A DNA stretch of 64,000 bases from Chelatococcus sp. HY11 (GTDB lineage Bacteria; Pseudomonadota; Alphaproteobacteria; Rhizobiales; Beijerinckiaceae): assembly GCF_018398335.1 (NCBI RefSeq), contig NZ_JAHBRX010000002.1, forward strand, positions 1,550,001 to 1,614,000. Reading direction: 5' to 3'. The notes beneath the pieces are model-generated. The model was not told the DNA's origin. It did no database searches and worked only from the letters and a program-made list of their open reading frames with translations. Both the position numbers and the translations under genes were made by a program. Below are positions 1-64,000 of this stretch, in pieces (within the stretch, counting starts at the first letter, position 1; every line of letters begins with the position of its first letter).

Positions 1-339
1 ACGACCGGGCAGGCCGCGATGGCGCTCGTCGATCGCGACTCGTTCTATGTCTATGCCTATTTCGTCGAGACCAAACTGCCGGCGATCCGCGTAGGCGACG
101 CTGCCCGGATCGAACTCATGGCGGGAGGGGTGGTCATCGATGGAACAATCGCCGGCGTGAGCCGAGCCATCGCCAACACAACCGACCAGAGCGGTCTTCT
201 GGCCAGGGTCGATCCCGAGTTTGACTGGATCCGGCTTGCCCAGCGCATCCCCGTCCGCATCAAGCTTGGGCAACTGCCCCCCGACCTCGAACTTGCCTCC
301 GGCATGTCGGCGACGGTGGTGGTAACACCGAACAAGTAA
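1..339 (+). CDS. HlyD/AaeA-type efflux adaptor, C-terminal part
   Basis: The reading frame is open from the first base, so the N-terminus lies outside the window; 112 residues are visible. The phrases DSFYVYAYFVETKLP, RIELMAGG and FDWIRLAQRIPVRI match the C-terminal beta-barrel and membrane-proximal part of the periplasmic adaptor of AaeA-like (p-hydroxybenzoate) efflux pumps. Such adaptors link an inner-membrane pump of the AaeB or MFS type to an outer-membrane channel. The partner genes must lie upstream. An efflux adaptor for aromatic acids would fit the aromatic-acid catabolism later in the window, but the substrate is inference. Confidence 0.85.
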   Translation, partial: TTGQAAMALVDRDSFYVYAYFVETKLPAIRVGDAARIELMAGGVVIDGTIAGVSRAIANTTDQSGLLARVDPEFDWIRLAQRIPVRIKLGQLPPDLELASGMSATVVVTPNK

Positions 340-677
340 CTACGGCATTGGGGTGAAGTGCTCTGCAGATGCCGAGCAGCTTATCTGGCTCGCATCCAAT
401 TTCTCCGGAGCGGAGCCGATGTATTTCACTGTGTTGGGGATAAGCATGTCTCGCGATCAGCCAATCCCCGATCCGTCCGCATCCATTGCCAATGCTTTCC
501 ATGATATAGCTCTCAACCTGCAAGCCAGTTGGTGCCGTCAGCGATAAGGCCCGAAAAGGAGTCGTAAGACACACTTTTTTAAGAGCGATCCACACAACCG
601 GGAGTTCGAGGCAGCCTGAGGCGGAGCGATCTCGACATTGCGTGGATCGCGGTATTATTGTACGCGAATAAGCGCAA
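340..677. other. Intergenic region without recognised gene
   Basis: This 338-base gap separates the efflux adaptor from the symporter fusion. No convincing reading frame is present; short frames on both strands lack family features. A weak promoter-like pair (TCGACA at 632-637 and TATTAT at 653-658, spacer 15) precedes the symporter gene but is far from consensus. Confidence 0.4.
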
Positions 678-704
678 TTGCTGAGCGAAACGAGAGGCTT
701 GAGC

Positions 705-2873
705 GTGGCAGACGCGTCGGGGTCCAGGCTTCCGTCGTTCATCTTGATAGGCGCGGCCCTCGGCCTCATGGTCGGGCTCGGCATCGGCGAGCGCGCGGCG
801 GTTCTCGAACCCCTTGGCATCGCCTATGCCAAGATGCTGGAGATAGCGGTTTTTCCGTATCTGGTGTGCTCGCTACTGGTTGGTCTCGGCGGACTGGCGC
901 GAGAGCGTGCCGGCCGTTTGTTTCGCGCGAGCTGGGGCGTCTACGCGGTCGGCTGGGGGCTGACCTTTTTGACCATCCTGCTTCTTGGCGCGTTCGTCCC
1001 GCCCGCGCCGCCGCCGAGCGTGCTCACGCCCGATACAGCACGTATCGCGACTGACATCCTGGACCTGTTGATCCCCGCCAATATCGCGGTTGCGCTCGAC
1101 CGTAACTTTGTACCGGCGATCGTCGTGTTCGCAATCCTGTATAGTATTGCCATACAGACTATCCCGCAGAAGGTGACCCTCCTTGAAAGCATGGAGGTGC
1201 TGCGCAAGGCTAGCGTCACCCTTTGGATGTGGATCGTTTATTTCGCACCAATCGGCGTCTTTGCACTGTTCGCCAGCACTGCCGGTACGGTCGATGGTGC
1301 GGCGGCCAGCGGCTTGGTGGTCTATTCCGTACTTTTTCTCGCCGGCACCTTTTTCCTGGGCTTCGTTGTGCTGCCGATATTGCTCAGTCGTCTTGTGCCG
1401 CTGCGCTATGGCGAGATCCTGAGTGCGCTGCGCCCGGCACTCACGCTCGCGCTGGTCACGACCCTCTCGGTTGCTGCCCTGCCGTTCATCCAGAAAGCGG
1501 CTGAAGACATATGCCGGCGTGAAGGGATTGACGGGGAAGAGGCGAATGACGTTGTTCGTGCCACACTGTCCATTGCATATGTGCTGAGCCAGCTCGGCAA
1601 TTATTTCATCGCCCTTTTCCTTATCTACGCTGGCTATTTCAATCGGATAGCGCTCACCCTGTCGGATTGGCTGATCCTGCCCTTCATGACGCTGCTGTCG
1701 GGCATTGGCTCGCCAAGCGCGTCCGTCGACGCCGTGGCCTTTCTCGCCGCCTGGCTCAAATTGCCAGCGACGACGATCAATCTTTATGTGGAGACGATGA
1801 CGGTCACGCGTTATGGCCAGGTGGCGGTGTCTGTGATGGGCTTCGCTTTCGTCACCCTGGCCGTGACAATGATCTATTTCGGCCGGGCGCGCCTGCGCGT
1901 GCAACCCATCGTGGCGGCCTTCTGCGCGGTGGGCGTCCTGTTCGGCGGGGTAGCCCTTGTCGGGCGCCACTTCTCGGACAGGCTGTTTCCGCCACCGACC
2001 GATGAAGCGATTATGGCTCGCACACTCGATCCGTCAGTGGTGGCGGCCGTCGATGCCATTGTCCATCGTGCGCGACCGGCGGATCTCGCGTCGCTGCCAG
2101 GCGCCGGGACTTTCGATGCCATCAGGTCCCGCGGCCGGATCCGCGTCGGCTATGGCACCGATATCATTCCCTTTAGCTACTTCAATGGCGCGGGGCATCT
2201 CGTCGGCTATGATGTCGCAGCCGCATACCGCTTCGCGCGAGATCTGCATGTCGGCATCGACTTCGTGCCGATCGACTGGGCAAGGCTGGAGGCGGATCTC
2301 GCTGCGGGCATGTTCGACATCGTGATGGCAGGCGCTTACGCGACACCTGATCGTCTGCGTCAGCTGAGCGTGTCCGAGTTTTATTTGGTCAATCCGGTGG
2401 CGTTGATCGTCAAGGCGGACCATGCCAGTCAGTTCCGATCCTATGATGCGGTGTCGGCGCGCTCCGGCCTGAAAATCGGAGTGTTCCAAGATCCTGTGCT
2501 TGAACCCCTCGTCAAAGGGCTGTTTCCAAAAGCCGAGATCGTGGTACTGGGGTCCTATAATGAGCTCCCAGGGAAACCGGATATTGATGCGGCGATCTGG
2601 ACGCGCGATCAGGCAGCCGCCTGGACGAAGGCGCGCTCAGGCTATACGGCAGTCGTGCCCGCCAATATGGGCGCGCCGTTGCCATTCACCTATCTCATGC
2701 CTCCCAGATCCGATGACCTGCAGCGTTATATCGACTTATGGCTGCGGCTCGAACAAGCCAGCGGCATTCGAGAACACGCGCGGGATTATTGGATGAATGG
2801 GGCTGAACGCGCAGACCGAATCAGACGCTGGAACATCTTGGACGACGTCGTCATGCCTGCTCTCGGCCAATGA
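705..2873 (+). CDS. Cation:dicarboxylate symporter fused to a periplasmic solute-binding domain
   Basis: The protein is about 722 residues. Residues 1 to about 400 form a multi-helix symporter of the DAACS/SDF family (glutamate or C4-dicarboxylate with H+ or Na+), including a GIGSPSASVDA stretch typical of the hairpin and TM7-8 core. A last helix near residues 405-425 is followed by a soluble domain (about 465-705) of the type 3 solute-binding family: RGRIRVGYGTDIIPFSYFN, then DIVMAGAYATPDR. Free symporters of this family are about 420 residues, so the binding domain is an added C-terminal module, presumably periplasmic. The GTG at 705 follows AGAGG at a good distance; an upstream TTG at 678 has no ribosome-binding site. 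The substrate is not determinable; an acidic amino acid or dicarboxylate is likely. Confidence 0.85.
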   Translation: MADASGSRLPSFILIGAALGLMVGLGIGERAAVLEPLGIAYAKMLEIAVFPYLVCSLLVGLGGLARERAGRLFRASWGVYAVGWGLTFLTILLLGAFVPPAPPPSVLTPDTARIATDILDLLIPANIAVALDRNFVPAIVVFAILYSIAIQTIPQKVTLLESMEVLRKASVTLWMWIVYFAPIGVFALFASTAGTVDGAAASGLVVYSVLFLAGTFFLGFVVLPILLSRLVPLRYGEILSALRPALTLALVTTLSVAALPFIQKAAEDICRREGIDGEEANDVVRATLSIAYVLSQLGNYFIALFLIYAGYFNRIALTLSDWLILPFMTLLSGIGSPSASVDAVAFLAAWLKLPATTINLYVETMTVTRYGQVAVSVMGFAFVTLAVTMIYFGRARLRVQPIVAAFCAVGVLFGGVALVGRHFSDRLFPPPTDEAIMARTLDPSVVAAVDAIVHRARPADLASLPGAGTFDAIRSRGRIRVGYGTDIIPFSYFNGAGHLVGYDVAAAYRFARDLHVGIDFVPIDWARLEADLAAGMFDIVMAGAYATPDRLRQLSVSEFYLVNPVALIVKADHASQFRSYDAVSARSGLKIGVFQDPVLEPLVKGLFPKAEIVVLGSYNELPGKPDIDAAIWTRDQAAAWTKARSGYTAVVPANMGAPLPFTYLMPPRSDDLQRYIDLWLRLEQASGIREHARDYWMNGAERADRIRRWNILDDVVMPALGQ

Positions 2874-2960
2874 TCCCTATGCGATATTCCTGCCAGCGGA
2901 GTTCGAGCTCACCGCAGTCATGCAGGTGTTCATCGACCGTATGCTGGCACTTTCGTGAGC
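2874..2960 (+). pseudogene. Remnant of a LysR-type regulator C-terminus
   Basis: Immediately after the symporter stop, one frame reads DPYAIFLPAEFELTAVMQ, continues VFIDRMLALS, and then stops. The pattern of an LP dipeptide, a hydrophobic helix and a final FIDRML segment is the usual C-terminal end of LysR-type effector-binding domains. No start or upstream LysR sequence is present, so I read it as a relic. It is short, so chance similarity is possible. Confidence 0.35.
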
Positions 2961-3064
2961 GCCAGGATCCGTTTCGCTCCGAGCTCGAGGCCCGCCTCGA
3001 TATACCGGCTTAGACCCCGAGCTCGACCAGACAGGTTCTGGCCCGCGCGCTGTTCAGCTTCCGC

Positions 3065-3994
3065 TCAGGCGAGATGTCGCTTGAACCAGGTGATGGTTCG
3101 CTCCCATGCCAGCTTGGCCGCGGCCTCGTCGTAACGCGGTGTGGAGTCGTTGTGGAAACCGTGATTGGTCCCGGGGTAGATGTGCGCCTCGTAGGTCTTG
3201 CCGTGTTCCTTCAAGGCCGCCTCGTAGGCCGGCCAGCCGGCGTTGACGTTGGTATCATTTTCGGCGTAGTGCAGCAGCAGCGGCGCTTTGATATTCGCGA
3301 CCTGGTTCGCCGGGACTTGCCGACCATAAAACGGAACCGCCGCCGCGAGCTCGGGATAGGCGACCGCCGCGGCGTTCGACACGCCCCCGCCGTAGCAGAA
3401 CCCGATAATCCCGACCTTGCCCGTCGACGCCTCGTGGCCGTTCAGATATTCCACCGCCGCGAAGAAATCATTCATCAGCTTGGTCGGATCGACCTTCTGC
3501 TGGAGCTCCCGGCCCTTCTCGTCATTGCCGGGATAGCCGCCCACTGACGTGAGGCCGTCGGGCGCCAGCGCAATAAAGCCGGCTTTGGCCAGACGGCGCG
3601 CCACGTCCTCGATATAGGGGTTGAGGCCTCGATTTTCGTGAACCACCACGATGGCGGGCAGCTTCCCCTCCGCTTGAGCCGGACGCACGAAATAGCCGCG
3701 CACCTCCTCATGGCCGTTCGGCGAAGGATAGATGATGTAGGTAGCGACAATATCCGGGTCGGTGAAGGACACCTGCTGCGCCAACGCATAATTCGGGCTA
3801 AGGGTCGCGAGCAAGGCTGCAGCGGTCATACCGCCGACGGCGAAGGTCGCCGCCTTGTCGAGGAACTCGCGCTTGCTGATCTTACCGTGTACGTAGAAGT
3901 CGTAGAGTTCGAGGATCTCCGGCGGAAAATCCTTTGCCGTCAGCCGCCCCGTTCCTTCTTGCAGCACGTTCTGACCACTCATCGTTTCGTTCAT
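3065..3994 (-). CDS. Exported dienelactone hydrolase family protein
   Basis: This alpha/beta hydrolase has 309 residues. The catalytic set typical of dienelactone hydrolases is visible: the Cys nucleophile in GFCYGGG (about residue 199), the Asp in ENDTNVN and the His in GTNHGFHN. The first 75 residues hold a conserved N-terminal stretch followed by a hydrophobic segment (FAVGGMTAAALLATLSPNYALAQ) preceded by SKREFLDKAA, so it is probably exported or membrane-tethered. Cytoplasmic enzymes of the family are about 240 residues; the extra length is this leader region. Family members hydrolyse dienelactone or other ester and lactone substrates; the true substrate is unknown. It is a single-gene unit between remnants. 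Confidence 0.85.
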   Translation of the reverse strand: MNETMSGQNVLQEGTGRLTAKDFPPEILELYDFYVHGKISKREFLDKAATFAVGGMTAAALLATLSPNYALAQQVSFTDPDIVATYIIYPSPNGHEEVRGYFVRPAQAEGKLPAIVVVHENRGLNPYIEDVARRLAKAGFIALAPDGLTSVGGYPGNDEKGRELQQKVDPTKLMNDFFAAVEYLNGHEASTGKVGIIGFCYGGGVSNAAAVAYPELAAAVPFYGRQVPANQVANIKAPLLLHYAENDTNVNAGWPAYEAALKEHGKTYEAHIYPGTNHGFHNDSTPRYDEAAAKLAWERTITWFKRHLA

Positions 3995-4428
3995 GTGTTC
4001 GCTCCCACAGATCCGGCCATGTTATTTGATGCGGGTTATCCTTCCGATCAAATCTGTGAGAGTGAGCTGCAGGTGGCACTGGGAATAGGTCAGCATCACT
4101 GGCAGCGAGGAATTGGGCCGCTAAACGTCATCCTCACCTGCGTCGGCGACACGACCTCTACCGAGGTCAATGTCGCGACTTGCCCGAGGGGGGCGCCGCG
4201 CGAACACTCTTATTAAGAATGAGATCGATCGTTCACGTCATCGGCGGTGAGCGGCGTGCCATCGTGCCACTTGACGCCTTCGCCCAGATTGAAGGTCCAG
4301 ACCTTGGCATCCGCATTGGTCCCCCAGGATATCGCGAGGGACGGCTCGACCTCCAGCTTGTCCTTGGTCCAACGTGTCAGGCCCTCCGGTGAACCTGAAC
4401 CCGGAGACCGCGGCGACGGCTACTCATT
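3995..4428. other. Intergenic region with a decayed gene fragment
   Basis: The 434 bases upstream of the dienelactone hydrolase contain no intact gene. The right half carries the solute-binding-protein relic listed separately at 4211-4393. The left half (3995-4210) should contain the promoter of the minus-strand hydrolase; I see no clear consensus element there. Confidence 0.5.
4211..4393 (-). pseudogene. Fragment of a family 5 (peptide/nickel) solute-binding protein
   Basis: Read on the minus strand, the segment encodes EGLTRWTKDKLEVEPSLA, ISWGTNADAKVWTFNL and GEGVKWHDGTPLTADDV, then a stop. These are the hallmark blocks near the N-terminus of SBP_bac_5 proteins (EPxLAxSW, WTFxLxxGVKWHDGxPLTAxDV). 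There is no start, no signal peptide and no remaining 400 residues. It is therefore a truncated relic of a peptide-type ABC importer, left between the hydrolase and the HpaB-like gene. Confidence 0.75.
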
Positions 4429-5910
4429 TTAGGCCGCAGAATGCGCCGCTTCAGACAACTCATCCGAAAGCGAGTAATTACTCATCAGGCTCTCAAGCAA
4501 GTCTGAGGCTCGCGACCAATCATAGGTCCTGTAAGAGTGGCCTTTGGTCACGAATGTCGCTCCGGCGTAGAACATCTCGTACTGAGTATGCCGGGACGCA
4601 AATTCAGAGCCGACCGCGTCCCAAGCGAATTTGTAGAATTTTACCTTTTCCTCTGCATTCGCGGCGGGAGATTGCTGGGTCTTGGCGATAATGTCGGCGA
4701 TCTCCGGGTTTCGGAAATCGTCGATTGACGAGGGAAGCATGATCATGCCACCACCCGCGAGTTCGCGCAGTGTTTGCAGGACCTTTGGATAAAGCTGCTG
4801 CGTGAGGGTCTGGGCGGCATAGAGCGTATGCTTGTCGGGTACGAAATATGGCCCGCGTTGAGTGCCCTTCGCCTCCATCGCGGCAACAAAAGCATCTACC
4901 ATACCGGCCTCCGCCGCCAACTGCCCAAGCATCTCCTGCACCTGGGGAAATGTTGAAATGCCATTTATCTCCACTATACGCCGAGCTACACCGAGAAGAA
5001 GGCGTATCTTCACTGATAAACGAATCATCGCTTGGTAGTTCTGGTAAACGTGGGCCGGCGTTGCGTGAAACTGCTTCTGGCACATTTCTATGCTGTCATG
5101 CACAAAAACGCGATCCCACGGCACCTTGACGTCCTCGAAGTAAAGGACGGCGTCATTCTCGTCGAAGCGATGCGCGAGCGGATTGTCAAACATCGAAGGC
5201 GCCGCGAGCTCGTAGGACTTCCGGGACAGTATTTTCAAGCCCTTCGCGTTCATTGGGATCGCGCAAGAGATTGCATATTTCTCATCGCCAGGACGCAATG
5301 GCTGAATACAAGTGACGAAAACCTCGTTCGCCATGATCCCCCCGGTCGCCAACATCTTGGCTCCCCGGAGTGTAATACCCTCTGCATCGCGATCGACGAT
5401 ACCTGTCGTGAGAAATTCATCCCTCTGCTGACTCGCGCTCTTGGAGCGGTCAGCTTGCGGATTGATGATTACATAAGTGAGATAGAGGTCGTTATCGCGT
5501 GCATAGCGAAAATAATCAGCGAGAGCCGCGGCGCGGTCTGGGTTGTAGGCTTCGAAGACGTCGAGGCCCATGTACATTCCGGCAATGCACGAGGCGACAT
5601 GGTCTGGCGCCCTTCCCATGAAGCCGCCATGCAACTCGCTCCATGCCTCGATTGCCGCTCTGCGCTCCTTCAACTCGCCGTAGGACGCAGGCAGTTGCCA
5701 GACACGACAAGCGCGTGTGCCGCTGTCAGTCTCGAAGGTCATCAAGGATCGGTTCGCTGCCTCACTTTGGAAGTCGAAGAGTTTTCCGATGGAGCCGACT
5801 ACATTCCTGAAGGCAGGGGCAGTCGTCACATCATCAATACGCCTCCCATTGAGAAAGACGGTTCGTCCATCGCGCAGTGATTCAACGTGTTGTTGTCCAT
5901 TCTTGATCAT
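4429..5910 (-). CDS. 4-hydroxyphenylacetate 3-monooxygenase (HpaB) family oxygenase
   Basis: The protein has 493 residues, the usual length of HpaB-type FADH2-dependent monooxygenases. N-terminal features (LRDGRTVFLNGRRIDDV), the flavin-site region (LTTGIVDRDAEGITLRGAKM, then ATGGIMANE) and the C-terminal acyl-CoA-dehydrogenase-like helices with AGGGMIMLPSS and QTQYEMFY-like HTQYEMFYAG are present. These enzymes hydroxylate phenols using reduced flavin supplied by a separate reductase, which is encoded 27 bases upstream in the same operon. The substrate is unknown; pyrrole-2-carboxylate, phenol and chlorophenol relatives exist in the family. Expression is probably under the divergent MarR regulator. 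Confidence 0.85.
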   Translation of the reverse strand: MIKNGQQHVESLRDGRTVFLNGRRIDDVTTAPAFRNVVGSIGKLFDFQSEAANRSLMTFETDSGTRACRVWQLPASYGELKERRAAIEAWSELHGGFMGRAPDHVASCIAGMYMGLDVFEAYNPDRAAALADYFRYARDNDLYLTYVIINPQADRSKSASQQRDEFLTTGIVDRDAEGITLRGAKMLATGGIMANEVFVTCIQPLRPGDEKYAISCAIPMNAKGLKILSRKSYELAAPSMFDNPLAHRFDENDAVLYFEDVKVPWDRVFVHDSIEMCQKQFHATPAHVYQNYQAMIRLSVKIRLLLGVARRIVEINGISTFPQVQEMLGQLAAEAGMVDAFVAAMEAKGTQRGPYFVPDKHTLYAAQTLTQQLYPKVLQTLRELAGGGMIMLPSSIDDFRNPEIADIIAKTQQSPAANAEEKVKFYKFAWDAVGSEFASRHTQYEMFYAGATFVTKGHSYRTYDWSRASDLLESLMSNYSLSDELSEAAHSAA

Positions 5911-5937
5911 CGGCGTGACCCATTTCTGCAGGGGCTC

Positions 5938-6507
5938 TTAGTAGTGAAGCGACAGTGGCCACTCCACCGCTGAAGCCCCATTCTCAGCGAGGCTCCGATA
6001 ACTCCCGTCGAGAAAAATCAGGGGAGGGCGGTCTGCCTGGTATGCGTAACGTTGAACCTCGCCAACCATGATGAGATGATCGCCTCCCTCATAGTGAGCA
6101 TAAGGCACACACTCGAAATGTGCGACCGCATCGAGAAGCAAGGGTATGTTGGCGCGTCCTTGGCCGTGTGAAACACCTTGCCATTTGTCGCTCGATGCCT
6201 TGGCGAAGCGGTTTGAGAGATATTCTTGATGGTCAGCCAACACGTTTACCGCGTAGGCCTCCGCGCTCAGGAAATGCGGCAGACTTCGCGCCCGCCTATC
6301 GACGCTGAATAGAACGAGTGGCGGGTGCAGTGATACCGTATTGAACGATGTCACCGTCATTCCAACGCGAGTGCCTTGTGCGCAGATCGTAGTCACAACC
6401 GCAACGCCCGTCCCGAACCGTCCGAGCGCTCGGCGAAAATCACGCTGGTCGAACGGCGTATCAGCTGATGTCGGGGCAGAGAACGCCGGGCGGCCCGCGG
6501 TGACCAT
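5938..6507 (-). CDS. Flavin reductase (HpaC-like) partner of the HpaB-type oxygenase
   Basis: The 189-residue flavin reductase domain starts after a short N-terminal tail: FRRALGRFGTGVAVVTT, GMTVTSFNTVSLHPPLVLFSVDR and a C-terminal YEGGDHLIMVGEV block with the conserved His. It would supply FADH2 or FMNH2 from NAD(P)H to the monooxygenase encoded directly downstream. It could also serve the DszA/NtaA-type monooxygenase at 8246, which needs the same cofactor; that sharing is inference. It is the first gene of the minus-strand operon, read from the promoter shared with the MarR gene. Confidence 0.85.
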   Translation of the reverse strand: MVTAGRPAFSAPTSADTPFDQRDFRRALGRFGTGVAVVTTICAQGTRVGMTVTSFNTVSLHPPLVLFSVDRRARSLPHFLSAEAYAVNVLADHQEYLSNRFAKASSDKWQGVSHGQGRANIPLLLDAVAHFECVPYAHYEGGDHLIMVGEVQRYAYQADRPPLIFLDGSYRSLAENGASAVEWPLSLHY

Positions 6508-6543
6508 GTTGATCTAGATCCCCATTTCTATTTAATTGACTAA

Positions 6544-6572
6544 CTCATAAAGCTATATAAATTAGCGGTCAA
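6544..6572 (-). promoter_or_regulatory. Promoter of the reductase/monooxygenase operon with MarR-type site
   Basis: On the minus strand TTGACC (plus 6567-6572) and TATGAG (plus 6544-6549) are separated by 17 bases, a plausible sigma70 promoter for the gene starting at 6507. The spacer and the -10 element carry CATAAAGCTATATA (plus 6546-6559), one copy of the AAAGCT motif that recurs at 6644 and 8006. Confidence 0.5.
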
Positions 6573-6643
6573 GGTTGCAGTGAAGCTACCACATGCCTCA
6601 TGTGTCGCCGTGGTGATACTCCGATCGCTGCTCGCAGCTTTTG

Positions 6644-6659
6644 TAAAAAGCTTTATAAT
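6644..6659 (+). promoter_or_regulatory. marR -10 element overlapped by palindromic operator
   Basis: TATAAT at 6654-6659 is a perfect -10 box. It overlaps TAAAAAGCTTTATA (6644-6657), which matches its own reverse complement at 12 of 14 positions. This is the best copy of the AAAGCT motif in the region and suits autorepression by the MarR protein. Because the -10 overlaps the possible TTG at 6659, that codon cannot be the start from this promoter. Confidence 0.55.
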
Positions 6660-6691
6660 TGGCGCATCGAAGCATTGCCTGGGAGGTGCTC

Positions 6692-7234
6692 TTGAGTGGG
6701 AGAAATAACGAGTTGACCGTTTCTCGGCCTGAACTTCTACGAAACGGCTCGGATAGCGTTTTTCGGCAGTTTATTCATGACACACTGGCGTTCGCCAGTC
6801 GTATCGAGCAGATTAGCAGCCGATTCGGTAAGGTTATTGGGTTAACTGGAACGCAATATCTCATTCTGATCGCAATTCGACAGCGGCAAAGCGAAGAGAT
6901 CGGGGTCAACCAGATCGCGGAGCATCTGCATCTAAGCGGCGCATTCACGACAATCGAAGTCAACAAGCTGGTTAGTCTTGGCCTCGTGCGAAAGGAGATC
7001 AATCCGGACGATCGTCGTCGGGTCGTGCTCAGCCTCACGGATGACGCGCGCGCTCGCCTTAAGAAGCTGATCGTGGTGCAGAGGCCGACAAATGATGTGC
7101 TGTTTGAAAGCCTCAGCGCAAAGGATTTCGAGCGTTTGGTCGGCCAGATGGCCGCTCTTGTCGAATCCGCGGATAAGTCACTTGTTTTATTAGATTATCT
7201 TTCCCAAACGATGGACGTCGCAGCTTCATCCTGA
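6692..7234 (+). CDS. MarR family transcriptional regulator
   Basis: This winged-helix regulator has about 180 residues. The recognition region reads IAEHLHLSGAFTTIEVNKLVSLGLV, followed by the wing KEINPDDRRRVVLSLTDDA, both typical of MarR. I chose TTG at 6692 because GGGAGG lies five bases before it; the longer frame from 6659 would begin inside the -10 box. MarR proteins usually repress divergent catabolic genes and release DNA on binding a phenolic ligand. That matches its position between the HpaB/reductase operon and the DUF2848 gene 21 bases downstream. Confidence 0.85.
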   Translation: MSGRNNELTVSRPELLRNGSDSVFRQFIHDTLAFASRIEQISSRFGKVIGLTGTQYLILIAIRQRQSEEIGVNQIAEHLHLSGAFTTIEVNKLVSLGLVRKEINPDDRRRVVLSLTDDARARLKKLIVVQRPTNDVLFESLSAKDFERLVGQMAALVESADKSLVLLDYLSQTMDVAASS

Positions 7235-7255
7235 AGCGCTTCGCGAGAGACACTC

Positions 7256-7933
7256 ATGCCCTCATTGATGACGCCAGAAGGCCTGGCACTCGACATCGCT
7301 ATTGATTGCTTAATCATCGCGGGCTGGGCTGGCCGCGATGAAAGCGCGGTGGAGCATCACATACAGGAACTTGAGGCGCTTGGTGTTGCTCGCCCCTCAA
7401 ATGTTCCTTGTTTCTACAGGGTCGGCCGGGAGACCCTGTCGACATCCGAGACCATTCAGGTTCTTGGGGCAGACAGCTCGGGCGAGGCGGAAGTCATCGT
7501 TCTGAGTGATGCGGACGGTGTGCATTGGGTGGGCGTTGCCTCCGATCATACGGATCGCGTCATCGAGGCCTACTCGGTGCCTGTGTCGAAGCAGGCTTGT
7601 CCAAAGCCCCTTGCGCCCCTTGTATGGCGGCTCGACGATGTGGAAGGCCATTGGGACGAGCTTGAGCTTCTGAGCTATGCCGTCAATGGGGGCGAGCGTA
7701 CGCTTTATCAGCAGGGAAAAATCGCCAGTCTGCGCAGTTTCGGCGACCTCGCTTCGAAATTCACGGGTGGGTATCCCAGGCTTCCGCCGAAAATGGCAAT
7801 GCTCTGCGGGACCCTCGCTGCTATCGGCGGTATTCGTCCGAGCGATGCATTCTCCATCGAGTTGGTCGATCATCGGCTTGGGCGGGCAATCCGGCACAGC
7901 TATGCTATCGAACGCCTGCCTGTCGTATCATAG
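7256..7933 (+). CDS. DUF2848 family protein
   Basis: The 225-residue protein carries the family signatures AGWAGRDESAVEHHIQELEALGV, VPCFYRVG, GADSSGEAEVIVL, VGVASDHTDRVIEAYSV and SKQACPKPLAPLVW. The family resembles fumarylacetoacetate hydrolase-like hydrolases in general shape but has no established reaction that I know of. It is probably co-transcribed with marR (gap of 21 bases). Linkage to two monooxygenases and an ABC importer suggests a hydrolytic or isomerising step after ring or side-chain oxidation; this is inference. Confidence 0.8.
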   Translation: MPSLMTPEGLALDIAIDCLIIAGWAGRDESAVEHHIQELEALGVARPSNVPCFYRVGRETLSTSETIQVLGADSSGEAEVIVLSDADGVHWVGVASDHTDRVIEAYSVPVSKQACPKPLAPLVWRLDDVEGHWDELELLSYAVNGGERTLYQQGKIASLRSFGDLASKFTGGYPRLPPKMAMLCGTLAAIGGIRPSDAFSIELVDHRLGRAIRHSYAIERLPVVS

Positions 7934-8245
7934 CGCCGCCCGTTCTTTCCGGAGCGCACTCTGCTGTTCGGAATAGGCGAGATAGCTTCTAAAGAAAGAT
8001 ATTTTTACAAAGCTATTGATCGGAGCTTCGTTCTAAAGTTAAATTCCCTGCAAGACGTCGATCCTGCAGCGATAGAAGCGAGTTCGGATCAAGAGGGGTT
8101 TGGTGTGCGTTTGACCAGCATCTGATGCGCGATCGATTGTCACTCTTGACGGGGTGCGGCTCGTTCCCGGCTCAAGAGTGCGAAGTCTATAATTCGCTGA
8201 TGATGCATTGCCCTGGTAAATCAAGAGCATTTCGGAGGTCGTGAC
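7934..8245. other. Regulatory intergenic region before the flavin monooxygenase/ABC operon
   Basis: This 312-base gap has no gene. It contains TACAAAGCTATTGA (8006-8019), a third variant of the MarR-type motif, a perfect 9-base inverted repeat (8141-8149 and 8172-8180), and a consensus -10 TATAAT at 8188-8193 with no good -35. A weak -35 together with a flanking inverted repeat suggests activator-dependent transcription of the downstream operon. Confidence 0.55.
8141..8193 (+). promoter_or_regulatory. Inverted repeat and -10 box of the 8246 operon
   Basis: CACTCTTGA (8141-8149) and TCAAGAGTG (8172-8180) are perfect inverse copies with centres 31 bases apart, about three helical turns. They straddle the position of the missing -35 for the TATAAT at 8188-8193. 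The layout resembles a site for a dimeric regulator. Confidence 0.5.
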
Positions 8246-9604
8246 GTGACAAGATCTGCGAAGCAGATGCATCTGCTGGCAATGTGGCACCCGCCGGGCT
8301 CCCACTGGGCTGGCTGGCGGATGCCGAATGCTATACAGGGAACTGAGACGACATTTGAGCACTATGTCGATGTGGCCCAACGCGCCGAACGCGCGAAAAT
8401 GGATGCATTGTTCTTTGCTGACGTAGCCGTTGTCACTTCCGTTGATCTCCTGGAGAAAGGTGACCCGAAGGCGGGGCTTTATGCTCACGCGCGCTCGATT
8501 GAGCCGATGACACTTCTGCCGGCATTGGCGACGCTTACGTCGCGTATTGGCCTCGTCGCGACCGGTACGACAACGTACAATGAGCCCTACACTCTCGCGC
8601 GACGCTTCGCGGCTATCGATCAGATCAGTAAGGGGCGCGCCGGATGGAATTTGGTGACTTCGCAGTTCGAAGCGGAAGCGCTCAATTTCGGCTTCGAGGC
8701 GCATATGCCACATGCGCAACGTTATGAACGCGCCAGCGAATTCTATGATGTTGTCACGGGTCTTTGGGATAGCTGGACCGCCGACGCGGGCATTGAGGAC
8801 AAAGAAGCGGCGATGTTCTTCGACGCTGACAAGGTGCGGCTCCTCAATCACAAAGGTAAGTTCTTCAAGGTGCGCGGGCCACTCAATGAGGCAAGGTCAC
8901 CGCAGGGGCGCCCGATCATCTCGCAAGCCGGCTCTTCCGGACCGGGAATGGAGCTCGCGGCCCGCAGCGCAGATGTGGTTTTCACCGCCCAGTCGGAATT
9001 TGGCGAGGCGAAGACATTCTATGATGATCTGCGGGCACAGGTCGTAACGCAGGGCCGCGCAGCCGATGACATAAAAATCATGCCTGGTCTTCTTCCCATT
9101 GTCGGCCGCACCGAGCAGGAGGCCGAGGAGCACTATCTTGAGCTGCAGTCCCTCATCACGGACGAGCAGGCGCTGCGTTCGATGCACCGGATTCTTGCCG
9201 GTGTCGACCTGACAAAGTATCCGCTTGATGGTCCCCTGCCAGACCTGCCCATCACGAATGGCGCTCAAGCGCGGCAACGGCGCCTTATTGAGATGGCGCG
9301 TCGCGAGAATCTCAGCATTCGGCAATTGGGTCGACGTTACGCTGAATCCCGCTCGCATCACCTTGTTTGGGGAACACCCCAGAAAATTGCCGATGTCATG
9401 GAAGACTGGTTCGTCCGCGAGGCATGCGATGGTTACTGCGTCGTGTTCCCGTATTACCCGCGCGGGGTGACCGATTTCTTCGACCTTGTCGTACCAGAGC
9501 TCCAGAGGAGAGGGCTTTTCCGCAAGGAGTATGAGGGTAAGACCTTGCGGGAGCACTTCGGCTTGTCGTTACCAAAAAGCCAGTTCGATAAGCAAAGCCA
9601 CTAA
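8246..9604 (+). CDS. NtaA/SnaA/DszA-type flavin-dependent monooxygenase
   Basis: This LLM-class oxidoreductase of 452 residues belongs to the branch of nitrilotriacetate, pristinamycin and dibenzothiophene-sulfone monooxygenases. Visible family blocks include HPPGSHWAGWRMPNA, ARSIEPMTLLPALATLTSRIGLVATGTTTYNEPYTLARRFA, GRAGWNLVTS and GRPIISQAGSSGPGMELAA. These enzymes use FMNH2 from a separate reductase, possibly the one at 5938-6507. The start is GTG with GGAGG seven bases before. It heads an operon with a complete ABC importer, suggesting that the imported compound is its substrate. Confidence 0.85.
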   Translation: MTRSAKQMHLLAMWHPPGSHWAGWRMPNAIQGTETTFEHYVDVAQRAERAKMDALFFADVAVVTSVDLLEKGDPKAGLYAHARSIEPMTLLPALATLTSRIGLVATGTTTYNEPYTLARRFAAIDQISKGRAGWNLVTSQFEAEALNFGFEAHMPHAQRYERASEFYDVVTGLWDSWTADAGIEDKEAAMFFDADKVRLLNHKGKFFKVRGPLNEARSPQGRPIISQAGSSGPGMELAARSADVVFTAQSEFGEAKTFYDDLRAQVVTQGRAADDIKIMPGLLPIVGRTEQEAEEHYLELQSLITDEQALRSMHRILAGVDLTKYPLDGPLPDLPITNGAQARQRRLIEMARRENLSIRQLGRRYAESRSHHLVWGTPQKIADVMEDWFVREACDGYCVVFPYYPRGVTDFFDLVVPELQRRGLFRKEYEGKTLREHFGLSLPKSQFDKQSH

Positions 9605-9644
9605 GATAATTGCCGAAAAATCGGCGCTTCCGGGGAACTGTTTA

Positions 9645-10664
9645 ATGATGCTGAGACGGACGTTCCTTCAATCCACGCTCTCTGCAGTCACCTTGGCGAG
9701 CAGTGGCCTCCTCGCCACGCGCACCGCCTTGGCGCAGAGCAGTCCAGCCGACATGGTCGAAGCCGCGAAACGCGAGGGAAAGCTCACCTATTATTCCTCG
9801 ACAAATCCCGTCTTATCCAAGCAGCTTGTCGACAGGTTCAACGCCGCCTTTCCCGGTATCACGGTCGATATCGTGCGTCTGGCGACCGGGCCCCTGTCCC
9901 AGCGTTATGCTGCGGAAATGCAGGCGGGAACAGTCATCGCCGATATCCTGCAGATGGGAGATCCCATCGTTCTCGAGGATGGCTTTGCTAAAGGCTGGTT
10001 CGCGGATATCTCCGGGCTACCGGCCGTCGCGGCTTGGCCTGCGGCCTTCAAGACAGCGTACTCGGCGACGGTATCTATCTTCCCGGATACGATTACGTAC
10101 AACACCAGCAAGGTAAAACCTGGTGATGTTCCGAAATCCTGGGAGGATGTGCTTGATCCGAAGTGGAAGAACCGCATCCTGATGGCGGATCTTCGCAATG
10201 TACCGCAGCTGATATCCTGGGCCGCCCTGATGCAGGATACGTTTGGCGCAAACTACCTGTCACGTCTGCGGGAGCAGAATCCCAAGATCGTTTCCAGTAC
10301 GGTGCCGGGCTCGCAGATGCTGGCCGCTGGCGAGGGCTTCTTGCTGCTCCCGAACCTGCGCATGGTATCGGCGTCGCTGATTGAAAAGGGCGCGCCGCTG
10401 GACGACGTCACGCCAACGCCGGCCACCGGATGGGGCGCATCCCTTGGAATCAGCGCCAAGGCCCCTAGTCCAAATGCGGCAAGGCTGTTTACGAGCTTCA
10501 TCCTGTCGAGAGAAGGACAGGAGGTTCTGAGTAAGGGCGTCGCAGCGTCACCGCTGCCGGATGTGCCAGGCGCTCTTCCTCTGGCCGCCGATTTTCACCT
10601 CGCGGATATCCGGGTGGCTATGCGCCGGGCGCCTGAGGTTCTCAAAGCGATGGGCCTTGAGTAA
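9645..10664 (+). CDS. ABC transporter substrate-binding protein, iron(III)/thiamine-type, Tat-exported
   Basis: The protein has 339 residues starting at ATG 9645 (a second ATG follows directly). The leader LRRTFLQSTLSAVTLASSGLLATRTALAQ carries a twin-arginine motif and a cleavage-like AQ end. The mature part is a family 1 or FbpA-like binding protein (AAKREGKLTYYSSTNP, VDIVRLATGPLSQRYAAEMQAG, KSWEDVLDPKWKNRILMAD). Such proteins bind ferric ion, phosphonates or small organic acids. Placement behind a monooxygenase argues for an organic substrate. A paralogue lies at 15806-16819 on the other strand. Confidence 0.85.
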   Translation: MMLRRTFLQSTLSAVTLASSGLLATRTALAQSSPADMVEAAKREGKLTYYSSTNPVLSKQLVDRFNAAFPGITVDIVRLATGPLSQRYAAEMQAGTVIADILQMGDPIVLEDGFAKGWFADISGLPAVAAWPAAFKTAYSATVSIFPDTITYNTSKVKPGDVPKSWEDVLDPKWKNRILMADLRNVPQLISWAALMQDTFGANYLSRLREQNPKIVSSTVPGSQMLAAGEGFLLLPNLRMVSASLIEKGAPLDDVTPTPATGWGASLGISAKAPSPNAARLFTSFILSREGQEVLSKGVAASPLPDVPGALPLAADFHLADIRVAMRRAPEVLKAMGLE

Positions 10665-10674
10665 AGGGACGCTG

Positions 10675-11832
10675 ATGCAGGTCGTCGAAGCCGATAGGGG
10701 TGGGGCACGGCGGGACATCTCGCAGGCGCAGTCCAGACCGCGGATTGTCGTGCGCAATGTCACGAAGCGCTTCACGACAAAGCGCGGATCAGTGATGGCG
10801 CTTGACAATGTTTCTCTTGATATCAACGGCAATGAACGCGTCGTTCTGCTCGGTCCCAGCGGATGTGGGAAGACTACACTTCTACGATGCATTGCTGGTC
10901 TCGAGCGGCCGGACGAAGGGGAAATCCTCTTTGACGGGATGCCGGTGTTCTCGTCCAGTCAAGCCGTTTTCGTGCCGCCCGAAAAGCGGGACATCAGTAT
11001 GATGTTCCAATCCTATGCGCTATGGCCACATATGACTATTGCCGATAACGTGGCTTTTCCACTTGAAAACCGGGGAATTGGCAGGGCTGAGATCGCGACA
11101 CGCGTTGACGCGGCTCTGACGATGGTGGCGTGTTCCGGCTTGCAGGCTCGCTATCCGGCGCAGCTTAGCGGGGGCCAACAACAGCGTGTCGCCTTGGCGC
11201 GGGCCATCGTTGCCAACGACAGCGTCATTCTGTTCGATGAGCCCCTGTCGAATGTCGACGCCAAAGTACGTGAGCAGCTCAGGGTCGAACTCGTTGCGCT
11301 GCAACGGCGTTTTGGTTTCTCCGCTCTCTACGTCACTCATGATCAGGTCGAGGCCACGGCCGTTGCGGACCGCATCGCAGTTTTCAACAGCGGACGGCTC
11401 GCGCAGATCGGATCCCCACGGGAGATCTATCAAAAGCCAGTAAGCGCTTATGTCGCGGAGTTTGTAGGGTCGAGCAATACGTTGCCAGGCTCAAGGAAAG
11501 AGCACACGGACGGCTTGCTCTCGATAGCGACCACGATCGGCGAGGTGCATGCGAAAGCTCCGCAGCATGAACTGCCGTCGGAACTGGTGCGTTTGATGTT
11601 CCGGCCCGAGCATCTCAGGATTGAACATGGCACCGCCGGTCCGGGGCAAAACCGCTTCCCCGCGACCGTGGAGACTGCCATGTTTTTGGGTACAAGCACG
11701 GAGTATGCGGTTCTAATCGCCGGGCAGCGCTTTATCTTGCGCTCCATGGGGCATGACGTCTTTTCGGAGAACGAAGCCGTCGCGGTCAGTATCGACCCGG
11801 CGCATGTACTCGTCTTTCCTGACGTGACATGA
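10675..11832 (+). CDS. ABC transporter ATP-binding protein with TOBE domain
   Basis: The protein has 385 residues from ATG 10675, ten bases after the preceding stop. The order is Walker A GPSGCGKTT, Q-loop FQSYALWPHMT, signature [14 protein letters not shown], Walker B VILFDEPLSNVD, and H-loop VTHDQ, with a C-terminal TOBE-like regulatory domain (RLMFRPEHLRIE). It is the energising subunit of the importer with the permease at 11908. As the only importer ATPase between 9.6 and 16.8 kb, it may also serve the second permease at 14016. Confidence 0.9.
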   Translation: MQVVEADRGGARRDISQAQSRPRIVVRNVTKRFTTKRGSVMALDNVSLDINGNERVVLLGPSGCGKTTLLRCIAGLERPDEGEILFDGMPVFSSSQAVFVPPEKRDISMMFQSYALWPHMTIADNVAFPLENRGIGRAEIATRVDAALTMVACSGLQARYPAQLSGGQQQRVALARAIVANDSVILFDEPLSNVDAKVREQLRVELVALQRRFGFSALYVTHDQVEATAVADRIAVFNSGRLAQIGSPREIYQKPVSAYVAEFVGSSNTLPGSRKEHTDGLLSIATTIGEVHAKAPQHELPSELVRLMFRPEHLRIEHGTAGPGQNRFPATVETAMFLGTSTEYAVLIAGQRFILRSMGHDVFSENEAVAVSIDPAHVLVFPDVT

Positions 11833-11907
11833 TGTATACACGAGAGCTTGGCAGGTGAGCACGAGGAACCACGCCGTCCGGGCGGTTGGGCTTAATTAGG
11901 GGTATCG

Positions 11908-13626
11908 ATGTCTCTTGTATCGGCCTCCACCGGCAGCGCTGCCGCGTCGTCAACGCGCTTGTTCAATGCCTTGGCCGTCGTCCTTCTCGTCGCGATGCTG
12001 GCACTTGTCATCGTGCCGATCGGCGTCATGCTGGCGAGCAGCTTCATGGCCGGGGACGGCGCTGCTGTCTCGCGCATGGCGGATGCCATCGCGAGCCCTG
12101 CGATTCTGAAGGTTCTGCTCGATACTTTCATCGTGGTGATCGCGAGTACGACGCTCGCGCTGTGCATCGGCGCCACGTTCGCATGGATCAATGAGCGAAC
12201 GGACGCGAACCTCGGTTTCGCGGCAGATATCCTGCCTCTGGTTCCGTTGCTCGTGCCACAGATAGCGGGAGTGACCGGCTGGGTCACGTTGCTTTCACCA
12301 CAGGCGGGATTTCTCAACGCCGCATTACGAAACGTCCTCGCGGCTTTTGGCTTCGAGTTTGACACGGGGCCAATCAATATTTTCAGTTACGCCGGCCTCA
12401 TCTGTGTGATGACGCTTTATCTCGTGCCCTATGGCTATCTCATCATCTCAAGCGCCCTCCAGCAGCTCAATCCAAGTCTGGAAGAGGCGGCTCGTATCAG
12501 TGGTGCTTCGCCGTTCAAGACGCTGCGGCGTGTCACATTGCCAGCGATCAAGCCGGCGATCATGAACGCCGCTATTATCGTGTTCATCTTCGGCATATCG
12601 CTCTTCTCGGTGCCGATTGTCATCGGGACCGGCGCCGGGATAGACCTTTTATCGGTCCGCATCTATCGGCTGCTGTACAACTATCCGCCCCGCATGGAGC
12701 AGGCTATCGCCCTGAGCTTCATCATGATGGTCGTCGTGCAGGCAGCCGTGGCGGCGCAGGTGCTGGCGATACGCAGCCGGACCCACGCCGAGATCGCGGG
12801 CAAGGGCCAGGCCGCGTCGCGCGTTGAACTGGGGCGCTGGCGCGGCGTTGCGATGACTTCGGTAATTATTTACCTGTTGCTCACAGCTGTGTTGCCATTG
12901 ATCGCGCTGGTTATTGTGTCACTGCAGCCATTCTGGGTTCCCACGATATCGATAGATAACCTGAATCTGCAAAACTTCGTGTTTGTTCTGTTTGAAAATA
13001 ATTTGAGCATACGCGCCCTGGTGAACAGCATTGGGCTTGGCATCGTGGCGGCCACTCTCGGTATGCTTCTTTCAGCGATATTCGTAACATACGCTCGTAG
13101 CGTCGGTACACGCGCCCAGGCAATGATCGAAGCGCTGACGGCACTCCCGGCGACCATCCCGCAGACAGTGACCGGTGTCGCGATCGTGGTGACGTTTTCC
13201 GGTGGGATCATAAATCTTCATGGTACGCTCGCGATATTGCTTCTCGCTTACCTCCTGATTTCCCTGCCGCAATCGATGCGGTCGGCACGCGCGGCGGTGT
13301 CTCAGGTCGGTCAAGACCTCGTTGAAGCAGCCAAGATGGCGCACGCGTCGCAGTTTCGCATATTCCGTCGCATCATGTTTCCGCTAATGCGTCCCGGGCT
13401 TGTCGCGGGATGGGTTATTCTTTTCATCTATACCAGCGGAGAGCTCACCGCATCCGCTCTTCTTGCCGGAACGGGCAATCCGGTTGTCGGCATAGTCCTC
13501 CTGGATCTTTGGGAGAATGGCTCGTTTCCTCAGCTCGCGGCGATCGCCGTCATCATGACAATTCTGGATATGGTGGTGGTTGGCGGCATTCTTCGGTTTT
13601 CCAAGTTGCGAAGTGCGATATCCTGA
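11908..13626 (+). CDS. ABC transporter permease, fused two-domain (FbpB/ThiP type)
   Basis: The 572-residue integral membrane protein has two binding-protein-dependent permease halves in one chain. Each half has an EAA loop contacting the ATPase: LEEAARISGASPFKTLRRVTLPAIKPA (about residues 190-220) and LVEAAKMAHASQFRIFRRIMFPLMRPG (about 470-500). Such fused permeases need only one gene for the transmembrane dimer. It ends the operon that begins at 8246. Confidence 0.88.
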   Translation: MSLVSASTGSAAASSTRLFNALAVVLLVAMLALVIVPIGVMLASSFMAGDGAAVSRMADAIASPAILKVLLDTFIVVIASTTLALCIGATFAWINERTDANLGFAADILPLVPLLVPQIAGVTGWVTLLSPQAGFLNAALRNVLAAFGFEFDTGPINIFSYAGLICVMTLYLVPYGYLIISSALQQLNPSLEEAARISGASPFKTLRRVTLPAIKPAIMNAAIIVFIFGISLFSVPIVIGTGAGIDLLSVRIYRLLYNYPPRMEQAIALSFIMMVVVQAAVAAQVLAIRSRTHAEIAGKGQAASRVELGRWRGVAMTSVIIYLLLTAVLPLIALVIVSLQPFWVPTISIDNLNLQNFVFVLFENNLSIRALVNSIGLGIVAATLGMLLSAIFVTYARSVGTRAQAMIEALTALPATIPQTVTGVAIVVTFSGGIINLHGTLAILLLAYLLISLPQSMRSARAAVSQVGQDLVEAAKMAHASQFRIFRRIMFPLMRPGLVAGWVILFIYTSGELTASALLAGTGNPVVGIVLLDLWENGSFPQLAAIAVIMTILDMVVVGGILRFSKLRSAIS

Positions 13627-14015
13627 GTTCATTCCCTGTCCGTTCTGCGTGAAGGAATAGCCGCTCGCGTTGAATGACGGCTGTTCTGAGTACGCTTTGC
13701 TTGTTCGTTGAATCAAGTCCATCCAGTTTCAGTTTTCTCAGGGCGTGGGCCGCAACGAGCGCGCTCCTGGTCATGCCGAAAACAGGGAAGCAGATCTCCG
13801 GCGTAGAGCAGAAGATGATCGGATGGACCCGAGGCCGATACTTGGCCTGCTCCATCCGACACCCGCTCGCAGCCTTGAAGTAACGCGCGCTTTCAAGGGA
13901 GTAAGGCGTTCGATGGCGCGTTAAGAGGCGTCGAGTTCGCAGGTCGTCCGCGCGGGGCCGATGCTTTGCGGCAGATGTATCGACGGAAAAGCGGGCTGCG
14001 CGGGCAGGCGATCGA
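13627..14015. other. Convergent intergenic region with a long hairpin
   Basis: The two ABC gene rows end here from opposite sides. No gene was recognised in the 389 bases. The main feature is the stem-loop at 13820-13858. Confidence 0.5.
13820..13858. terminator. Stem-loop between convergent ABC operons
   Basis: CGGATGGA (13820-13827) pairs with TCCATCCG (13851-13858), and AGGCC (13832-13836) pairs with GGCCT (13844-13848) inside it, leaving a seven-base loop. A two-part stem between convergent operons may stop transcription in both directions, but no T-run follows, so this could also be a dispersed palindromic element. Confidence 0.4.
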
Positions 14016-15719
14016 TTAACGCCTCAGTCCACCCCTGCAGTAGCGCAGCATGACCAAAACAATAATCGTGAATGTCATCGTCACCACGATCGACATGGCC
14101 GCCACCTGCGGGAAGGAGCCATTCTCCCAGAGATCGAGGAGAACAAGTCCCACGACAGGGTTATTGCTGGCGGAAAGCAGTGCTGACGCTGTCAGCTCTC
14201 CGGCGCAATGGACGAACAGGATAACCCAGCCGGCGACGAGGCCCGGCATCATCAATGGCAACTGCACCCGTCGGAAAACTGTCAATGGCGAGGCGCGTGA
14301 AATGGCAGCCGCTTCGACTAGCTCCCTTCCGACCTGGGCAGAAGCTGCCGATGCTGAGCGCACCGCCTGCGGCAGATACATCACCAGATAGACGATTAGC
14401 AGGATCGCAAGCGTGCCGTGAAGATTGAGCCAACCCTGTCCAAAGGCAAAGAGGAAGCCAACCCCCATGACACTATGGGGAACCGCTGCCGGAAGCACGG
14501 TCATGCCATCGATTGGTCCCTGTAACCACGTGGGGCTGTTGCGCACGGTCAGCGCGATCAACGCCGCGATCAGCATTCCGATCGTTGCGCCGGCCATGCC
14601 GAGCATGAGGCTGTTCTGGAGCGCGTCGGATGTCATCTGTCGCTCAAACAGAATATGGGTGTAGTTCGACAGGCTGAGGCGCCCCCAAACGATGCGCGCG
14701 GTCCACAGAGGCTGGAGCGATACGATGAGCAAGCCGACGACAGGCACGAAGGAGGTTGCGAGGAGATAACCGATCATCGCCGAGCGCACGGGAAGCCGCC
14801 ACCGTCCGAGGCGAATCCGTGAGGCCGCTGAGCCTTTGCCGCCGATCGTCGCGAAGCGACCTGACGAGGAGATCCAGCGCTGTAAGATCAACGCGGTCTG
14901 TGCTGTGATCATCATGAACAGGCTCATGATGATCGCGAGATCGACCTTTGGCGGATAAGCATAGAGAAGCTGGTAGATCCTGACCGAGAGGACGTCGATG
15001 CCCGCGCCTGTGCCAAGCACGATCGGTACGGAGAAATTGGCAACGCCTTGAATGATCAGGACAAGGGCCGATGCGGCGAGTGCGGGCCTGATCGACGGCA
15101 ATGTGACTTTCCAGAACGTGCGTAGCGGAGACGCGCCGGTTATCCGTGCCGCTTCCTCCAGCGCCGGATCCAGGTTGCGCAGCGCCGCCGATATGATGAG
15201 ATATGAGAATGGGAGCAAGTACAGGAACATCACGAAGACGAAACCCGTGTATGTGAATATATTGACAGGGCCTCGACGAATGTTGATACCCACCAGCGAG
15301 AAGAGGTCTCTCAGAAGTGCATTGAGCAACCCGGCTTGAGGGGATAACAGCGTTACCCAGCCAATGACGCAGGCGATGGTGGGAATAAGCAGCGGAATGA
15401 GCGGAAGTAGCTCGGATATCCACCCTGCGTCCGCGTCAGTACGTTCGTTCAGCCAGGCGAAGAGAGCGCCGACCAACAACGCGAACACGCCGCTCACACC
15501 TACTACGGATATGGTATTCAGGATAACTTCGGCAACGGCGGGGTCGGTGATGAGTTGGACAATGCCCTCGACGTCCAGACCGGACTCGCCGAAGAACGCG
15601 CGCTTGATGATGATGATAAGCGGATAAACGACGAAGAACGTGCTGAGAGCAACCACCGCCAGCGTTAAAATACCAAACCAATTCAAAGAATGACGATGAG
15701 CGCTGTACGTCAGTCGCAT
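14016..15719 (-). CDS. ABC transporter permease, fused two-domain (paralogue)
   Basis: The protein has about 567 residues from the ATG at 15719, with an upstream in-frame ATG at 15785 as alternative. It has the same two-permease fusion as the gene at 11908, with EAA loops LEEAARITGASPLRTFWKVTLPSIRPA and LVEAAAISRASPLTVFRRVQLPLMMPG. It lies 86 bases after the binding-protein gene at 15806. No ATPase gene follows; the next gene is convergent. Its ATPase is probably the one at 10675 (inference). Confidence 0.87.
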   Translation of the reverse strand: MRLTYSAHRHSLNWFGILTLAVVALSTFFVVYPLIIIIKRAFFGESGLDVEGIVQLITDPAVAEVILNTISVVGVSGVFALLVGALFAWLNERTDADAGWISELLPLIPLLIPTIACVIGWVTLLSPQAGLLNALLRDLFSLVGINIRRGPVNIFTYTGFVFVMFLYLLPFSYLIISAALRNLDPALEEAARITGASPLRTFWKVTLPSIRPALAASALVLIIQGVANFSVPIVLGTGAGIDVLSVRIYQLLYAYPPKVDLAIIMSLFMMITAQTALILQRWISSSGRFATIGGKGSAASRIRLGRWRLPVRSAMIGYLLATSFVPVVGLLIVSLQPLWTARIVWGRLSLSNYTHILFERQMTSDALQNSLMLGMAGATIGMLIAALIALTVRNSPTWLQGPIDGMTVLPAAVPHSVMGVGFLFAFGQGWLNLHGTLAILLIVYLVMYLPQAVRSASAASAQVGRELVEAAAISRASPLTVFRRVQLPLMMPGLVAGWVILFVHCAGELTASALLSASNNPVVGLVLLDLWENGSFPQVAAMSIVVTMTFTIIVLVMLRYCRGGLRR

Positions 15720-15805
15720 AGTTTTTCCGCCTTTGGCCACGCGCTGAAAACGAGAGATGCCCCGGTGCGGATAGCTCATCCACACCGGGAAGTAATCCGC
15801 GCTTC

Positions 15806-16819
15806 TCAGTTCAGTCCAAACTTGGCGGCCAACCGTGCGCGCTCCTTGATGCTGTTTTCGAGATCAGCACGCCGAAACGATTGAGGCAGCTTGTCGGTGT
15901 TCGGCACGTCGGGGAGGGCGGATGAATTGACATGCATGTTCAGCGCTTCCTGTCCCTCCATGGTCATCATGAACTCAAGGAAGAGCTTGGCGGCGTTCGG
16001 ATTCTTGGCGCCCTTGGAAATTGCGACAAAGGATTCGTGAGCGACCGTGGGCTCAGCCAGAACGTCTCCAACAGGTCCCCCCTTGTCGATAACTGGAAAG
16101 GTGACCTGTCGCTGATTGGGAGCGAGAATCTCAGCTTCACCGGCTGACATCAACTGTGTTCCAGGTACCGTGCTCGCGACAAAACGAATGTCTTGTGCGG
16201 CGAGCTTATCGACGAACTCCGGACCGTACGTCTTCTCCATGAGCACCAACCAGTCGAGCGTAGCGGGACTGTGCCGTATGTCGGCCATCAAAATCTGCCC
16301 CTTGAAGCGTGGATGCAGCAGATCGGTCCAAGCTTTCGGTATCTCCTCGCCCTGGACGAGATCCGTATTGTAGCTGATGGTCATCAGTGAGATGGCGCCG
16401 ACGACATAAAATTCATTTTTGTAATCGGCGGGCCATGCGGCAAATCCTGTTAGATTGTCGACAGGGCTGAGATATCCTTTTGCAGCGACGTCACGGATCA
16501 GCAATGGATCGGCGAGTTGAAGCAGATCCGCGGTGACATTGCCTGCCTCCGCTTCGGCTGCATAGCGCTTGCCGAGTGGGCCCGTAGCCAGTCGCACAAC
16601 TTCAACGGATATTCCCGGATAGGTAGCATTGAAGGCTTTGACCAACCTTGCAGTCAAATCGGGATGGTTCGACGCATAGAACGTCAACTTTCCTTCAGCC
16701 TTCGCGGCCGAGGCGAGTTCATCGCTCGACTTGGCTTCGACCATCGAGGTACAGGAGGCGATTATCGCGATGCAAGCGATGGCTCGGATCATTCGCTGCC
16801 GGAAATTGAGACCCTTCAT
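15806..16819 (-). CDS. ABC transporter substrate-binding protein (paralogue of the 9645 gene)
   Basis: The protein has 337 residues with a Sec-type leader (AIACIAIIASCTSMVEA); unlike its paralogue it has no twin arginine. The mature part aligns over its whole length with the 9645 product, sharing VEVVRLATGPLGKRYAAEAEAG, ISYNTD, ILMADIRHSP and VASTVPGTQLMSAGEAE-like blocks. It is transcribed with the permease at 14016. AGGA precedes the ATG. The leader difference between paralogues suggests that the two importers diverged in export route. Confidence 0.86.
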   Translation of the reverse strand: MKGLNFRQRMIRAIACIAIIASCTSMVEAKSSDELASAAKAEGKLTFYASNHPDLTARLVKAFNATYPGISVEVVRLATGPLGKRYAAEAEAGNVTADLLQLADPLLIRDVAAKGYLSPVDNLTGFAAWPADYKNEFYVVGAISLMTISYNTDLVQGEEIPKAWTDLLHPRFKGQILMADIRHSPATLDWLVLMEKTYGPEFVDKLAAQDIRFVASTVPGTQLMSAGEAEILAPNQRQVTFPVIDKGGPVGDVLAEPTVAHESFVAISKGAKNPNAAKLFLEFMMTMEGQEALNMHVNSSALPDVPNTDKLPQSFRRADLENSIKERARLAAKFGLN

Positions 16820-17109
16820 TTCATTGTCCTCATCTGGAAGGCTCCTCTTGGAGCTCTTGTGGTCGATTTAGGTGACAAAACGGCTGGTCGGGCACCCTGC
16901 ATGACGTGTTGAGATTGCTTTTATGGAAAGTTAAATGACAAATATAATAACGCAATTAAAAATTTGGCCAGTGCTCCAGGTCGAAGCCTTACCCAGGCCA
17001 AGGCTCGGCTCGCCATCCGCCAACCTCGTCACAAGCTGCTGGCTGATCGCAGGCTCAAGGACTTCTGGCGCATCACGCCCGGTACGACAAGCGCGCATCC
17101 CCCGCTAAG

Positions 17110-17991
17110 TCATATCGAACGGAGAAGCGTTTCGCGTGCGGATCGCATATGTGTTCGCACTGCCTTGTCCAGACCTTCGCCATCATCTGCTTTCAACGCG
17201 CTGATGATTGCAAGATGTTCATGGAGAGCGACCTCGTTGCGCTCCCGCTCGTCGTGCTTGGCCCATTGCAGATGATAATGGAAAATCAATGATATCACTT
17301 CGTAGAATTCCGTGATGAAACGGTTGTTCGAGGCATCGTTGATGGCACGATGAAAGGTCTCGTCCAGGCCGGAGAACTGGTGAAAATCGGTCTCTATTCT
17401 CCGCAATAGATCACGATGCTCCTTCTCCAGCTCTTCCAGCTTGCGGCGGCCGTGTTCGTCGCGCAGAGCCCGCGTGAAATGGTGGATGGATCGCATCTCG
17501 AACATTTCTCGAATGTCGCAAAGCTCCAGCGCGAAATCTCGCGTGAAGCCTTGAAACACCCAGCTCGCGTTCGGACGACGCTCGATCAGTCCATAGCGAC
17601 TGAACCGGTTCAGGTATTCGCGGATCCCGGATGTCGAGACATTGAAAAGCCGGGAGAGTTCAAGGCTGCTGATCGCGTCTCCAGGCCGAAGATCGCCCGC
17701 GAGCAGCCATTCCTTCACGCGGCGCTCGATGAGTTCAGAGCTCGTCTCCGTCTCCGCCTCGGGGAAATACGCGGCGCCGCGAGGATGCCGCAAGACCCGC
17801 TTTTCGCGCCCGTGCACACTGAGGATGCCCGCGGCGTTCAGCGCGGCGAGTATCGCTCTGACTGTGGTGCGGCTTACGCCCAGTCGTTTCGCGAGCGTCG
17901 GCTCGGACCCCAGGAGCGCGCCGACAGAAACCTCTCTCACGGTGTCGAGGCAGGCATTGTAGGCCCGCTTGTAAACGGAATTGTCTTTCAC
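17110..17991 (-). CDS. GntR/FCD-type regulator with two winged-helix domains
   Basis: At 293 residues it is about 60 longer than ordinary FadR-like regulators. The extra part is a complete N-terminal winged helix (about residues 5-65: LLGSEPTLAKRLGVSRTTVRAILAALNAAGIL). A second winged helix follows (about 85-145: VKEWLLAGDLRPGDAISSLELSRLFNVSTSGIREYLNRFSRYGLIERR), then the all-helical FCD ligand domain (about 150-290) with metal- and ligand-site residues in RDE and HEHLAIISAL. The start is GTG. It is divergent from the alcohol dehydrogenase at 18209, with a large composite inverted repeat between them that is the likely operator. It is also upstream of, and on the same strand as, the 16819 ABC pair. 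Confidence 0.85.
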   Translation of the reverse strand: MKDNSVYKRAYNACLDTVREVSVGALLGSEPTLAKRLGVSRTTVRAILAALNAAGILSVHGREKRVLRHPRGAAYFPEAETETSSELIERRVKEWLLAGDLRPGDAISSLELSRLFNVSTSGIREYLNRFSRYGLIERRPNASWVFQGFTRDFALELCDIREMFEMRSIHHFTRALRDEHGRRKLEELEKEHRDLLRRIETDFHQFSGLDETFHRAINDASNNRFITEFYEVISLIFHYHLQWAKHDERERNEVALHEHLAIISALKADDGEGLDKAVRTHMRSARETLLRSI

Positions 17992-18022
17992 GGCTGCGTC
18001 TCTGTCTGCCTCGCGAACTGTT

Positions 18023-18108
18023 CATATCTGAAAAATTATCGGTAAAAAACATTTTGACATCGGCTCGCTAGCGGCTCAAGTGTGTTTTACCGATAAGAGA
18101 CAGATATG
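18023..18108. promoter_or_regulatory. Composite inverted-repeat operator between GntR and dehydrogenase genes
   Basis: The left arm is CATATCTG (18023-18030), five bases, then TTATCGGTAAAA (18036-18047). The right arm is TTTTACCGATAA (18085-18096), four bases, then CAGATATG (18101-18108). Both blocks are exact inverse copies. The 37 bases between the arms hold TTGACA at 18053-18058 on the plus strand and a possible opposing TTGAGC on the minus strand, so both divergent promoters may sit in the loop. The two-block arms suit a regulator with two DNA-binding domains. Confidence 0.7.
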
Positions 18109-18208
18109 GCGGCACGCCGCAGCCACCTGTCCCTGAGATGCCCGCATGCCGCCGTCCGTCGCGTCGCAGGCGTGCCAGATGTAGCCACTGACCGTGCAGG
18201 ACCTTGCG

Positions 18209-19219
18209 ATGAAATCAATTGTATGTCGCGCGCCCCATGATATCGCCCAGGAGGAGAGATCAGCTCCGGGGGACCTCGCGGAAGGTTGGGTCCTCCTTGA
18301 CGTCAGTTACGTCGGCATTTGCGGCACGGACTACCACATCTATGAAGGGAAGCACCCTTTTCTGGAGTACCCGCGAGTGATTGGCCACGAGATTTCGGGC
18401 GTGGTTTCCAGGGCTCATCCATCTTCCGGTTTCGTCGCCGGGGAAACTGTGGTGGTTAATCCCTATTTGTCCTGCGGGGTTTGCGGCGCCTGTCGTAAGG
18501 GGAAGCCCAACTGTTGCGAGCGCATCGAGGTTCTTGGCGTGCATCGCGATGGCGGCATGTGCGAGCAGATCGCGGTTCCTTCCATCAATCTCTACCATGC
18601 TGGCAGCCTTTCTCCGCGCGATGCGGCCATGGTCGAGTTCCTGGCGATAGGTGCCCATGCGGTGCGTCGAGCCGGAGAGACGAAGGGGGCGGCACTCGTC
18701 GTCGGCGCGGGACCGATCGGCCTCGGCGTCGCGATCTTCGCGCGCATCGCCGGGTTGGACGTGACGGTCGCCGATGTCGACGTGGGGCGGCTCGCGCAGG
18801 CGCAAGCGGTTCTCGGGGAGGTGCGTTCGGTTGTCGTCGGCGACGCCGATGCCCTGGCGCGCGTGAAAGCTCTCGAGGCGGGCGGTTTCGATGTCGTTTT
18901 CGATGCGACCGGAAATGCCACGTCGATCATGGCCGGCTTTGCCTTCGTCGCTCATGGCGGAACCTACGTTCTTGTCAGTGTCGTTAAGGACGACATCACC
19001 TTTTCAGACCCGGAATTCCATAAGCGCGAGATGGCGTTGATCGGCAGTCGGAATGCCACCGCAGTTGATTTCGAGCATGTCATTGCGTCGATCGGCAGGG
19101 GAGCCGTGCCTTTGGACGCCCTCGCGACGCATGAGACGACGCTCGACACAGCGGCGACGGATCTGCCGCGATGGGCCCGCGAGAGGGAAGGACTGATCAA
19201 GGCCCTGGTCAGGATCTGA
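18209..19219 (+). CDS. Zinc-dependent medium-chain alcohol/polyol dehydrogenase
   Basis: The protein has 336 residues from the ATG at 18209, with AGGA upstream; a GTG at 18194 is an alternative. Catalytic zinc ligands are in GICGTD and GHE, the structural-zinc cysteines in CGVCGACRKGKPNCCE, and the NAD(P)-binding Rossmann motif in VVGAGPIGLGVA. The overall pattern is close to sugar-acid and polyol dehydrogenases (L-gulonate or L-galactonate 5-dehydrogenase, sorbitol and threonine dehydrogenase types). The substrate is not known. It is divergent from the two-domain GntR regulator across the composite operator. Confidence 0.85.
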   Translation: MKSIVCRAPHDIAQEERSAPGDLAEGWVLLDVSYVGICGTDYHIYEGKHPFLEYPRVIGHEISGVVSRAHPSSGFVAGETVVVNPYLSCGVCGACRKGKPNCCERIEVLGVHRDGGMCEQIAVPSINLYHAGSLSPRDAAMVEFLAIGAHAVRRAGETKGAALVVGAGPIGLGVAIFARIAGLDVTVADVDVGRLAQAQAVLGEVRSVVVGDADALARVKALEAGGFDVVFDATGNATSIMAGFAFVAHGGTYVLVSVVKDDITFSDPEFHKREMALIGSRNATAVDFEHVIASIGRGAVPLDALATHETTLDTAATDLPRWAREREGLIKALVRI

Positions 19220-19225
19220 ACAGGC

Positions 19226-19248
19226 ATGGCGGCGTCATGCGCCGCCAT
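19226..19248. terminator. Perfect stem-loop between convergent genes
   Basis: ATGGCGGCG (19226-19234) and CGCCGCCAT (19240-19248) form a perfect nine-base GC-rich stem with a five-base loop. It lies just after the dehydrogenase stop and just before the end of the opposing quiC gene. No T-run is present, but the placement supports a bidirectional terminator. Confidence 0.6.
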
Positions 19249-19261
19249 CGATCATTGGGAT

Positions 19262-21169
19262 TTAGGGCCGCGTTGGTGCGGGAATGGTCGCCGGGCGTGC
19301 GAGGCGTGCCTGCGCGGTCAAGCGAATGCCGGCGTTAGCGGCGCCGTATCCGCCATATCCGTCGCGTTGTACGACCTCGAAGAACAAGCCGCCATCGAGG
19401 GTTGTCGTGTAGGCCTGATAGAATGCTCCCGCGTCATCGCGATCATAAAGAATGTTGAGCGCCTTCAGCCAGCTGAGCTCGTCCGCTGTGAGCTCGAATC
19501 GTGCTTCAAGGTCGTCATAGTAGTTTTCGGGAATTGGCAGCATGGCGACACCGTTGGCGATAAGAGCCGCAACCGTTGCCTGAATGTCCGCCGTTGCGAA
19601 AGCAATGTGCTGCACACCAGAGCCGAAGAAGTCCGTGATGAAGCGCGCCGACAATGTCCTGTGACTTTGCGATCCATTGAGGATGAGACGCAAGCCGCGT
19701 CCCACGCTGCCGTTCAAGCCGCTTTCGATCACCTGGCTCTGGACCACGCCGCCGGGATCAATCACGGCTTGGCTCGGCGCTTTCGTCGTGTCGAAGAGCG
19801 AAGAATAGAACAACACCCACGTCAGCATTTCCTCATAGTGCATACTCTGCGAGATGTGATCGACGGCAATCAACCCGACCTCCGCTCCGGTCTCGCCAGT
19901 CGGCGCGAAGTCCACATCCGCCCAGCGCCCTAATGCGGACGCGTTGTCGAGGAAATAGAGCAGACTTCCGCCAAGGCCGCGCACAGCTGGAATGTCAAGC
20001 TCGCCAGGCCCCGCCGCGCCGGCGTGCGGCGTATCGAGCAGGGCCGTCGCCCGCTGAATGGTCGCTTGCGCGTCCGCTACTCTGAGAGCGATGGCGCATA
20101 CCGACGTACCGTGGGTGATCTGGTAGCTATGGGCAAAACCCTCGACGTCGCTGTTGAGCACGATGCGGATATCACCCTGCCGCCACAGGCCGACGTCCTT
20201 GGAACGGTGGGCACCGGCGTGAACGAATCCAAGCGCCGTGAGCAGTCCTTCAAAAGTCGGTCGCAGTGCCTCGGCGACTGCGAATTCAATGAATTCAACC
20301 GCCTCCACGGATAAGGGAGGTGGCATCGGCACCGCGCCAGGAACAGCGTGGTCCAGCTTTCGCGATGTATCATCCAGCAGCCATATGAGGGAGCGATGCC
20401 CATCCAACGCCACTGATCGTGCTGATCCTGCGCGGAACCGGTCATTAAAAATCTCCAGCGAGAGAATGCCATCGTAGCCCGTTGTGGCGAGCGCATTCAT
20501 GAATCCGGCAAGGTCAAGGTCGCCCTGACCCGGCAGGCAGCGCCAGTGCCTGCTCCACGACAGATGGTCCATCTGCAGCCTTGGCGCGTCCGCCATCTGC
20601 ACCATCGCGATCTTGTCCGGCGGTATGGTTGTCATGGCCGTGAGGTCAAGACCGCGTGACAGAATGTGGAAGCTGTCCAGAACGACGCCGATATTGTCGC
20701 GGTTGGCGCGGCGGACGATCTCCCAGGCGTCCCGGTAGTCCCAGACGTGCCGCCCCCATGCCAAGGCTTCAAAGCCGATCCGCAAATTGCGCCGGGACGC
20801 CCGCTCCCCGAGTTCGGCGAAATCCTGCGCGAGCCGGTCTATCCCGCCAAGGGATTCGGGAGAGACGCTGGAGCAGACGAAGAGAAGATCTGTGCCGAGT
20901 TCCTGAAGGAGATCGAACTTGCGTTCCGCGCGATCGAAGGTGCGGGTGCGCCGTGCGTCCGGCATACCCTCAAAATCGCGAAATGGCTGACAGGTCGCGA
21001 TGGCGAGGCCGAGGTCCGCGCATATCCGACGCACCTCCGTCGGCGAGCCGGGAAAGGCGATGAGATCATTCTCGAATATTTCCACAGCGCGAAAACCCGC
21101 CGCCGCAATAGCCTCAAGTTTCTCCTGAAGCGTTCCGGATACACAGACCGTTGCTATAGAGGGTATCAT
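19262..21169 (-). CDS. quiC: 3-dehydroshikimate dehydratase, QuiC type (isomerase/HPPD-like fusion)
   Basis: The protein has 635 residues in two domains. Residues 1 to about 275 are a xylose-isomerase-like TIM barrel (LGIATCQPFRDFEGMPD, then SLEIFNDRF), which carries dehydratase activity in QuiC proteins. Residues about 300-600 are a 4-hydroxyphenylpyruvate-dioxygenase-like vicinal oxygen chelate domain with putative metal ligands in VDHISQSM, VQHIAFATAD and FFEVVQRDGYGGYG. The reaction converts 3-dehydroshikimate to protocatechuate, the substrate of the pca genes at 37-41 kb. It is the last gene of the row starting at 26594 and overlaps the aroE-like gene by four bases. Confidence 0.88.
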   Translation of the reverse strand: MIPSIATVCVSGTLQEKLEAIAAAGFRAVEIFENDLIAFPGSPTEVRRICADLGLAIATCQPFRDFEGMPDARRTRTFDRAERKFDLLQELGTDLLFVCSSVSPESLGGIDRLAQDFAELGERASRRNLRIGFEALAWGRHVWDYRDAWEIVRRANRDNIGVVLDSFHILSRGLDLTAMTTIPPDKIAMVQMADAPRLQMDHLSWSRHWRCLPGQGDLDLAGFMNALATTGYDGILSLEIFNDRFRAGSARSVALDGHRSLIWLLDDTSRKLDHAVPGAVPMPPPLSVEAVEFIEFAVAEALRPTFEGLLTALGFVHAGAHRSKDVGLWRQGDIRIVLNSDVEGFAHSYQITHGTSVCAIALRVADAQATIQRATALLDTPHAGAAGPGELDIPAVRGLGGSLLYFLDNASALGRWADVDFAPTGETGAEVGLIAVDHISQSMHYEEMLTWVLFYSSLFDTTKAPSQAVIDPGGVVQSQVIESGLNGSVGRGLRLILNGSQSHRTLSARFITDFFGSGVQHIAFATADIQATVAALIANGVAMLPIPENYYDDLEARFELTADELSWLKALNILYDRDDAGAFYQAYTTTLDGGLFFEVVQRDGYGGYGAANAGIRLTAQARLARPATIPAPTRP

Positions 21170-22032
21170 GATGAAGCCTCCTCCCGTGCAAGGTGGGCAA
21201 CCGCACGTAGGTCATCTGATGTTGTTGTTGGGAAGCCAAAAAATTCGAGATAGGCGGGGATCTGCTCGAAGAGCATGTCGATTCCGACCTGATAAGCGCA
21301 GCCGCGCGCGCGAACGGCCTCAAGAAATGGCGTGATGTCCTGCTTCATGACAACCTCGCCGACGAAGGCTGATGGCGCGATACGCGCGACGTCGACAGGC
21401 AGAGGGTCGCCGGCCCTCATCCCGAGCGGCGTCGCATTGATGATAATGTCAAAGCCCTCCGGATCATTGCCGCCGATCGACACCACCAGCGCGGGATAGT
21501 GGCGGCGCAGCCGCTCGCCCAAGGCTATAGCCGTCGGCAACTGCGTGTCGGACAGCGCGACCTCGCTCACTCCCGCTTTCGCGAGCGAAGCGGCGATCGC
21601 CGAACCGACACCACCTGCGCCAATGATCAGCGCCCGCGCGCCGACGATCGCGCGTCCCTTTTTCAACACCCCTCGGACGAAGCCTTCCCCGTCGAACATC
21701 TCTGCGACGAGACGTCCGTCGCTCTCGACCCTCACGGCATTGCAGGCCCCGGCTATGGCTGCTGTGGTCATAACCTCGTCGACAAGACCGATCGCCGTGA
21801 CCTTGTGTGGCATGGTGATCAGTGCACCGTGGGCATTGGAGAGCCGGGCGAACACCTTGAGGAACGTGGGAAAATCTGGCGCTTTCACGCCCATCGGCAC
21901 CACGACCGCATCGATGCCCCGCCGCGTGAAGTAGGGATTGTAGATCATCGGCGCCCTGAAGCTTTCGGTTGGGTGACCGAGATGCGCGATGAGCTTGGTC
22001 GTGCCACTGATCATGGCGGGCTTTCTTTCCAT
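21166..22032 (-). CDS. Shikimate/quinate dehydrogenase-like protein (AroE family)
   Basis: The protein has 288 residues (start ATG 22032; ATG 22014 is also possible). AroE family features are the catalytic Lys in ITMPHK, CNAVRV followed by DGEGFVRGV in place of NTDGxGF, and the nucleotide loop IIGAGGVGSAIA. The usual Ser-x-Ser carboxylate-binding motif near the N-terminus (as in HSKSP) is replaced by SFRAP. It is likely a catabolic enzyme oxidising shikimate or quinate, not the biosynthetic one, because it is embedded in a quinate/shikimate operon with quiC and aroQ. The coenzyme is unknown. Confidence 0.82.
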   Translation of the reverse strand: MERKPAMISGTTKLIAHLGHPTESFRAPMIYNPYFTRRGIDAVVVPMGVKAPDFPTFLKVFARLSNAHGALITMPHKVTAIGLVDEVMTTAAIAGACNAVRVESDGRLVAEMFDGEGFVRGVLKKGRAIVGARALIIGAGGVGSAIAASLAKAGVSEVALSDTQLPTAIALGERLRRHYPALVVSIGGNDPEGFDIIINATPLGMRAGDPLPVDVARIAPSAFVGEVVMKQDITPFLEAVRARGCAYQVGIDMLFEQIPAYLEFFGFPTTTSDDLRAVAHLAREEASS

Positions 22033-23067
22033 TCAAGCGATTTTGATCGCCATACCGGTGCGGGCTGCATGTTTGACAGCCTCTATGACTTTGAGCGTGT
22101 TCAGGCCCTCACGCCCTGAAACGATTGGCGCGGCACGTCCACGGATGACGTCGCAGAAATGGCGGATCTGCAGCTTGAGTGGATCGTCAGGCAGGAAAGG
22201 AATACGCTCGCGCCGCAAGGGCTCCCGCCAACTGCGCTCGCCGGGGTTGGACCAGAGTTCCAGTTGCGGGATGGTCAAAGCCCCGTGCGACCCGCCGATC
22301 TGGTAACAGCTTTCCCCTTGACGGGGGTAGGCGGGATTCTCGCCGGTTGTCAGCTCCCAGCTCCAGGGAGCGACGACGGCATCGGAAGCGCTGATCGTCG
22401 CCAGTATTCCGTTCTCGAAGAGCAGAATGACCACGGCAGTTTCCTCGACCGAATGGCCGCGAAACGCGTTCGATTCCTGCGCTTGGACGATTGCGATCTC
22501 GCCGCATAAGTAACGAAACAGGTCGATGTCATGGATCAGATTGATAAAGACAGGACCCCCGCCCGGCGCGCGTCGCCAGGCCGTGTCGAAATAGTCATCG
22601 GGCTTCATCAGCCAGAATTGGCCAGCGAGCGTCAGCACCTGGCCGAGCTGCCCGGAATCGATGATGTCCTTTGCCTTGCGGATCATCGGATTGAAACGCC
22701 GGTGATGCCCCACGAGCAACGGAACTCCCGCATCTTCCGCGGCTTCGACGAGCCTGGTGGCGGCGGCAACATCATCCGCTATGGGTTTTTCGACAAGCGC
22801 TGGAATCGCAGCGGCCACCGCCTCCAGCCCGTTGACGACGTGAAGCTGGTTCGGGGTTGCGATGATGACGCCGTCGGGCCGGTCCGTCTTCAGGCATGAC
22901 TCGAGGTTTTTATACCAAGCGGTGCCCAGGGAGTTTGCTAGTGCCTCGCCCGCCGGGGCGGGATCGATGATCGCCGATAGAATAGCTCCCGGATCAGCGG
23001 CGATATACTGCGCGTGGCGGCTGCCGATCAAGCCAGCGCCCATGATTGCAAGTTTGACTGGCTCCAT
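22033..23067 (-). CDS. Gfo/Idh/MocA family NAD(P)-dependent dehydrogenase
   Basis: The protein has 344 residues from the ATG at 23067, which follows GAGGAG; a longer frame to 23148 would overlap the end of aroQ. The dinucleotide loop is IMGAGLIGSRHAQYI, the catalytic EKP motif is LVEKPIAD, and substrate-side residues are in GHHRRFNP and LIHDIDLFRYL. The family oxidises sugars, inositols and cyclic polyols. In this operon it probably oxidises quinate, shikimate or a related cyclitol, in parallel with the AroE-like protein encoded next (inference). Confidence 0.83.
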   Translation of the reverse strand: MEPVKLAIMGAGLIGSRHAQYIAADPGAILSAIIDPAPAGEALANSLGTAWYKNLESCLKTDRPDGVIIATPNQLHVVNGLEAVAAAIPALVEKPIADDVAAATRLVEAAEDAGVPLLVGHHRRFNPMIRKAKDIIDSGQLGQVLTLAGQFWLMKPDDYFDTAWRRAPGGGPVFINLIHDIDLFRYLCGEIAIVQAQESNAFRGHSVEETAVVILLFENGILATISASDAVVAPWSWELTTGENPAYPRQGESCYQIGGSHGALTIPQLELWSNPGERSWREPLRRERIPFLPDDPLKLQIRHFCDVIRGRAAPIVSGREGLNTLKVIEAVKHAARTGMAIKIA

Positions 23068-23095
23068 GATGCGCTCCTCACACCGCAGCTGAGCG

Positions 23096-23545
23096 TCAAT
23101 CCGGCGTCGTCTCGGCGATGCGCGCGATGCGTCGCAGGGCGAGTTCATAGCCCTGCGTGCCGAAGCCGGCGATCACACCATCGGCGCGCAACGATACGAA
23201 GGAATGATGACGGAAAGACTCGCGCTTATGAACGTTCGAGATATGACACTCAATAACCGTTCCATCAAAAGCATTCAGGGCATCAAGGATCGCGACCGAG
23301 GTATGTGTGAACGCTCCCGGATTAATAACAATGCCGGTTGCCTCCTCGCGGGCTTCATGGATCCGTTCGATGATTTCATATTCACGATTGGACTGGTGGA
23401 AGCTAAGCCGGAGGTTCAATTGCTCGCTCAATGTCCGGCACGCGACCTCCACATCGGCCAGCGTCTCATGACCATAGATGTGAGGTTGCCGTTTTCCGAG
23501 AAGATTAAGATTAGGGCCGTTAATCACATAGACGAGACGGCTCAT
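23096..23545 (-). CDS. aroQ: Type II 3-dehydroquinate dehydratase
   Basis: This is the standard small type II enzyme of 149 residues: [20 protein letters not shown] with the active-site Arg and Tyr, [35 protein letters not shown] with the catalytic His, and [11 protein letters not shown]. It converts 3-dehydroquinate to 3-dehydroshikimate, feeding QuiC two genes downstream. GGGAG precedes the ATG. A second copy lies at 27536-27979, so at least one of the two is catabolic. Confidence 0.92.
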
Positions 23546-23572
23546 GGCAGGCTCCCATCACTTTAATGAGTC

Positions 23573-24358
23573 TCAATGCATGTTGAGAATTTCACCGAGA
23601 AACTTCCGCGTGCGCGCATGATGTGGTGCCGTAAAGAATTCAGCGGGTGGCGCTTCCTCGACGATTGCTCCTTCGGACATGAAGATGACGCGATCAGCGA
23701 CTTGCCGGGCAAAGCCCATCTCATGGGTGACGCAGATCATCGTCATGCCTTCCTCCGCAAGACCAATCATCGTGTCGAGGACCTCCTTGACCATCTCCGG
23801 ATCGAGCGCCGATGTCGGCTCGTCGAACAGCATCACCTTCGGCCTCATGCAAAGCGCGCGGGCAATCGCGACGCGCTGCTGTTGCCCGCCAGAGAGCTGT
23901 GCCGGATATTTCTCCGCCTGTTCCAGAATTTTGACGCGCCCAAGAAGCTGTCGCGCGGTCGATTGAGCCTGCTCCCTCCCGACGCCAAGAGATCGCATGG
24001 GCGCGAGCATGCAGTTTTGCATGACGGTCAAGTGTGGGAACAGATTGAAGTGCTGAAATACCATGCCGACTTCTCGCCGGACGGCATCAGTCGTCTTGGC
24101 TACATCCGTCAGAACGATGCCGCCTACGCGGATCTCACCCTTCTGGTAGGCTTCCAGGCGATTGATGCAGCGGATCAAAGTCGATTTACCCGAGCCTGAC
24201 GGTCCACACAGGACGATTCTCTCGCCCTGGCCGACCGTCAGGTTGATGTCACGCAACGCCTGAAAGGAGCCGTACCACTTTTCGACCGCGATCATGCTGA
24301 TCATGGTCTCATGCCGATCCACCGGTGTGCTTGGCGCGGAACTCATCAAGGCTGCCAT
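23573..24358 (-). CDS. Polar amino-acid-type ABC transporter ATP-binding protein
   Basis: The 261-residue GlnQ/HisP-like ATPase has Walker [11 protein letters not shown]-loop [15 protein letters not shown], signature [15 protein letters not shown], Walker [17 protein letters not shown] and H-loop VTHEM. It sits between the binding-protein gene and aroQ in the same row, forming a complete importer with the genes at 24372, 25274 and 25926. Operon context suggests uptake of quinate, shikimate or another acid, not an amino acid. Confidence 0.9.
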
Positions 24359-24371
24359 GAAAAATCATGCC

Positions 24372-25214
24372 TCAGCTGGCGGTGAACGGGATACCCTCGA
24401 GGCTGTCCGGGAACTTGTGGACAGGAACTTTCATCCACTTGTCATAGACCTTCTGGAGTTCACCATTGGCTTTGATCTTGTCGATGAATGTATTGAGGGC
24501 GGTGTTGATCTCCTTCTCACCAAGCCGCGTGCAAGCGCCGTTATAGAGGTTTTGGAACTCGAGTTTGTTTTCGAACTCGCCGGGCCGTGCCTGCTCGATG
24601 CGCTGGAGATAGAAGATGTTGCCGCCAAGCGCCTGCACCTGACCTGAAACCAGGGCCTGGATCGAGGGCGCGTCGCCGTCATAGCGTCTGATGACGGTGT
24701 TGGCGGGGGCATTCTTGGTGACCTGGGTGTCCTGCGCGGCGCCCTTGGCCACGCCAATGGTGAAATTACCCATGTCGGCATTGGTCTTGATCTGAGCCGA
24801 CTTGGGTCCGACGAGGACAATGGTGTTGGCGACATAAGGCTTCGAGAACTGCACCGCCTTGGCTCGCTCTGGCAGCATGGCCATCGTCGCGAAGAGGACA
24901 TCGACCCGGCCCGTGGTGAGCGCGGGTATACGATTGTTCACCTCCAGGGGGACGAACTCGACCTGGACGCCGAGCTCCTTCCCGAAAAGCTCGGCGATGT
25001 CGGCATCAAGGCCTTCCTGCTTGCCGGCGCTGTTGACGAACCCCCACGGTGGATTGTCGCCCTGTATGCCGACGATCAGCTTGCCGCGCTTCTTGATGTC
25101 CTCGGGGGTGATGGCCCAGGCGGGACGCGTGATCAACGCCGGTGCCGCCAGTGCGAGCGCTCCGCTCAGCAATACATCGCGGCGATTCAGCCTGTACTTC
25201 CTGATCTCTGTCAT
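24372..25214 (-). CDS. Family 3 solute-binding protein, Tat-exported
   Basis: The protein has 280 residues from the ATG at 25214. The leader NRRDVLLSGALALAAPALITRPAWA has a twin-arginine motif. The mature domain is of the SBP_bac_3 type (GKLIVGIQGDNPPWGFVNSAGKQEGLDADIAELFGKELG, then TTGRVDVLFATMAMLPERAKAVQFSKPY). It would deliver the substrate to the permeases at 25274 and 25926. A longer frame running upstream to 25874 is only a shadow of the permease gene. Confidence 0.88.
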   Translation of the reverse strand: MTEIRKYRLNRRDVLLSGALALAAPALITRPAWAITPEDIKKRGKLIVGIQGDNPPWGFVNSAGKQEGLDADIAELFGKELGVQVEFVPLEVNNRIPALTTGRVDVLFATMAMLPERAKAVQFSKPYVANTIVLVGPKSAQIKTNADMGNFTIGVAKGAAQDTQVTKNAPANTVIRRYDGDAPSIQALVSGQVQALGGNIFYLQRIEQARPGEFENKLEFQNLYNGACTRLGEKEINTALNTFIDKIKANGELQKVYDKWMKVPVHKFPDSLEGIPFTAS

Positions 25215-25273
25215 GACCGTTTCTCCCTCTCTTGACCTGGCTTTTTGCCATTCACGTGATGCTGTCGGCGCGT

Positions 25274-25915
25274 TCAACGCGTGGCGAGCGCCAACTGCCG
25301 CTCGAGCCGCGCGCCAGCGAGCGACAGCGGCCAGCACATTAGAAAATAAAGTATTCCAACGGTGCCGAATACAAGTATTGGCTGGAATATTTGATTGGAT
25401 ATGATGTTTCCAGCTCGCGTCAGCTCCAGGAAGCCGACAATCGAGGCCAGAGATGTTCCTTTGATCAGCTGAACCAGAAAGCCGATCGTGGCGGGCAGCG
25501 AGATACGAAGAGCCTGCGGCACGATCACATCCTTCATGCGCGACACGTAATTGAGGCTCAGCGCCTTCGCCGCCTCTGTCTGGCCCTTGGGCACGGCGTC
25601 GATGGAGCCGCGCCAGATCTCGCCGAGATAGGCGCTGGCGTGCAGAGTGAAGCCAATCGCGACAGCAACCCAGGCATCGAGCTTTAACCCGATGAGAGCG
25701 AGGCCGTAGTAGACGACGAAGAGCTGCATCAAAAGAGGCGTGCCCTGGAAGACAGCGATGTATCCAGCCGTCGCGCGCTCCAGCCAGGGCAGGCCGGAAG
25801 TTCGTGCCAAGGCGACCCCCAGCCCGGTCACGCCGCCGCCCGCGAAGCCAACCGCTGACAGCAGCGCTGTCCATTTCAGCCCTACCAGGAGGAAGATGAA
25901 TTCGCTCGGCCCCAT
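25274..25915 (-). CDS. Polar amino-acid-type ABC transporter permease
   Basis: The 213-residue HisM/GlnP-like permease has about five membrane segments and the EAA loop GQTEAAKALSLNYVSRMKDVIVPQALRISLPA. It forms the transmembrane dimer with the 222-residue permease encoded ten bases upstream. It is part of the quinate/shikimate transport and catabolism row. Confidence 0.88.
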   Translation of the reverse strand: MGPSEFIFLLVGLKWTALLSAVGFAGGGVTGLGVALARTSGLPWLERATAGYIAVFQGTPLLMQLFVVYYGLALIGLKLDAWVAVAIGFTLHASAYLGEIWRGSIDAVPKGQTEAAKALSLNYVSRMKDVIVPQALRISLPATIGFLVQLIKGTSLASIVGFLELTRAGNIISNQIFQPILVFGTVGILYFLMCWPLSLAGARLERQLALATR

Positions 25916-25925
25916 CCGAAATCTC

Positions 25926-26594
25926 TCACTTGACCGGATAACTGAAATAGTGCGCGGAGATCATGCCGAACATTCGCATCAACAACCACGACATGATGAG
26001 GTAGCAGATAGTGACAACTCCATAGACCTCGAAACTCCGAAAGCTGTTGGACTCGATCTGCTGGGCGACCGACGTGAGCTCGTAGGCCGATATGGCGGAT
26101 GCAATACTTGTTGTGAGAGTGAGAAGTATGAACTGGCTGGTGAGCGATGGAAAAATCGCCCGTAGAGCCGGCTTCAAAACGATCAGCCTGAAGACCTGCG
26201 CTTTGTGCAGGCCGAGCGCCAGTCCGGCCTCGATCTGCCCTCGGCTGATGGACTGCACGCCGCCCCGGATTATCTCGATTGCATAAGCGCCGCCGTTAAT
26301 TCCAAGGGCGATGATCGCTGTGGGGGTCGGATCAAGGCGCAGCCCAGTCAAAGGTAGAGCGAAATAGATAAAGTAGATTTGCACCAGAAATGGTGTGTTG
26401 CGGATCAGTTCAACGAAGGAAATCACCAGCCAGCGGAAGGCCTTGATATGTGAGTCTCGCAGAACAACACCGCCGATGCCGATGATGATGGCGAGCACCA
26501 TTCCCCCGAAAGCCAGCCAAAGCGTTCCAAGGCATGCGATCAACAGGTTGGGCAGGCCATCGATGACGGGGGTGAAATCGAGCTGATAGTTCAT
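25926..26594 (-). CDS. Polar amino-acid-type ABC transporter permease
   Basis: The 222-residue permease has the family blocks SFVELIRNTPFLVQIYFIYFALP and GGAYAIEIIRGGVQSISRGQIEAGLALGLHKAQVFRLIVLKPALRA (EAA loop). It is the first gene of the eight-gene minus-strand row that continues to quiC at 19262. Transcription probably starts in the 204-base gap to the divergent TetR gene. Confidence 0.88.
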   Translation of the reverse strand: MNYQLDFTPVIDGLPNLLIACLGTLWLAFGGMVLAIIIGIGGVVLRDSHIKAFRWLVISFVELIRNTPFLVQIYFIYFALPLTGLRLDPTPTAIIALGINGGAYAIEIIRGGVQSISRGQIEAGLALGLHKAQVFRLIVLKPALRAIFPSLTSQFILLTLTTSIASAISAYELTSVAQQIESNSFRSFEVYGVVTICYLIMSWLLMRMFGMISAHYFSYPVK

Positions 26595-26717
26595 TCATCT
26601 CCCCTCGTTGCCGACCTTCTTTTTCTGGGTCGATCCAATCCGTGACCGTCGCGCCGTTTATCGCGGTCCAGTTGCCTTGGCGTCACTCCCAGGACCATGG
26701 ACATTAATTGTACGATC

Positions 26718-26733
26718 TGGTTCAATTGGTCAA
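26718..26733. promoter_or_regulatory. Candidate TetR operator upstream of the transport/quinate row
   Basis: TGGTTCAATTGGTCAA is an imperfect palindrome around CAATTG in the intergenic region between the TetR gene and the permease gene. Autoregulating TetR proteins usually bind such sites in the shared promoter region. Only 10 of 16 positions are symmetric, so this is a weak call. Confidence 0.3.
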
Positions 26734-26798
26734 GTGAAATTAACCGCCTCGTTCAATCGAGGGGCGCTTCGACTGAATGATGGTATGAAAGGGTTGTC

Positions 26799-27473
26799 AT
26801 GAATAGCGTTGCTCCGTCCCGGCCATCGCGGATCAAGGGTGGTAAGAAGTCCGCGAGCTGGACGCAGGATCCCGAGGGAGTCAGGCAGGGTATCCTGGCC
26901 GTTGCTCGCGAGGAGTTCGTGGAATACGGGCTGAGCGGCGCGCGTGTCGATGAAATCGCAGCCAAGACTGTCACCAGCAAGAGGATGATCTATTACTATT
27001 TCGGCGACAAAGAGGGGCTCTACCAGGCCGTGCTCGAGGAGGCCTACGATCGTATTCGCAGATTCGAGCGCAGCCTCGACCTCGCCGCCTTGCCTCCGCT
27101 GGAGGCCATAGCGACTCTCGCGGGCTTTACGTTCGACTATCATGCCGACAATCCGGATTTTGTTCGCCTTGTCATGGTGGAAAATATTCATCATGCCCGG
27201 CATCTGAAGAACTCATCCAAGATCTGTGATCTCAACATGTCCGCAATCGAAATGATCCGCGAAATATACAATCGCGGATTGGCAAGTGGCATATTCCGCG
27301 AAGGACTTGATCCTATTGATATTCACCTGACCATAAGCGCACTCAGCTTTTATAATGTGTCAAACCGCGCGACAATCCAGGAAGTCTTCGGCCATGACAT
27401 GGCGGATCCTGCCGCGCGCGCGCGTCGACGGAACAGCGCGGTCGACACAGTCCTTCGTATGCTCTGCCGGTGA
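26799..27473 (+). CDS. TetR/AcrR family transcriptional regulator
   Basis: The 224-residue protein has a basic N-terminal tail, then a TetR helix-turn-helix (ARVDEIAAKTVTSKRMIYYYFGDKEGLYQAVLEEAY, about residues 45-80) and a helical C-terminal ligand domain. It is divergent from the transport/quinate row starting at 26594 and is its probable local regulator. The ligand would then be quinate, shikimate or a pathway intermediate (inference). Confidence 0.85.
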   Translation: MNSVAPSRPSRIKGGKKSASWTQDPEGVRQGILAVAREEFVEYGLSGARVDEIAAKTVTSKRMIYYYFGDKEGLYQAVLEEAYDRIRRFERSLDLAALPPLEAIATLAGFTFDYHADNPDFVRLVMVENIHHARHLKNSSKICDLNMSAIEMIREIYNRGLASGIFREGLDPIDIHLTISALSFYNVSNRATIQEVFGHDMADPAARARRRNSAVDTVLRMLCR

Positions 27474-27535
27474 TTGTCGCCCTGTAGGCGGAGGAGCCTG
27501 AGGCGCCACGGCCACGGCCTTTTACCAAGAGCCGC

Positions 27536-27979
27536 CTAACCCCGCGACACCAGGCCGGCGACTGCCTGTAGAGCAAGTTCGTAGCCAGCCGCGCCGAGAC
27601 CAATGATGACACCAGTCGCGGTGCGCGAAATGAGTGAGTTGTGGTAAATGCTTTCGCGGGTATGAATGTTTGATAGGTGTATTTCGATTTTTGGCTTATC
27701 AAATGTCTTGAGGGCGTCGAGCAATGCAATCGACGTGAATGTATAAGCAGCGGGATTTATCACAATCCCACAAGCTTTTCCGCGTGCTTCCTGGACGCTC
27801 TCGACAAGTTCGCCTTCGAAATTGGTTTGACGGAAATCGATCTGAAGGCCGAGTTTCGCGGCGGCTTTTTCGCAGCGTTCGCGGATATTCGCGAGCGTCG
27901 CTGTGCCATAGATCGCAGGCTCCCGTTCGCCCAGCAGGTTGAGGTTCGGTCCATTGAGGACATAGACGACATTGTTCAT
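27536..27979 (-). CDS. aroQ: Type II 3-dehydroquinate dehydratase, second copy
   Basis: The 147-residue protein from the ATG at 27979 (a TTG at 27994 would add five residues) has the full motif set: [56 protein letters not shown] and GLGAAGYELAL. It is clearly a paralogue of the 23096 gene, not a recent duplicate. It stands alone on its strand, divergent from the GntR/Liv cluster, so its role (biosynthetic or catabolic) is open. Confidence 0.9.
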   Translation of the reverse strand: MNNVVYVLNGPNLNLLGEREPAIYGTATLANIRERCEKAAAKLGLQIDFRQTNFEGELVESVQEARGKACGIVINPAAYTFTSIALLDALKTFDKPKIEIHLSNIHTRESIYHNSLISRTATGVIIGLGAAGYELALQAVAGLVSRG

Positions 27980-28540
27980 GACGTGCTTCGGCAAATGGTG
28001 TGTGGTCTGTGGGGCACCACAGGCGACCGATCTTCAGGGGCTTCCATTCTTAACGCGGTCGTGTCGCCGGGTGAGGAATACTTTCGCTAATCGCAGCTCA
28101 AGCGTGGACGTTTCCGCACGCAACTTCTGTGTATTGTTGAGCTGGCGGTTAAGATCGGCGCGTAAATGCCTCCTCCCTATACTGCAATTCCGGCGGTTCC
28201 GAGCATGTCCAATGCACGCCGGTTCGCCGGAAATGCTCCAGGTATTGTGCTGGCAGATCGTCTTCACGCGAAGTGGCATCCACATCGCTCGAAAACGCCA
28301 GCCCTCTACAGAGCACCCAAATAGTCAATCAGATGAACCAAGACAGGCGCGACACTGCGTAGACGCGCCGCAGTGTGACTAGTCGCTGTGGGTTTCTTCG
28401 TTGACCATAGGTTGGGGGCTCGCGCATATCAACAGATATAAGTAGAATCGTCAGTTATTTTTTATATTAGCATATGATAAATGGACTTGGCTTGCACGGG
28501 GCCACCGGTACGCCTTGAGCGGGAGTGATGGACCAAAGCC
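27980..28540. other. Intergenic region without recognised gene
   Basis: About 560 bases separate aroQ copy 2 from the GntR gene. No frame has recognisable family features. The right end (28420-28490) is AT-rich (AGATATAAG, then TTATTTTTTATATTAG) against the GC-rich surroundings and probably holds the gntR promoter. A short minus-strand frame around 28190-28330 may be a gene relic but was not identified. Confidence 0.45.
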
Positions 28541-29233
28541 ATGGCTGAAATGGTATCGGACATGTCGGGCGAGGATGGCGCGGTCGCTTCGGCCGGCGAG
28601 CAGGCCTATGCCCGTATTCGCGCTGATATCGTCTTTGGACGCCTGAAACCCGCGCAGCGCTTGACGCTTGAAAAATTGCGACCCGCCTATGGTGTCGGGA
28701 TCAGCACTTTACGGGAGATTTTGAGCCGGCTGACCCCGGAGGGGCTGGTCGTCGCGGAGGGGCAGCGGGGCTTTCAGGTCGCTCCATGTTCAGCGGAGGA
28801 TCTCAAGGAGATTGCAGCATTGCGGCTTCTTATCGAGAAGCATGCACTGGCGCGGTCGTTTCAAGCGGGGGACATGGAATGGGAGGGCAGGGTGGTTGCC
28901 GCTCATCACAAGCTCGCTCGCATGGAGGCCGCTCTTCTGGCCGGTGACGCATCCGGGACCGAGCAATGGAAGCGCTACGATTGGGAGTTCCACCAGGCGC
29001 TGGTGTCGGCTTGCGGTTCAAGGGCGCTTCTCGACATTCACTCCTGCATATACGATCGATATCTGCGCTATCAGATGGTTTTCGTGATCTTTCGCGGCGC
29101 CATCGCGACAGAGGAACACAAGGCGCTGCTCACCTGCGCGCTCAGTCGTAACATCGAGGAGGCGCAGCGCGTGTTCGAAAGGCATGTGCAAGGCTGCCTG
29201 GATTTCGCTTTTCAGAACAGATTGATCACCTGA
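28541..29233 (+). CDS. GntR family regulator, FCD type
   Basis: The 230-residue protein has an N-terminal winged helix (IRADIVFGRLKPAQRLTLEKLRPAYGVGISTLREILSRLTPEGLVVAE, about residues 28-80) and an FCD-type helical effector domain. It precedes the Liv-type importer genes on the same strand and probably controls them in response to a carboxylic-acid ligand; the link is by position only. Confidence 0.85.
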   Translation: MAEMVSDMSGEDGAVASAGEQAYARIRADIVFGRLKPAQRLTLEKLRPAYGVGISTLREILSRLTPEGLVVAEGQRGFQVAPCSAEDLKEIAALRLLIEKHALARSFQAGDMEWEGRVVAAHHKLARMEAALLAGDASGTEQWKRYDWEFHQALVSACGSRALLDIHSCIYDRYLRYQMVFVIFRGAIATEEHKALLTCALSRNIEEAQRVFERHVQGCLDFAFQNRLIT

Positions 29234-29501
29234 GTCTCATGTCCGGCTTGTCCCGGCGCCAGAGGCGGGTGAATGGCGATGCTCCATTGGCAGGCGGGTC
29301 GGTTCGCGCGCGCTTTTGGGGGCGACGTGCCTCAGCTGATCGCGCGATAAGATATAACTCCCAAGCTATAGATCATCGCCACTTTTTCATTTCCTCCCGG
29401 CAAGGGGATTTGCAAAATGTCAGGCGGGGCAATCGCACCAAGCGGTGTCCCAACGCTGTCCGATTGAGGGTATGCTTCTGACAGCTTTGGGGAGGACTGA
29501 G

Positions 29502-30668
29502 ATGAAAAAGCTGGCCTTACTTACGCTGGCGCTCGCCATGAGCAGTGGCGTGGCCGTCGCCGATACCATCAAGATTGGGGTGGTTGGCCCTTTCTCGGGG
29601 CCGGCAGCACTGCAGGGGCGCAACTTCCAGGCGGGGATTGATGCCTGGCTCGCGCTCCATGGGAACAAGATCGGCAACAATACCATCGAGATCGTCTACC
29701 GTGATCTGCCCGCCGCGGATCCGGCCAAGTCCGCCGCCGTGACGCGCGATCTCATTGTTGGCGAGGGCGTGCAATATCTCGCGGGTTACTATTACACGCC
29801 CGATGCCATGGCCGCAGCTCCGATCCTGGTCGAAGGCAATGTGCCTATGGTCGTGTTCAATGCGGCCACCTCGGCGATCATGAACGCCAGCCCCTATGTG
29901 GTGCGTACGTCCTTCACGACGTGGCAGACGTCAACGCCGATGGCGAGCGTCGCGCGTGAGCGCGGCATCAAGAAGGCTATCACGGTGGTGACTGACTACG
30001 GCCCCGGCGTGGACGCGGAATCGGCCTTTGTCAAAGGCTTCAAGGATGCGGGCGGCGAGATCGTGGCCTCGGTGCGCATGCCGATGAACACCAATGACTT
30101 TAGCCCGATCATGCAGCGCATCAAGGATTCGGGGGCGGAGGCCGTCTTCGCCTTTCTGCCTTCCGGGCCTGCGACCCTCGGTTTCATGAAGTCCTTCGCC
30201 GAGAATGGGCTCAGGAAAGCGGGCGTCACCTTGCTGGCGCCGGGGGATCTCACGCAGGAGTCGGATCTGCCTGCGCTGCGTGACAGCGCCTTGGGAACCT
30301 TGACGACGTTTCACTATGCGGTGAGCCACGATTCGCAGGAGAATAAAGCCTTCGTCGAGGCGGCCTCGAAGGCCATTGGCGATCCGGCAAACCTGAGCTT
30401 CCCCGCCGTGGGCGCCTACGATGGTATGTATGTCATCTCGAAGATGATCGAGGCGACCGGCGGCAAGCAGGACGCCAAGGCTGCGGTCGAGGCCGTGAAG
30501 GGTCTGTCTTGGACGAGCCCTCGCGGGCCGGTGACGATCAATCCGCAAAACCGTCATATCACACAGAACATCTATCTTCGCGAAGTCGCCGAAGACAACG
30601 GTAAATACATCAATAAGGAAATCCGGACTTTCGAAAAGCAGGGGGATCCCGGCTGGAAGGCGCCATGA
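29502..30668 (+). CDS. Branched-chain amino-acid-type ABC transporter binding protein
   Basis: The protein has 388 residues from the ATG at 29502, which follows GGGGAGGA. The signal peptide MKKLALLTLALAMSSGVAVA is followed by a Peripla_BP_6 domain (IKIGVVGPFSGPAALQGRNFQAGIDAW, TPDAMAAAPILVEGNVPMVVFNAATSAI, VTDYGPGVDAESAF). Family members bind branched amino acids, urea or aromatic acids. The neighbouring pobA and pca genes make an aromatic acid a reasonable candidate. Confidence 0.88.
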   Translation: MKKLALLTLALAMSSGVAVADTIKIGVVGPFSGPAALQGRNFQAGIDAWLALHGNKIGNNTIEIVYRDLPAADPAKSAAVTRDLIVGEGVQYLAGYYYTPDAMAAAPILVEGNVPMVVFNAATSAIMNASPYVVRTSFTTWQTSTPMASVARERGIKKAITVVTDYGPGVDAESAFVKGFKDAGGEIVASVRMPMNTNDFSPIMQRIKDSGAEAVFAFLPSGPATLGFMKSFAENGLRKAGVTLLAPGDLTQESDLPALRDSALGTLTTFHYAVSHDSQENKAFVEAASKAIGDPANLSFPAVGAYDGMYVISKMIEATGGKQDAKAAVEAVKGLSWTSPRGPVTINPQNRHITQNIYLREVAEDNGKYINKEIRTFEKQGDPGWKAP

Positions 30669-30715
30669 CCAGCGAAGCCTGATAGGCGTCGTCCATATGT
30701 GGAAGCTGAGGTGCG

Positions 30716-31579
30716 ATGCAAACAATTCTCTCCATCGCGGTTGATGCCTTCGCCTATGGTATGGTGCTCTTTGTCATTTCCATCGGTCTCAGTGTGACGA
30801 TGGGGTTGATGAAGGTCGTTAATCTCGCCCATGGCGCTTTCGCGATGATGGGAGGCTATTTAGCGGCCTTCGCGACCCATCAGCTCGGCGTGCCCTATGG
30901 CGTCGCCATCGTTGTCGCGGTGGCCGGCACGGTGCTGGCCGCCGTTCCCCTGGAGCGATGGCTCTATCGCCGCATTTATGGTGCGCCTGAACTCACCCAG
31001 GTACTCATGACCATCGGCGTCACCTTCGTGATCATTGGTGTCGCCAACTATGTGATGGGACCTTCGCTCAAGACGATACCTCTGCCGGCGGCGTTGGAAG
31101 GGCCTGTCGATATCGGCTTCCGGTCGATCGCGGCGCACAAGCTCTTCGCCGTGGCGACGGGACTTATCGTCGCCGGCGCGCTGTGGGTTCTGATCGAGCG
31201 GACGGCATTTGGCGTGAAACTGCGCGCTTCCGTTGACAATGCGGCGATGGCAGGGGCGCTCGGGGTGCGTACGAAAATCGTTTACGCGGTCAGCTTCGCG
31301 GCAGCGGTGGGTCTCGCCGCCCTCGGCGGCGTTGTCGGGGCTCAATTGCTGCCCATCGAGCCCCACTATGCCTTGCGCTACATGGTGACGTTTCTTGTCG
31401 TGGTGTCCGTGGGCGGCGCGGGCTCGATTCCCGGAGCCTTGCTGGCCTGCCTGCTGCTGGGGGCTGTGGAAACGACAGGACGCTATCTGATGCCGGAGTT
31501 TGGAGAGTTTTTCTTTTATCTCGCCGTCATCGCGATTGTCTGCCTCTTTCCCCACGGCTTGCTGGGGCGCGCGGGATGA
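30716..31579 (+). CDS. Liv-type ABC transporter permease (LivH-like)
   Basis: The 287-residue membrane protein has the LivH pattern: GLSVTMGLMKVVNLAHGAFAMMGGYLA near the N-terminus and a conserved GVRTKIVYAVSFAAAVGLAALGGVV segment near the C-terminus. GAGGTG precedes the ATG. It overlaps the livM-like gene by four bases. It is part of the five-gene importer 29502-34035. Confidence 0.9.
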   Translation: MQTILSIAVDAFAYGMVLFVISIGLSVTMGLMKVVNLAHGAFAMMGGYLAAFATHQLGVPYGVAIVVAVAGTVLAAVPLERWLYRRIYGAPELTQVLMTIGVTFVIIGVANYVMGPSLKTIPLPAALEGPVDIGFRSIAAHKLFAVATGLIVAGALWVLIERTAFGVKLRASVDNAAMAGALGVRTKIVYAVSFAAAVGLAALGGVVGAQLLPIEPHYALRYMVTFLVVVSVGGAGSIPGALLACLLLGAVETTGRYLMPEFGEFFFYLAVIAIVCLFPHGLLGRAG

Positions 31580-32586
31580 CGGACGCTGTCCTTAAGGCGC
31601 GGAGCGTCGCCGGTCCCGCGCGGGCGCGCCGCAGTGCGGCCGTCGATGCGGTGGCGGTACTGTTTATCGTCGCCGCTGCTGCCTTTCTCTACTTTTTCTT
31701 TCCCGGCAGTCTTGCGTTGTTCACGCGTATGATCGCGATCATGCTGCTGGCGCTATCGTTGGATCTCGTCACGGGTTTCGCTGGCATCGCCACTCTTGGG
31801 CACGCGGCTTTATTCGGGGCGGGCGCCTATGCGGCTGGCATTCTGGCCTCCAAATTCGGATTGACAGACCCCTTCGCCATGCTCGGCATCGGCGCCGTTG
31901 CGGGAGCGCTGGCCGGTACGGTGTCGAGCCTTGTCATTCTGCGCGGCCGTGGCCTTGGCCAGCTGGTTCTTTCGATCGCCATCGTCCAGCTGGCCCATGA
32001 GGCGGCCAACAAGCTGTCGGCGTGGACGGGCGGGAGCGACGGTCTTTCCGGCATCGTTCCGGCGCCAGTATTCGGCCTTTTCCGGTTCGATCTGTGGGGA
32101 CGAACCGCTTTCATCCTCGCGGTCGCGATCCTCTTGGTGGCGTTTGTCGTGCTGCGCGTGATCGTGCGTTCGCCCTTCGGGATGCTGTGCCGGGGCATCA
32201 AGCAGGATCCGATCCGCGTCAGCGCGATGGGAGCGCCGGTCTATGGAACACTCGTCAAGCTCTACGCGATCGCCGGTGCGGTCGCCGGGTTGGGTGGGGC
32301 CTTGTCGGCCATTGCCACGAAGGTCGTGGGCTTGGACAGCCTCTCCTTCACGCTCTCCGCCGAGGCCCTTGTCATGCTGGTCCTTGGCGGCGTTGGGAAG
32401 CTGTTTGGAGCCTTGCTCGGTACGTTCGTATTCATCTGGTTCGAACACCTCGTTTCGGCGATCAACCCTTTCCATTGGCTGACCATCGTCGGGGCGATGC
32501 TGATCGCTGTCGTGCTTTTCGAACCCAAAGGATTGACGGGCGCATTGGAGGCGCTCTGGAAGCGGGCGCGCGGAGGTGAGGGATGA
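31576..32586 (+). CDS. Liv-type ABC transporter permease (LivM-like)
   Basis: The 336-residue membrane protein has LivM signatures LDLVTGFAGIATLGHAALFGAGAYAAGI and the C-terminal block GMLCRGIKQDPIRVSAMGAPV followed by LVMLVLGGVGKLFGALLG. It overlaps both neighbours by four bases, so translation is probably coupled through the operon. Confidence 0.9.
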   Translation: MTDAVLKARSVAGPARARRSAAVDAVAVLFIVAAAAFLYFFFPGSLALFTRMIAIMLLALSLDLVTGFAGIATLGHAALFGAGAYAAGILASKFGLTDPFAMLGIGAVAGALAGTVSSLVILRGRGLGQLVLSIAIVQLAHEAANKLSAWTGGSDGLSGIVPAPVFGLFRFDLWGRTAFILAVAILLVAFVVLRVIVRSPFGMLCRGIKQDPIRVSAMGAPVYGTLVKLYAIAGAVAGLGGALSAIATKVVGLDSLSFTLSAEALVMLVLGGVGKLFGALLGTFVFIWFEHLVSAINPFHWLTIVGAMLIAVVLFEPKGLTGALEALWKRARGGEG

Positions 32587-33344
32587 GCCTTCTCAAGGTG
32601 CGCCAGCTCAGCAAACGCTTCGGGGGGCTGACTGTCACGCGTGACGTGTCGATCACCCTTGAGAAAGGCGACCGGGTCGCGTTGATAGGTCCAAACGGCG
32701 CGGGCAAGACAACTTTCGTCAACCTTGTGACGGGACATGTCCGCCCCGACGCCGGGAGTGTCCTCCTGGATGGCGAGGACGTGACGCGCTGGTCGCCGAC
32801 CCGGCGTGTCAAAGGGGGCCTCGTCCGCAGCTTTCAGGTGACGCGCCTCTTCTCGGAGATGACACCCGAGGAGCATGTGGCGCTCGCCCTGCTCCAGCGA
32901 CTTGGACGATCGGGGCGTCTGTTCACCGATTTCCGCACCATGCCGGATGTCGTTCGCGAAGCCGAGGAGATCCTGGTGCTCTTCAACTTGAACGGGATAG
33001 CGCGGGTTCCGGTCGGGGCGATTGCCTATGGGCAGCAGCGGCTGCTTGAAGTTGCGCTCGTCATGGCGTTGCGGCCCAAGGTGCTGCTGCTCGACGAGCC
33101 GGCGGCGGGCGTTCCCAGCGCGGATATCGTCCTGATCGAGCGGGCGCTTGCGCAACTGCCCGCTGACCTCGCGGTCCTGATGATCGACCACGACATGGAT
33201 TTTGTCTTTCGCTTCGCCCGCAAGGTGATCGTGATGGCGGCGGGCGGCGTCATCTTCGATGGCACGCCGGAAGCTGTGGCCAGCGATGCCGCCGTGCGCC
33301 AGGCTTACCTCGGGAGCTATGCTGATGACCGCAGCGTCGCTTGA
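32583..33344 (+). CDS. Liv-type ABC transporter ATP-binding protein (LivG-like)
   Basis: The 253-residue ATPase has Walker A GPNGAGKTT, Walker B VLLLDEPAAGV and H-loop MIDHDMDFVF. The signature segment reads IAYGQQRLLEVALVMAL, the degenerate form usual in LivG (xYGxQR instead of LSGGQ). It is one of two ATPases of the importer. Confidence 0.9.
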   Translation: MSLLKVRQLSKRFGGLTVTRDVSITLEKGDRVALIGPNGAGKTTFVNLVTGHVRPDAGSVLLDGEDVTRWSPTRRVKGGLVRSFQVTRLFSEMTPEEHVALALLQRLGRSGRLFTDFRTMPDVVREAEEILVLFNLNGIARVPVGAIAYGQQRLLEVALVMALRPKVLLLDEPAAGVPSADIVLIERALAQLPADLAVLMIDHDMDFVFRFARKVIVMAAGGVIFDGTPEAVASDAAVRQAYLGSYADDRSVA

Positions 33345-34035
33345 CGTCGAGGGCCTGAGCGCGGGTTACGGGCCGACGCGCATCCTGGAAAACGTGACCT
33401 TCCACGTTCCCGCGGGAGGACGTTTGGCTGTCCTTGGTCGCAATGGGGTCGGCAAGACGACGCTTTTCGCCTCGATCGCAGGGCAGACAAAGCGCTATGC
33501 CGGACGTGTCATGATAGATACGCTCGATCTGACGTCATTGGATGGCGCGGCACGGGCGATCGGCGGTCTCGGTTATGTGCCGCAGAACCGGTCGATCTTC
33601 CCGTCCCTGACGGTTGAAGAGAATCTGCAGGTCGGCCTCAAACGACGTCCCAAATCCGCAATAGAGGAAAGTTACGCGATGTTTCCCCGCCTTAAGGAGC
33701 GGCGGAACAATTTGGGCTCGCAACTAAGCGGAGGCGAGCAGCAGATGCTGGCGACGGCGCGAACCATCCTCGGGAAGCCAGCAGTGCTGCTCCTGGATGA
33801 GCCATTGGAAGGGCTGGCGCCCATCATCTGTGATGAGCTCATGGCGGCCCTGACAGCACTGGCTGCGACCAGGACAATGACAATCCTGCTGGTCGAGCAG
33901 AGGATCAAGGCGGCGCTCGATTTCGCCGACGACGTCATTATTCTCGAACGTGGCCGTATCGTCTGGCAAGGAGCGCCCGGGACGCTCGCCACCGAGCCGG
34001 GGCTCGTGGAGCGTCTCCTCGGCGTCGGGCCTTGA
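33325..34035 (+). CDS. Liv-type ABC transporter ATP-binding protein (LivF-like)
   Basis: The protein has 236 residues from the ATG at 33325, eight bases after GGGAG; the gene overlaps livG by 20 bases. It has Walker A GRNGVGKTT, Q-loop VPQNRSIFPSLTVEENL, signature LSGGEQQMLATARTIL, Walker B VLLLDEPLEGLAP and H-loop LLVEQ. It ends 31 bases before the convergent pobA. Confidence 0.9.
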   Translation: MTAASLDVEGLSAGYGPTRILENVTFHVPAGGRLAVLGRNGVGKTTLFASIAGQTKRYAGRVMIDTLDLTSLDGAARAIGGLGYVPQNRSIFPSLTVEENLQVGLKRRPKSAIEESYAMFPRLKERRNNLGSQLSGGEQQMLATARTILGKPAVLLLDEPLEGLAPIICDELMAALTALAATRTMTILLVEQRIKAALDFADDVIILERGRIVWQGAPGTLATEPGLVERLLGVGP

Positions 34036-34066
34036 AGGCCGTTGCGCGGGACAGGAGGGCGGAGGA

Positions 34067-36167
<2,101 letters not shown>

Positions 36168-36171
<4 letters not shown>

Positions 36172-37094
36172 TCGCGCAGCTTCGATGCGGCGTCACGCAC
36201 AGCCCCCATGAGCGCCATGGCCGAGAGCGAGAGAGTTGTATCGGTGCGGGTGGTGAGCCCCACGGGGCCTGTGGTTTCCATGGTATCGACAGGCAGGGCG
36301 ACGAGCAGCCGCTCTGCCATGTCATTGGCGACCACGCCTTCGGAGATAATCCATATGGCGTCGGTCTGCCGCGTATAGGCGCGGCCGAAGGCGTTGGAGA
36401 CCGTTTCGACATTGGCCTTGAGATCGGCGATGCCGTTGGCCATCAGCATACGGTCTACGAAGGGTCGGATCACCGAGTCAGGTGTCGGCATGAGGGTCTG
36501 GTAGTTCTCGATCATGGCGAGGTCGAATTCGCGCTCAAGAAGCAAGGGATGGCCAGGCCTGACGACCATGACGACCCGTTCGGAATAGAGATGCTCGAAG
36601 GCAAATCCGAGCATTGCGTCCGGTTCAGCCATCCTGCCGATGACAAGATCGACGTCGCCAGTCCGCAGGAGAGACAGGAGATGGCCGTTGGGCCCGGTTA
36701 TAATACGGGCGCGCGCGCCAGGGCCTTGGGATGAGAACGCTTCGACGGCCGCCGGAAGGATGCGCGCGGAGACCGTGGGCAGGGCACCGATTTTGACGGT
36801 TGTGACGGCGCTGGTTTGCCGCGCCGCCTCGATGCCATGGCGCAACGCAGCCAGACTCGTCCCGGCGTAGCGATAGAAAACCTCACCCAGGGGCGTCAGT
36901 GCGAGCATGCGTCGGCTGCGATCAAAAAGCGTCGCGCCGACAAGATCCTCCAATTCCTGGATGGTCTTTGAGACTGCGGGCTGGCTGATGTTAAGCGCGT
37001 CGGCCGCTTTGACGACGCTGCCGAGGCGCGCCACCTCCATAAAGCACGAGATGTGGCGAAGCTTGATGCGCGGATCGATCATGGGACGAGACAT
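36168..37094 (-). CDS. pcaQ: LysR-type regulator of the protocatechuate operon
   Basis: The protein has about 308 residues from the ATG at 37094, six bases after AGAGG. The LysR helix-turn-helix reads FMEVARLGSVVKAADALNISQPAVSKTIQELEDLVGATLFDRS, followed by the effector domain. Sequence style and divergence from pcaDCHGB identify it as PcaQ, which activates the pca genes with 3-oxoadipate-pathway intermediates as inducers in rhizobia. It is tail-to-tail with pobR, with stops overlapping at 36168-36171. Confidence 0.9.
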
Positions 37095-37158
37095 CTTCGA
37101 CCTCTGGTTATGGATCGTGGCGGAGATCGATGGCTGCGTCGATCGCAGACCTCGTCCC

Positions 37159-37174
37159 ATAAGCCATAGGTTAT
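37159..37174. promoter_or_regulatory. PcaQ-box-like operator
   Basis: ATAAGC-CATA-GGTTAT lies between pcaQ and pcaD. It is an inverted repeat with one mismatch and matches the PcaQ site described in rhizobia (ATAACC-N4-GGTTAA) closely. It is placed 69 bases before the pcaD start, suitable for LysR activation of pcaDCHGB. Confidence 0.7.
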
Positions 37175-37242
37175 AGAGGCGCGTGAAGTAATCATTTTAC
37201 TCGCGCCCCCTCCGCATCTTAAATCGCTCCAAAGAGGCGAGC

Positions 37243-38037
37243 ATGGCGTTTGCACAGATCAACGACATTCTGGTGCACTATGGAGACTACGGGCGTCGGA
37301 AGGCACCGGTTCTGGTTCTGGTGAATTCGCTGGGCACCGACGCGCGTATCTGGGAGGCGGTCACGGCTCGGCTGCAAGATCGCTACCGGATAATTGTCTA
37401 CGACAAGCGTGGGCACGGACTGAGCGACGCACCCGAGAGGGACTATTCGCTCGACGACCATATCGGTGATCTCTCCGGACTGCTTGACCATCTTGGGGTC
37501 GAGCGATTTACGCTGGCCGGGGTCTCGGTCGGCGGCCTCATCGCCCAGGGCATGGCCCTGCGGCACCCGTATCGGATCACGGGTGTCGTTTTATGCGACA
37601 CCGCGGCCAGGATCGGCGCGGAAGCCATGTGGAACGAGCGGATAACGCTGGTGCGAAGCGGCGGCATGCAGGCACTCGGTGATGCCGTGATGATGCGCTG
37701 GTTCACGGAGAGATATCGTCAGGAGCGGCCTGTCGAGATCGCGGGCTGGCGCAACATGTTCCTCCGGACGCCGGCGGCGGGCTACGCGGGAACATGCGCC
37801 ACGCTCCGTGATACTGACCTGCGTGAGCAGGTCGGGTCGATCGCTGTTCCGACATTGATGCTGGTTGGCGCGGACGATGTCTCGACCCCGGCTGAACTCG
37901 TGCGTGACACGGCCGCGCTCATTCCCGGCGCACGCTTTTCCGTCATTGAGAACGCCGGCCATATACCCGCGATCGAGCAGCCGCGCGTTCTGGCGGAGCA
38001 CATCAGCACCTTCCTCAATGAGGCCCACCATGGCTGA
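37243..38037 (+). CDS. pcaD: 3-oxoadipate enol-lactonase
   Basis: The 264-residue alpha/beta hydrolase has the nucleophile elbow LAGVSVGGLIAQGMAL (Ser), an acid residue near VGADDVSTP and the His in NAGHIPAIEQP. It hydrolyses 3-oxoadipate enol-lactone to 3-oxoadipate. It is the first gene of the pca operon under the PcaQ box and overlaps pcaC by eight bases. Confidence 0.92.
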   Translation: MAFAQINDILVHYGDYGRRKAPVLVLVNSLGTDARIWEAVTARLQDRYRIIVYDKRGHGLSDAPERDYSLDDHIGDLSGLLDHLGVERFTLAGVSVGGLIAQGMALRHPYRITGVVLCDTAARIGAEAMWNERITLVRSGGMQALGDAVMMRWFTERYRQERPVEIAGWRNMFLRTPAAGYAGTCATLRDTDLREQVGSIAVPTLMLVGADDVSTPAELVRDTAALIPGARFSVIENAGHIPAIEQPRVLAEHISTFLNEAHHG

Positions 38038-38464
38038 CACGTCCCGGTTCGAGCAAGGCATGGCGACGCGCCGATCGGTTCTCGGCGATGTTCATGTCGA
38101 TGGGGCCACGGCCCACAAGACGCCTTTCGACGAGGATTTTCAGAGTTTCATCACCGAGGGGGCGTGGGGAACGGTCTGGTCCCGGCCGGGGCTGAGCAAG
38201 CGTGAACGGTCCATGCTGACGGTAGCCTTGCTGGCCGCCCTCGGGCATGATGAGGAACTCGCGATGCATATACGCGCCACCGCGAACACAGGGGCCACGC
38301 CCGAGGATATCAAGGAGGCGCTTCTGCATGTGGCCGTCTACGCTGGCGTCCCGGCCGCGAACCGCGCGTTCAAGATCGCCAAAGGAGAATTGGCCAAGGG
38401 AGAATTGGCAAAGGAAAAATGGGCCAACGGGGAATTGGCCGAGGGACGGGGAGGGGACAGGTGA
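38030..38464 (+). CDS. pcaC: 4-carboxymuconolactone decarboxylase
   Basis: The 144-residue protein has the family core FITEGAWGTVWSRPGLSKRERSMLTVALLAALGHDEELAMHIRATANTG with the active-site Glu/His region, and EDIKEALLHVAVYAGVPAANRAF. It decarboxylates 4-carboxymuconolactone to the enol-lactone used by PcaD. The normal end (NRAFKIAKG) is extended by about 20 residues built of near-repeats (KGELA-KGELA-KEKWA-NGELA), encoded by four 15-base units. The stop overlaps the GTG of pcaH. Confidence 0.92.
   Translation: MADTSRFEQGMATRRSVLGDVHVDGATAHKTPFDEDFQSFITEGAWGTVWSRPGLSKRERSMLTVALLAALGHDEELAMHIRATANTGATPEDIKEALLHVAVYAGVPAANRAFKIAKGELAKGELAKEKWANGELAEGRGGDR
38381..38440 (+). repeat. Four 15-base tandem units at the 3' end of pcaC
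   Basis: Units start at 38381, 38396, 38411 and 38426, with consensus AAGGGAGAATTGGCC. They are in frame and add KGELA-like pentapeptides to PcaC. Each unit also carries a GGAG-like ribosome-binding core, directly upstream of the pcaH start at 38461. Confidence 0.85.
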
Positions 38465-39210
38465 ACGGTATCATACTGCCGGGCGATGATGGAGGCGCGC
38501 TCTATGCGCGAGATCGCGCGTGGCAGCCGCACGCCAATACGCCGGGTTACAAGAGCACGACTTTCCGCGCACCACGCCACGCGCTCCTGTCCCTTCCAAC
38601 GACAGCTTCCGAGCTGACGGGGCCGACGTTCGGCGAAACGTCTCTGGGGCCGCTCGATAACGACCTTATCCGCAACTACAGTCAGGACGGCGGTGAAGCG
38701 ATCGGCCAGCGGCTCATCGTGTATGGTCAAGTGCTCGACGAGAATGCCCGCCCAGTCGTCGGCACTCTGGTCGAGTTCTGGCAGGCCAACGCCGGAGGCC
38801 GCTATCGCCACAAGCGTGAAGGCTATCCCGCCGCGCTTGATCCGAATTTCGGTGGCTGCGGACGCGCGATAACGGATGAAAACGGCTTCTATTCCTTTCG
38901 TACTGTCAAACCGGGCGCCTATCCGTGGCCCAACGGCGCGAATGACTGGAGGCCGGCTCACATTCACTTCTCGATATTCGGAAATGCGTTCGCTCAACGG
39001 CTGATCACACAGATGTATTTTGAGGGTGATCCGATGATCTGGCAGTGCCCGATCGTTAGGAGCGTGCCGGACAAGGCGGGAATTGAGCAGCTGATTGCGA
39101 AGCTCGATCGCCACAACACAACGCCGATGGACGCGTTGGCCTATCGCTTCGACATCGTTCTGCGCGGCAGGCGCTCCACTATGTTCGAGAACAAGTTGGA
39201 GGGGAACTGA
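38461..39210 (+). CDS. pcaH: Protocatechuate 3,4-dioxygenase beta subunit
   Basis: The protein has 249 residues, starting at a GTG that overlaps the pcaC stop and follows GGGAGGGG. Non-haem Fe(III) ligands characteristic of the catalytic beta subunit are visible: Tyr in GGRYRHKREGY, Tyr in KPGAYPWPN and the two His in RPAHIHFSIFG. It cleaves protocatechuate between the hydroxyls to 3-carboxy-cis,cis-muconate together with PcaG. Confidence 0.94.
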   Translation: MNGIILPGDDGGALYARDRAWQPHANTPGYKSTTFRAPRHALLSLPTTASELTGPTFGETSLGPLDNDLIRNYSQDGGEAIGQRLIVYGQVLDENARPVVGTLVEFWQANAGGRYRHKREGYPAALDPNFGGCGRAITDENGFYSFRTVKPGAYPWPNGANDWRPAHIHFSIFGNAFAQRLITQMYFEGDPMIWQCPIVRSVPDKAGIEQLIAKLDRHNTTPMDALAYRFDIVLRGRRSTMFENKLEGN

Positions 39211-39830
39211 TGCTGCATCCCGTCCCAACCTTGAAGGAAACGCCGTCACAGACGGCGGGACCTTATGTTCATATTGGCCTGACGCCCAACTTTGCGGAAA
39301 TCAAGGGTGTCTATGACGCAGACCCCGGAGCGACGATGGTGTCGGCCGATACGCGCGGTGAGCGGATTGTCGTATCCGGGCGGGTCATCGACGGCGCCGG
39401 CGCAGCCGTCAGCGACGCGGTGATCGAGATCTGGCAGGCTGACTCGGACGGTTCCTACATCGTGCCGATGGGGCGAACCTCGAATTCGCGACCTGCCTTC
39501 ACGGGATGGGGCCGGCGGGCGACCGACAGCGAAGGCGGCTTCCTGTTCGAGACGATCAAACCCGGGCCGGTTCCTGGTCCCGACGGAGCGCCTATGGCGC
39601 CGCATATCGCGCTGTGGATCGTGGCGCGGGGTATTAATATCGGCCTGCAAACCAGGCTTTACTTCGCTGATGAAGAGGCGGCCAATGCCAAGGATTTCAT
39701 CCTAGGCCGCATACCGGATGCGAGGCGGCGGGCGACGTTGATCGCTCGCAAAGAGGACGGCGACTTGCCGCGATACGTGCTCGACATCCATCTGCAAGGC
39801 GACAAGGAAACTGTATTTTTCGATATGTGA
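39210..39830 (+). CDS. pcaG: Protocatechuate 3,4-dioxygenase alpha subunit
   Basis: The 206-residue subunit opens with PTLKETPSQTAGPYVHIGLTP, the standard alpha-subunit start, and has the shared beta-sandwich (VIEIWQADSDGSYIVP, FLFETIKPGPVPGPDGAPMAPHIALWIVARGI). It lacks the full iron-ligand set found in PcaH, as expected. It overlaps pcaH by one base. Confidence 0.94.
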   Translation: MLHPVPTLKETPSQTAGPYVHIGLTPNFAEIKGVYDADPGATMVSADTRGERIVVSGRVIDGAGAAVSDAVIEIWQADSDGSYIVPMGRTSNSRPAFTGWGRRATDSEGGFLFETIKPGPVPGPDGAPMAPHIALWIVARGINIGLQTRLYFADEEAANAKDFILGRIPDARRRATLIARKEDGDLPRYVLDIHLQGDKETVFFDM

Positions 39831-39876
39831 TGGAATTCGTCGGGACGGGAATAGAAACGCGGATACGATATAATCC

Positions 39877-40914
39877 ATGCCAATTCTTGCCTCGCTTGTC
39901 GGCGATCGTGAAATTGAGGGGCTGCTGTCTGATGAGGCGCAGCTTCGCGCGATGCTGCGTTTCGAAAATGCGCTGGCCGGAGCGGAGGCGGATGCGGGGC
40001 TCATTCCGTCGGAGGCAGCCGAGGCCGTCGCGGCTGCGATATCGGCTTTCCAACCGGATTGGGACGATCTGGCGAAAGGTGTAGCCCGTGATGGCGTCGT
40101 CGTCCCTGCATTGATCAAGCAGATCCGCGCCGGCCTACCCTCACGGTTCCAGAACGCCCTGCACAAGGGCGCCACAAGCCAGGACGTCATCGACACCGCA
40201 CTGATTCTCCAGTTCGCGGAGGTTTTGCCAGTCCTTGAAGCGCGCCTGTCGATCATACTGGATAAGCTTGCCGCCATCAGCCGCCTCCATGGCGCGGAGC
40301 CGCTGATGGCTCACACGCGCATGCAACAGGCCCTGCCGTTCACGTGGCATGAAAAACTGAAAACCTGGAGCGACCCCCTGGGGCGTCACCTCGTGGCGTT
40401 GGCTGAGGCTCGCGTCTCATGCCTGGTCATTCAGCTCGGAGGGCCGATTGGTGATCGTTCGAGCTTCGCGGGGCTTGGTGATGCGATAGCCCGCGACCTC
40501 TCACATCGCCTCAGCCTCGCCAATGCCTCTCCGTGGCACGCCGCGCGCGATCGGATCGCCAAGCTGGGTTCGCTGCTATCGCTGATCAGCGGTTCTTTGG
40601 GCAAGATCGGCGCTGATGTCGCTTTGATGACCCAGAATGAAATGTCCGCTGTCCGGCTCTCGGGGGGCGGCGGATCATCGGCAATGGCGCATAAATCGAA
40701 CCCGATATCGGCCGAGATACTCGTGACGCTCGCGCGTTACAACGCCGGCCAGACCGGACTTCTTCATCAGGCGCTGATCCATGAGAATGAAAGATCCGGG
40801 GCCGCCTGGACGCTTGAATGGATGACCCTGCCGGCGATCGCGATCGCGACAGGCGCTGGCCTGCACCATCTCATTTCTCTGTTGGATCAGCTTGTTATTG
40901 ACAGCGCTGGCTGA
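39877..40914 (+). CDS. pcaB: 3-carboxy-cis,cis-muconate cycloisomerase
   Basis: The 345-residue protein belongs to the fumarase/aspartase superfamily: FENALAGAEADAGLIP, KGATSQDVIDTALILQ, TRMQQALPFTWHEKL and the signature GGGGSSAMAHKSNPISAEILV. It cyclises carboxymuconate to 4-carboxymuconolactone, the PcaC substrate. At 345 residues it is the short form, against about 450 in some other groups. It ends the pcaDCHGB operon; pcaIJ and pcaF are not in the window. Confidence 0.92.
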   Translation: MPILASLVGDREIEGLLSDEAQLRAMLRFENALAGAEADAGLIPSEAAEAVAAAISAFQPDWDDLAKGVARDGVVVPALIKQIRAGLPSRFQNALHKGATSQDVIDTALILQFAEVLPVLEARLSIILDKLAAISRLHGAEPLMAHTRMQQALPFTWHEKLKTWSDPLGRHLVALAEARVSCLVIQLGGPIGDRSSFAGLGDAIARDLSHRLSLANASPWHAARDRIAKLGSLLSLISGSLGKIGADVALMTQNEMSAVRLSGGGGSSAMAHKSNPISAEILVTLARYNAGQTGLLHQALIHENERSGAAWTLEWMTLPAIAIATGAGLHHLISLLDQLVIDSAG

Positions 40915-40993
40915 CCGTCGGCGCGCTCGCCAATCGCTGCTCCGTGTTTTGATCCGCACGATATCGCCGACCGACAGCTGCCCGCCCGAGCTC

Positions 40994-41854
40994 TTAGAAC
41001 CGGGCAACGACTGAAGGCAGCTCGCGAAGGAAGATTTCACGCGTCCGGATCCCGGGGCTGATCGCCTCACGCTTTTCGTCGTGAACGAGACGCGCAAAGA
41101 CGAGCGTCCGGCCTTCCTTGACCATCCAGCCAACAAACCATCCATAGCTCTGGTCGGGCTCACGGGAGCCGTCAGCCCTGCGCACCGGGCCCGCTCCCGT
41201 CTTGCCGTGAACGCTCCAGCCATCCACGTCCTGCAACGCGGTGATCTTGCTCGTCATGACATAGGCATGCGGGCTCACCGGCAACTCGCGGCGCACAAGC
41301 TTTCTTAGAAACGCGATTTGCTCGAGTGGGGATATCTTCAGGGACGAGCTTAGCCAGGCGTTGGTCAACCCGTCATTCTTGCCGGGATCGCCGGATACAT
41401 CCTGGTTGCCATAGTCGAAGCGATGGACATAGTCGCGAAAGCGTTGCTCGCCCAGCGCTTCGGTAACCAGCCGCGAATACCAGACGACAGAATTCTTCAT
41501 CCAGCTCGATGGATCCGTATCCTGCTTCCAGGCCGGGATCCAGGCGGCATATCCCTTCTTGAAAGGAAGGGACGGGTTGTGCTCATCCTTGAGAAATCCA
41601 GCATCGAAACCCATCAGACTGATGGGGAGCTTGAAAGTGGAGGCTGGTGTGACGCGTGTTTCACAAGTTCCTTCTCTAAGCACCAATTGGCCCGTCGCAG
41701 CGTCCGCAATGACCGTGCAAAGCGTTGCGGCTTGCACCGGAGATGTTCCGGCCAAGCTACCCGCCGAAATACTCGTCAGGACAACGAGGAAACCGGCCAC
41801 TATGCAGCGGCGCCAGCAATTCCTAGGGCGGACTTCAGTCGTTTGAACAGTCAT
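40994..41854 (-). CDS. Class D (OXA-type) beta-lactamase
   Basis: The 286-residue protein has an N-terminal membrane-spanning leader ending near SPVQA. All class D motifs are present: STFK (Ser nucleophile with the Lys that is carboxylated), SVV in KNSVVWYS, YGN in FDYGNQD, WLSSSL and KTG in HGKTGAG. It hydrolyses beta-lactams in the periplasm. No mobile element or integron site is nearby, so it looks like a resident chromosomal enzyme. Its spectrum cannot be read from sequence alone. Confidence 0.92.
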   Translation of the reverse strand: MTVQTTEVRPRNCWRRCIVAGFLVVLTSISAGSLAGTSPVQAATLCTVIADAATGQLVLREGTCETRVTPASTFKLPISLMGFDAGFLKDEHNPSLPFKKGYAAWIPAWKQDTDPSSWMKNSVVWYSRLVTEALGEQRFRDYVHRFDYGNQDVSGDPGKNDGLTNAWLSSSLKISPLEQIAFLRKLVRRELPVSPHAYVMTSKITALQDVDGWSVHGKTGAGPVRRADGSREPDQSYGWFVGWMVKEGRTLVFARLVHDEKREAISPGIRTREIFLRELPSVVARF

Positions 41855-41978
41855 CGATCACCATTTCCTGCGACAAGCGGCCTTTGGGGCAGCGGTCCCA
41901 GCATGGCGGCGGATTCAGACCTACTCGTTAACGAAATCCATCCGGCACGTGTTCTCCGCCCTTTCAACAGGCCGCCTT

Positions 41979-42374
41979 TCAGACAATCGTCTCGCGATAG
42001 ACGCGCCGCGCCGCGCAAACGGCATCGTGGTTGTTGTCCGCCCAGGAGATCAGACTGCGCAACGGAATGAGCAGCGAGTGACCCAGTGGTGTGAGGGCGT
42101 AGTCCACCCGCGGCGGTATGACCGGATAGAGCGTCCGCGACACGAACCCGTCCTGTTCAAGCCGCTTCAAGGTTCGCGCGAGCATGTGCTGCGAGATATC
42201 GCCGATCCGACGTTTCAGCGCGTTGAACCGCAGTGTTCCCGGTTCCAACGCCTCCAAGACGAGAAGGCTCCACTGGTCACCTATGCGGTCCAGTACATCC
42301 CGGATAGGGCACGGCGAGAATGAAAACTCACCGTCCACAGCGTCCAAACCCATTTCGGCCGGCCTAACAACCAC
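41979..42374 (-). CDS. HxlR family transcriptional regulator
   Basis: The protein has about 131 residues from the GTG at 42374, seven bases after GAGGA (the ATG at 42353 is an alternative). The winged-helix HxlR core is CPIRDVLDRIGDQWSLLVLEALEPGTLRFNALKRRIGDISQHMLARTLKRLEQDGFVSRTLYPVIPPRVDYALTPLG, starting with the conserved Cys that senses oxidants or electrophiles in several family members. It is divergent from the DsbA-like gene, a typical target arrangement. Confidence 0.85.
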   Translation of the reverse strand: MVVRPAEMGLDAVDGEFSFSPCPIRDVLDRIGDQWSLLVLEALEPGTLRFNALKRRIGDISQHMLARTLKRLEQDGFVSRTLYPVIPPRVDYALTPLGHSLLIPLRSLISWADNNHDAVCAARRVYRETIV

Positions 42375-42553
42375 GCGACATTCCTCTTTGTTTCCGATCC
42401 CTGCAGCCGGCGCGTCGGATGGCCCGAGCGATGCGGACAGTAAGATGACGCTGACCAAGGGTCATTCCGATGACTTCTTGTCACGAATCCCGAACCGCCT
42501 ATGTTAGCGCTCGATATTCGCAACTAAGTCTTATATCCGAACTTGGTCTGATA

Positions 42554-43237
42554 ATGAACTATGGCGTTGAAAGGCTGATCGGCGGAACGGGTCCCCTATC
42601 CGCAGTGCCGCCGAAAGAGCTGACCTATCTTTATGATCCGCTGTGTGGATGGTGCTATGGCGCGATGCCGGCCCTAGAAGCTCTGCGGGCGAAGGCCAGG
42701 ATCACCTTCTTACCAACCGGCCTTTTCGCCGGCGAGGCGGCCCGTGTCATGGATGCGAGCTTTGCGGCCTATGCCTGGGAGAATGATCGGCGGATCGCCG
42801 CCCTGACAGGACAGCCGTTTTCGCAACTCTATCGCGAGCAGGTGCTGCGACCCGGCACAGCCTTCGATTCTGCAGCCGCTACGCTCGCGCTTGTCGCTGT
42901 CGGCCTGGAGGTCCCCGAACAGCTTTTCGCGGCCTGCAAGGCCATTCAGCATGCGCGCTATGTCGATGGGCGCGATACCTCCATTCGCCGGGAGGTCGCC
43001 ACGGTGCTCGACGGGATCGGGCTGTCCTCGGCCGCGACCAGACTTCTGGCTGATGATGCGGATGTTCTCGCAGCAGCACGTAACGAGGTCGCTACTGGCC
43101 GGCGCCTCATGACGGCCCATGGCGCACGTGGCGTGCCGACAGTGGTTCTGTCCACCAACCACGGCGATCGTCTCATTCCGAACCAGCTTCTTTATGGCGA
43201 TCGCGAGACCTTGCTTCGCCAGCTCGACCTTGTCTGA
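42554..43237 (+). CDS. DsbA family thioredoxin-fold protein
   Basis: The 227-residue protein has the opening LTYLYDPLCGWCYGAMPAL: a CxxC redox motif in the FrnE/DsbA-like style, without a signal peptide, so probably cytoplasmic. The cis-Pro region is GARGVPTVV. It may be a disulfide isomerase or a glutathione-type oxidoreductase. It precedes an NAD(P)-binding protein by 34 bases, and both are probably controlled by the divergent HxlR regulator. Confidence 0.82.
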   Translation: MNYGVERLIGGTGPLSAVPPKELTYLYDPLCGWCYGAMPALEALRAKARITFLPTGLFAGEAARVMDASFAAYAWENDRRIAALTGQPFSQLYREQVLRPGTAFDSAAATLALVAVGLEVPEQLFAACKAIQHARYVDGRDTSIRREVATVLDGIGLSSAATRLLADDADVLAAARNEVATGRRLMTAHGARGVPTVVLSTNHGDRLIPNQLLYGDRETLLRQLDLV

Positions 43238-43271
43238 CACCAACTGTTCACAACCGAAAGGAACGAAGACG

Positions 43272-43880
43272 ATGAAAGTCGCTCTTATAGGCGCTAGCGG
43301 TAACGCCGGCTCGCGCATTCTCGCGGAACTCACGCGCCGGGGGCACAGTGTGACCGCCATTGCCCGCCATCCGGAGAAAATCCCCGCGGAGCAAAATGTC
43401 GCGCCTAAGAAGGGAGACGTGTTCGATGGCAAGGGCCTGGCGGATCTCCTGAAGGAGCATGATGCGGTCATCAGCTCCGTCCATTTCCTCGCTAGCGACC
43501 CTGATCTCCTGATCGAGGCCGTCCGTGCTTCGGGCGTCAGGCGCTATCTGATCGTCGGCGGGGCCGGCAGCCTAGAGGTCGCACCCGGCGTGGCCCTGGT
43601 GACCACGCCTGACTTTCCCCCGGCCTACAAGGCCGAAGCCACCAAGGGGGGCGACTTTCTAAAGAAATTGCGGGGGATTGACGATCTCGACTGGACGTTC
43701 CTGTCACCGTCCGCACTCTTTGTTCCCGGAGAGCGTACAGGCCAGTTCCGCCTCGGCAAGGACGAACTGCTGACAAATGACAAGGGAAGCAGCATCTCCT
43801 TCGAGGACTACGCCATCGCCCTTGTCGATGAACTGGAGAATCCGGCCCATATCCGCCAGCGTTTTACCGTCGGCTATTGA
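43272..43880 (+). CDS. NAD(P)-binding atypical SDR (NmrA/YwnB-like)
   Basis: The 202-residue protein has the dinucleotide motif VALIGASGNAGSRILAELTRRGHSVTAIAR. The later segments (GVRRYLIVGGAGSLEVAPG, LDWTFLSPSALFVPGERTG) are typical of small NAD(P)H-binding flavin-reductase-like proteins. HxlR regulators often control this type of gene in quinone or electrophile stress. The substrate is unknown. Confidence 0.83.
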   Translation: MKVALIGASGNAGSRILAELTRRGHSVTAIARHPEKIPAEQNVAPKKGDVFDGKGLADLLKEHDAVISSVHFLASDPDLLIEAVRASGVRRYLIVGGAGSLEVAPGVALVTTPDFPPAYKAEATKGGDFLKKLRGIDDLDWTFLSPSALFVPGERTGQFRLGKDELLTNDKGSSISFEDYAIALVDELENPAHIRQRFTVGY

Positions 43881-43898
43881 CCGGATCGGTACGGTGAC

Positions 43899-43924
43899 GG
43901 GGCGTTCGGATGATTGAGCGCCCC
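43899..43924. terminator. Weak stem-loop between convergent genes
   Basis: GGGGCG (43899-43904) pairs with CGCCCC (43919-43924) across a 14-base loop. It lies between the ends of the convergent oxidoreductase and antiporter genes. The short stem and missing T-run make this tentative. Confidence 0.3.
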
Positions 43925-43975
43925 GCATAGCCGCGGCGCGGAAGCGAGCTCTGAGCTGGCAAGCTCCCGGCAGTA

Positions 43976-45724
43976 TCAGCGCGATGGAGCAGCCGGTGGT
44001 TCGGAGATCAGGTTGCGCCGGTTCACCTCGCTGCGGTGAGTGGCTGTTTCGCTGAAACGCCTGCGCAGGCTTGGATTTCGGGCGACAAACTGCAGAAAGT
44101 CGCGCCGGCTCATCGTCAGGAGTTCGCAGTAGTCGAGCGCGGTCACGTCTGCTGTGCGGCGGCTGCCGGAAAGGAGCGCCATCTCACCGAAAAAGTCTCC
44201 TGGACCAAGGGTTATGTCGCCGGCATCGGTATCAACCACAGCCTTGCCGGATGAGATGAAATACATCCCGTCCGGCTTGTCGCCTTTCTGGATGATGCGC
44301 TCGCCGGGGTTGGCGCTTTGCGGCCGAAACAGAAGCAGGAATTCCTGGCGCTGTTCGGGATCGATATCCGCGAAGATCGGGAAGCGCTGCACCACTTGCT
44401 GCACCTCGAGAGCGTGCGCGTGCTCCCTTTCATGGGCGCGCGCCTGAGCCGCCTCGATATCGGCTTCCAACGCGTTGTAGCGATGCTCGCCGTGGGTGGC
44501 GAGCGCCTTCCAGACACCGAGCCGGCTGATCAGCCTCGGCGCGACGACAAAGGCGAGCGGGTTCAACGTGATGGACAGCAGAGCACCCGCGAGGATGAGG
44601 TCGCTGCCCTCTTTCGGGAGAAGGCCGAGAGCGACGCCGAGGCCACCGAGGATGAACGAGAACTCGCCGATTTGCGCGAGGCTCGCGGCAACGGTCACCG
44701 CCGTCGCCAGGGGGTAGCCGAGCACGAGAACGATCAGCATGGCTGCGAGCGACTTGCCGACCATGATGATCGCCAGTACGACGAGCACCGCCAGTGGTTC
44801 GCGGATGAGGATCGACGGGTCGAAGAGCATCCCCACCGAGACGAAGAACAGCACGGCGAAGGCGTCCTGCAAGGGCAGGGACTCATGGGCGGCACGATGG
44901 CTGAAGCGGGATTCGGACAGCACCACGCCCGCGAAGAAGGCGCCAAGCGCGAATGAGACGCCGAATATGGCGGCCGAGCCGTAAGCGATACCGAGCGCCA
45001 CCGCGAGTACCGAAAGCGTGAACAGCTCCCGCGAACCCGTGCGAGCAACCTGCCCGAGAATCCAGGGAACCACCCGCGGTCCGAGTGCGATGGCAAGCAC
45101 GACGAAGCCTGCCACTTTCAGGAGGGTAAGGCCCAACGCCATGGCCAGGCTGGTATCCGCCGCGGCCTCCGCGCCATGGCCACCGGCCGCGTGGCCGCCC
45201 AGCGTTTCCGCGAAGGCTGGCAGCAGGACGAGCGCGACTACCATCGCGAGATCTTCGACGATAAGCCAGCCCACGGCAATGCGGCCGTTGGCTGTCGGCA
45301 GCATGTTGCGCTCTTCGAGTGCCTTCAGCAGCACCACGGTACTTGCGACCGAAAGAGAAAGGCCGAACACCAGGCTGCCGCCAAGGCTCCACCCCCAGAG
45401 TTCGCCGACGCCCACACCTATCAGTGTCGCGAGGACGATCTGGCCGACAGCTCCGGGGATGGCGATCCATTTGACCGCCATCAGATCAGAAATCGAGAAG
45501 TGAAGGCCCACGCCGAACATCAGCAGAATCACGCCCATTTCGGCCAATTGGCCGGAGAGGCCTGCGTCCGCAACAAAGCCGGGCGTGAAGGGCCCAATGA
45601 AGATGCCGGCGACGAGATAGCCGACCAGGGGGGGCAATCGGAAGCGATCGGCCAGGAAGCCAAAGATGAAGGCCAGCACGAAACCCACTGCAACAGTCGC
45701 GATGAGCGTGGTCTCATGCGGCAT
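43976..45724 (-). CDS. CPA2 cation:proton antiporter with cyclic-nucleotide-binding C-terminus
   Basis: The protein has 582 residues from the ATG at 45724 after GGAGG. Residues 1 to about 400 are the CPA2 (Kef/YbaL-like) membrane domain with about twelve segments (FLADRFRLPPLVGYLVAGIFIGP; SLSVASTVVLLKALEERN). The tail is not the usual TrkA-N/KTN domain. After a charged linker (about 420-450) comes a cyclic-nucleotide-binding domain (RFPIFADIDPEQRQEF, GERIIQKGDKPDGMYFISSGKAVV, LGPGDFFGEMALLSGSRRTADVTA). Cation exchange may therefore respond to cAMP or cGMP. Confidence 0.88.
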   Translation of the reverse strand: MPHETTLIATVAVGFVLAFIFGFLADRFRLPPLVGYLVAGIFIGPFTPGFVADAGLSGQLAEMGVILLMFGVGLHFSISDLMAVKWIAIPGAVGQIVLATLIGVGVGELWGWSLGGSLVFGLSLSVASTVVLLKALEERNMLPTANGRIAVGWLIVEDLAMVVALVLLPAFAETLGGHAAGGHGAEAAADTSLAMALGLTLLKVAGFVVLAIALGPRVVPWILGQVARTGSRELFTLSVLAVALGIAYGSAAIFGVSFALGAFFAGVVLSESRFSHRAAHESLPLQDAFAVLFFVSVGMLFDPSILIREPLAVLVVLAIIMVGKSLAAMLIVLVLGYPLATAVTVAASLAQIGEFSFILGGLGVALGLLPKEGSDLILAGALLSITLNPLAFVVAPRLISRLGVWKALATHGEHRYNALEADIEAAQARAHEREHAHALEVQQVVQRFPIFADIDPEQRQEFLLLFRPQSANPGERIIQKGDKPDGMYFISSGKAVVDTDAGDITLGPGDFFGEMALLSGSRRTADVTALDYCELLTMSRRDFLQFVARNPSLRRRFSETATHRSEVNRRNLISEPPAAPSR

Positions 45725-45963
45725 GAACAAACCCTCCAGACTTAATCCTGACCAGCAGTCCTGGATCTCTCGGCAACGGCTGACCAACGAGGACGACAGT
45801 CACACATCCAGGCGGACTGTCACCCGCGAAAGGGCGGCCGAGGCGCGATCACTCTCGAAGTCGCTGTTTTATACATGGATGCCACCACGGCAACACACGA
45901 AAAAAGCACGCCGCCTGAATATCCGTTCAAACGGGCGCATCCCATGTGTTCCCTTCGGCCGCA

Positions 45964-47700
45964 TCATTCGCCGGCACGCTTGAAAAGCGCGCCGTACTGG
46001 GCCTCGTGAAGCCGCTGGTAGGCCCCGCCCGCCTTGACCAGCTCGTCATGACGGCCCTGCTCGACGATGCCGTGGTCATCAACGACGATAATACGGTCCG
46101 CATGCTGGATGGTGGCGAGGCGATGGGCAACGACCAACGTCGTGCGCCCCTTGGACAGATCGGTCAGGGAGCGCTGAATGGCCCGCTCCGTTTCCGTGTC
46201 GAGAGCGGATGTCGCCTCGTCCAGAATGAGGATCGGTGGATCCTTGAGAAACACGCGCGCGATGGCCAGACGCTGCTTCTGGCCGCCGGACAGTTTGACG
46301 CCGCGCTCGCCGATGATGGTGTCATAGCCATTCGGCAGGCGGGCAATAACCTGGTCGAGCCGGCTGCGGCGCGCGGCTTCCTCTATCTCCGCATCACTGG
46401 CGTCGAGGCGGCCGTAGGCGATGTTCTCGCGAATGGTGCCGGCGAAGAGGAAGACGTCCTGCTGCACGATGCCGATCTGTCCACGCAAGGATGCAAGCGT
46501 CATGGATCTGATGTCGATGGCATCGATGCTGATCTCGCCACTGTCGATTTCGTAGAAACGCGGCAGGAGTGAACAGATGGTCGTCTTGCCGGCTCCCGAA
46601 GGGCCAACGAAGGCGACCATTTCACCGGGGCGAACTTCCAGGTTGATCCCCCGCAACACGGGCCTGTCCGGGGTGTAGCCAAAAGCGACGTTGGTATAGC
46701 GGATATGCCCCTTGAGGCCGGAGACGGCCTTGGCGTCTGGCCTGTCCGCGATATCCGGCTCCACAGCGAGAAATTCCATGTAGCGACGGAAGCCGGCAAT
46801 GCCCTTGGGGTACGTCTCGATGACCGAGTTGATCTTCTCGATGGGCCGGAAGAACACCCCGACGAGCAACAGAAAGCCAACGAAACCACCATTAGTCAAT
46901 TCACCCTTGAGCACGAAATAGCTGCCGGCGATCATGACGACCATCTGCGTCAGCCGCATGCTGAAATAGCTGAGTGACGTGGTGACCGCCATGAGACGAT
47001 AGGCGGCCAGCTTGGTGCGACGATAGTTCTGGTTGTCGGAGGCGAACAGCCTGCGCTCGTGGTCCTCATTGGCAAAAGCCTGGACGACGCGGATACCGCC
47101 GACATTGTCCTCGATGCGGGCATTGAAACTGCCGACACGCTCGTAGAGTTGCCGCCAGTTGCGGCTCATGCGGCCGCCGTATCGCGTTGTTACCCAGACG
47201 ATCAGCGGCACGATGGCTGCCGTGATCAGCGCGAGCTGGGGATTGACCATGAACATCAGGACGAACGCGCCGATGAGCGTCATCACCGCGATGAAGAGGT
47301 CCTCCGGACCGTGATGGGCGATTTCACCGATTTCCTCCAGATCCTTGGTGAGCCGGCCGACGATATGGCCCGTCTTCTGATTGTCGAAAAAGCCGAAGGA
47401 TAGTTTCTGGAGATGATCGAAGCTGCGCCGGCGCATCTCCGTTTCGATGTTGATGCCCAGCATGTGGCCGAAATAGACGACCACGGCCATCAAACCGGTA
47501 TTGACGAGGTAAACCGCGAGGAGTCCTGCCGACGCGAGCATGATCAGCATCCAGTCGCCGCTGGGCAGAAGGCTATCCACGAAGATCTTCACAGCCAGAG
47601 GAAAGCCGAGCTCAAGCAGCCCGGACGCGACCGCGCAGGAGAAGTCGAGGGCGAACAAACCCTTGTGTGGTTTATAATATGAGAAGAAATTTCGGAGCAT
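45964..47700 (-). CDS. Exporter-type ABC transporter, fused membrane and ATPase domains
   Basis: The 578-residue half-transporter has an MsbA-like six-helix membrane domain (residues 1 to about 310) and a nucleotide-binding domain with Walker A GPSGAGKTT, Q-loop IVQQDVFLFAGTIRENIAYG, signature LSGGQKQRLAIARVFL, Walker B ILILDEATSALD and H-loop VAHRLATI. It acts as a homodimer. The cargo (lipid, peptide or drug) cannot be deduced. It stands alone between the antiporter and a GntR regulator. Confidence 0.87.
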   Translation of the reverse strand: MLRNFFSYYKPHKGLFALDFSCAVASGLLELGFPLAVKIFVDSLLPSGDWMLIMLASAGLLAVYLVNTGLMAVVVYFGHMLGINIETEMRRRSFDHLQKLSFGFFDNQKTGHIVGRLTKDLEEIGEIAHHGPEDLFIAVMTLIGAFVLMFMVNPQLALITAAIVPLIVWVTTRYGGRMSRNWRQLYERVGSFNARIEDNVGGIRVVQAFANEDHERRLFASDNQNYRRTKLAAYRLMAVTTSLSYFSMRLTQMVVMIAGSYFVLKGELTNGGFVGFLLLVGVFFRPIEKINSVIETYPKGIAGFRRYMEFLAVEPDIADRPDAKAVSGLKGHIRYTNVAFGYTPDRPVLRGINLEVRPGEMVAFVGPSGAGKTTICSLLPRFYEIDSGEISIDAIDIRSMTLASLRGQIGIVQQDVFLFAGTIRENIAYGRLDASDAEIEEAARRSRLDQVIARLPNGYDTIIGERGVKLSGGQKQRLAIARVFLKDPPILILDEATSALDTETERAIQRSLTDLSKGRTTLVVAHRLATIQHADRIIVVDDHGIVEQGRHDELVKAGGAYQRLHEAQYGALFKRAGE

Positions 47701-47934
47701 GCGCGGTCGTCAGGCAGTGAATCGGCGCCGCACCTTATCCCCGTTGACCGGGAAAGGCCCGATGAAAAAAGGTGATAGCCTCAGAATCGACCTCAACAAT
47801 CCCGGCAGGCGGGCGCGTTGTTGAATGCTTCATGAAATACGCCCAAAAGAGCCGCCGATCGGCCGACGACCCCGGGCGAACAGGGCGGTTACCAGCATGT
47901 ACGGCTCGACGCGACCGGAAACTTCAGAGGCGCC

Positions 47935-48741
47935 TCACTGGCCGGCGGGCAAACCGTCGGACCAGAGGAATTCCGATTTCTTGCCCTTACGTGTCATCGA
48001 CATCTGATATTCATAGATATCGGGCCGATAAAGAGCCTCAAGAAACTCGACCGGCTTTCCCTTCTGGTCGCGCACGAGGCGGCGGATGCTGAGCAAGGCC
48101 GCTCCGATATCGACGTCGAGCAATGGCGCCACCCGCGTGTCGGCAAGCTTCGCCGTGATGGTCTGGTCCGCGCGCGCGACTTTGATGCCCGCCTTCTCGA
48201 ACAGGCTCAGCAAAGGTCGTTCAAGCAGCTCGCCCTGGCTGTAGCTGCGTCCCACAGCCTCGGGCACGTGGGTCGTGAGAAATGAGAAGGGCGTGTCCTC
48301 ATGGCGCCTGACGCGTACGACGCGCTGTACGACGGCGCCTGGTTCCAGCTCGAGCCTTGCTGCGATCTCCGGCGATGCCGGTATATAGTCGAACTCGACC
48401 AGATCGACACGGGTCTTGAGCCCCATAGCGAGCAGGTTCTCAAGCATGCCCCTCAGGCTGGTATCGATAGGCGGCGGCGTGATGACCGGCTGGGCGAAAT
48501 TGCCCTTTCCATGGCGGCGTACGATCAGGCCTTCCGCCGCCAAGCGATCCAGGGCACGTCTCACGGTAATGCGTGAGACGTTGAACAGATCCTCCAGTTT
48601 GTGCTCGGAAGGCAAAGCTTTGCCCGCCGGGTAGTCGCCGTCGACAATCTGTTGACGCAGCACAACATAGACCTGATGGTGCAGAGGGGCCGCAATCTCC
48701 TGCCTCAAGTCTTTCGGCCGCCTGGTGATGCCGGTCGTCAT
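47935..48741 (-). CDS. GntR family regulator, HutC/UTRA type
   Basis: The protein has 268 residues from the ATG at 48741 after GAGGAG. It has an N-terminal winged helix (LRQQIVDGDYPAGKALPSEHKLEDLFNVSRITVRRALDRLAAEGLIVRRHGKGNF) and a C-terminal UTRA ligand domain (VQRVVRVRRHEDTPFSFLTTHVPE, LFEKAGIKVARADQTITAKLAD). It lies after the SDR gene on the same strand. It is the likely regulator of the 48-57 kb locus, whose two divergent promoter regions share the motif AACTTGTAAT. Confidence 0.87.
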   Translation of the reverse strand: MTTGITRRPKDLRQEIAAPLHHQVYVVLRQQIVDGDYPAGKALPSEHKLEDLFNVSRITVRRALDRLAAEGLIVRRHGKGNFAQPVITPPPIDTSLRGMLENLLAMGLKTRVDLVEFDYIPASPEIAARLELEPGAVVQRVVRVRRHEDTPFSFLTTHVPEAVGRSYSQGELLERPLLSLFEKAGIKVARADQTITAKLADTRVAPLLDVDIGAALLSIRRLVRDQKGKPVEFLEALYRPDIYEYQMSMTRKGKKSEFLWSDGLPAGQ

Positions 48742-48834
48742 CGCTTCTCCTCGTCCCCCACGATGATGCGCCTCTTTCCTACCGCGAGCCTTTACGCAAC
48801 CCGATCGGGAGATCAAGCTGCTTTGCAATAGCGC

Positions 48835-49599
48835 TCAAGCAGCCGTCACACCCCCATCCACACACAATATTTGCCCGGTGATGAAGGAGGCGCCCGCGGA
48901 GGTGAGAAAGCGCAATGTCTCCGCCACCTCGGTTGCTTCTCCGAAACGCCCGAGCGGGATGCTGCTCACGAGTTTCTGGGCGCGTGCAGTGTCGGCTCTC
49001 GCCACCGCCGTCATCGGTGTCGTGATGGGGCCGGGTGCAACCGCGTTCACGCGCACGCCGCGCGGCGCCAGTTCGAGCGCGAGGGCCTTGGTCAGGCCAT
49101 TCAGGCCGGCCTTCGAGGCCGCGTAGGCGGCGGCGCGTGGATGCCCGATCATCCCGATCTGGCTCGATACGAAGGTTATCGCGCTGGGCGCACCGGAAGC
49201 CATCGCAAGCGCGCAGTCCCGGGCCAGGGTAAAACCGGCCGTGAGATTGATGTCGAGCACGCGCTGCCAGTCTGCCAGCCCGGTCTCAAGCCCCGGCCGA
49301 TGATCGAAGATGCCGGCGCAGGACACGAGGCCATCAAGGCCGCCAAGAAGGTTGACCGCAAGCTGTACCCATCCGCTGGAGCGCTCGAATTCGGTCAGAT
49401 CGGCAGCGATGATATGCTCCATCGGGAGATCCGCGAGACCATCCTGGCGTCGCAGGGCATCGCCCTCGGTGGCATCGCGCACCAGCGCGACACAGCGCGC
49501 GCCATCCGCGAGCGCCAACCGGAGGAAGGCTAGCCCGATGCCTGAGCCAGCACCGGTGACAAGCAGGCGACGGTCAGCCAAACTTGTAATACTTGTCAT
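48835..49599 (-). CDS. Short-chain dehydrogenase/reductase
   Basis: The protein has about 254 residues (start ATG 49599; an upstream ATG at 49617 is possible). It is a classical SDR: cofactor loop VTGAGSGIGLAF, NAG-equivalent VSCAGIFDH, catalytic Ser in FVSSQIGMIG, YAASK with Tyr and Lys, and the C-terminal ITGQILCVDGG. The acidic or basic residue deciding NAD or NADP is not obvious. It is paired head-to-head with the carboxymuconolactone-decarboxylase-like gene at 49641. Confidence 0.88.
   Translation of the reverse strand: MTSITSLADRRLLVTGAGSGIGLAFLRLALADGARCVALVRDATEGDALRRQDGLADLPMEHIIAADLTEFERSSGWVQLAVNLLGGLDGLVSCAGIFDHRPGLETGLADWQRVLDINLTAGFTLARDCALAMASGAPSAITFVSSQIGMIGHPRAAAYAASKAGLNGLTKALALELAPRGVRVNAVAPGPITTPMTAVARADTARAQKLVSSIPLGRFGEATEVAETLRFLTSAGASFITGQILCVDGGVTAA
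49581..49599. promoter_or_regulatory. Tandem ACTTGT motifs at the SDR start
   Basis: AACTTGTAAT (49581-49590) and ACTTGTCAT (49591-49599) are nine-base-spaced repeats at the start of the SDR gene and next to the divergent gene at 49641. The 10-mer AACTTGTAAT recurs exactly at 52064-52073 in the other divergent promoter region of this locus. Confidence 0.4.
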
Positions 49600-49640
49600 A
49601 TTCGACACCTTTTGCATGATGATTCGAGGAGACGTCCCCG

Positions 49641-50348
49641 ATGACTACGCCTCTCGATTTGACAGCGCTCCTGTCCGGCATTCGTGCGAAGCGCGGCTAT
49701 CTGCTGCCGCACCACGGACTGATGGCGATTACCGCGCCGGCGTTGCTTGACGCTTATGACGCCGCCTATACCGCCATGGCGCTCGACGACCGGGTCTTGA
49801 GCCATCACGATCGCGAATTCGTCTGGCTCGCGATCCTGATCGCCACCGATGAGGCGATCGCCACCCACCACATCGCCAAGTTCAAGGCAGCTGGCGGCAC
49901 CGATGGGGAGGTGGAGGTCATCCTGACGGTGACCGCGCTCGCCCTCGGCTTCGAATCCTACCGCTTTGTCGAAAAGAACTGGCTTACCCATCTGCCCGCC
50001 TGCGATCCGCGGGCGATCTACTTGCGAGCGCTGCGCTCCGCGGCAGCCAGCGTTCCGATGCGTCTCGTCCATATGGCCGCGGCGGCTGTCTTTGTCTGCA
50101 AGGCGGGTTGGGACGCGGTCGCCCTGCAGATCGTCGCCGCCTACGAGGACGCGGTTCCGGAACTCGACCTCGCGGAAGCCGTCTCGCTGACCATGTTCCC
50201 CGGCAGTGTCCCGCATTTCGTCGAAGCCGCCCGCGTCTGGCAGGAACTCATCGTCGAGGGGAAGGTGCCGGCGTCTTCGACGTTTCGTGAGTGGGCTGAA
50301 ATGTCGGGGCAAGGTGGATTCGACGAAGCCAACCGCGCGCCGCGCTGA
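49641..50348 (+). CDS. Carboxymuconolactone-decarboxylase-like protein, tandem domain
   Basis: The protein has 235 residues. The first half (RGYLLPHHGLMAITAPALLDAYDAAYTAM; REFVWLAILIATDEAIATHHIAKFKAAGG) has the helix-E-x-H layout of the PcaC/AhpD fold, without the CxxC of peroxidase-type AhpD. The second half repeats the pattern in looser form (LRALRSAAASVPMRLVHMAAAAVFVCKAGW). A clear paralogue is at 56111-56824. A decarboxylase or hydrolytic role is possible, but no member of this branch is known to me biochemically. Confidence 0.75.
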   Translation: MTTPLDLTALLSGIRAKRGYLLPHHGLMAITAPALLDAYDAAYTAMALDDRVLSHHDREFVWLAILIATDEAIATHHIAKFKAAGGTDGEVEVILTVTALALGFESYRFVEKNWLTHLPACDPRAIYLRALRSAAASVPMRLVHMAAAAVFVCKAGWDAVALQIVAAYEDAVPELDLAEAVSLTMFPGSVPHFVEAARVWQELIVEGKVPASSTFREWAEMSGQGGFDEANRAPR

Positions 50349-50380
50349 AAACATGGTGCGGCGTGCGTGCGTTGTGCTGC

Positions 50381-51991
50381 TCACGACGCCTCTCCGAGGA
50401 TGAAATCGCTCGCGCGCTCGGCGATCATCATCGTCGGCGCATGTGTGTTGGAAGAAGGCATGCGCGGCATGATGGAGGCGTCGACCACGCGCAGGCCAGG
50501 AATGCCATGCACCTTGAGATGCTGGTCAACAACGGCCAGATCGTCCGTGCCCATCCGGCAACTGCCGACCGGGTGAAACACGGTGTCGGCGACGCCCCGC
50601 AACCAGTGCTCGATGTCAGCGTCCGTGACGACATCGGGACCTGGAGCGAGTTCTGGCCCCCGGAAGCGATCAAAAGCCGGCTGAGCGAAGACGCGACGGA
50701 GGGCCTTCACGCCCTCACGCAAGACATGAAGATCCGCCGGGTCGGAGAGGTAGTTGGGCCTGATGCGCGGCGCGGCGAGCGGATCGGCGCTGCCGATCGT
50801 GATTTCGCCACGGCTATGGGGGCGCAACTGATAGACATTGGCGAAAAAGCCGTGGCCGTCGTAGCGACCGCTGGCCTTTGCCAGGAACGGCAATCTAAGG
50901 GCTGCGGTCGAAAGACCGGGGAGGAAATGCGATTGCAGGTCCGGCTCGTCGAGGGCGGGGTCCGACTTGAAGAACGCGCCGCCTTCAAGCGGGAAGGAGG
51001 CCGCAGGCCCGCTTTTGAGAAAGATCGCCCTAAGGAGGGCAAGCGCCGCGCGATCGCCGCGCAACGTGCTATACAGCGTGACCGGCTCCAGGCATGCATG
51101 CTCCACCCTGGCCAGAAGATGGTCCTGGAGGTTCTTGCCCACGCCTTTGAGATCCCGCACGACGGGAATTCCGTGGCGGCGAAGCAGATCCGCATCGCCG
51201 ATACCGGAATGCATCAGGGCGGCAGGAGAATTCACCGTTCCGCAGGATAGAATGATATCCCGCTCAGCGCGGATCGATTGCCGCTCACGCCCCGTCAGGA
51301 TCTCGACCCCGGTCGCGCGCCCGTTTTCTACGATAACCTTCAGAAGGCGCGCATCCGTCCGGATGACGAGATTGGGACGTTGACGCGCGGGGCCAAGAAA
51401 GGCGCGCGCCGCGCTCCAACGCTCTCCATTCTTCGTGGTGAAATCGTAACGGCCGAAGCCTTCCTGCGTTTCGCCGTTGAAATCCAGATTGAACGGATAG
51501 CCGGCTTGCTGTCCGGCCGCCACAAAGGCGTCAAACAGAGGGTTGGGGGTATTCGGCCGGGAGATGGGCAGCGGCCCGGCTCCGCCATGGAAGGCATTGG
51601 CGCCAGGCTGGTAACTCTCGCCGCGCATGAAAGCGGGCAAGACCTTGTCGAACGACCATTCCGGCAAGCCCATCTGGGCCCAGCCGTCATAGTCCAGCCG
51701 CGTGCCGCGGGTGTAGACCATTCCGTTGATGGCTGATGAACCGCCGAGGACCCGCCCGCGCGGCCAGAACAGTTGTCGGTCGTTGAGATGGGGTTCCGGC
51801 TCCGTGCGGTAGAACCAGTTGGCGTAGCGGCTGCGGAGCAAAACGCCGGTCATCAGCGGAACGCGGAAAAGCGGATTCCAGTCGGATCCGCCAGCTTCCA
51901 GGAGAAGCACACGATGGTGGGGATCGGCGGACAGGCGATTGGCGAGGACGCAGCCGGCCGAGCCGGCGCCGACAATGATGAAGTCGAATCC
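50381..51991 (-). CDS. GMC family oxidoreductase (choline/alcohol dehydrogenase-like)
   Basis: The flavoprotein has 536 residues from the GTG at 51991, which directly opens the FAD motif FDFIIVGAGSAGCVLANRLS; a longer frame to 52111 would add an unnatural tail. GMC signatures are GRVLGGSSAINGMVYTRG and ILSCGTVNSPAALMHSGIG, with the C-terminal catalytic region FHPVGSCRMG and PSSNTHAPTMMIAERASD. It oxidises an alcohol, aldehyde or polyol with FAD. It is divergent from the SDR/ABC operon at 52129. Confidence 0.87.
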   Translation of the reverse strand, partial: GFDFIIVGAGSAGCVLANRLSADPHHRVLLLEAGGSDWNPLFRVPLMTGVLLRSRYANWFYRTEPEPHLNDRQLFWPRGRVLGGSSAINGMVYTRGTRLDYDGWAQMGLPEWSFDKVLPAFMRGESYQPGANAFHGGAGPLPISRPNTPNPLFDAFVAAGQQAGYPFNLDFNGETQEGFGRYDFTTKNGERWSAARAFLGPARQRPNLVIRTDARLLKVIVENGRATGVEILTGRERQSIRAERDIILSCGTVNSPAALMHSGIGDADLLRRHGIPVVRDLKGVGKNLQDHLLARVEHACLEPVTLYSTLRGDRAALALLRAIFLKSGPAASFPLEGGAFFKSDPALDEPDLQSHFLPGLSTAALRLPFLAKASGRYDGHGFFANVYQLRPHSRGEITIGSADPLAAPRIRPNYLSDPADLHVLREGVKALRRVFAQPAFDRFRGPELAPGPDVVTDADIEHWLRGVADTVFHPVGSCRMGTDDLAVVDQHLKVHGIPGLRVVDASIMPRMPSSNTHAPTMMIAERASDFILGEAS

Positions 51992-52005
51992 CACGGAAGC
52001 CCCAT

Positions 52006-52073
52006 TTGACAAATTACTTGTACTTTGTTTATAACAAGAATAACAGAGGTTGACGGGAATAACAACTTGTAAT
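52006..52073. promoter_or_regulatory. Divergent promoter region with ACTTGT operators
   Basis: TTGACA (52006-52011) and TATAAC (52030-52035), spacer 18, form a good plus-strand promoter for the gene at 52129. The spacer holds ATTACTTGTA (52013-52022), and AACTTGTAAT lies at 52064-52073. On the minus strand TTGTTA and TATTCT, 17 bases apart, could serve the GMC gene. The same motif at 49581 suggests a shared regulator, probably the HutC-type GntR. Confidence 0.55.
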
Positions 52074-52128
52074 GGCCGCGGGGATGTGAGGGCGAAACGG
52101 CCTGCGTTCATCGCGGGGGAGAGCGTTG

Positions 52129-52875
52129 ATGCAGCATTCAGCGGGGCGGCCGCTTTCAGGGCAGGTCGCGCTTGTCACAGGCGGTGCGCGTGGTATCGGG
52201 GCTGCGGTCTGTCAGGCTCTCGCGCAGGACGGGGCGACTGTTTATGCCGCGGACTTGTTGTCCTGTGAGCAAACCGTGGCTGCGATTGCCGAGGCGGGCG
52301 GCCTGGCGCATGCGCGCAAGCTTGATGTTTCCGATCGGAATGCCTGTGTCGCCCTTGCTAACGAGATCGTGGCGGCCAAGCAACGTCTCGATATCCTTGT
52401 CTGCAACGCGGGGATCTGTCCGCCCGGCACGGTGGCTGGCGACTGGGAGCAGTGGGACCGCGTCATCGATGTGAACGTAAACGGTACCCAGGCCTGTATC
52501 GCCGCCTGCTGGCCGCATATGATTGCGTGCGGCTATGGACGGATCGTGCTGGTGAGTTCGATGGCCTATTATCAGGGCGGTGTCATTGTCGGCACGGAGT
52601 ATTCCGCGTCGAAGGGCGCGGTCGCGGCTATGACTCGTCATGTTGCCCGTAACGGCGGTCCGCATGGAATACTCTGCAATGCCGTGGCGCCTGGCGTGAT
52701 CGCGACAGACATGACGGCCAGTTTCTCCAAGCCTGATCCGCAAGCTATCCCTCTACGGCGCGTTGGAACGGCCGAGGACGTTGCGGGGCCTGTCCGCTTT
52801 CTCTGCGGGCCCTATTCAGCCTACATGACCGGTACAATTTTGAATGTCACGGGCGGCATCGTGCTCGCGGCGTGA
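52129..52875 (+). CDS. Short-chain dehydrogenase/reductase
   Basis: The protein has 248 residues from the ATG at 52129, with GGGGGAGAG upstream. Motifs are VTGGARGIGAAVC, VCNAGICPPG, catalytic Ser in VLVSSMAYYQGG, Tyr/Lys in YSASKGAVAAM and the C-terminal YMTGTILNVTGGI. It is the first gene of the plus-strand operon running through the haem-degrading-domain protein and ABC importer to 56824. Together with the SDR at 48835 and the GMC enzyme it gives three redox steps on an unknown substrate. Confidence 0.88.
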   Translation: MQHSAGRPLSGQVALVTGGARGIGAAVCQALAQDGATVYAADLLSCEQTVAAIAEAGGLAHARKLDVSDRNACVALANEIVAAKQRLDILVCNAGICPPGTVAGDWEQWDRVIDVNVNGTQACIAACWPHMIACGYGRIVLVSSMAYYQGGVIVGTEYSASKGAVAAMTRHVARNGGPHGILCNAVAPGVIATDMTASFSKPDPQAIPLRRVGTAEDVAGPVRFLCGPYSAYMTGTILNVTGGIVLAA

Positions 52876-52884
52876 GGGAGCGAT

Positions 52885-53346
52885 ATGACCATGGACCATG
52901 TGGCCGCCAAGGTCGGGATCGAGGCTGACGAGCGTCTGTTGGCGAGGCTTCCGCTTGACGCGGATACGCTGCATGAGCTCGGCGGGAATTTGCTGGCGCG
53001 TGCGCCGGCTCCGTTATCCGCGAAAATCGTGTTGGGACGTCGTACCGTCCTGATGCTCGCCAAAGACGGTACGGGTCTCGACAACGAACGTTTCCTCGAT
53101 CTCAAGATCAATACCGTATTCAATTGTGGACATAGCTCGCTCTGGTGGTTCCACCACCTGCGGGCGACGGGACGTAGGCTTGCGGATGTCGCATGGGCAG
53201 ATCCAAAGGCTGTTATCGACATGGGCGGTGGTGTCCCGCTTTTCGCCGGCACGCAGCTTGTGGGTGCACTTGCCGTGTCGGGGCTGCCCCATGAGGATGA
53301 CCATGCGCTGATCATGGAAGCTGTGCGGCGGATGATCGAATCTTGA
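52885..53346 (+). CDS. Haem-degrading domain (HbpS/UPF0303-like) protein
   Basis: The small protein has 153 residues, with GAGGGAG before the ATG. Segments RTVLMLAKDGTGLDNERFLDLKINTVFNCGHSSLWWFHHLRATGRR and AVIDMGGGVPLFAGTQLVGALAVSGLPHEDDHALIMEAVRRM match the haem-degrading/UPF0303 fold, related to HbpS and GlcG. In many catabolic operons such proteins accompany oxidoreductases with unclear roles. Translation is closely linked to the SDR (gap of nine bases). Confidence 0.75.
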   Translation: MTMDHVAAKVGIEADERLLARLPLDADTLHELGGNLLARAPAPLSAKIVLGRRTVLMLAKDGTGLDNERFLDLKINTVFNCGHSSLWWFHHLRATGRRLADVAWADPKAVIDMGGGVPLFAGTQLVGALAVSGLPHEDDHALIMEAVRRMIES

Positions 53347-53408
53347 TAGAAATATTCAGTTTCTAGAAATAACGCCATAAAACTCATAATGCATAGGGGA
53401 TCGTAATC

Positions 53409-54479
53409 ATGGCAAACAAGGCAGACTTCTCCCGTCGATCGATCATGGTGGCCGCTGGCGGCATTGCAGCAGCGAGTTTTCTGCCGAAAAACGTCTATGC
53501 GCAGGCGTCCATGCCTGAGCTGACAACACTCCGGTCCACATCGAAATCTTGGCTTTGGGCTGCTGAAGATTATGCAACAGCGGCTGGATTCTTCACGGAA
53601 GCCCGCGTGAAGGTCAATTCCAATGCGTCCAACCGCGGCACCAATGTCGCCGCGCTGCAGGGAGGTGGCGTGGATATCGTGCTGGGGGATCCCGGTGAGG
53701 TCCTGCGCGCCCGTACGCAGAACCTGCAGATCCGTACATTCATCGCGACGGTCAACCGTTATGCGAGCCATGTTCTCCTGAAAAAGGACATTCTGGCGAA
53801 GCGAGGTGTTGACGAGAAGTCACCGCAGGACAAGAAGGTCGAAGCACTGAAGGGACTCAAGCTGGGCACGACCGGGCCGGGCGCGGCGCCGGACGCGCTG
53901 TTCCGCTACCTTGCCTCGACGGTCGGGCTCGATGCGAACAAGGACTTCCAGCTGGTGCCGATCCAGGGTGGCGGGCCCGCGATACTGGCCGCCTTGCAGC
54001 AGGGTGTGATCGAGGGCTTCTGCCTCTCGTCGCCAACCGCCGACATGGCGGTTCAGAAGCAGGATTGCGGCTACCTTTTCCAGATGGCGCTCAACCCGCC
54101 CGCGGAGATGAAGGAAGTACAGTATATCGTCGCGTCCGCTGGCGAGGCGACGATTGCCGGCAAGCGTGATGCGCTGGAGCGCTATACGCGCGGTATCGCC
54201 TTGGCTCTGCGCTCCATCAGGAACGAGCCTGAAAAGTTCAAGGCCTGGGCGAAGGACTGGTTCGAGGGGCTGGAGCCGGAGACGTTCAACCTGGCCTTTG
54301 CCAACAATGGCGCGATTTACTTCGAGGATCCGACGCCGAAGCGCGCGTTGCTCGAGAAAAACATCGCCTTCATCAATATCGTCAACCAGCAGATGGGCGC
54401 TCCCGCGCTCCCGACAACTCTCACCTTCGAAACCGTCAGCGATCCCTCAATAGCGGACGCAGCGATGAAGGGGCTGTAA
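53409..54479 (+). CDS. NMT1/SsuA-type ABC transporter substrate-binding protein
   Basis: The 356-residue protein has a twin-arginine-like leader (FSRRSIMVAAGGIAAASFLPKNVYAQ). The mature domain is NMT1/THI5-like (TSKSWLWAAEDYATAAGFFTEARVKVN; ALQGGGVDIVLGDPGEVLRA; LKLGTTGPGAAPDALFRYLASTVGLD), as in sulfonate, taurine, nitrate and aromatic-compound importers. It overlaps the ATPase gene by one base. The substrate is unknown. Confidence 0.87.
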   Translation: MANKADFSRRSIMVAAGGIAAASFLPKNVYAQASMPELTTLRSTSKSWLWAAEDYATAAGFFTEARVKVNSNASNRGTNVAALQGGGVDIVLGDPGEVLRARTQNLQIRTFIATVNRYASHVLLKKDILAKRGVDEKSPQDKKVEALKGLKLGTTGPGAAPDALFRYLASTVGLDANKDFQLVPIQGGGPAILAALQQGVIEGFCLSSPTADMAVQKQDCGYLFQMALNPPAEMKEVQYIVASAGEATIAGKRDALERYTRGIALALRSIRNEPEKFKAWAKDWFEGLEPETFNLAFANNGAIYFEDPTPKRALLEKNIAFINIVNQQMGAPALPTTLTFETVSDPSIADAAMKGL

Positions 54480-55264
54480 TGACTGCGGCAGCCATCAGCA
54501 TCGAGCGGGTAGACAAGCGCTATGTCGGGCGAGGCCGCGAGGTCGTTGCACTGGACCATGTATCGCTGACGGTCGACGAAGGCGAATTCGTCGCCTTCGT
54601 CGGTCCGTCCGGTTGCGGCAAGTCCACATTGCTCAACATGATCGCCGGGATCATCCCGATGACCTCTGGCACGATCGTGCATGAGGGGCGAAACGTCACC
54701 GCGATCAACCGGCGTGTCGGCTATCTCACCCAGGCCGACAGTGTGCTCCCCTGGCGCACCGTGGAGCGCAACGTCGGCCTGCCGCTCGAATATCGCGGTA
54801 TGCCGACGGCCGAGCGGCAGAAGCGCGTCGAGGAGATGCTGGCGCTCGTCGACCTCAAGGGTTTCGGAAAGGCCTTTCCGAAGGAGCTCTCCGGCGGCAT
54901 GCGCAAGCGTGTCGCGCTCGCCCAGATGCTGGCCTATGGCCCCGATACGCTGCTGATGGACGAGCCATTCGGCGCCCTCGATGCCCAGCTCAAGCTCGTG
55001 ATGCAGCAACAGCTCCTGCGCATCTGGCAGGAGCAGAAGAAGACGATCGTCTTCGTCACCCATGATCTCGCCGAGGCGATCGCGCTCGCCTCGCGCGTTG
55101 TCGTGTTCTCCGGCCGGCCAGGGCGCATCAAGTATATCGAGAAGATCGACATTCCCTATCCGCGAGATGTCTTCAAGGTTCGTTTCCTGCCCGAGTTCGA
55201 GGCGGCCTATGATAACCTCTGGCGCGAGCTCTCGCCGGAAATCGCCAAGGGAGAGGACCTGTGA
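54479..55264 (+). CDS. SsuB/TauB-type ABC transporter ATP-binding protein
   Basis: The 261-residue protein has Walker A GPSGCGKST, Q-loop LTQADSVLPWRTVERN, signature LSGGMRKRVALAQML, Walker B TLLMDEPFGALDAQ and H-loop VTHDLAEAI. It is the single ATPase gene of the importer 53409-56106. Confidence 0.9.
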   Translation: MTAAAISIERVDKRYVGRGREVVALDHVSLTVDEGEFVAFVGPSGCGKSTLLNMIAGIIPMTSGTIVHEGRNVTAINRRVGYLTQADSVLPWRTVERNVGLPLEYRGMPTAERQKRVEEMLALVDLKGFGKAFPKELSGGMRKRVALAQMLAYGPDTLLMDEPFGALDAQLKLVMQQQLLRIWQEQKKTIVFVTHDLAEAIALASRVVVFSGRPGRIKYIEKIDIPYPRDVFKVRFLPEFEAAYDNLWRELSPEIAKGEDL

Positions 55265-55278
55265 GCGGAGGACGCGCC

Positions 55279-56106
55279 ATGCAGATCGATGAAGGGGCCG
55301 CGGTTGGGACGGGCGCTCCGTCGAAAGCGGTGCGGGACTTCGAGGCCGGGCTCGTACGGCGCAAGGTTCTGGTCTACGTGTGCCAGCTGGCTTTCGGCGT
55401 CCTTTTCCTCGCATTCTGGCAGTGGGCATCGGGCCGCCTGATCGATCCCTTCTTCGTGTCATCGCCAAGCGCTGTCTTCGGCAAACTTTACACATGGCTC
55501 CTGAACGGCGAACTCGTTCGCCATCTTTCGATCACGCTCTATGCGACGGCCATCGGCTTTCTGATCGGCTCGGCGATCGGCTTCGCGCTCGGACTGATCT
55601 TCGGCAAGTTCGCTTTCCTCGCCGAGGTGCTCGACCCCTATATAACCGCGCTCTACAGTATCCCGAAGCTCGCGCTGGCACCTCTTTTCATCATCTGGTT
55701 CGGCATCGGCATCGAATCAAAGATCGCCGTGTCGGCGTCGATCGTGTTCTTCGTTGTCTTCCTCAATACGTTCTCCGGCGTACGCGAGGTCAACCCTATC
55801 TACATCCACGCCACGCAGATCATGGGCGCCTCCCAATGGGGCGTGATGCGCACGGTCATCATTCCCTCCGCGACTGCCTGGGTCATCACCGGGCTCAAGG
55901 TTTCCGTCCCCTACGCGCTGGTTGGCACCGTGATCGGCGAGTTCATGTCGGCCAACCGCGGCATAGGCTTCATCATCGCCCAGGCGACAGGCCTGTTCGA
56001 CACGAATTCCGTTTTCGCCGGCATCATCATTCTGGCCGTGGTGGGCGCCATCATCAACGGGCTCTTGAAGGTGACGGAAGGGTGGCTCCTTCGCTGGCGG
56101 AGCTGA
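55279..56106 (+). CDS. SsuC/TauC-type ABC transporter permease
   Basis: The protein has 275 residues from the ATG at 55279 after GGAGGA (a GTG at 55261 overlapping the previous stop is an alternative). It has about six membrane segments, and an EAA-type loop can be seen around VREVNPIYIHATQIMGASQWGVMRTVIIPSA. It is the transmembrane subunit, acting as a homodimer. Four bases separate it from the next gene. Confidence 0.88.
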   Translation: MQIDEGAAVGTGAPSKAVRDFEAGLVRRKVLVYVCQLAFGVLFLAFWQWASGRLIDPFFVSSPSAVFGKLYTWLLNGELVRHLSITLYATAIGFLIGSAIGFALGLIFGKFAFLAEVLDPYITALYSIPKLALAPLFIIWFGIGIESKIAVSASIVFFVVFLNTFSGVREVNPIYIHATQIMGASQWGVMRTVIIPSATAWVITGLKVSVPYALVGTVIGEFMSANRGIGFIIAQATGLFDTNSVFAGIIILAVVGAIINGLLKVTEGWLLRWRS

Positions 56107-56110
56107 GGCG

Positions 56111-56824
56111 ATGTCGCGAGACAATGAGGTGCCGGCCGAGCTGAGGGAGCGCATCGAGACGCTGCGGCGGGGGCGCGGATTCCTTCTGCCACACCACGGG
56201 GCGATGGCGGTCGCCGCGCCGGATCTGCAAGATGCCTATTTCGGCATGTACAAGGCGCTGACGCAGACCGACAGGCACCTCACGGGCTTCGAGCGTGAGG
56301 TGGTCTGGCTCGCCATCCTCATCGCGGCGAAGGAGGCGATCGGAACCCACCATGTCGAACTCTTTTTCAAAGAGGGCGGCACGCACGATCAGGCGCGTTT
56401 GTTGACACGGCTTGCTGCCTTCGCGCTCGGCGCGGAGGCTTTCGCGTTCATGGACCGGAGCTGGGCGTCTTCCTTCCCGGAGCTCGCGGGCGAGGGCGCT
56501 TATCTCGCGGATTTCGAGGCCTTGGTCGATGAAAGCCTTCTGCCGGCCGGGCTCAGCCACCTCGCCATGGCGGGAATGCACGCCGCGCTCGGGCATAAAT
56601 GGGGCCTCGCCGCCCATATCCGGGCAATCTATTGCCGGGGCGTTTCCGAGGATGCGCTCGTCGAGGCCATGAGTCTCATCATGTGGCCCGTGGGCGTGAA
56701 TCATTTCCTTGATGCTTGCGACGTATGGGTCGACCTGATGGCACGCGGCGAGGTGACACCGTCGCCGCGCTACCGAGCCTGGGCGGAAACCCCGCGCCAG
56801 GGCGGACATCCCGAACGCGGATAG
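56111..56824 (+). CDS. Carboxymuconolactone-decarboxylase-like protein, paralogue of the 49641 gene
   Basis: The protein has 237 residues. It aligns end to end with the 49641 product: RGFLLPHHGAMAVAAPDLQDAYFGMYKALTQTDRHLTGFEREVVWLAILIAAKEAIGTHHVELFFKEGG and a C-terminal WPVGVNHFLDACDVWVDLMARGEV. Cysteines of the AhpD type are absent. It is the last gene of the SDR/ABC operon, so the two paralogues bracket the locus and may form a heteromer or act on successive intermediates (inference). Confidence 0.75.
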   Translation: MSRDNEVPAELRERIETLRRGRGFLLPHHGAMAVAAPDLQDAYFGMYKALTQTDRHLTGFEREVVWLAILIAAKEAIGTHHVELFFKEGGTHDQARLLTRLAAFALGAEAFAFMDRSWASSFPELAGEGAYLADFEALVDESLLPAGLSHLAMAGMHAALGHKWGLAAHIRAIYCRGVSEDALVEAMSLIMWPVGVNHFLDACDVWVDLMARGEVTPSPRYRAWAETPRQGGHPERG

Positions 56825-57189
56825 CGAATCACCCCGAAGTTGTATTCATCGCTCCTGCGTGCCGCAGCACGGATGAAACGAGAGGCGCTCGATCACCGTA
56901 TTGAGCGCTCGGACGGCCATACGCGCCTGTTCGTCATCAAGCCTTACAGGGATGATTTATCGTAAGTGGATCAGCTCGGTCTTCGCGCTTGTCTTGAAGG
57001 TACGGCGCTTCTGAGGCCGGGTCGGGTGTCGGCGGAAACACGCTGAGACACGCCCGCTTCGAATGGTCGCAGCGATATGCGCTCATTTTACAGGAGATGG
57101 CTGCGGTTTAAGCAAAGGGGCTTCTTGAGAATAAAAAAGTGGAATCTATAATACCTCTTTACGGGCGACGTGGCCCTCGGTGAGGACGA
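56825..57189. other. Intergenic region before the cbb3 oxidase operon
   Basis: No gene was recognised in these 365 bases. The right end holds the promoter and inverted repeat listed at 57125-57160. Confidence 0.55.
57125..57160 (+). promoter_or_regulatory. Near-consensus promoter overlapped by an Rrf2-type inverted repeat
   Basis: TTGAGA (57125-57130) and a perfect TATAAT (57147-57152) are separated by 16 bases. A 25-base hyphenated palindrome, AAAG-n-GG-n-AT-n5-AT-n-CC-n-CTTT (57136-57160), covers the spacer end, the -10 and the start site, so a bound protein would block RNA polymerase. The Rrf2-family product of the gene at 57708 is the obvious candidate. Confidence 0.65.
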
Positions 57190-57717
57190 ATGATGCTAGT
57201 GGCGAGCGACCCACGGCCAATTTTGCCGCGCTTTGATCACGATCAAGGCGCTCGGCAAAGTTTTGGAGACATTCCATTTGTCTTTGTCGCCATGCTCTGG
57301 TTGGGGGTGCTGTTCGGCGTATCGTTCCTGGCGACACCCGTGAAGTTTCAAGCGCCATCGCTCGATTTGCCGGTGGCGCTCGATGTCGGTCGTGTCACCT
57401 TTGCGCTGCTCTCGAAAACTGAGTGGGTCTTTTGCGCCATACTTTTTGTCACAACGCTCTTCACGCTGCGATCGCGCAGGGTACGGCTTGGCGTCGTCGC
57501 CCTGCTGGCGCTGCTGCTGCTCGTGCAGGCCTTGTGGCTGCTGCCAGTTCTCGACGCGCGCGTCAGCCAGATCATCGCTGGCATGACGGTGTCAGGCACA
57601 AGTCATCACATCCTCTACATCGGCGCCGAGGCATTAAAATTTCTTTTATTACTTGGGCTTTCAATAGAGGCGTTATGGACGCTCGCCGGTTCGAGGAAGA
57701 TCCAGCGATGCGGATGA
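57190..57717 (+). CDS. Four-helix membrane protein of unknown function (DUF4149-like)
   Basis: The protein has 175 residues, with GAGGA before the ATG pair at 57190 and 57193. It has four predicted membrane segments (about residues 30-50, 75-95, 97-117 and 140-165), with FLATPVKFQAP between the first two, similar in layout to DUF4149 proteins. It is translationally overlapped by the Rrf2 gene and precedes ccoN. A perfect FNR/FixK box lies inside its first codons (57233-57246), so a shorter product from ATG 57292 is possible under low oxygen. Confidence 0.7.
   Translation: MMLVASDPRPILPRFDHDQGARQSFGDIPFVFVAMLWLGVLFGVSFLATPVKFQAPSLDLPVALDVGRVTFALLSKTEWVFCAILFVTTLFTLRSRRVRLGVVALLALLLLVQALWLLPVLDARVSQIIAGMTVSGTSHHILYIGAEALKFLLLLGLSIEALWTLAGSRKIQRCG
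57233..57246. promoter_or_regulatory. FNR/FixK box (anaerobox)
   Basis: TTGAT-CACG-ATCAA is a perfect match to the FNR/FixK consensus TTGAT-N4-ATCAA. It lies 931 bases before ccoN and inside the 5' part of the membrane-protein gene, about 100 bases after the near-consensus promoter. It would allow oxygen-dependent control of the cbb3 operon. Confidence 0.7.
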
Positions 57718-58154
57718 CGTTTCACACGGACTATGCGATTAGAATGCTGGTCTATGCTGCTCTGCGGCCTGACGGTGTTTGCACGGTCAACGACATCGCG
57801 ATGGCGTATGGCCTCTCGCGCAACCACCTTCTCAAGGTCGCGCTCACTCTTCGCAATCTCGGATTCATCGAGACGATACGCGGGCGCTCTGGCGGCATTC
57901 GCATTGCCGTGGCGCCCACAGAGATCAACATCGGCGCCCTGGTGCGTTCGACCGAGGAGGATTTCTCCCTCGTCGAATGCATGCAGGGCGCGGGCGGGTC
58001 ATGTGCGATCTCTCCGGCCTGCAGACTCAAGGGCGTATTCGCTGAGGCGCTCGCCGCCTATCTCGCTGTTCTCGACAAGTACACACTCGCCGACGTCGTT
58101 CGCAACAGGGCCGTTCTGCAGCCGTTGCTTGGTATCAACGAAGCAATCGCCTGA
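57708..58154 (+). CDS. Rrf2 family Fe-S-type transcriptional regulator (NsrR-like)
   Basis: The protein has 148 residues from the ATG at 57708, which follows AGGA (ATG 57675 and 57714 are alternatives). The winged helix reads FHTDYAIRMLVYAALRPDGVCTVNDIAMAYGLSRNHLLKVALTLRNLGFIETIRGRSGGIRIA. The three-Cys cluster is CMQGAGGSCAISPAC, suited to a [2Fe-2S] or [4Fe-4S] cluster that senses NO, iron or oxygen. It probably binds the palindrome at 57136 and controls the cbb3 operon. Confidence 0.88.
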   Translation: MRMTFHTDYAIRMLVYAALRPDGVCTVNDIAMAYGLSRNHLLKVALTLRNLGFIETIRGRSGGIRIAVAPTEINIGALVRSTEEDFSLVECMQGAGGSCAISPACRLKGVFAEALAAYLAVLDKYTLADVVRNRAVLQPLLGINEAIA

Positions 58155-58176
58155 ACCTGGGGGAAGGGGCAAATAA

Positions 58177-59826
58177 ATGGTCTCAGGACTAACGGTTTCG
58201 GAGCGAAGGCTCGCCCTTGTGGTGTCGGGGCTGCTCGCCGTTTGCGGGCTCGCCATGGCCGTCGTCGGGCGCAACGATCTCCTTGGAACGCACGGCTTCG
58301 TCGTGCTGGCGTTCAGTCTCGGGATCATCGCCCTCGTGGCTAGCCGGTATCTCGACCCGGAGCCTTCGGAAGAGCGCCTGTCGCACTACTATGATGAGCC
58401 GACCAAAGTCGGCATCGTTCTGGCGATGGTCTGGGCCGTTGTCGGCATGTTCTTCGGGGTTTGGGTGGCGGCCCTTCTCGCCTGGCCCGATCTGACCTTT
58501 GATGCGGCATGGGCCAGTTTCGGTCGTATCCGGCCCGTCCATACCTCGGGCGTCATCTTCGGCTTTGGCGGCAACGCCCTGATCGCGACGTCATTCCACG
58601 TTCTCCAGCGCACCACGCGGGCGCGTTTGCCTGATCAGTTCAGCCCCTGGTTCGTGCTGATCGGCTACAACCTATTCTGCGTGCTCGCCGCCAGCGGGTA
58701 CTTCATGGGGCTGACGCAATCAAAGGAGTATGCGGAGCCTGAATGGTATGCAGACCTTTGGCTCGTCATTGTCTGGGTCGTGTATTTCCTGATCTACATC
58801 CGTACGCTGCAGCGCCGCAAGGAGCCGCATATTTATGTGGCGAACTGGTATTACATGGCCTTTATTCTGGTCGTGGCGATCCTCCATATCGTCAACAATC
58901 TCGCGGTGCCGGTATCGTTGGGGCATGCCAAGAGCTATTCGCTGTTCTCCGGCGTACAGGATGCGATGACGCAATGGTGGTATGGGCATAATGCGGTCGC
59001 CTTCTTTCTGACGGCGGGCTTCCTTGGCATGATGTATTACTATCTGCCGAAGCGCGCCGGACGCCCGATCTTCTCCTACAGGCTGTCGATCATCAGCTTC
59101 TGGGGTATCACCTTCATGTATATGTGGGCTGGGTCGCACCATCTGCACTATACGGCGCTGCCGCAGTGGGTGCAGACACTTGGCATGACCTTCTCCGTGG
59201 TGCTGCTGGTGCCCTCCTGGGCTTCCGCGGGCAACGCGCTCGCGACTCTGAACGGCGCCTGGCACAAGGTGCGCGATGACGCAACGCTGCGCTTCATGAT
59301 GGTCGCGGCCGTCTTTTACGGCCTCTCGACTTTCGAGGGCTCGTTCATGGCGATCCGCGCCGTGAATTCGCTGTCGCACTATACGGATTGGACCGTCGGC
59401 CACGTCCACGCCGGCGCGCTCGGCTGGGTGGCGATGATCACCTTCGGCTCGCTCTACGCGCTTGTTCCCTGGATGTGGAAACAGGAGCGGATGTATTCTC
59501 CGGCCTTGGTCGAAGTGCACTTCTGGCTCGCCCTGACAGGCACCATCATCTACGTCTTCGCGATGTGGAACTCCGGCATCATCCAGGGGCTGATGTGGCG
59601 CACGTATAACGACAGCGGCACGCTGGCCTATTCCTTCATCGATAGTCTGGTCGCGATGCATCCCTACTACATTGCGCGAACCGTCGGCGGACTGCTCTTC
59701 TTCGCCGGGGCCGTCGTCGCTTCCTACAATATCTGGATGACGATCCGCATGTCGCGACGCGCAGAACCGGCGGTGCAAGGCGCCGCCGACATGCCTGCTG
59801 CCGTCGCGATCGTTCCGGGGGAGTAA
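58177..59826 (+). CDS. ccoN: cbb3-type cytochrome c oxidase subunit I
   Basis: The 549-residue haem-copper oxidase catalytic subunit starts after GAAGGGG. Conserved His-bearing segments include RPVHTSGVIFGFGGNALIATSFHVLQRT, WYGHNAVAFFLTAGFLGMMYYYLPKRAGRP, WAGSHHLHYTALPQWVQTLGMTFS and HVHAGALGWVAMITFG. It binds haem b and the b3-CuB centre and reduces O2 with high affinity. The next three genes complete the enzyme. Confidence 0.95.
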   Translation: MVSGLTVSERRLALVVSGLLAVCGLAMAVVGRNDLLGTHGFVVLAFSLGIIALVASRYLDPEPSEERLSHYYDEPTKVGIVLAMVWAVVGMFFGVWVAALLAWPDLTFDAAWASFGRIRPVHTSGVIFGFGGNALIATSFHVLQRTTRARLPDQFSPWFVLIGYNLFCVLAASGYFMGLTQSKEYAEPEWYADLWLVIVWVVYFLIYIRTLQRRKEPHIYVANWYYMAFILVVAILHIVNNLAVPVSLGHAKSYSLFSGVQDAMTQWWYGHNAVAFFLTAGFLGMMYYYLPKRAGRPIFSYRLSIISFWGITFMYMWAGSHHLHYTALPQWVQTLGMTFSVVLLVPSWASAGNALATLNGAWHKVRDDATLRFMMVAAVFYGLSTFEGSFMAIRAVNSLSHYTDWTVGHVHAGALGWVAMITFGSLYALVPWMWKQERMYSPALVEVHFWLALTGTIIYVFAMWNSGIIQGLMWRTYNDSGTLAYSFIDSLVAMHPYYIARTVGGLLFFAGAVVASYNIWMTIRMSRRAEPAVQGAADMPAAVAIVPGE

Positions 59827-59830
59827 GACG

Positions 59831-60562
59831 ATGCCGAACTTTCATCGAAAACTGGAGCGCAGCGCCATCGGTTTCGTCCTGGCAATCGTTGGCGTGTCGG
59901 CGATCGGCGGCTTCGTCGAGATCGCGCCTCTCTTCACCATCCACGAGACTGTCGAGAAGGCGCCGGACATGCGGGTCTACACACCCCTGGAAGTCGCCGG
60001 GCGTAACATCTACATCCGGGAGGGCTGCTACGCCTGCCACTCCCAGATGATCCGCACGCTACGCGATGAAGTGGAGCGTTATGGGCCGTTCTCGCTGGCG
60101 GTGGAATCTCAGTATGACCACCCCATGCTGTGGGGGTCCAAACGTACTGGCCCTGATCTGGCGCGTGTCGGCGGCAAGTATTCCGATGCCTGGCATGTGG
60201 CGCATCTGATCAATCCGCGTGACGTCGTGCCGGAATCCGTCATGCCGCGCTACGCATGGCTGCAACGCAACGCGCTCAAGACGGACGATCTTGGCCTGCA
60301 CCTGGCCGCGCAGCGCACCGTCGGGGTTCCCTATACGGACGAAATGATCGCCAATGCGCCTGCCGACGCCTATGGCCAGGCCAACCCCGACAGCAGCTAT
60401 GCCAGCGGCGTGACGGCACGCTACGGCGACGCGACCAATGTGCGCGCTTTCGACGGCAGCGCCGGCCGATTGACGGAGATGGACGCGCTCGTCGCCTATC
60501 TGCAGGTGCTCGGTCGCCTGACCGACGCAGCGCAGAAGACCGCGACGGCGACAAAGGAGTGA
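59831..60562 (+). CDS. ccoO: cbb3-type cytochrome c oxidase subunit II
   Basis: The protein has 243 residues: an N-terminal membrane anchor, then a periplasmic monohaem domain with the c-type site CYACHSQMIRTL and the family block GPFSLAVESQYDHPMLWGSKRTGPDLARVGGKYSDAWH. Met in VMPRYAW is a likely distal haem ligand. It accepts electrons from CcoP and passes them to CcoN. Confidence 0.95.
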   Translation: MPNFHRKLERSAIGFVLAIVGVSAIGGFVEIAPLFTIHETVEKAPDMRVYTPLEVAGRNIYIREGCYACHSQMIRTLRDEVERYGPFSLAVESQYDHPMLWGSKRTGPDLARVGGKYSDAWHVAHLINPRDVVPESVMPRYAWLQRNALKTDDLGLHLAAQRTVGVPYTDEMIANAPADAYGQANPDSSYASGVTARYGDATNVRAFDGSAGRLTEMDALVAYLQVLGRLTDAAQKTATATKE

Positions 60563-60566
60563 GGCG

Positions 60567-60737
60567 ATGGCGTTCGATCACCAAACGCTTGTGGCATTCT
60601 CCAAGAGCTGGGGCCTGTTCTACCTGATCGCGCTGGCCGCTGCGGTGCTGGTCTATGCCCTGTGGCCTTCGAACCGGAAGCGCTTCGACCAGGCGAAGAA
60701 TAGCATTTTCGATAAAGATGACCGGCCGGGGGAATAA
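60567..60737 (+). CDS. ccoQ: cbb3-type cytochrome c oxidase subunit IV, small
   Basis: The 56-residue protein MAFDHQTLVAFSKSWGLFYL... has one membrane helix followed by WPSNRKRFDQAKNSIF, the classic CcoQ pattern. GAGGCG precedes the ATG. It lies four bases after ccoO and three before ccoP. CcoQ stabilises the CcoP interaction and assembly. Confidence 0.93.
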   Translation: MAFDHQTLVAFSKSWGLFYLIALAAAVLVYALWPSNRKRFDQAKNSIFDKDDRPGE

Positions 60738-60740
60738 GCG

Positions 60741-61637
60741 ATGGGAACGGAAAAAAGAGATCCCGTCACGGGGCGTCTTACCACCGGCCATGAATGGAAC
60801 GGTATCGAAGAGCTCGACACGCCTATTCCGCGTGTCGTCCTCTTTTTTCTCGGAATCGGGATCTTTTTCTCGATTATCTACTGGATATTCATGCCGGCTT
60901 GGCCCTCGGTGAGCTCATATACGAAAGGCCTGCTCGGCTTCGACCAGCGTGAGGTGGTCACGCGCCAGGTCCAGGAAGCCGCGGCGGCGCGCGCCAGCTG
61001 GACGGACAAGATTGCCAATACGGGTTTCGCCGAGATCGCGGCTGACGAGGCCCTGATGCGCCATGTCCGTGAAACCGGGCCCACGCTCTTCGCCGACAAT
61101 TGTGCCGTCTGCCACGGCGTGAAGGGAACGGGCGGGCCCGGCTTCCCCAATCTCACAACTGGTGCGTGGCTCTGGGGCGGCGATCCCGATACGATCGCGC
61201 AGACAATCCGCGTCGGCATCAATTCAACCGACGATGGCACGCGTGTCTCGCAAATGCTGGCCTTCGGGCGTGACGGTATCTTGACGCCGGCTCAGGTTTC
61301 GAGTGTCGCCGCCTATGTCCGTTCGCTGTCGGGCCAGACACTCACGGCGAGCGAGCAGGCCCGTCTCCCCGCCGGCCGGGACGTATTCAAGGCCAATTGC
61401 GTGTCCTGCCACGGTGAAAGCGGCAAGGGCATTCGTGATGTCGGCGCGCCGGACCTGACCGACCATCAGTGGATCTATGGCGGCGACGCGCAGTCGGTCT
61501 ACACCAGCATTTATGGTGGCCGACAGGGGCACATGCCCTATTGGCGGGATCGCCTGTCGCCCTCCGACATCAAGTTGCTCACGCTCTATGTCGGCACGCT
61601 GGGCAAGGACGCCACGCTGGGCAAGGACAAGCCATGA
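60741..61637 (+). CDS. ccoP: cbb3-type cytochrome c oxidase subunit III, dihaem
   Basis: The 298-residue protein has the N-terminal GHEWNGIEELDTPIPR block, a membrane helix (VVLFFLGIGIFFSIIYWIFMPAWP) and two haem c sites, CAVCHG (about residue 123) and CVSCHG (about 220). It takes electrons from soluble cytochrome c or the bc1 complex. It overlaps the next small gene by four bases. Confidence 0.95.
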   Translation: MGTEKRDPVTGRLTTGHEWNGIEELDTPIPRVVLFFLGIGIFFSIIYWIFMPAWPSVSSYTKGLLGFDQREVVTRQVQEAAAARASWTDKIANTGFAEIAADEALMRHVRETGPTLFADNCAVCHGVKGTGGPGFPNLTTGAWLWGGDPDTIAQTIRVGINSTDDGTRVSQMLAFGRDGILTPAQVSSVAAYVRSLSGQTLTASEQARLPAGRDVFKANCVSCHGESGKGIRDVGAPDLTDHQWIYGGDAQSVYTSIYGGRQGHMPYWRDRLSPSDIKLLTLYVGTLGKDATLGKDKP

Positions 61638-61843
61638 CGGGAGCTCCCACGGCAACACCGCGCCCTGCGCGCGTCAACGGACGCCTTGTAGCCTTGGCGG
61701 TGGCCGGAGCGTGCATCGCGCTGCTCATCGCGGCCAATGCGCATCTCGTCTATGTGGCGGTCGTCTCGCAGCCGGACTGCGTACCCCACGAAAAATCGAC
61801 AGGGCCGGGTGGAACGTTCCGCGCGGCCCGGTCCGCCTGCTGA
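61634..61843 (+). CDS. Small single-helix membrane protein downstream of ccoP
   Basis: The 69-residue protein has one hydrophobic helix (LVALAVAGACIALLIAANAHLVYVAVV) followed by SQPDCVPHEKSTGPGGTFRAARSAC with two cysteines. The start overlaps the ccoP stop (ATGA). It occupies the place where fixG/fixH usually begin, and the helix ending in NAHLVYVAV is faintly like the FixH anchor. Function is unknown; an assembly role or a copper-related role of the Cys pair is speculation. Confidence 0.7.
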   Translation: MTGAPTATPRPARVNGRLVALAVAGACIALLIAANAHLVYVAVVSQPDCVPHEKSTGPGGTFRAARSAC

Positions 61844-61854
61844 GGGAGGGCAGT

Positions 61855-62640
61855 ATGGGAACGAAGGATACGATCGAGACGGTGCCACTGCCGCTCGCCG
61901 CGCGCCGTCGGCGAAACCTGCCCGCCAGTGCCGCCCTGGATTGGTTGGCCAAAGGGTGGAGTGATCTCTGGCACACGCCTCTACCGAGCCTGGCTTATGG
62001 ATTGGCCATATTCGCCATATCCATCGTTATTGTCTGGCAACTGTTCCAGCTCGCGCTCGACTATATTCTCTTCCCCGCGTTGGCCGGCTTCATGGTGGTC
62101 GGCCCGCTCATCGCGATCGGCCTTTATCAGAAAAGCCGCGATATCGAGGAGGGACGGCCCGTCAGTCTCGTCCGCATGATTTTCGTCAAGGCGGCCTCCG
62201 GCGCCCAGGTATGGTACACGGGCGCGATCCTGTGCCTGCTGATGCTGGTCTGGATGCGGGCGGCGGTGATCATCTATGCCCTGTTCTTTGGGCTACGGCC
62301 GTTTCCTGGCCTCGACGGCGTGGTCTCGATGCTGCTCACGACCCCGGAGGGATGGGGCATGCTGGTTGTGGGCACCGCCGCCGGTGGCTTGTTCGCGGCC
62401 TTTTCCTTCGCCATCAGTACCTTCGCCATTCCCATGCTGCTCGATGAGAAGACCGATGCCTTCACGGCGATGGGCACGAGCATTTCGCTGGTGTGGAACA
62501 ATCTGCCCGTCATGCTCGCCTGGGGCGCAATCGTGCTCGCGCTCTTCATCCTGAGCCTGGCAACCGGTCTCCTCGGCTTGATCGTGGTGTTCCCGCTGCT
62601 CGGGCACGCGACCTGGCACAGTTACAGGGCGATCGCATGA
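61855..62640 (+). CDS. DUF2189 family membrane protein
   Basis: The protein has 261 residues from the ATG at 61855 after GAGGGAGGG. It has about six membrane segments, with the family phrases LAYGLAIFAISIVIV, FMVVGPLIAIGLYQKSRDIEEGR, FAISTFAIPMLLDEKTDAFTAM and LLGLIVVFPLLGHATWHSYRAIA. DUF2189 proteins occur beside cbb3 oxidase genes in several alphaproteobacteria, but have no proven role. It overlaps fixI by four bases, so it is firmly in the operon. Confidence 0.82.
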   Translation: MGTKDTIETVPLPLAARRRRNLPASAALDWLAKGWSDLWHTPLPSLAYGLAIFAISIVIVWQLFQLALDYILFPALAGFMVVGPLIAIGLYQKSRDIEEGRPVSLVRMIFVKAASGAQVWYTGAILCLLMLVWMRAAVIIYALFFGLRPFPGLDGVVSMLLTTPEGWGMLVVGTAAGGLFAAFSFAISTFAIPMLLDEKTDAFTAMGTSISLVWNNLPVMLAWGAIVLALFILSLATGLLGLIVVFPLLGHATWHSYRAIA

Positions 62641-64000
62641 CCTGTTGCGCGCTGCCGGTCGACAAGCTGGCGGAGGTGGCCCGTATTTCGGCGCGGGAGG
62701 AGTTCCGGTTGGCGAGCCGGGACCTGGGTGAAGGGCTGTATCAGACGGATTTGTCTGTGCCGGGCGTGCGTTGCGCCGCTTGTATCCGGACCGTCGAAAA
62801 CGGCCTCCTGCAACTGCCGGGCCTTGAATATGCGCGGGTCAATCTGTCGACGAAGCGCGCAACCGTGAAATGGCGCGGAAGCGAGCCACCGAACGTGTTG
62901 GAGACCTTGGATCGACTCGGTTTTCCCAGTCATCTTTCCGAGGCGGAAGGAGGCCGGAACGACCCGGAACTGGGGCGCCTCATTCGCGCGCTGGGGGTGG
63001 CCGGCTTCTCGTCCATGAACATCATGCTGCTGTCGGTCTCCGTGTGGTCGGGGGCCGATGCCGAAACCCGCCAGGCCTTTCACTGGATCTCGGCGGCGCT
63101 GGCGCTGCCCTGCCTCATCTATTCCGGGCGTGTTTTCTTTGTCTCGGCCTGGGGGGCACTACGCCACGGGCGCACCAACATGGACGTGCCGATCTCGATC
63201 GGCGTCTGCCTCGCCTTCGCTCTCAGCCTCTATGACACCATCCACAATGGGCGGCACGCCTATTTCGACGCCGCCACCTCACTGATCTTTTTCCTCCTGA
63301 TCGGCCGCACGCTCGATCACCTCATGCGGGAAAAGGCCCGCGCCGCTGTTCGCGGCCTGGTGCGGCTGGCGCCGCGCGGCGCGACCGTGCTGCGCGCGGA
63401 CGGCAGCCGGGACTATCTGCCTGTCGCCGATATCGAGCCGGGGATGCGCATTGCCCTTGCCGCCGGTGACCGCGTGCCCGTGGACGGCGTTGTCGCGGAT
63501 GGTATGTCTGACCTTGATTGCGCCATCGCGACCGGTGAGGGCGCTCCACAACCTGTCCAGCCGGGCTCGCCGGTTCAGGCTGGGACGCTCAACCTTTCGG
63601 CGCCACTGACGATCATCGCGTCGGTTCGCGCGGACAACTCCTTCCTGTCGGAGATGGTGCGCCTGATGGAGGCGGCGGAGGGCGGCCGAGCCCGCTATCG
63701 CCGCCTGGCCGATAGGGCCGCCCGGCTCTATTCCCCTGTCGTCCACGCCACCGCTTTCCTGACCTTCATCGGCTGGATGGTGGCGACCGGCGATTGGCAC
63801 CGGGCGATCACCATCGCGATCGCCGTGCTCATCGTCACCTGTCCCTGTGCATTGGGGCTCGCAGTCCCGATCGTGCAGGTTGTCGCGGCGCGCCGCCTTT
63901 TCGACAACGGCATCATGGTCAAGGATGGCGCGGGGCTCGAGCGCCTGGCGGAGATCGACACAATTGCCTTCGACAAGACCGGGACCCTGACGCTGGGTCG
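62637..64000 (+). CDS. fixI: Copper-translocating P1B-type ATPase, CcoI/FixI type, cut by the window end
   Basis: The gene runs past the last base; 454 residues are visible. The order is an N-terminal metal-binding domain with CAAC (about residue 47), membrane helices, an actuator domain with TGEG (the usual motif is TGES), the CPC transport motif in VTCPCALGLAVPI, and the phosphorylation site DKTGT near the window end. FixI/CcoI pumps copper needed to assemble the CuB site of cbb3 oxidase. Position after ccoNOQP supports this over general copper resistance. Confidence 0.92.
   Translation, partial: MTCCALPVDKLAEVARISAREEFRLASRDLGEGLYQTDLSVPGVRCAACIRTVENGLLQLPGLEYARVNLSTKRATVKWRGSEPPNVLETLDRLGFPSHLSEAEGGRNDPELGRLIRALGVAGFSSMNIMLLSVSVWSGADAETRQAFHWISAALALPCLIYSGRVFFVSAWGALRHGRTNMDVPISIGVCLAFALSLYDTIHNGRHAYFDAATSLIFFLLIGRTLDHLMREKARAAVRGLVRLAPRGATVLRADGSRDYLPVADIEPGMRIALAAGDRVPVDGVVADGMSDLDCAIATGEGAPQPVQPGSPVQAGTLNLSAPLTIIASVRADNSFLSEMVRLMEAAEGGRARYRRLADRAARLYSPVVHATAFLTFIGWMVATGDWHRAITIAIAVLIVTCPCALGLAVPIVQVVAARRLFDNGIMVKDGAGLERLAEIDTIAFDKTGTLTLG

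Follow-up and report, generated by a model that had tools for sequence, protein, structure and literature searches.

Within the 64,000-nt stretch of DNA analysed here (hereafter the window, 64 kb), a regulator with two GntR winged helices in front of its FCD domain faces a zinc-dependent dehydrogenase across an intergenic region that contains two copies of a 22-bp palindrome conserved upstream of its relatives. The explanation that we favor, and consider somewhat better than an even bet, is that this protein is an LgoR-type regulator of the divergent sugar-acid dehydrogenase, that one dimer would bind each 22-bp palindrome, and that the second winged helix (wH2) would read the inner and the first (wH1) the outer word of each half-site.

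The two-headed regulator and its divergent dehydrogenase

The gene pair and the domains of the regulator are located as follows:
17110..17991 (–), LgoR-type regulator of 293 aa, with two GntR winged helices (1 and 2) followed by the FCD domain
17794..17979 (–), wH1, residues 5-66, from conservation, predicted structure and fold matches
17554..17742 (–), wH2, residues 84-146, from conservation and predicted structure
17143..17526 (–), FCD effector/dimerisation domain, residues 156-283, from Pfam
18194..19219 (+), zinc-dependent dehydrogenase, divergent from the regulator

The regulator, which is translated from a GTG start codon, belongs to the GntR superfamily and its FCD (FadR/VanR) subfamily, as defined by an N-terminal GntR winged helix and a C-terminal FCD domain. 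The Pfam family GntR (PF00392) matches it in two stretches with 66.9 bits (cut-off 27), and the FCD domain gives a single, C-terminal match. An AlphaFold2 model (mean pLDDT 88.6, pTM 0.66) was built from an alignment of 83 of 93 relatives, with group X (see below) among the ten omitted. It places helices at residues 5-20, 30-37 and 41-53 and strands at 57-60 and 63-66 in wH1, helices at 84-97, 109-116 and 120-131 and strands at 136-138 and 144-146 in wH2, and the FCD helices thereafter. Pfam and the model therefore bear out the initial annotation of this DNA, which had described two complete winged helices ahead of the FCD domain. By fold, wH1 matches the winged helices of BusR, PhnF, DasR and AraR; a comparison with the PDB by sequence and by fold yielded no chain aligned across both heads among the matches listed.

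Residue conservation was tabulated for 93 of the 95 proteins of the family described below, omitting two shorter than 250 residues. In wH1, S40 is present in all 93 and R41 together with R45 in 91, both exceptions being group X. In the recognition helix of wH2, the canonical SR is replaced by ST while R124 is retained; the family mostly carries T at this place, where canonical GntR heads have the R of SR, and conserves R124 to 87% and E125 to 95%. A second FCD-domain regulator is encoded in the window at 28541-29233 (+), and the genome contains 70 FCD matches altogether.

By sequence comparison, the closest named relative that we found is E. coli LgoR (YjjM), which is encoded beside the divergent LgoD (YjjN). 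LgoR shares the layout of two GntR heads plus FCD and is 34% identical to the window protein over 286 aa (the copy compared comes from an E. coli plasmid record); LgoD is 40% identical to the window dehydrogenase, with the same divergent order of regulator and dehydrogenase. Based on the two heads plus FCD, the full-length similarity and the divergent LgoD-like gene, we classify the window protein as LgoR-type. Thus, the two-headed architecture is not new to genomes. Relatives of the regulator were found in 69 of the 397 genomes sampled from its order. The initial annotation knew of no described FCD regulator working in the way that it proposed. This needs to be qualified, as the domains of E. 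coli LgoR are arranged in the same way. No account of the operator or recognition mode of LgoR was found in the open-licence literature, among the matches listed. Likewise, among the matches listed there, no title or abstract fitted two-headed FCD regulators. LgoD is described as an L-galactonate-5-dehydrogenase (PMC5507952, citing Kuivanen and Richard 2014), and a 2018 survey lists LgoR, carried by E. coli K-12, as a hypothetical factor (PMC6055005). A hexonate similar to L-galactonate or L-gulonate is the probable ligand of the window regulator.

The dehydrogenase probably starts at ATG 18209. It scores below every NCBIfam cut-off among the 25 families listed, the top one being PRK10083 with 175.7 bits (cut-off 376). 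A divergent LgoD-like gene is located at most 1.6 kb upstream in 20 of the 95 family members, window included, although one of these 20 matches covers 67 residues and the identity of two others is 33-35%. No LgoT-like MFS transporter is present among the eight window proteins scanned around the regulator/dehydrogenase pair. Beside the LgoD-like gene, a row of genes on the minus strand (19262-23148) encodes a QuiC-like 3-dehydroshikimate dehydratase, a shikimate dehydrogenase-like protein and Gfo/Idh/MocA proteins, likely a quinate/shikimate catabolic cluster. On the other side of the regulator, two long PhnU2-like ABC permeases of 572 aa (11908-13626, +) and 589 aa (14016-15785, –), each with two permease stretches, are convergent and nearly adjacent.

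A conserved 22-bp palindrome upstream of the regulator genes

Relatives of the regulator were gathered at a threshold of 1e-30 from four overlapping samples of 199, 4, 397 and 385 genomes, of which 12, 3, 69 and 6 had a match (counts that include the genome of the window), and a further 8 loci were taken from named genome contigs. After removal of 4 exact duplicates and 9 near-duplicates from 108 upstream regions, 95 non-redundant regions remained, window included. These regions, searched for motifs de novo with random starting points, yielded caaa.TGTTTTTTATcgATAAaaa, and with symmetry imposed the model is the 22-bp palindrome TGTtTTTTATcgATAAAAaACA with 19.3 bits, 10.3 in its inner and 9.0 in its outer part. 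The fit allowed one site per sequence; multi-occurrence fitting was discarded, as it drifted to a plain AT-rich pattern. The palindrome exceeds 8 bits in 86 of the 95 upstream regions (91%), compared to 6.9% of Markov-simulated controls and one of 95 gene-body controls taken from 330 bp inside the same genes. At eight loci that surround further FCD genes in this genome, the best scores anywhere in 3.4 kb range from 1.4 to 11.5.

With a threshold of at least 11 bits within 330 bp upstream, 48 of the 95 regions harbor one site, 31 two or more and 16 none. Because single sites are common and both sites of the window share one consensus, we take the palindrome as the binding unit. Its GT and AC (TGT-N16-ACA) lie 16 nt apart and hence do not show the spacing of 2-3 nt that is given as typical of most FadR-subfamily operators, with BioR and NanR not conforming (PMC4494728).

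The intergenic region contains the following elements:
18030..18051 (unstranded), candidate operator site B, nearer to the regulator; the 22-mer is GAAAAATTATCGGTAAAAAACA, with its inner 10 bp at 18036-18045
18081..18102 (unstranded), candidate operator site A, nearer to the dehydrogenase; the 22-mer is TGTGTTTTACCGATAAGAGACA, with its inner 10 bp at 18087-18096
18032..18060 (–), proposed regulator promoter, ATGTCA (18055-18060)-N17-AATTTT (18032-18037), by analogy with L022
18054..18081 (+), proposed dehydrogenase promoter, TTGACA (18054-18059)-N16-TCAAGT (18076-18081), from conservation
18023..18030 (+), regulator-side copy of the CATATCTG block, without conservation in the close relatives compared
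18101..18108 (–), dehydrogenase-side copy of the CATATCTG block, 7/8 retained in L010 and L012

When its own clade is left out of the model, site A scores 17.9 bits and site B 11.4 bits, ranking second and fourth in the 64 kb; on one side of site B, the outer word is a poor match (GAAAAA). The top place in the window under the same model is 52019-52040 (TGTACTTTGTTTATAACAAGAA, 18.0 bits). It lies close to where a long ORF (50381-52111) and, divergent from it, another ORF (at 52129) begin, and is possibly a site of another regulator.

Two repeated words had been noticed in this region before, and the initial annotation proposed that two inverted arms of two blocks each, at near-constant spacing, are gripped by one dimer over about 86 bases. 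The arms themselves are real: CATATCTGAAAAATTATCGGTAAAA at 18023-18047 (+) and CATATCTGTCTCTTATCGGTAAAA at 18085-18108 (–) are both exact, with the layout CATATCTG-N4/5-TTATCGGTAAAA, spacers of 5 and 4 nt and a total span of 86 bp. This gapped pattern is found at two places in the 64 kb, none of 100 shuffles contains it, and TTATCGGTAAAA with at most one mismatch is found solely in the two arms (0.04 expected in the window). The probability of an exact 8/8 repeat outside the two equal 12-mers is roughly 2.6e-4; CATATCTG alone, present three times compared to 1.27 expected in the window, is weak evidence. The repeated CATATCTG block is thus unusual in the window sequence, yet it is not conserved. 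In a survey of 214 arms from sites of at least 12 bits in the 95 upstream regions, CATATCTG with at least 7/8 matches in two arms of one locus is restricted to the species of the window. Single arms carry it with 7/8 in L010, L012 and L051 and with 8/8 in L078. Two loci stem from the same genus: L010 has CACATCTG on the dehydrogenase side and no such block on the regulator side (<7/8), and L011 has no recognisable block by either site, judged by eye. Nor is the block enriched, since 16 of the 214 arms reach at least 6/8 compared to 8.5 ± 7.3 for permuted blocks, and 25 of 200 permutations also reach 16.

By contrast, TTATCGGTAAAA makes up one side of a 22-mer that is longer and largely self-complementary, and it is this 22-mer that is conserved; the TG of the dehydrogenase-side CATATCTG block is the outer TG of site A. 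We therefore regard a dimer spanning 86 bp and reading CATATCTG and TTATCGGTAAAA as very improbable, despite the exact match of both words in both arms at nearly equal spacing. The proposal had also implied a bipartite repeat in orthologs with the double domain, and the 48 relatives with one 22-bp site do not show it. Of the suggestion that each winged helix reads one block, the general part, two heads for two different words, is supported, but the choice of words is not.

Among 25 pairs of sites 30-70 bp apart, 17 have their centers 42-45 bp and 6 have them 50-52 bp from each other; those of sites A and B are 51 bp apart. These distances cluster near whole helical turns (mean phase 0.13 turn, R 0.48, relatedness uncorrected). 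The phasing would suit a dimer or tetramer that bridges A and B, for example with the wH1 pair and the wH2 pair on different sites or by looping as described for Atu1419, a tetramer that loops 190 bp (PMC7797058). We think this rather unlikely: sites A and B follow the same consensus, half of the relatives have a single site, and cooperative binding of two dimers would account for the spacing equally well. The near-constant spacing is reminiscent of the cooperative double-site divergons known for FadR-subfamily regulators (PMC4494728).

We infer the regulator promoter by analogy to L022, which has TTGTCA-N17-TAAAAT upstream of the gene; the corresponding ATGTCA-N17-AATTTT would place the core of site B over the spacer and the –10 region. 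Such a position within the regulator's own promoter suggests autorepression, and Atu1419 has a similarly placed site in its own promoter (PMC7797058). On the other side, TTTGACA and CTCAAG are found at equal spacing in L010, L011 and L028 and not fully in L012; TTGACA-N16-TCAAGT may hence be the dehydrogenase promoter, with site A at its start region. A consensus scan for promoters and terminators returned nothing at its threshold and recovered neither proposed promoter. E. coli LgoR may be an activator, and the effect on the dehydrogenase promoter could thus be of either sign.

In a genome-wide search, the window site is found at one mismatch and three other places at three mismatches, so that within two mismatches it is the only match in its genome. 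Further genomic targets are not claimed, because two of the three-mismatch places resemble the palindrome of another family and the third (L118) is without clear gene context. The core TTATCGATAA also occurs within ATGTTATCGATAACAT palindromes elsewhere in the genome, which presumably resemble LacI-family sites, and one might ask if the 22-mer is instead the site of a different factor, for example of a LacI-type protein. We give this very little weight, because the outer word of the ATGTTATCGATAACAT palindromes differs, the 22-mer accompanies 86 of 95 relatives of the regulator from many families, and the window site stands alone in its genome at this stringency. Two near-perfect palindromes about 11 kb apart, GGTATGTTATCGATAACATATC and TATATGTTATCGATAACATAAC (L119 and L120, at 964162 and 975043 of G000 C2), have the TTATCGATAA core in common but differ in the outer word; they are probably sites of another regulator.

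Proposed assignment of the two heads to the two words

According to the model that we favor, the palindrome is the operator unit, present here as sites A and B, and each copy would be occupied by one regulator dimer. In each half-site, the FCD-attached wH2 would read the inner TTATC and the extra N-terminal wH1 the outer TGT (TGT/ACA across the palindrome), which would place four heads on about 22 bp.

A first indication comes from FCD regulators with a single head. The operator of BioR, the biotin regulator of Alphaproteobacteria, is given as TTATMKATAA, about 10 bp (PMC4494728), and the inner ten bases of the window sites, TTATCGATAA, fit this consensus. BioR itself has one winged helix, an approximately 10-bp site and biotin genes as targets, in contrast to the two winged helices and 22-bp palindrome described here. 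An identification of the window protein as BioR was rejected: it has two winged helices, and the family model of the C-terminal BioB domain has no match in this genome. Atu1419, a VanR-type FCD regulator of Agrobacterium, also differs by having one winged helix, and its operator ATGTATACAT consists of 10-bp palindromes (PMC7797058). A single-headed FCD gene linked to bioB (L171), which we infer to be BioR from its location, lies close to TTATAGATAA and TTATCTATAA, neither of which is set in the TGT-N16-ACA frame. Compared to these sites of about 10 bp, the extra length of the 22-bp palindrome would fit the extra head. Four heads on one operator are also described for BusR, a tetramer with a GntR-type wHTH and an RCK_C domain, one head per subunit and a coiled-coil ruler that sets a bipartite motif separated by 22 bp (PMC8517857). 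There, the four heads come from four subunits, whereas a dimer would provide them in our model.

Two groups of relatives, chosen after the alignment had been seen, are informative with regard to the individual heads. Group X consists of two sister proteins of one lineage (L114 and L115, 71% identical), and a wider search brought up no more close members among 397 genomes. In their wH1, SGSTxA replaces SRTTVR, so that both arginines are lost. Upstream of both genes, TTATCGATAA is exact and the outer word matches in 2/8 and 1/8 positions, compared to a mean of 5.6/8 in 59 ordinary members and 2.0/8 at 65 gene-body places, all at sites chosen solely by the inner word.

Group Y, reduced from 33 to 23 non-redundant upstream regions, has an altered wH2 recognition helix, typically LQEFL for VREFL, and the upstream motif TTGTTTTTAATaATTaAAtTCAA. 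Whereas 59 of 81 ordinary members have the inner core within two mismatches, it is present in 6 of the 23 regions. The outer word is retained with at least 7/8 matches in 19 of the 23 regions at a spacing one base shorter than the ordinary one, as opposed to 4 to 9 regions at six other spacings and a Markov null of 1.6. As a limitation, 14 of the 23 regions come from one family of genomes, and of the remaining 9 only 5 have the outer frame. The loci of this group (among L092-L112 and L135-L155) show the odd-centered palindrome TTG-N17-CAA, which several of them carry twice, at a distance of about 50 bp. Group Y also alters T43 of wH1, mostly to I or V, and the dissociation of heads and words is therefore not clean.

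Ordinary members set a limit to this argument. With the outer word alone (at least 7/8), 33 of 81 match at the proper spacing, 32 at three, 29 at two and 13 at one base shorter, and 13, 22 and 12 at one, two and three bases longer (null expectation 2.4 to 3.8). By this count, the 22-bp frame does not stand out, in contrast to group Y, where one spacing does. Since the outer word alone is not distinctive in ordinary members, support for the 22-bp frame comes there from the inner-anchored count and the motif model. We regard the separate variation of inner and outer words in groups Y and X as support, not proof, for reading by two heads.

The most serious competitor, to which we assign perhaps a one-in-four chance in spite of that variation, is that one winged helix reads bases and the other has a structural or dimer-dimer role, the palindrome being covered by one head pair plus flanks or by two dimers. 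It would explain why wH2 lacks the first arginine of the canonical SRxxVR while wH1 retains it, and why the outer word by itself fails to fix the frame in ordinary members. In addition, some palindromes of single-headed GntR regulators are described as having weaker extra boxes 7-12 nt from the center (PMC4494728). The recognition helix of wH2, however, keeps R124 and E125 conserved. Moreover, the FCD head encoded next to bioB likewise carries SH in place of the canonical SR, and yet is found near TTATNNATAA sites.

Implications for the family

GntR regulators are usually described as carrying one head per subunit that acts on a short GT-AC palindrome (PMC4494728). Beyond the window itself, the observations might be explained by a modular two-word reader, a joint proposal that we hold tentatively, at slightly under even chances. 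A GntR head from another subfamily would have been joined to the N-terminal end of a complete BioR/VanR-type FCD regulator; these heads of different origin, four per dimer, would act on one 22-bp palindrome; the operator would be the sum of two half-codes; and each word would evolve together with its own head.

The palindrome model does not seem to extend to E. coli. In front of lgoR in five enterobacterial loci, the scores of the palindrome are 5.1, 15.7, 8.4, 8.7 and 7.2 bits and, unlike in the family of the window, it is not clearly present. These scores speak against an extension of the model, and LgoR of E. coli probably recognizes another sequence. The same upstream regions (L159-L163) share a different element around TGTTTTAAATCGG(G/C)TTTTAATG, clearest in L159, L160 and L163, which is a candidate for the LgoR operator.

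If each head indeed reads its own word in every half-site, these regulators would be a simple natural case of DNA-binding specificity growing by domain addition. Groups X and Y would then provide ready-made natural variants for testing, and the same reasoning would suggest an approach to LgoR of E. coli.
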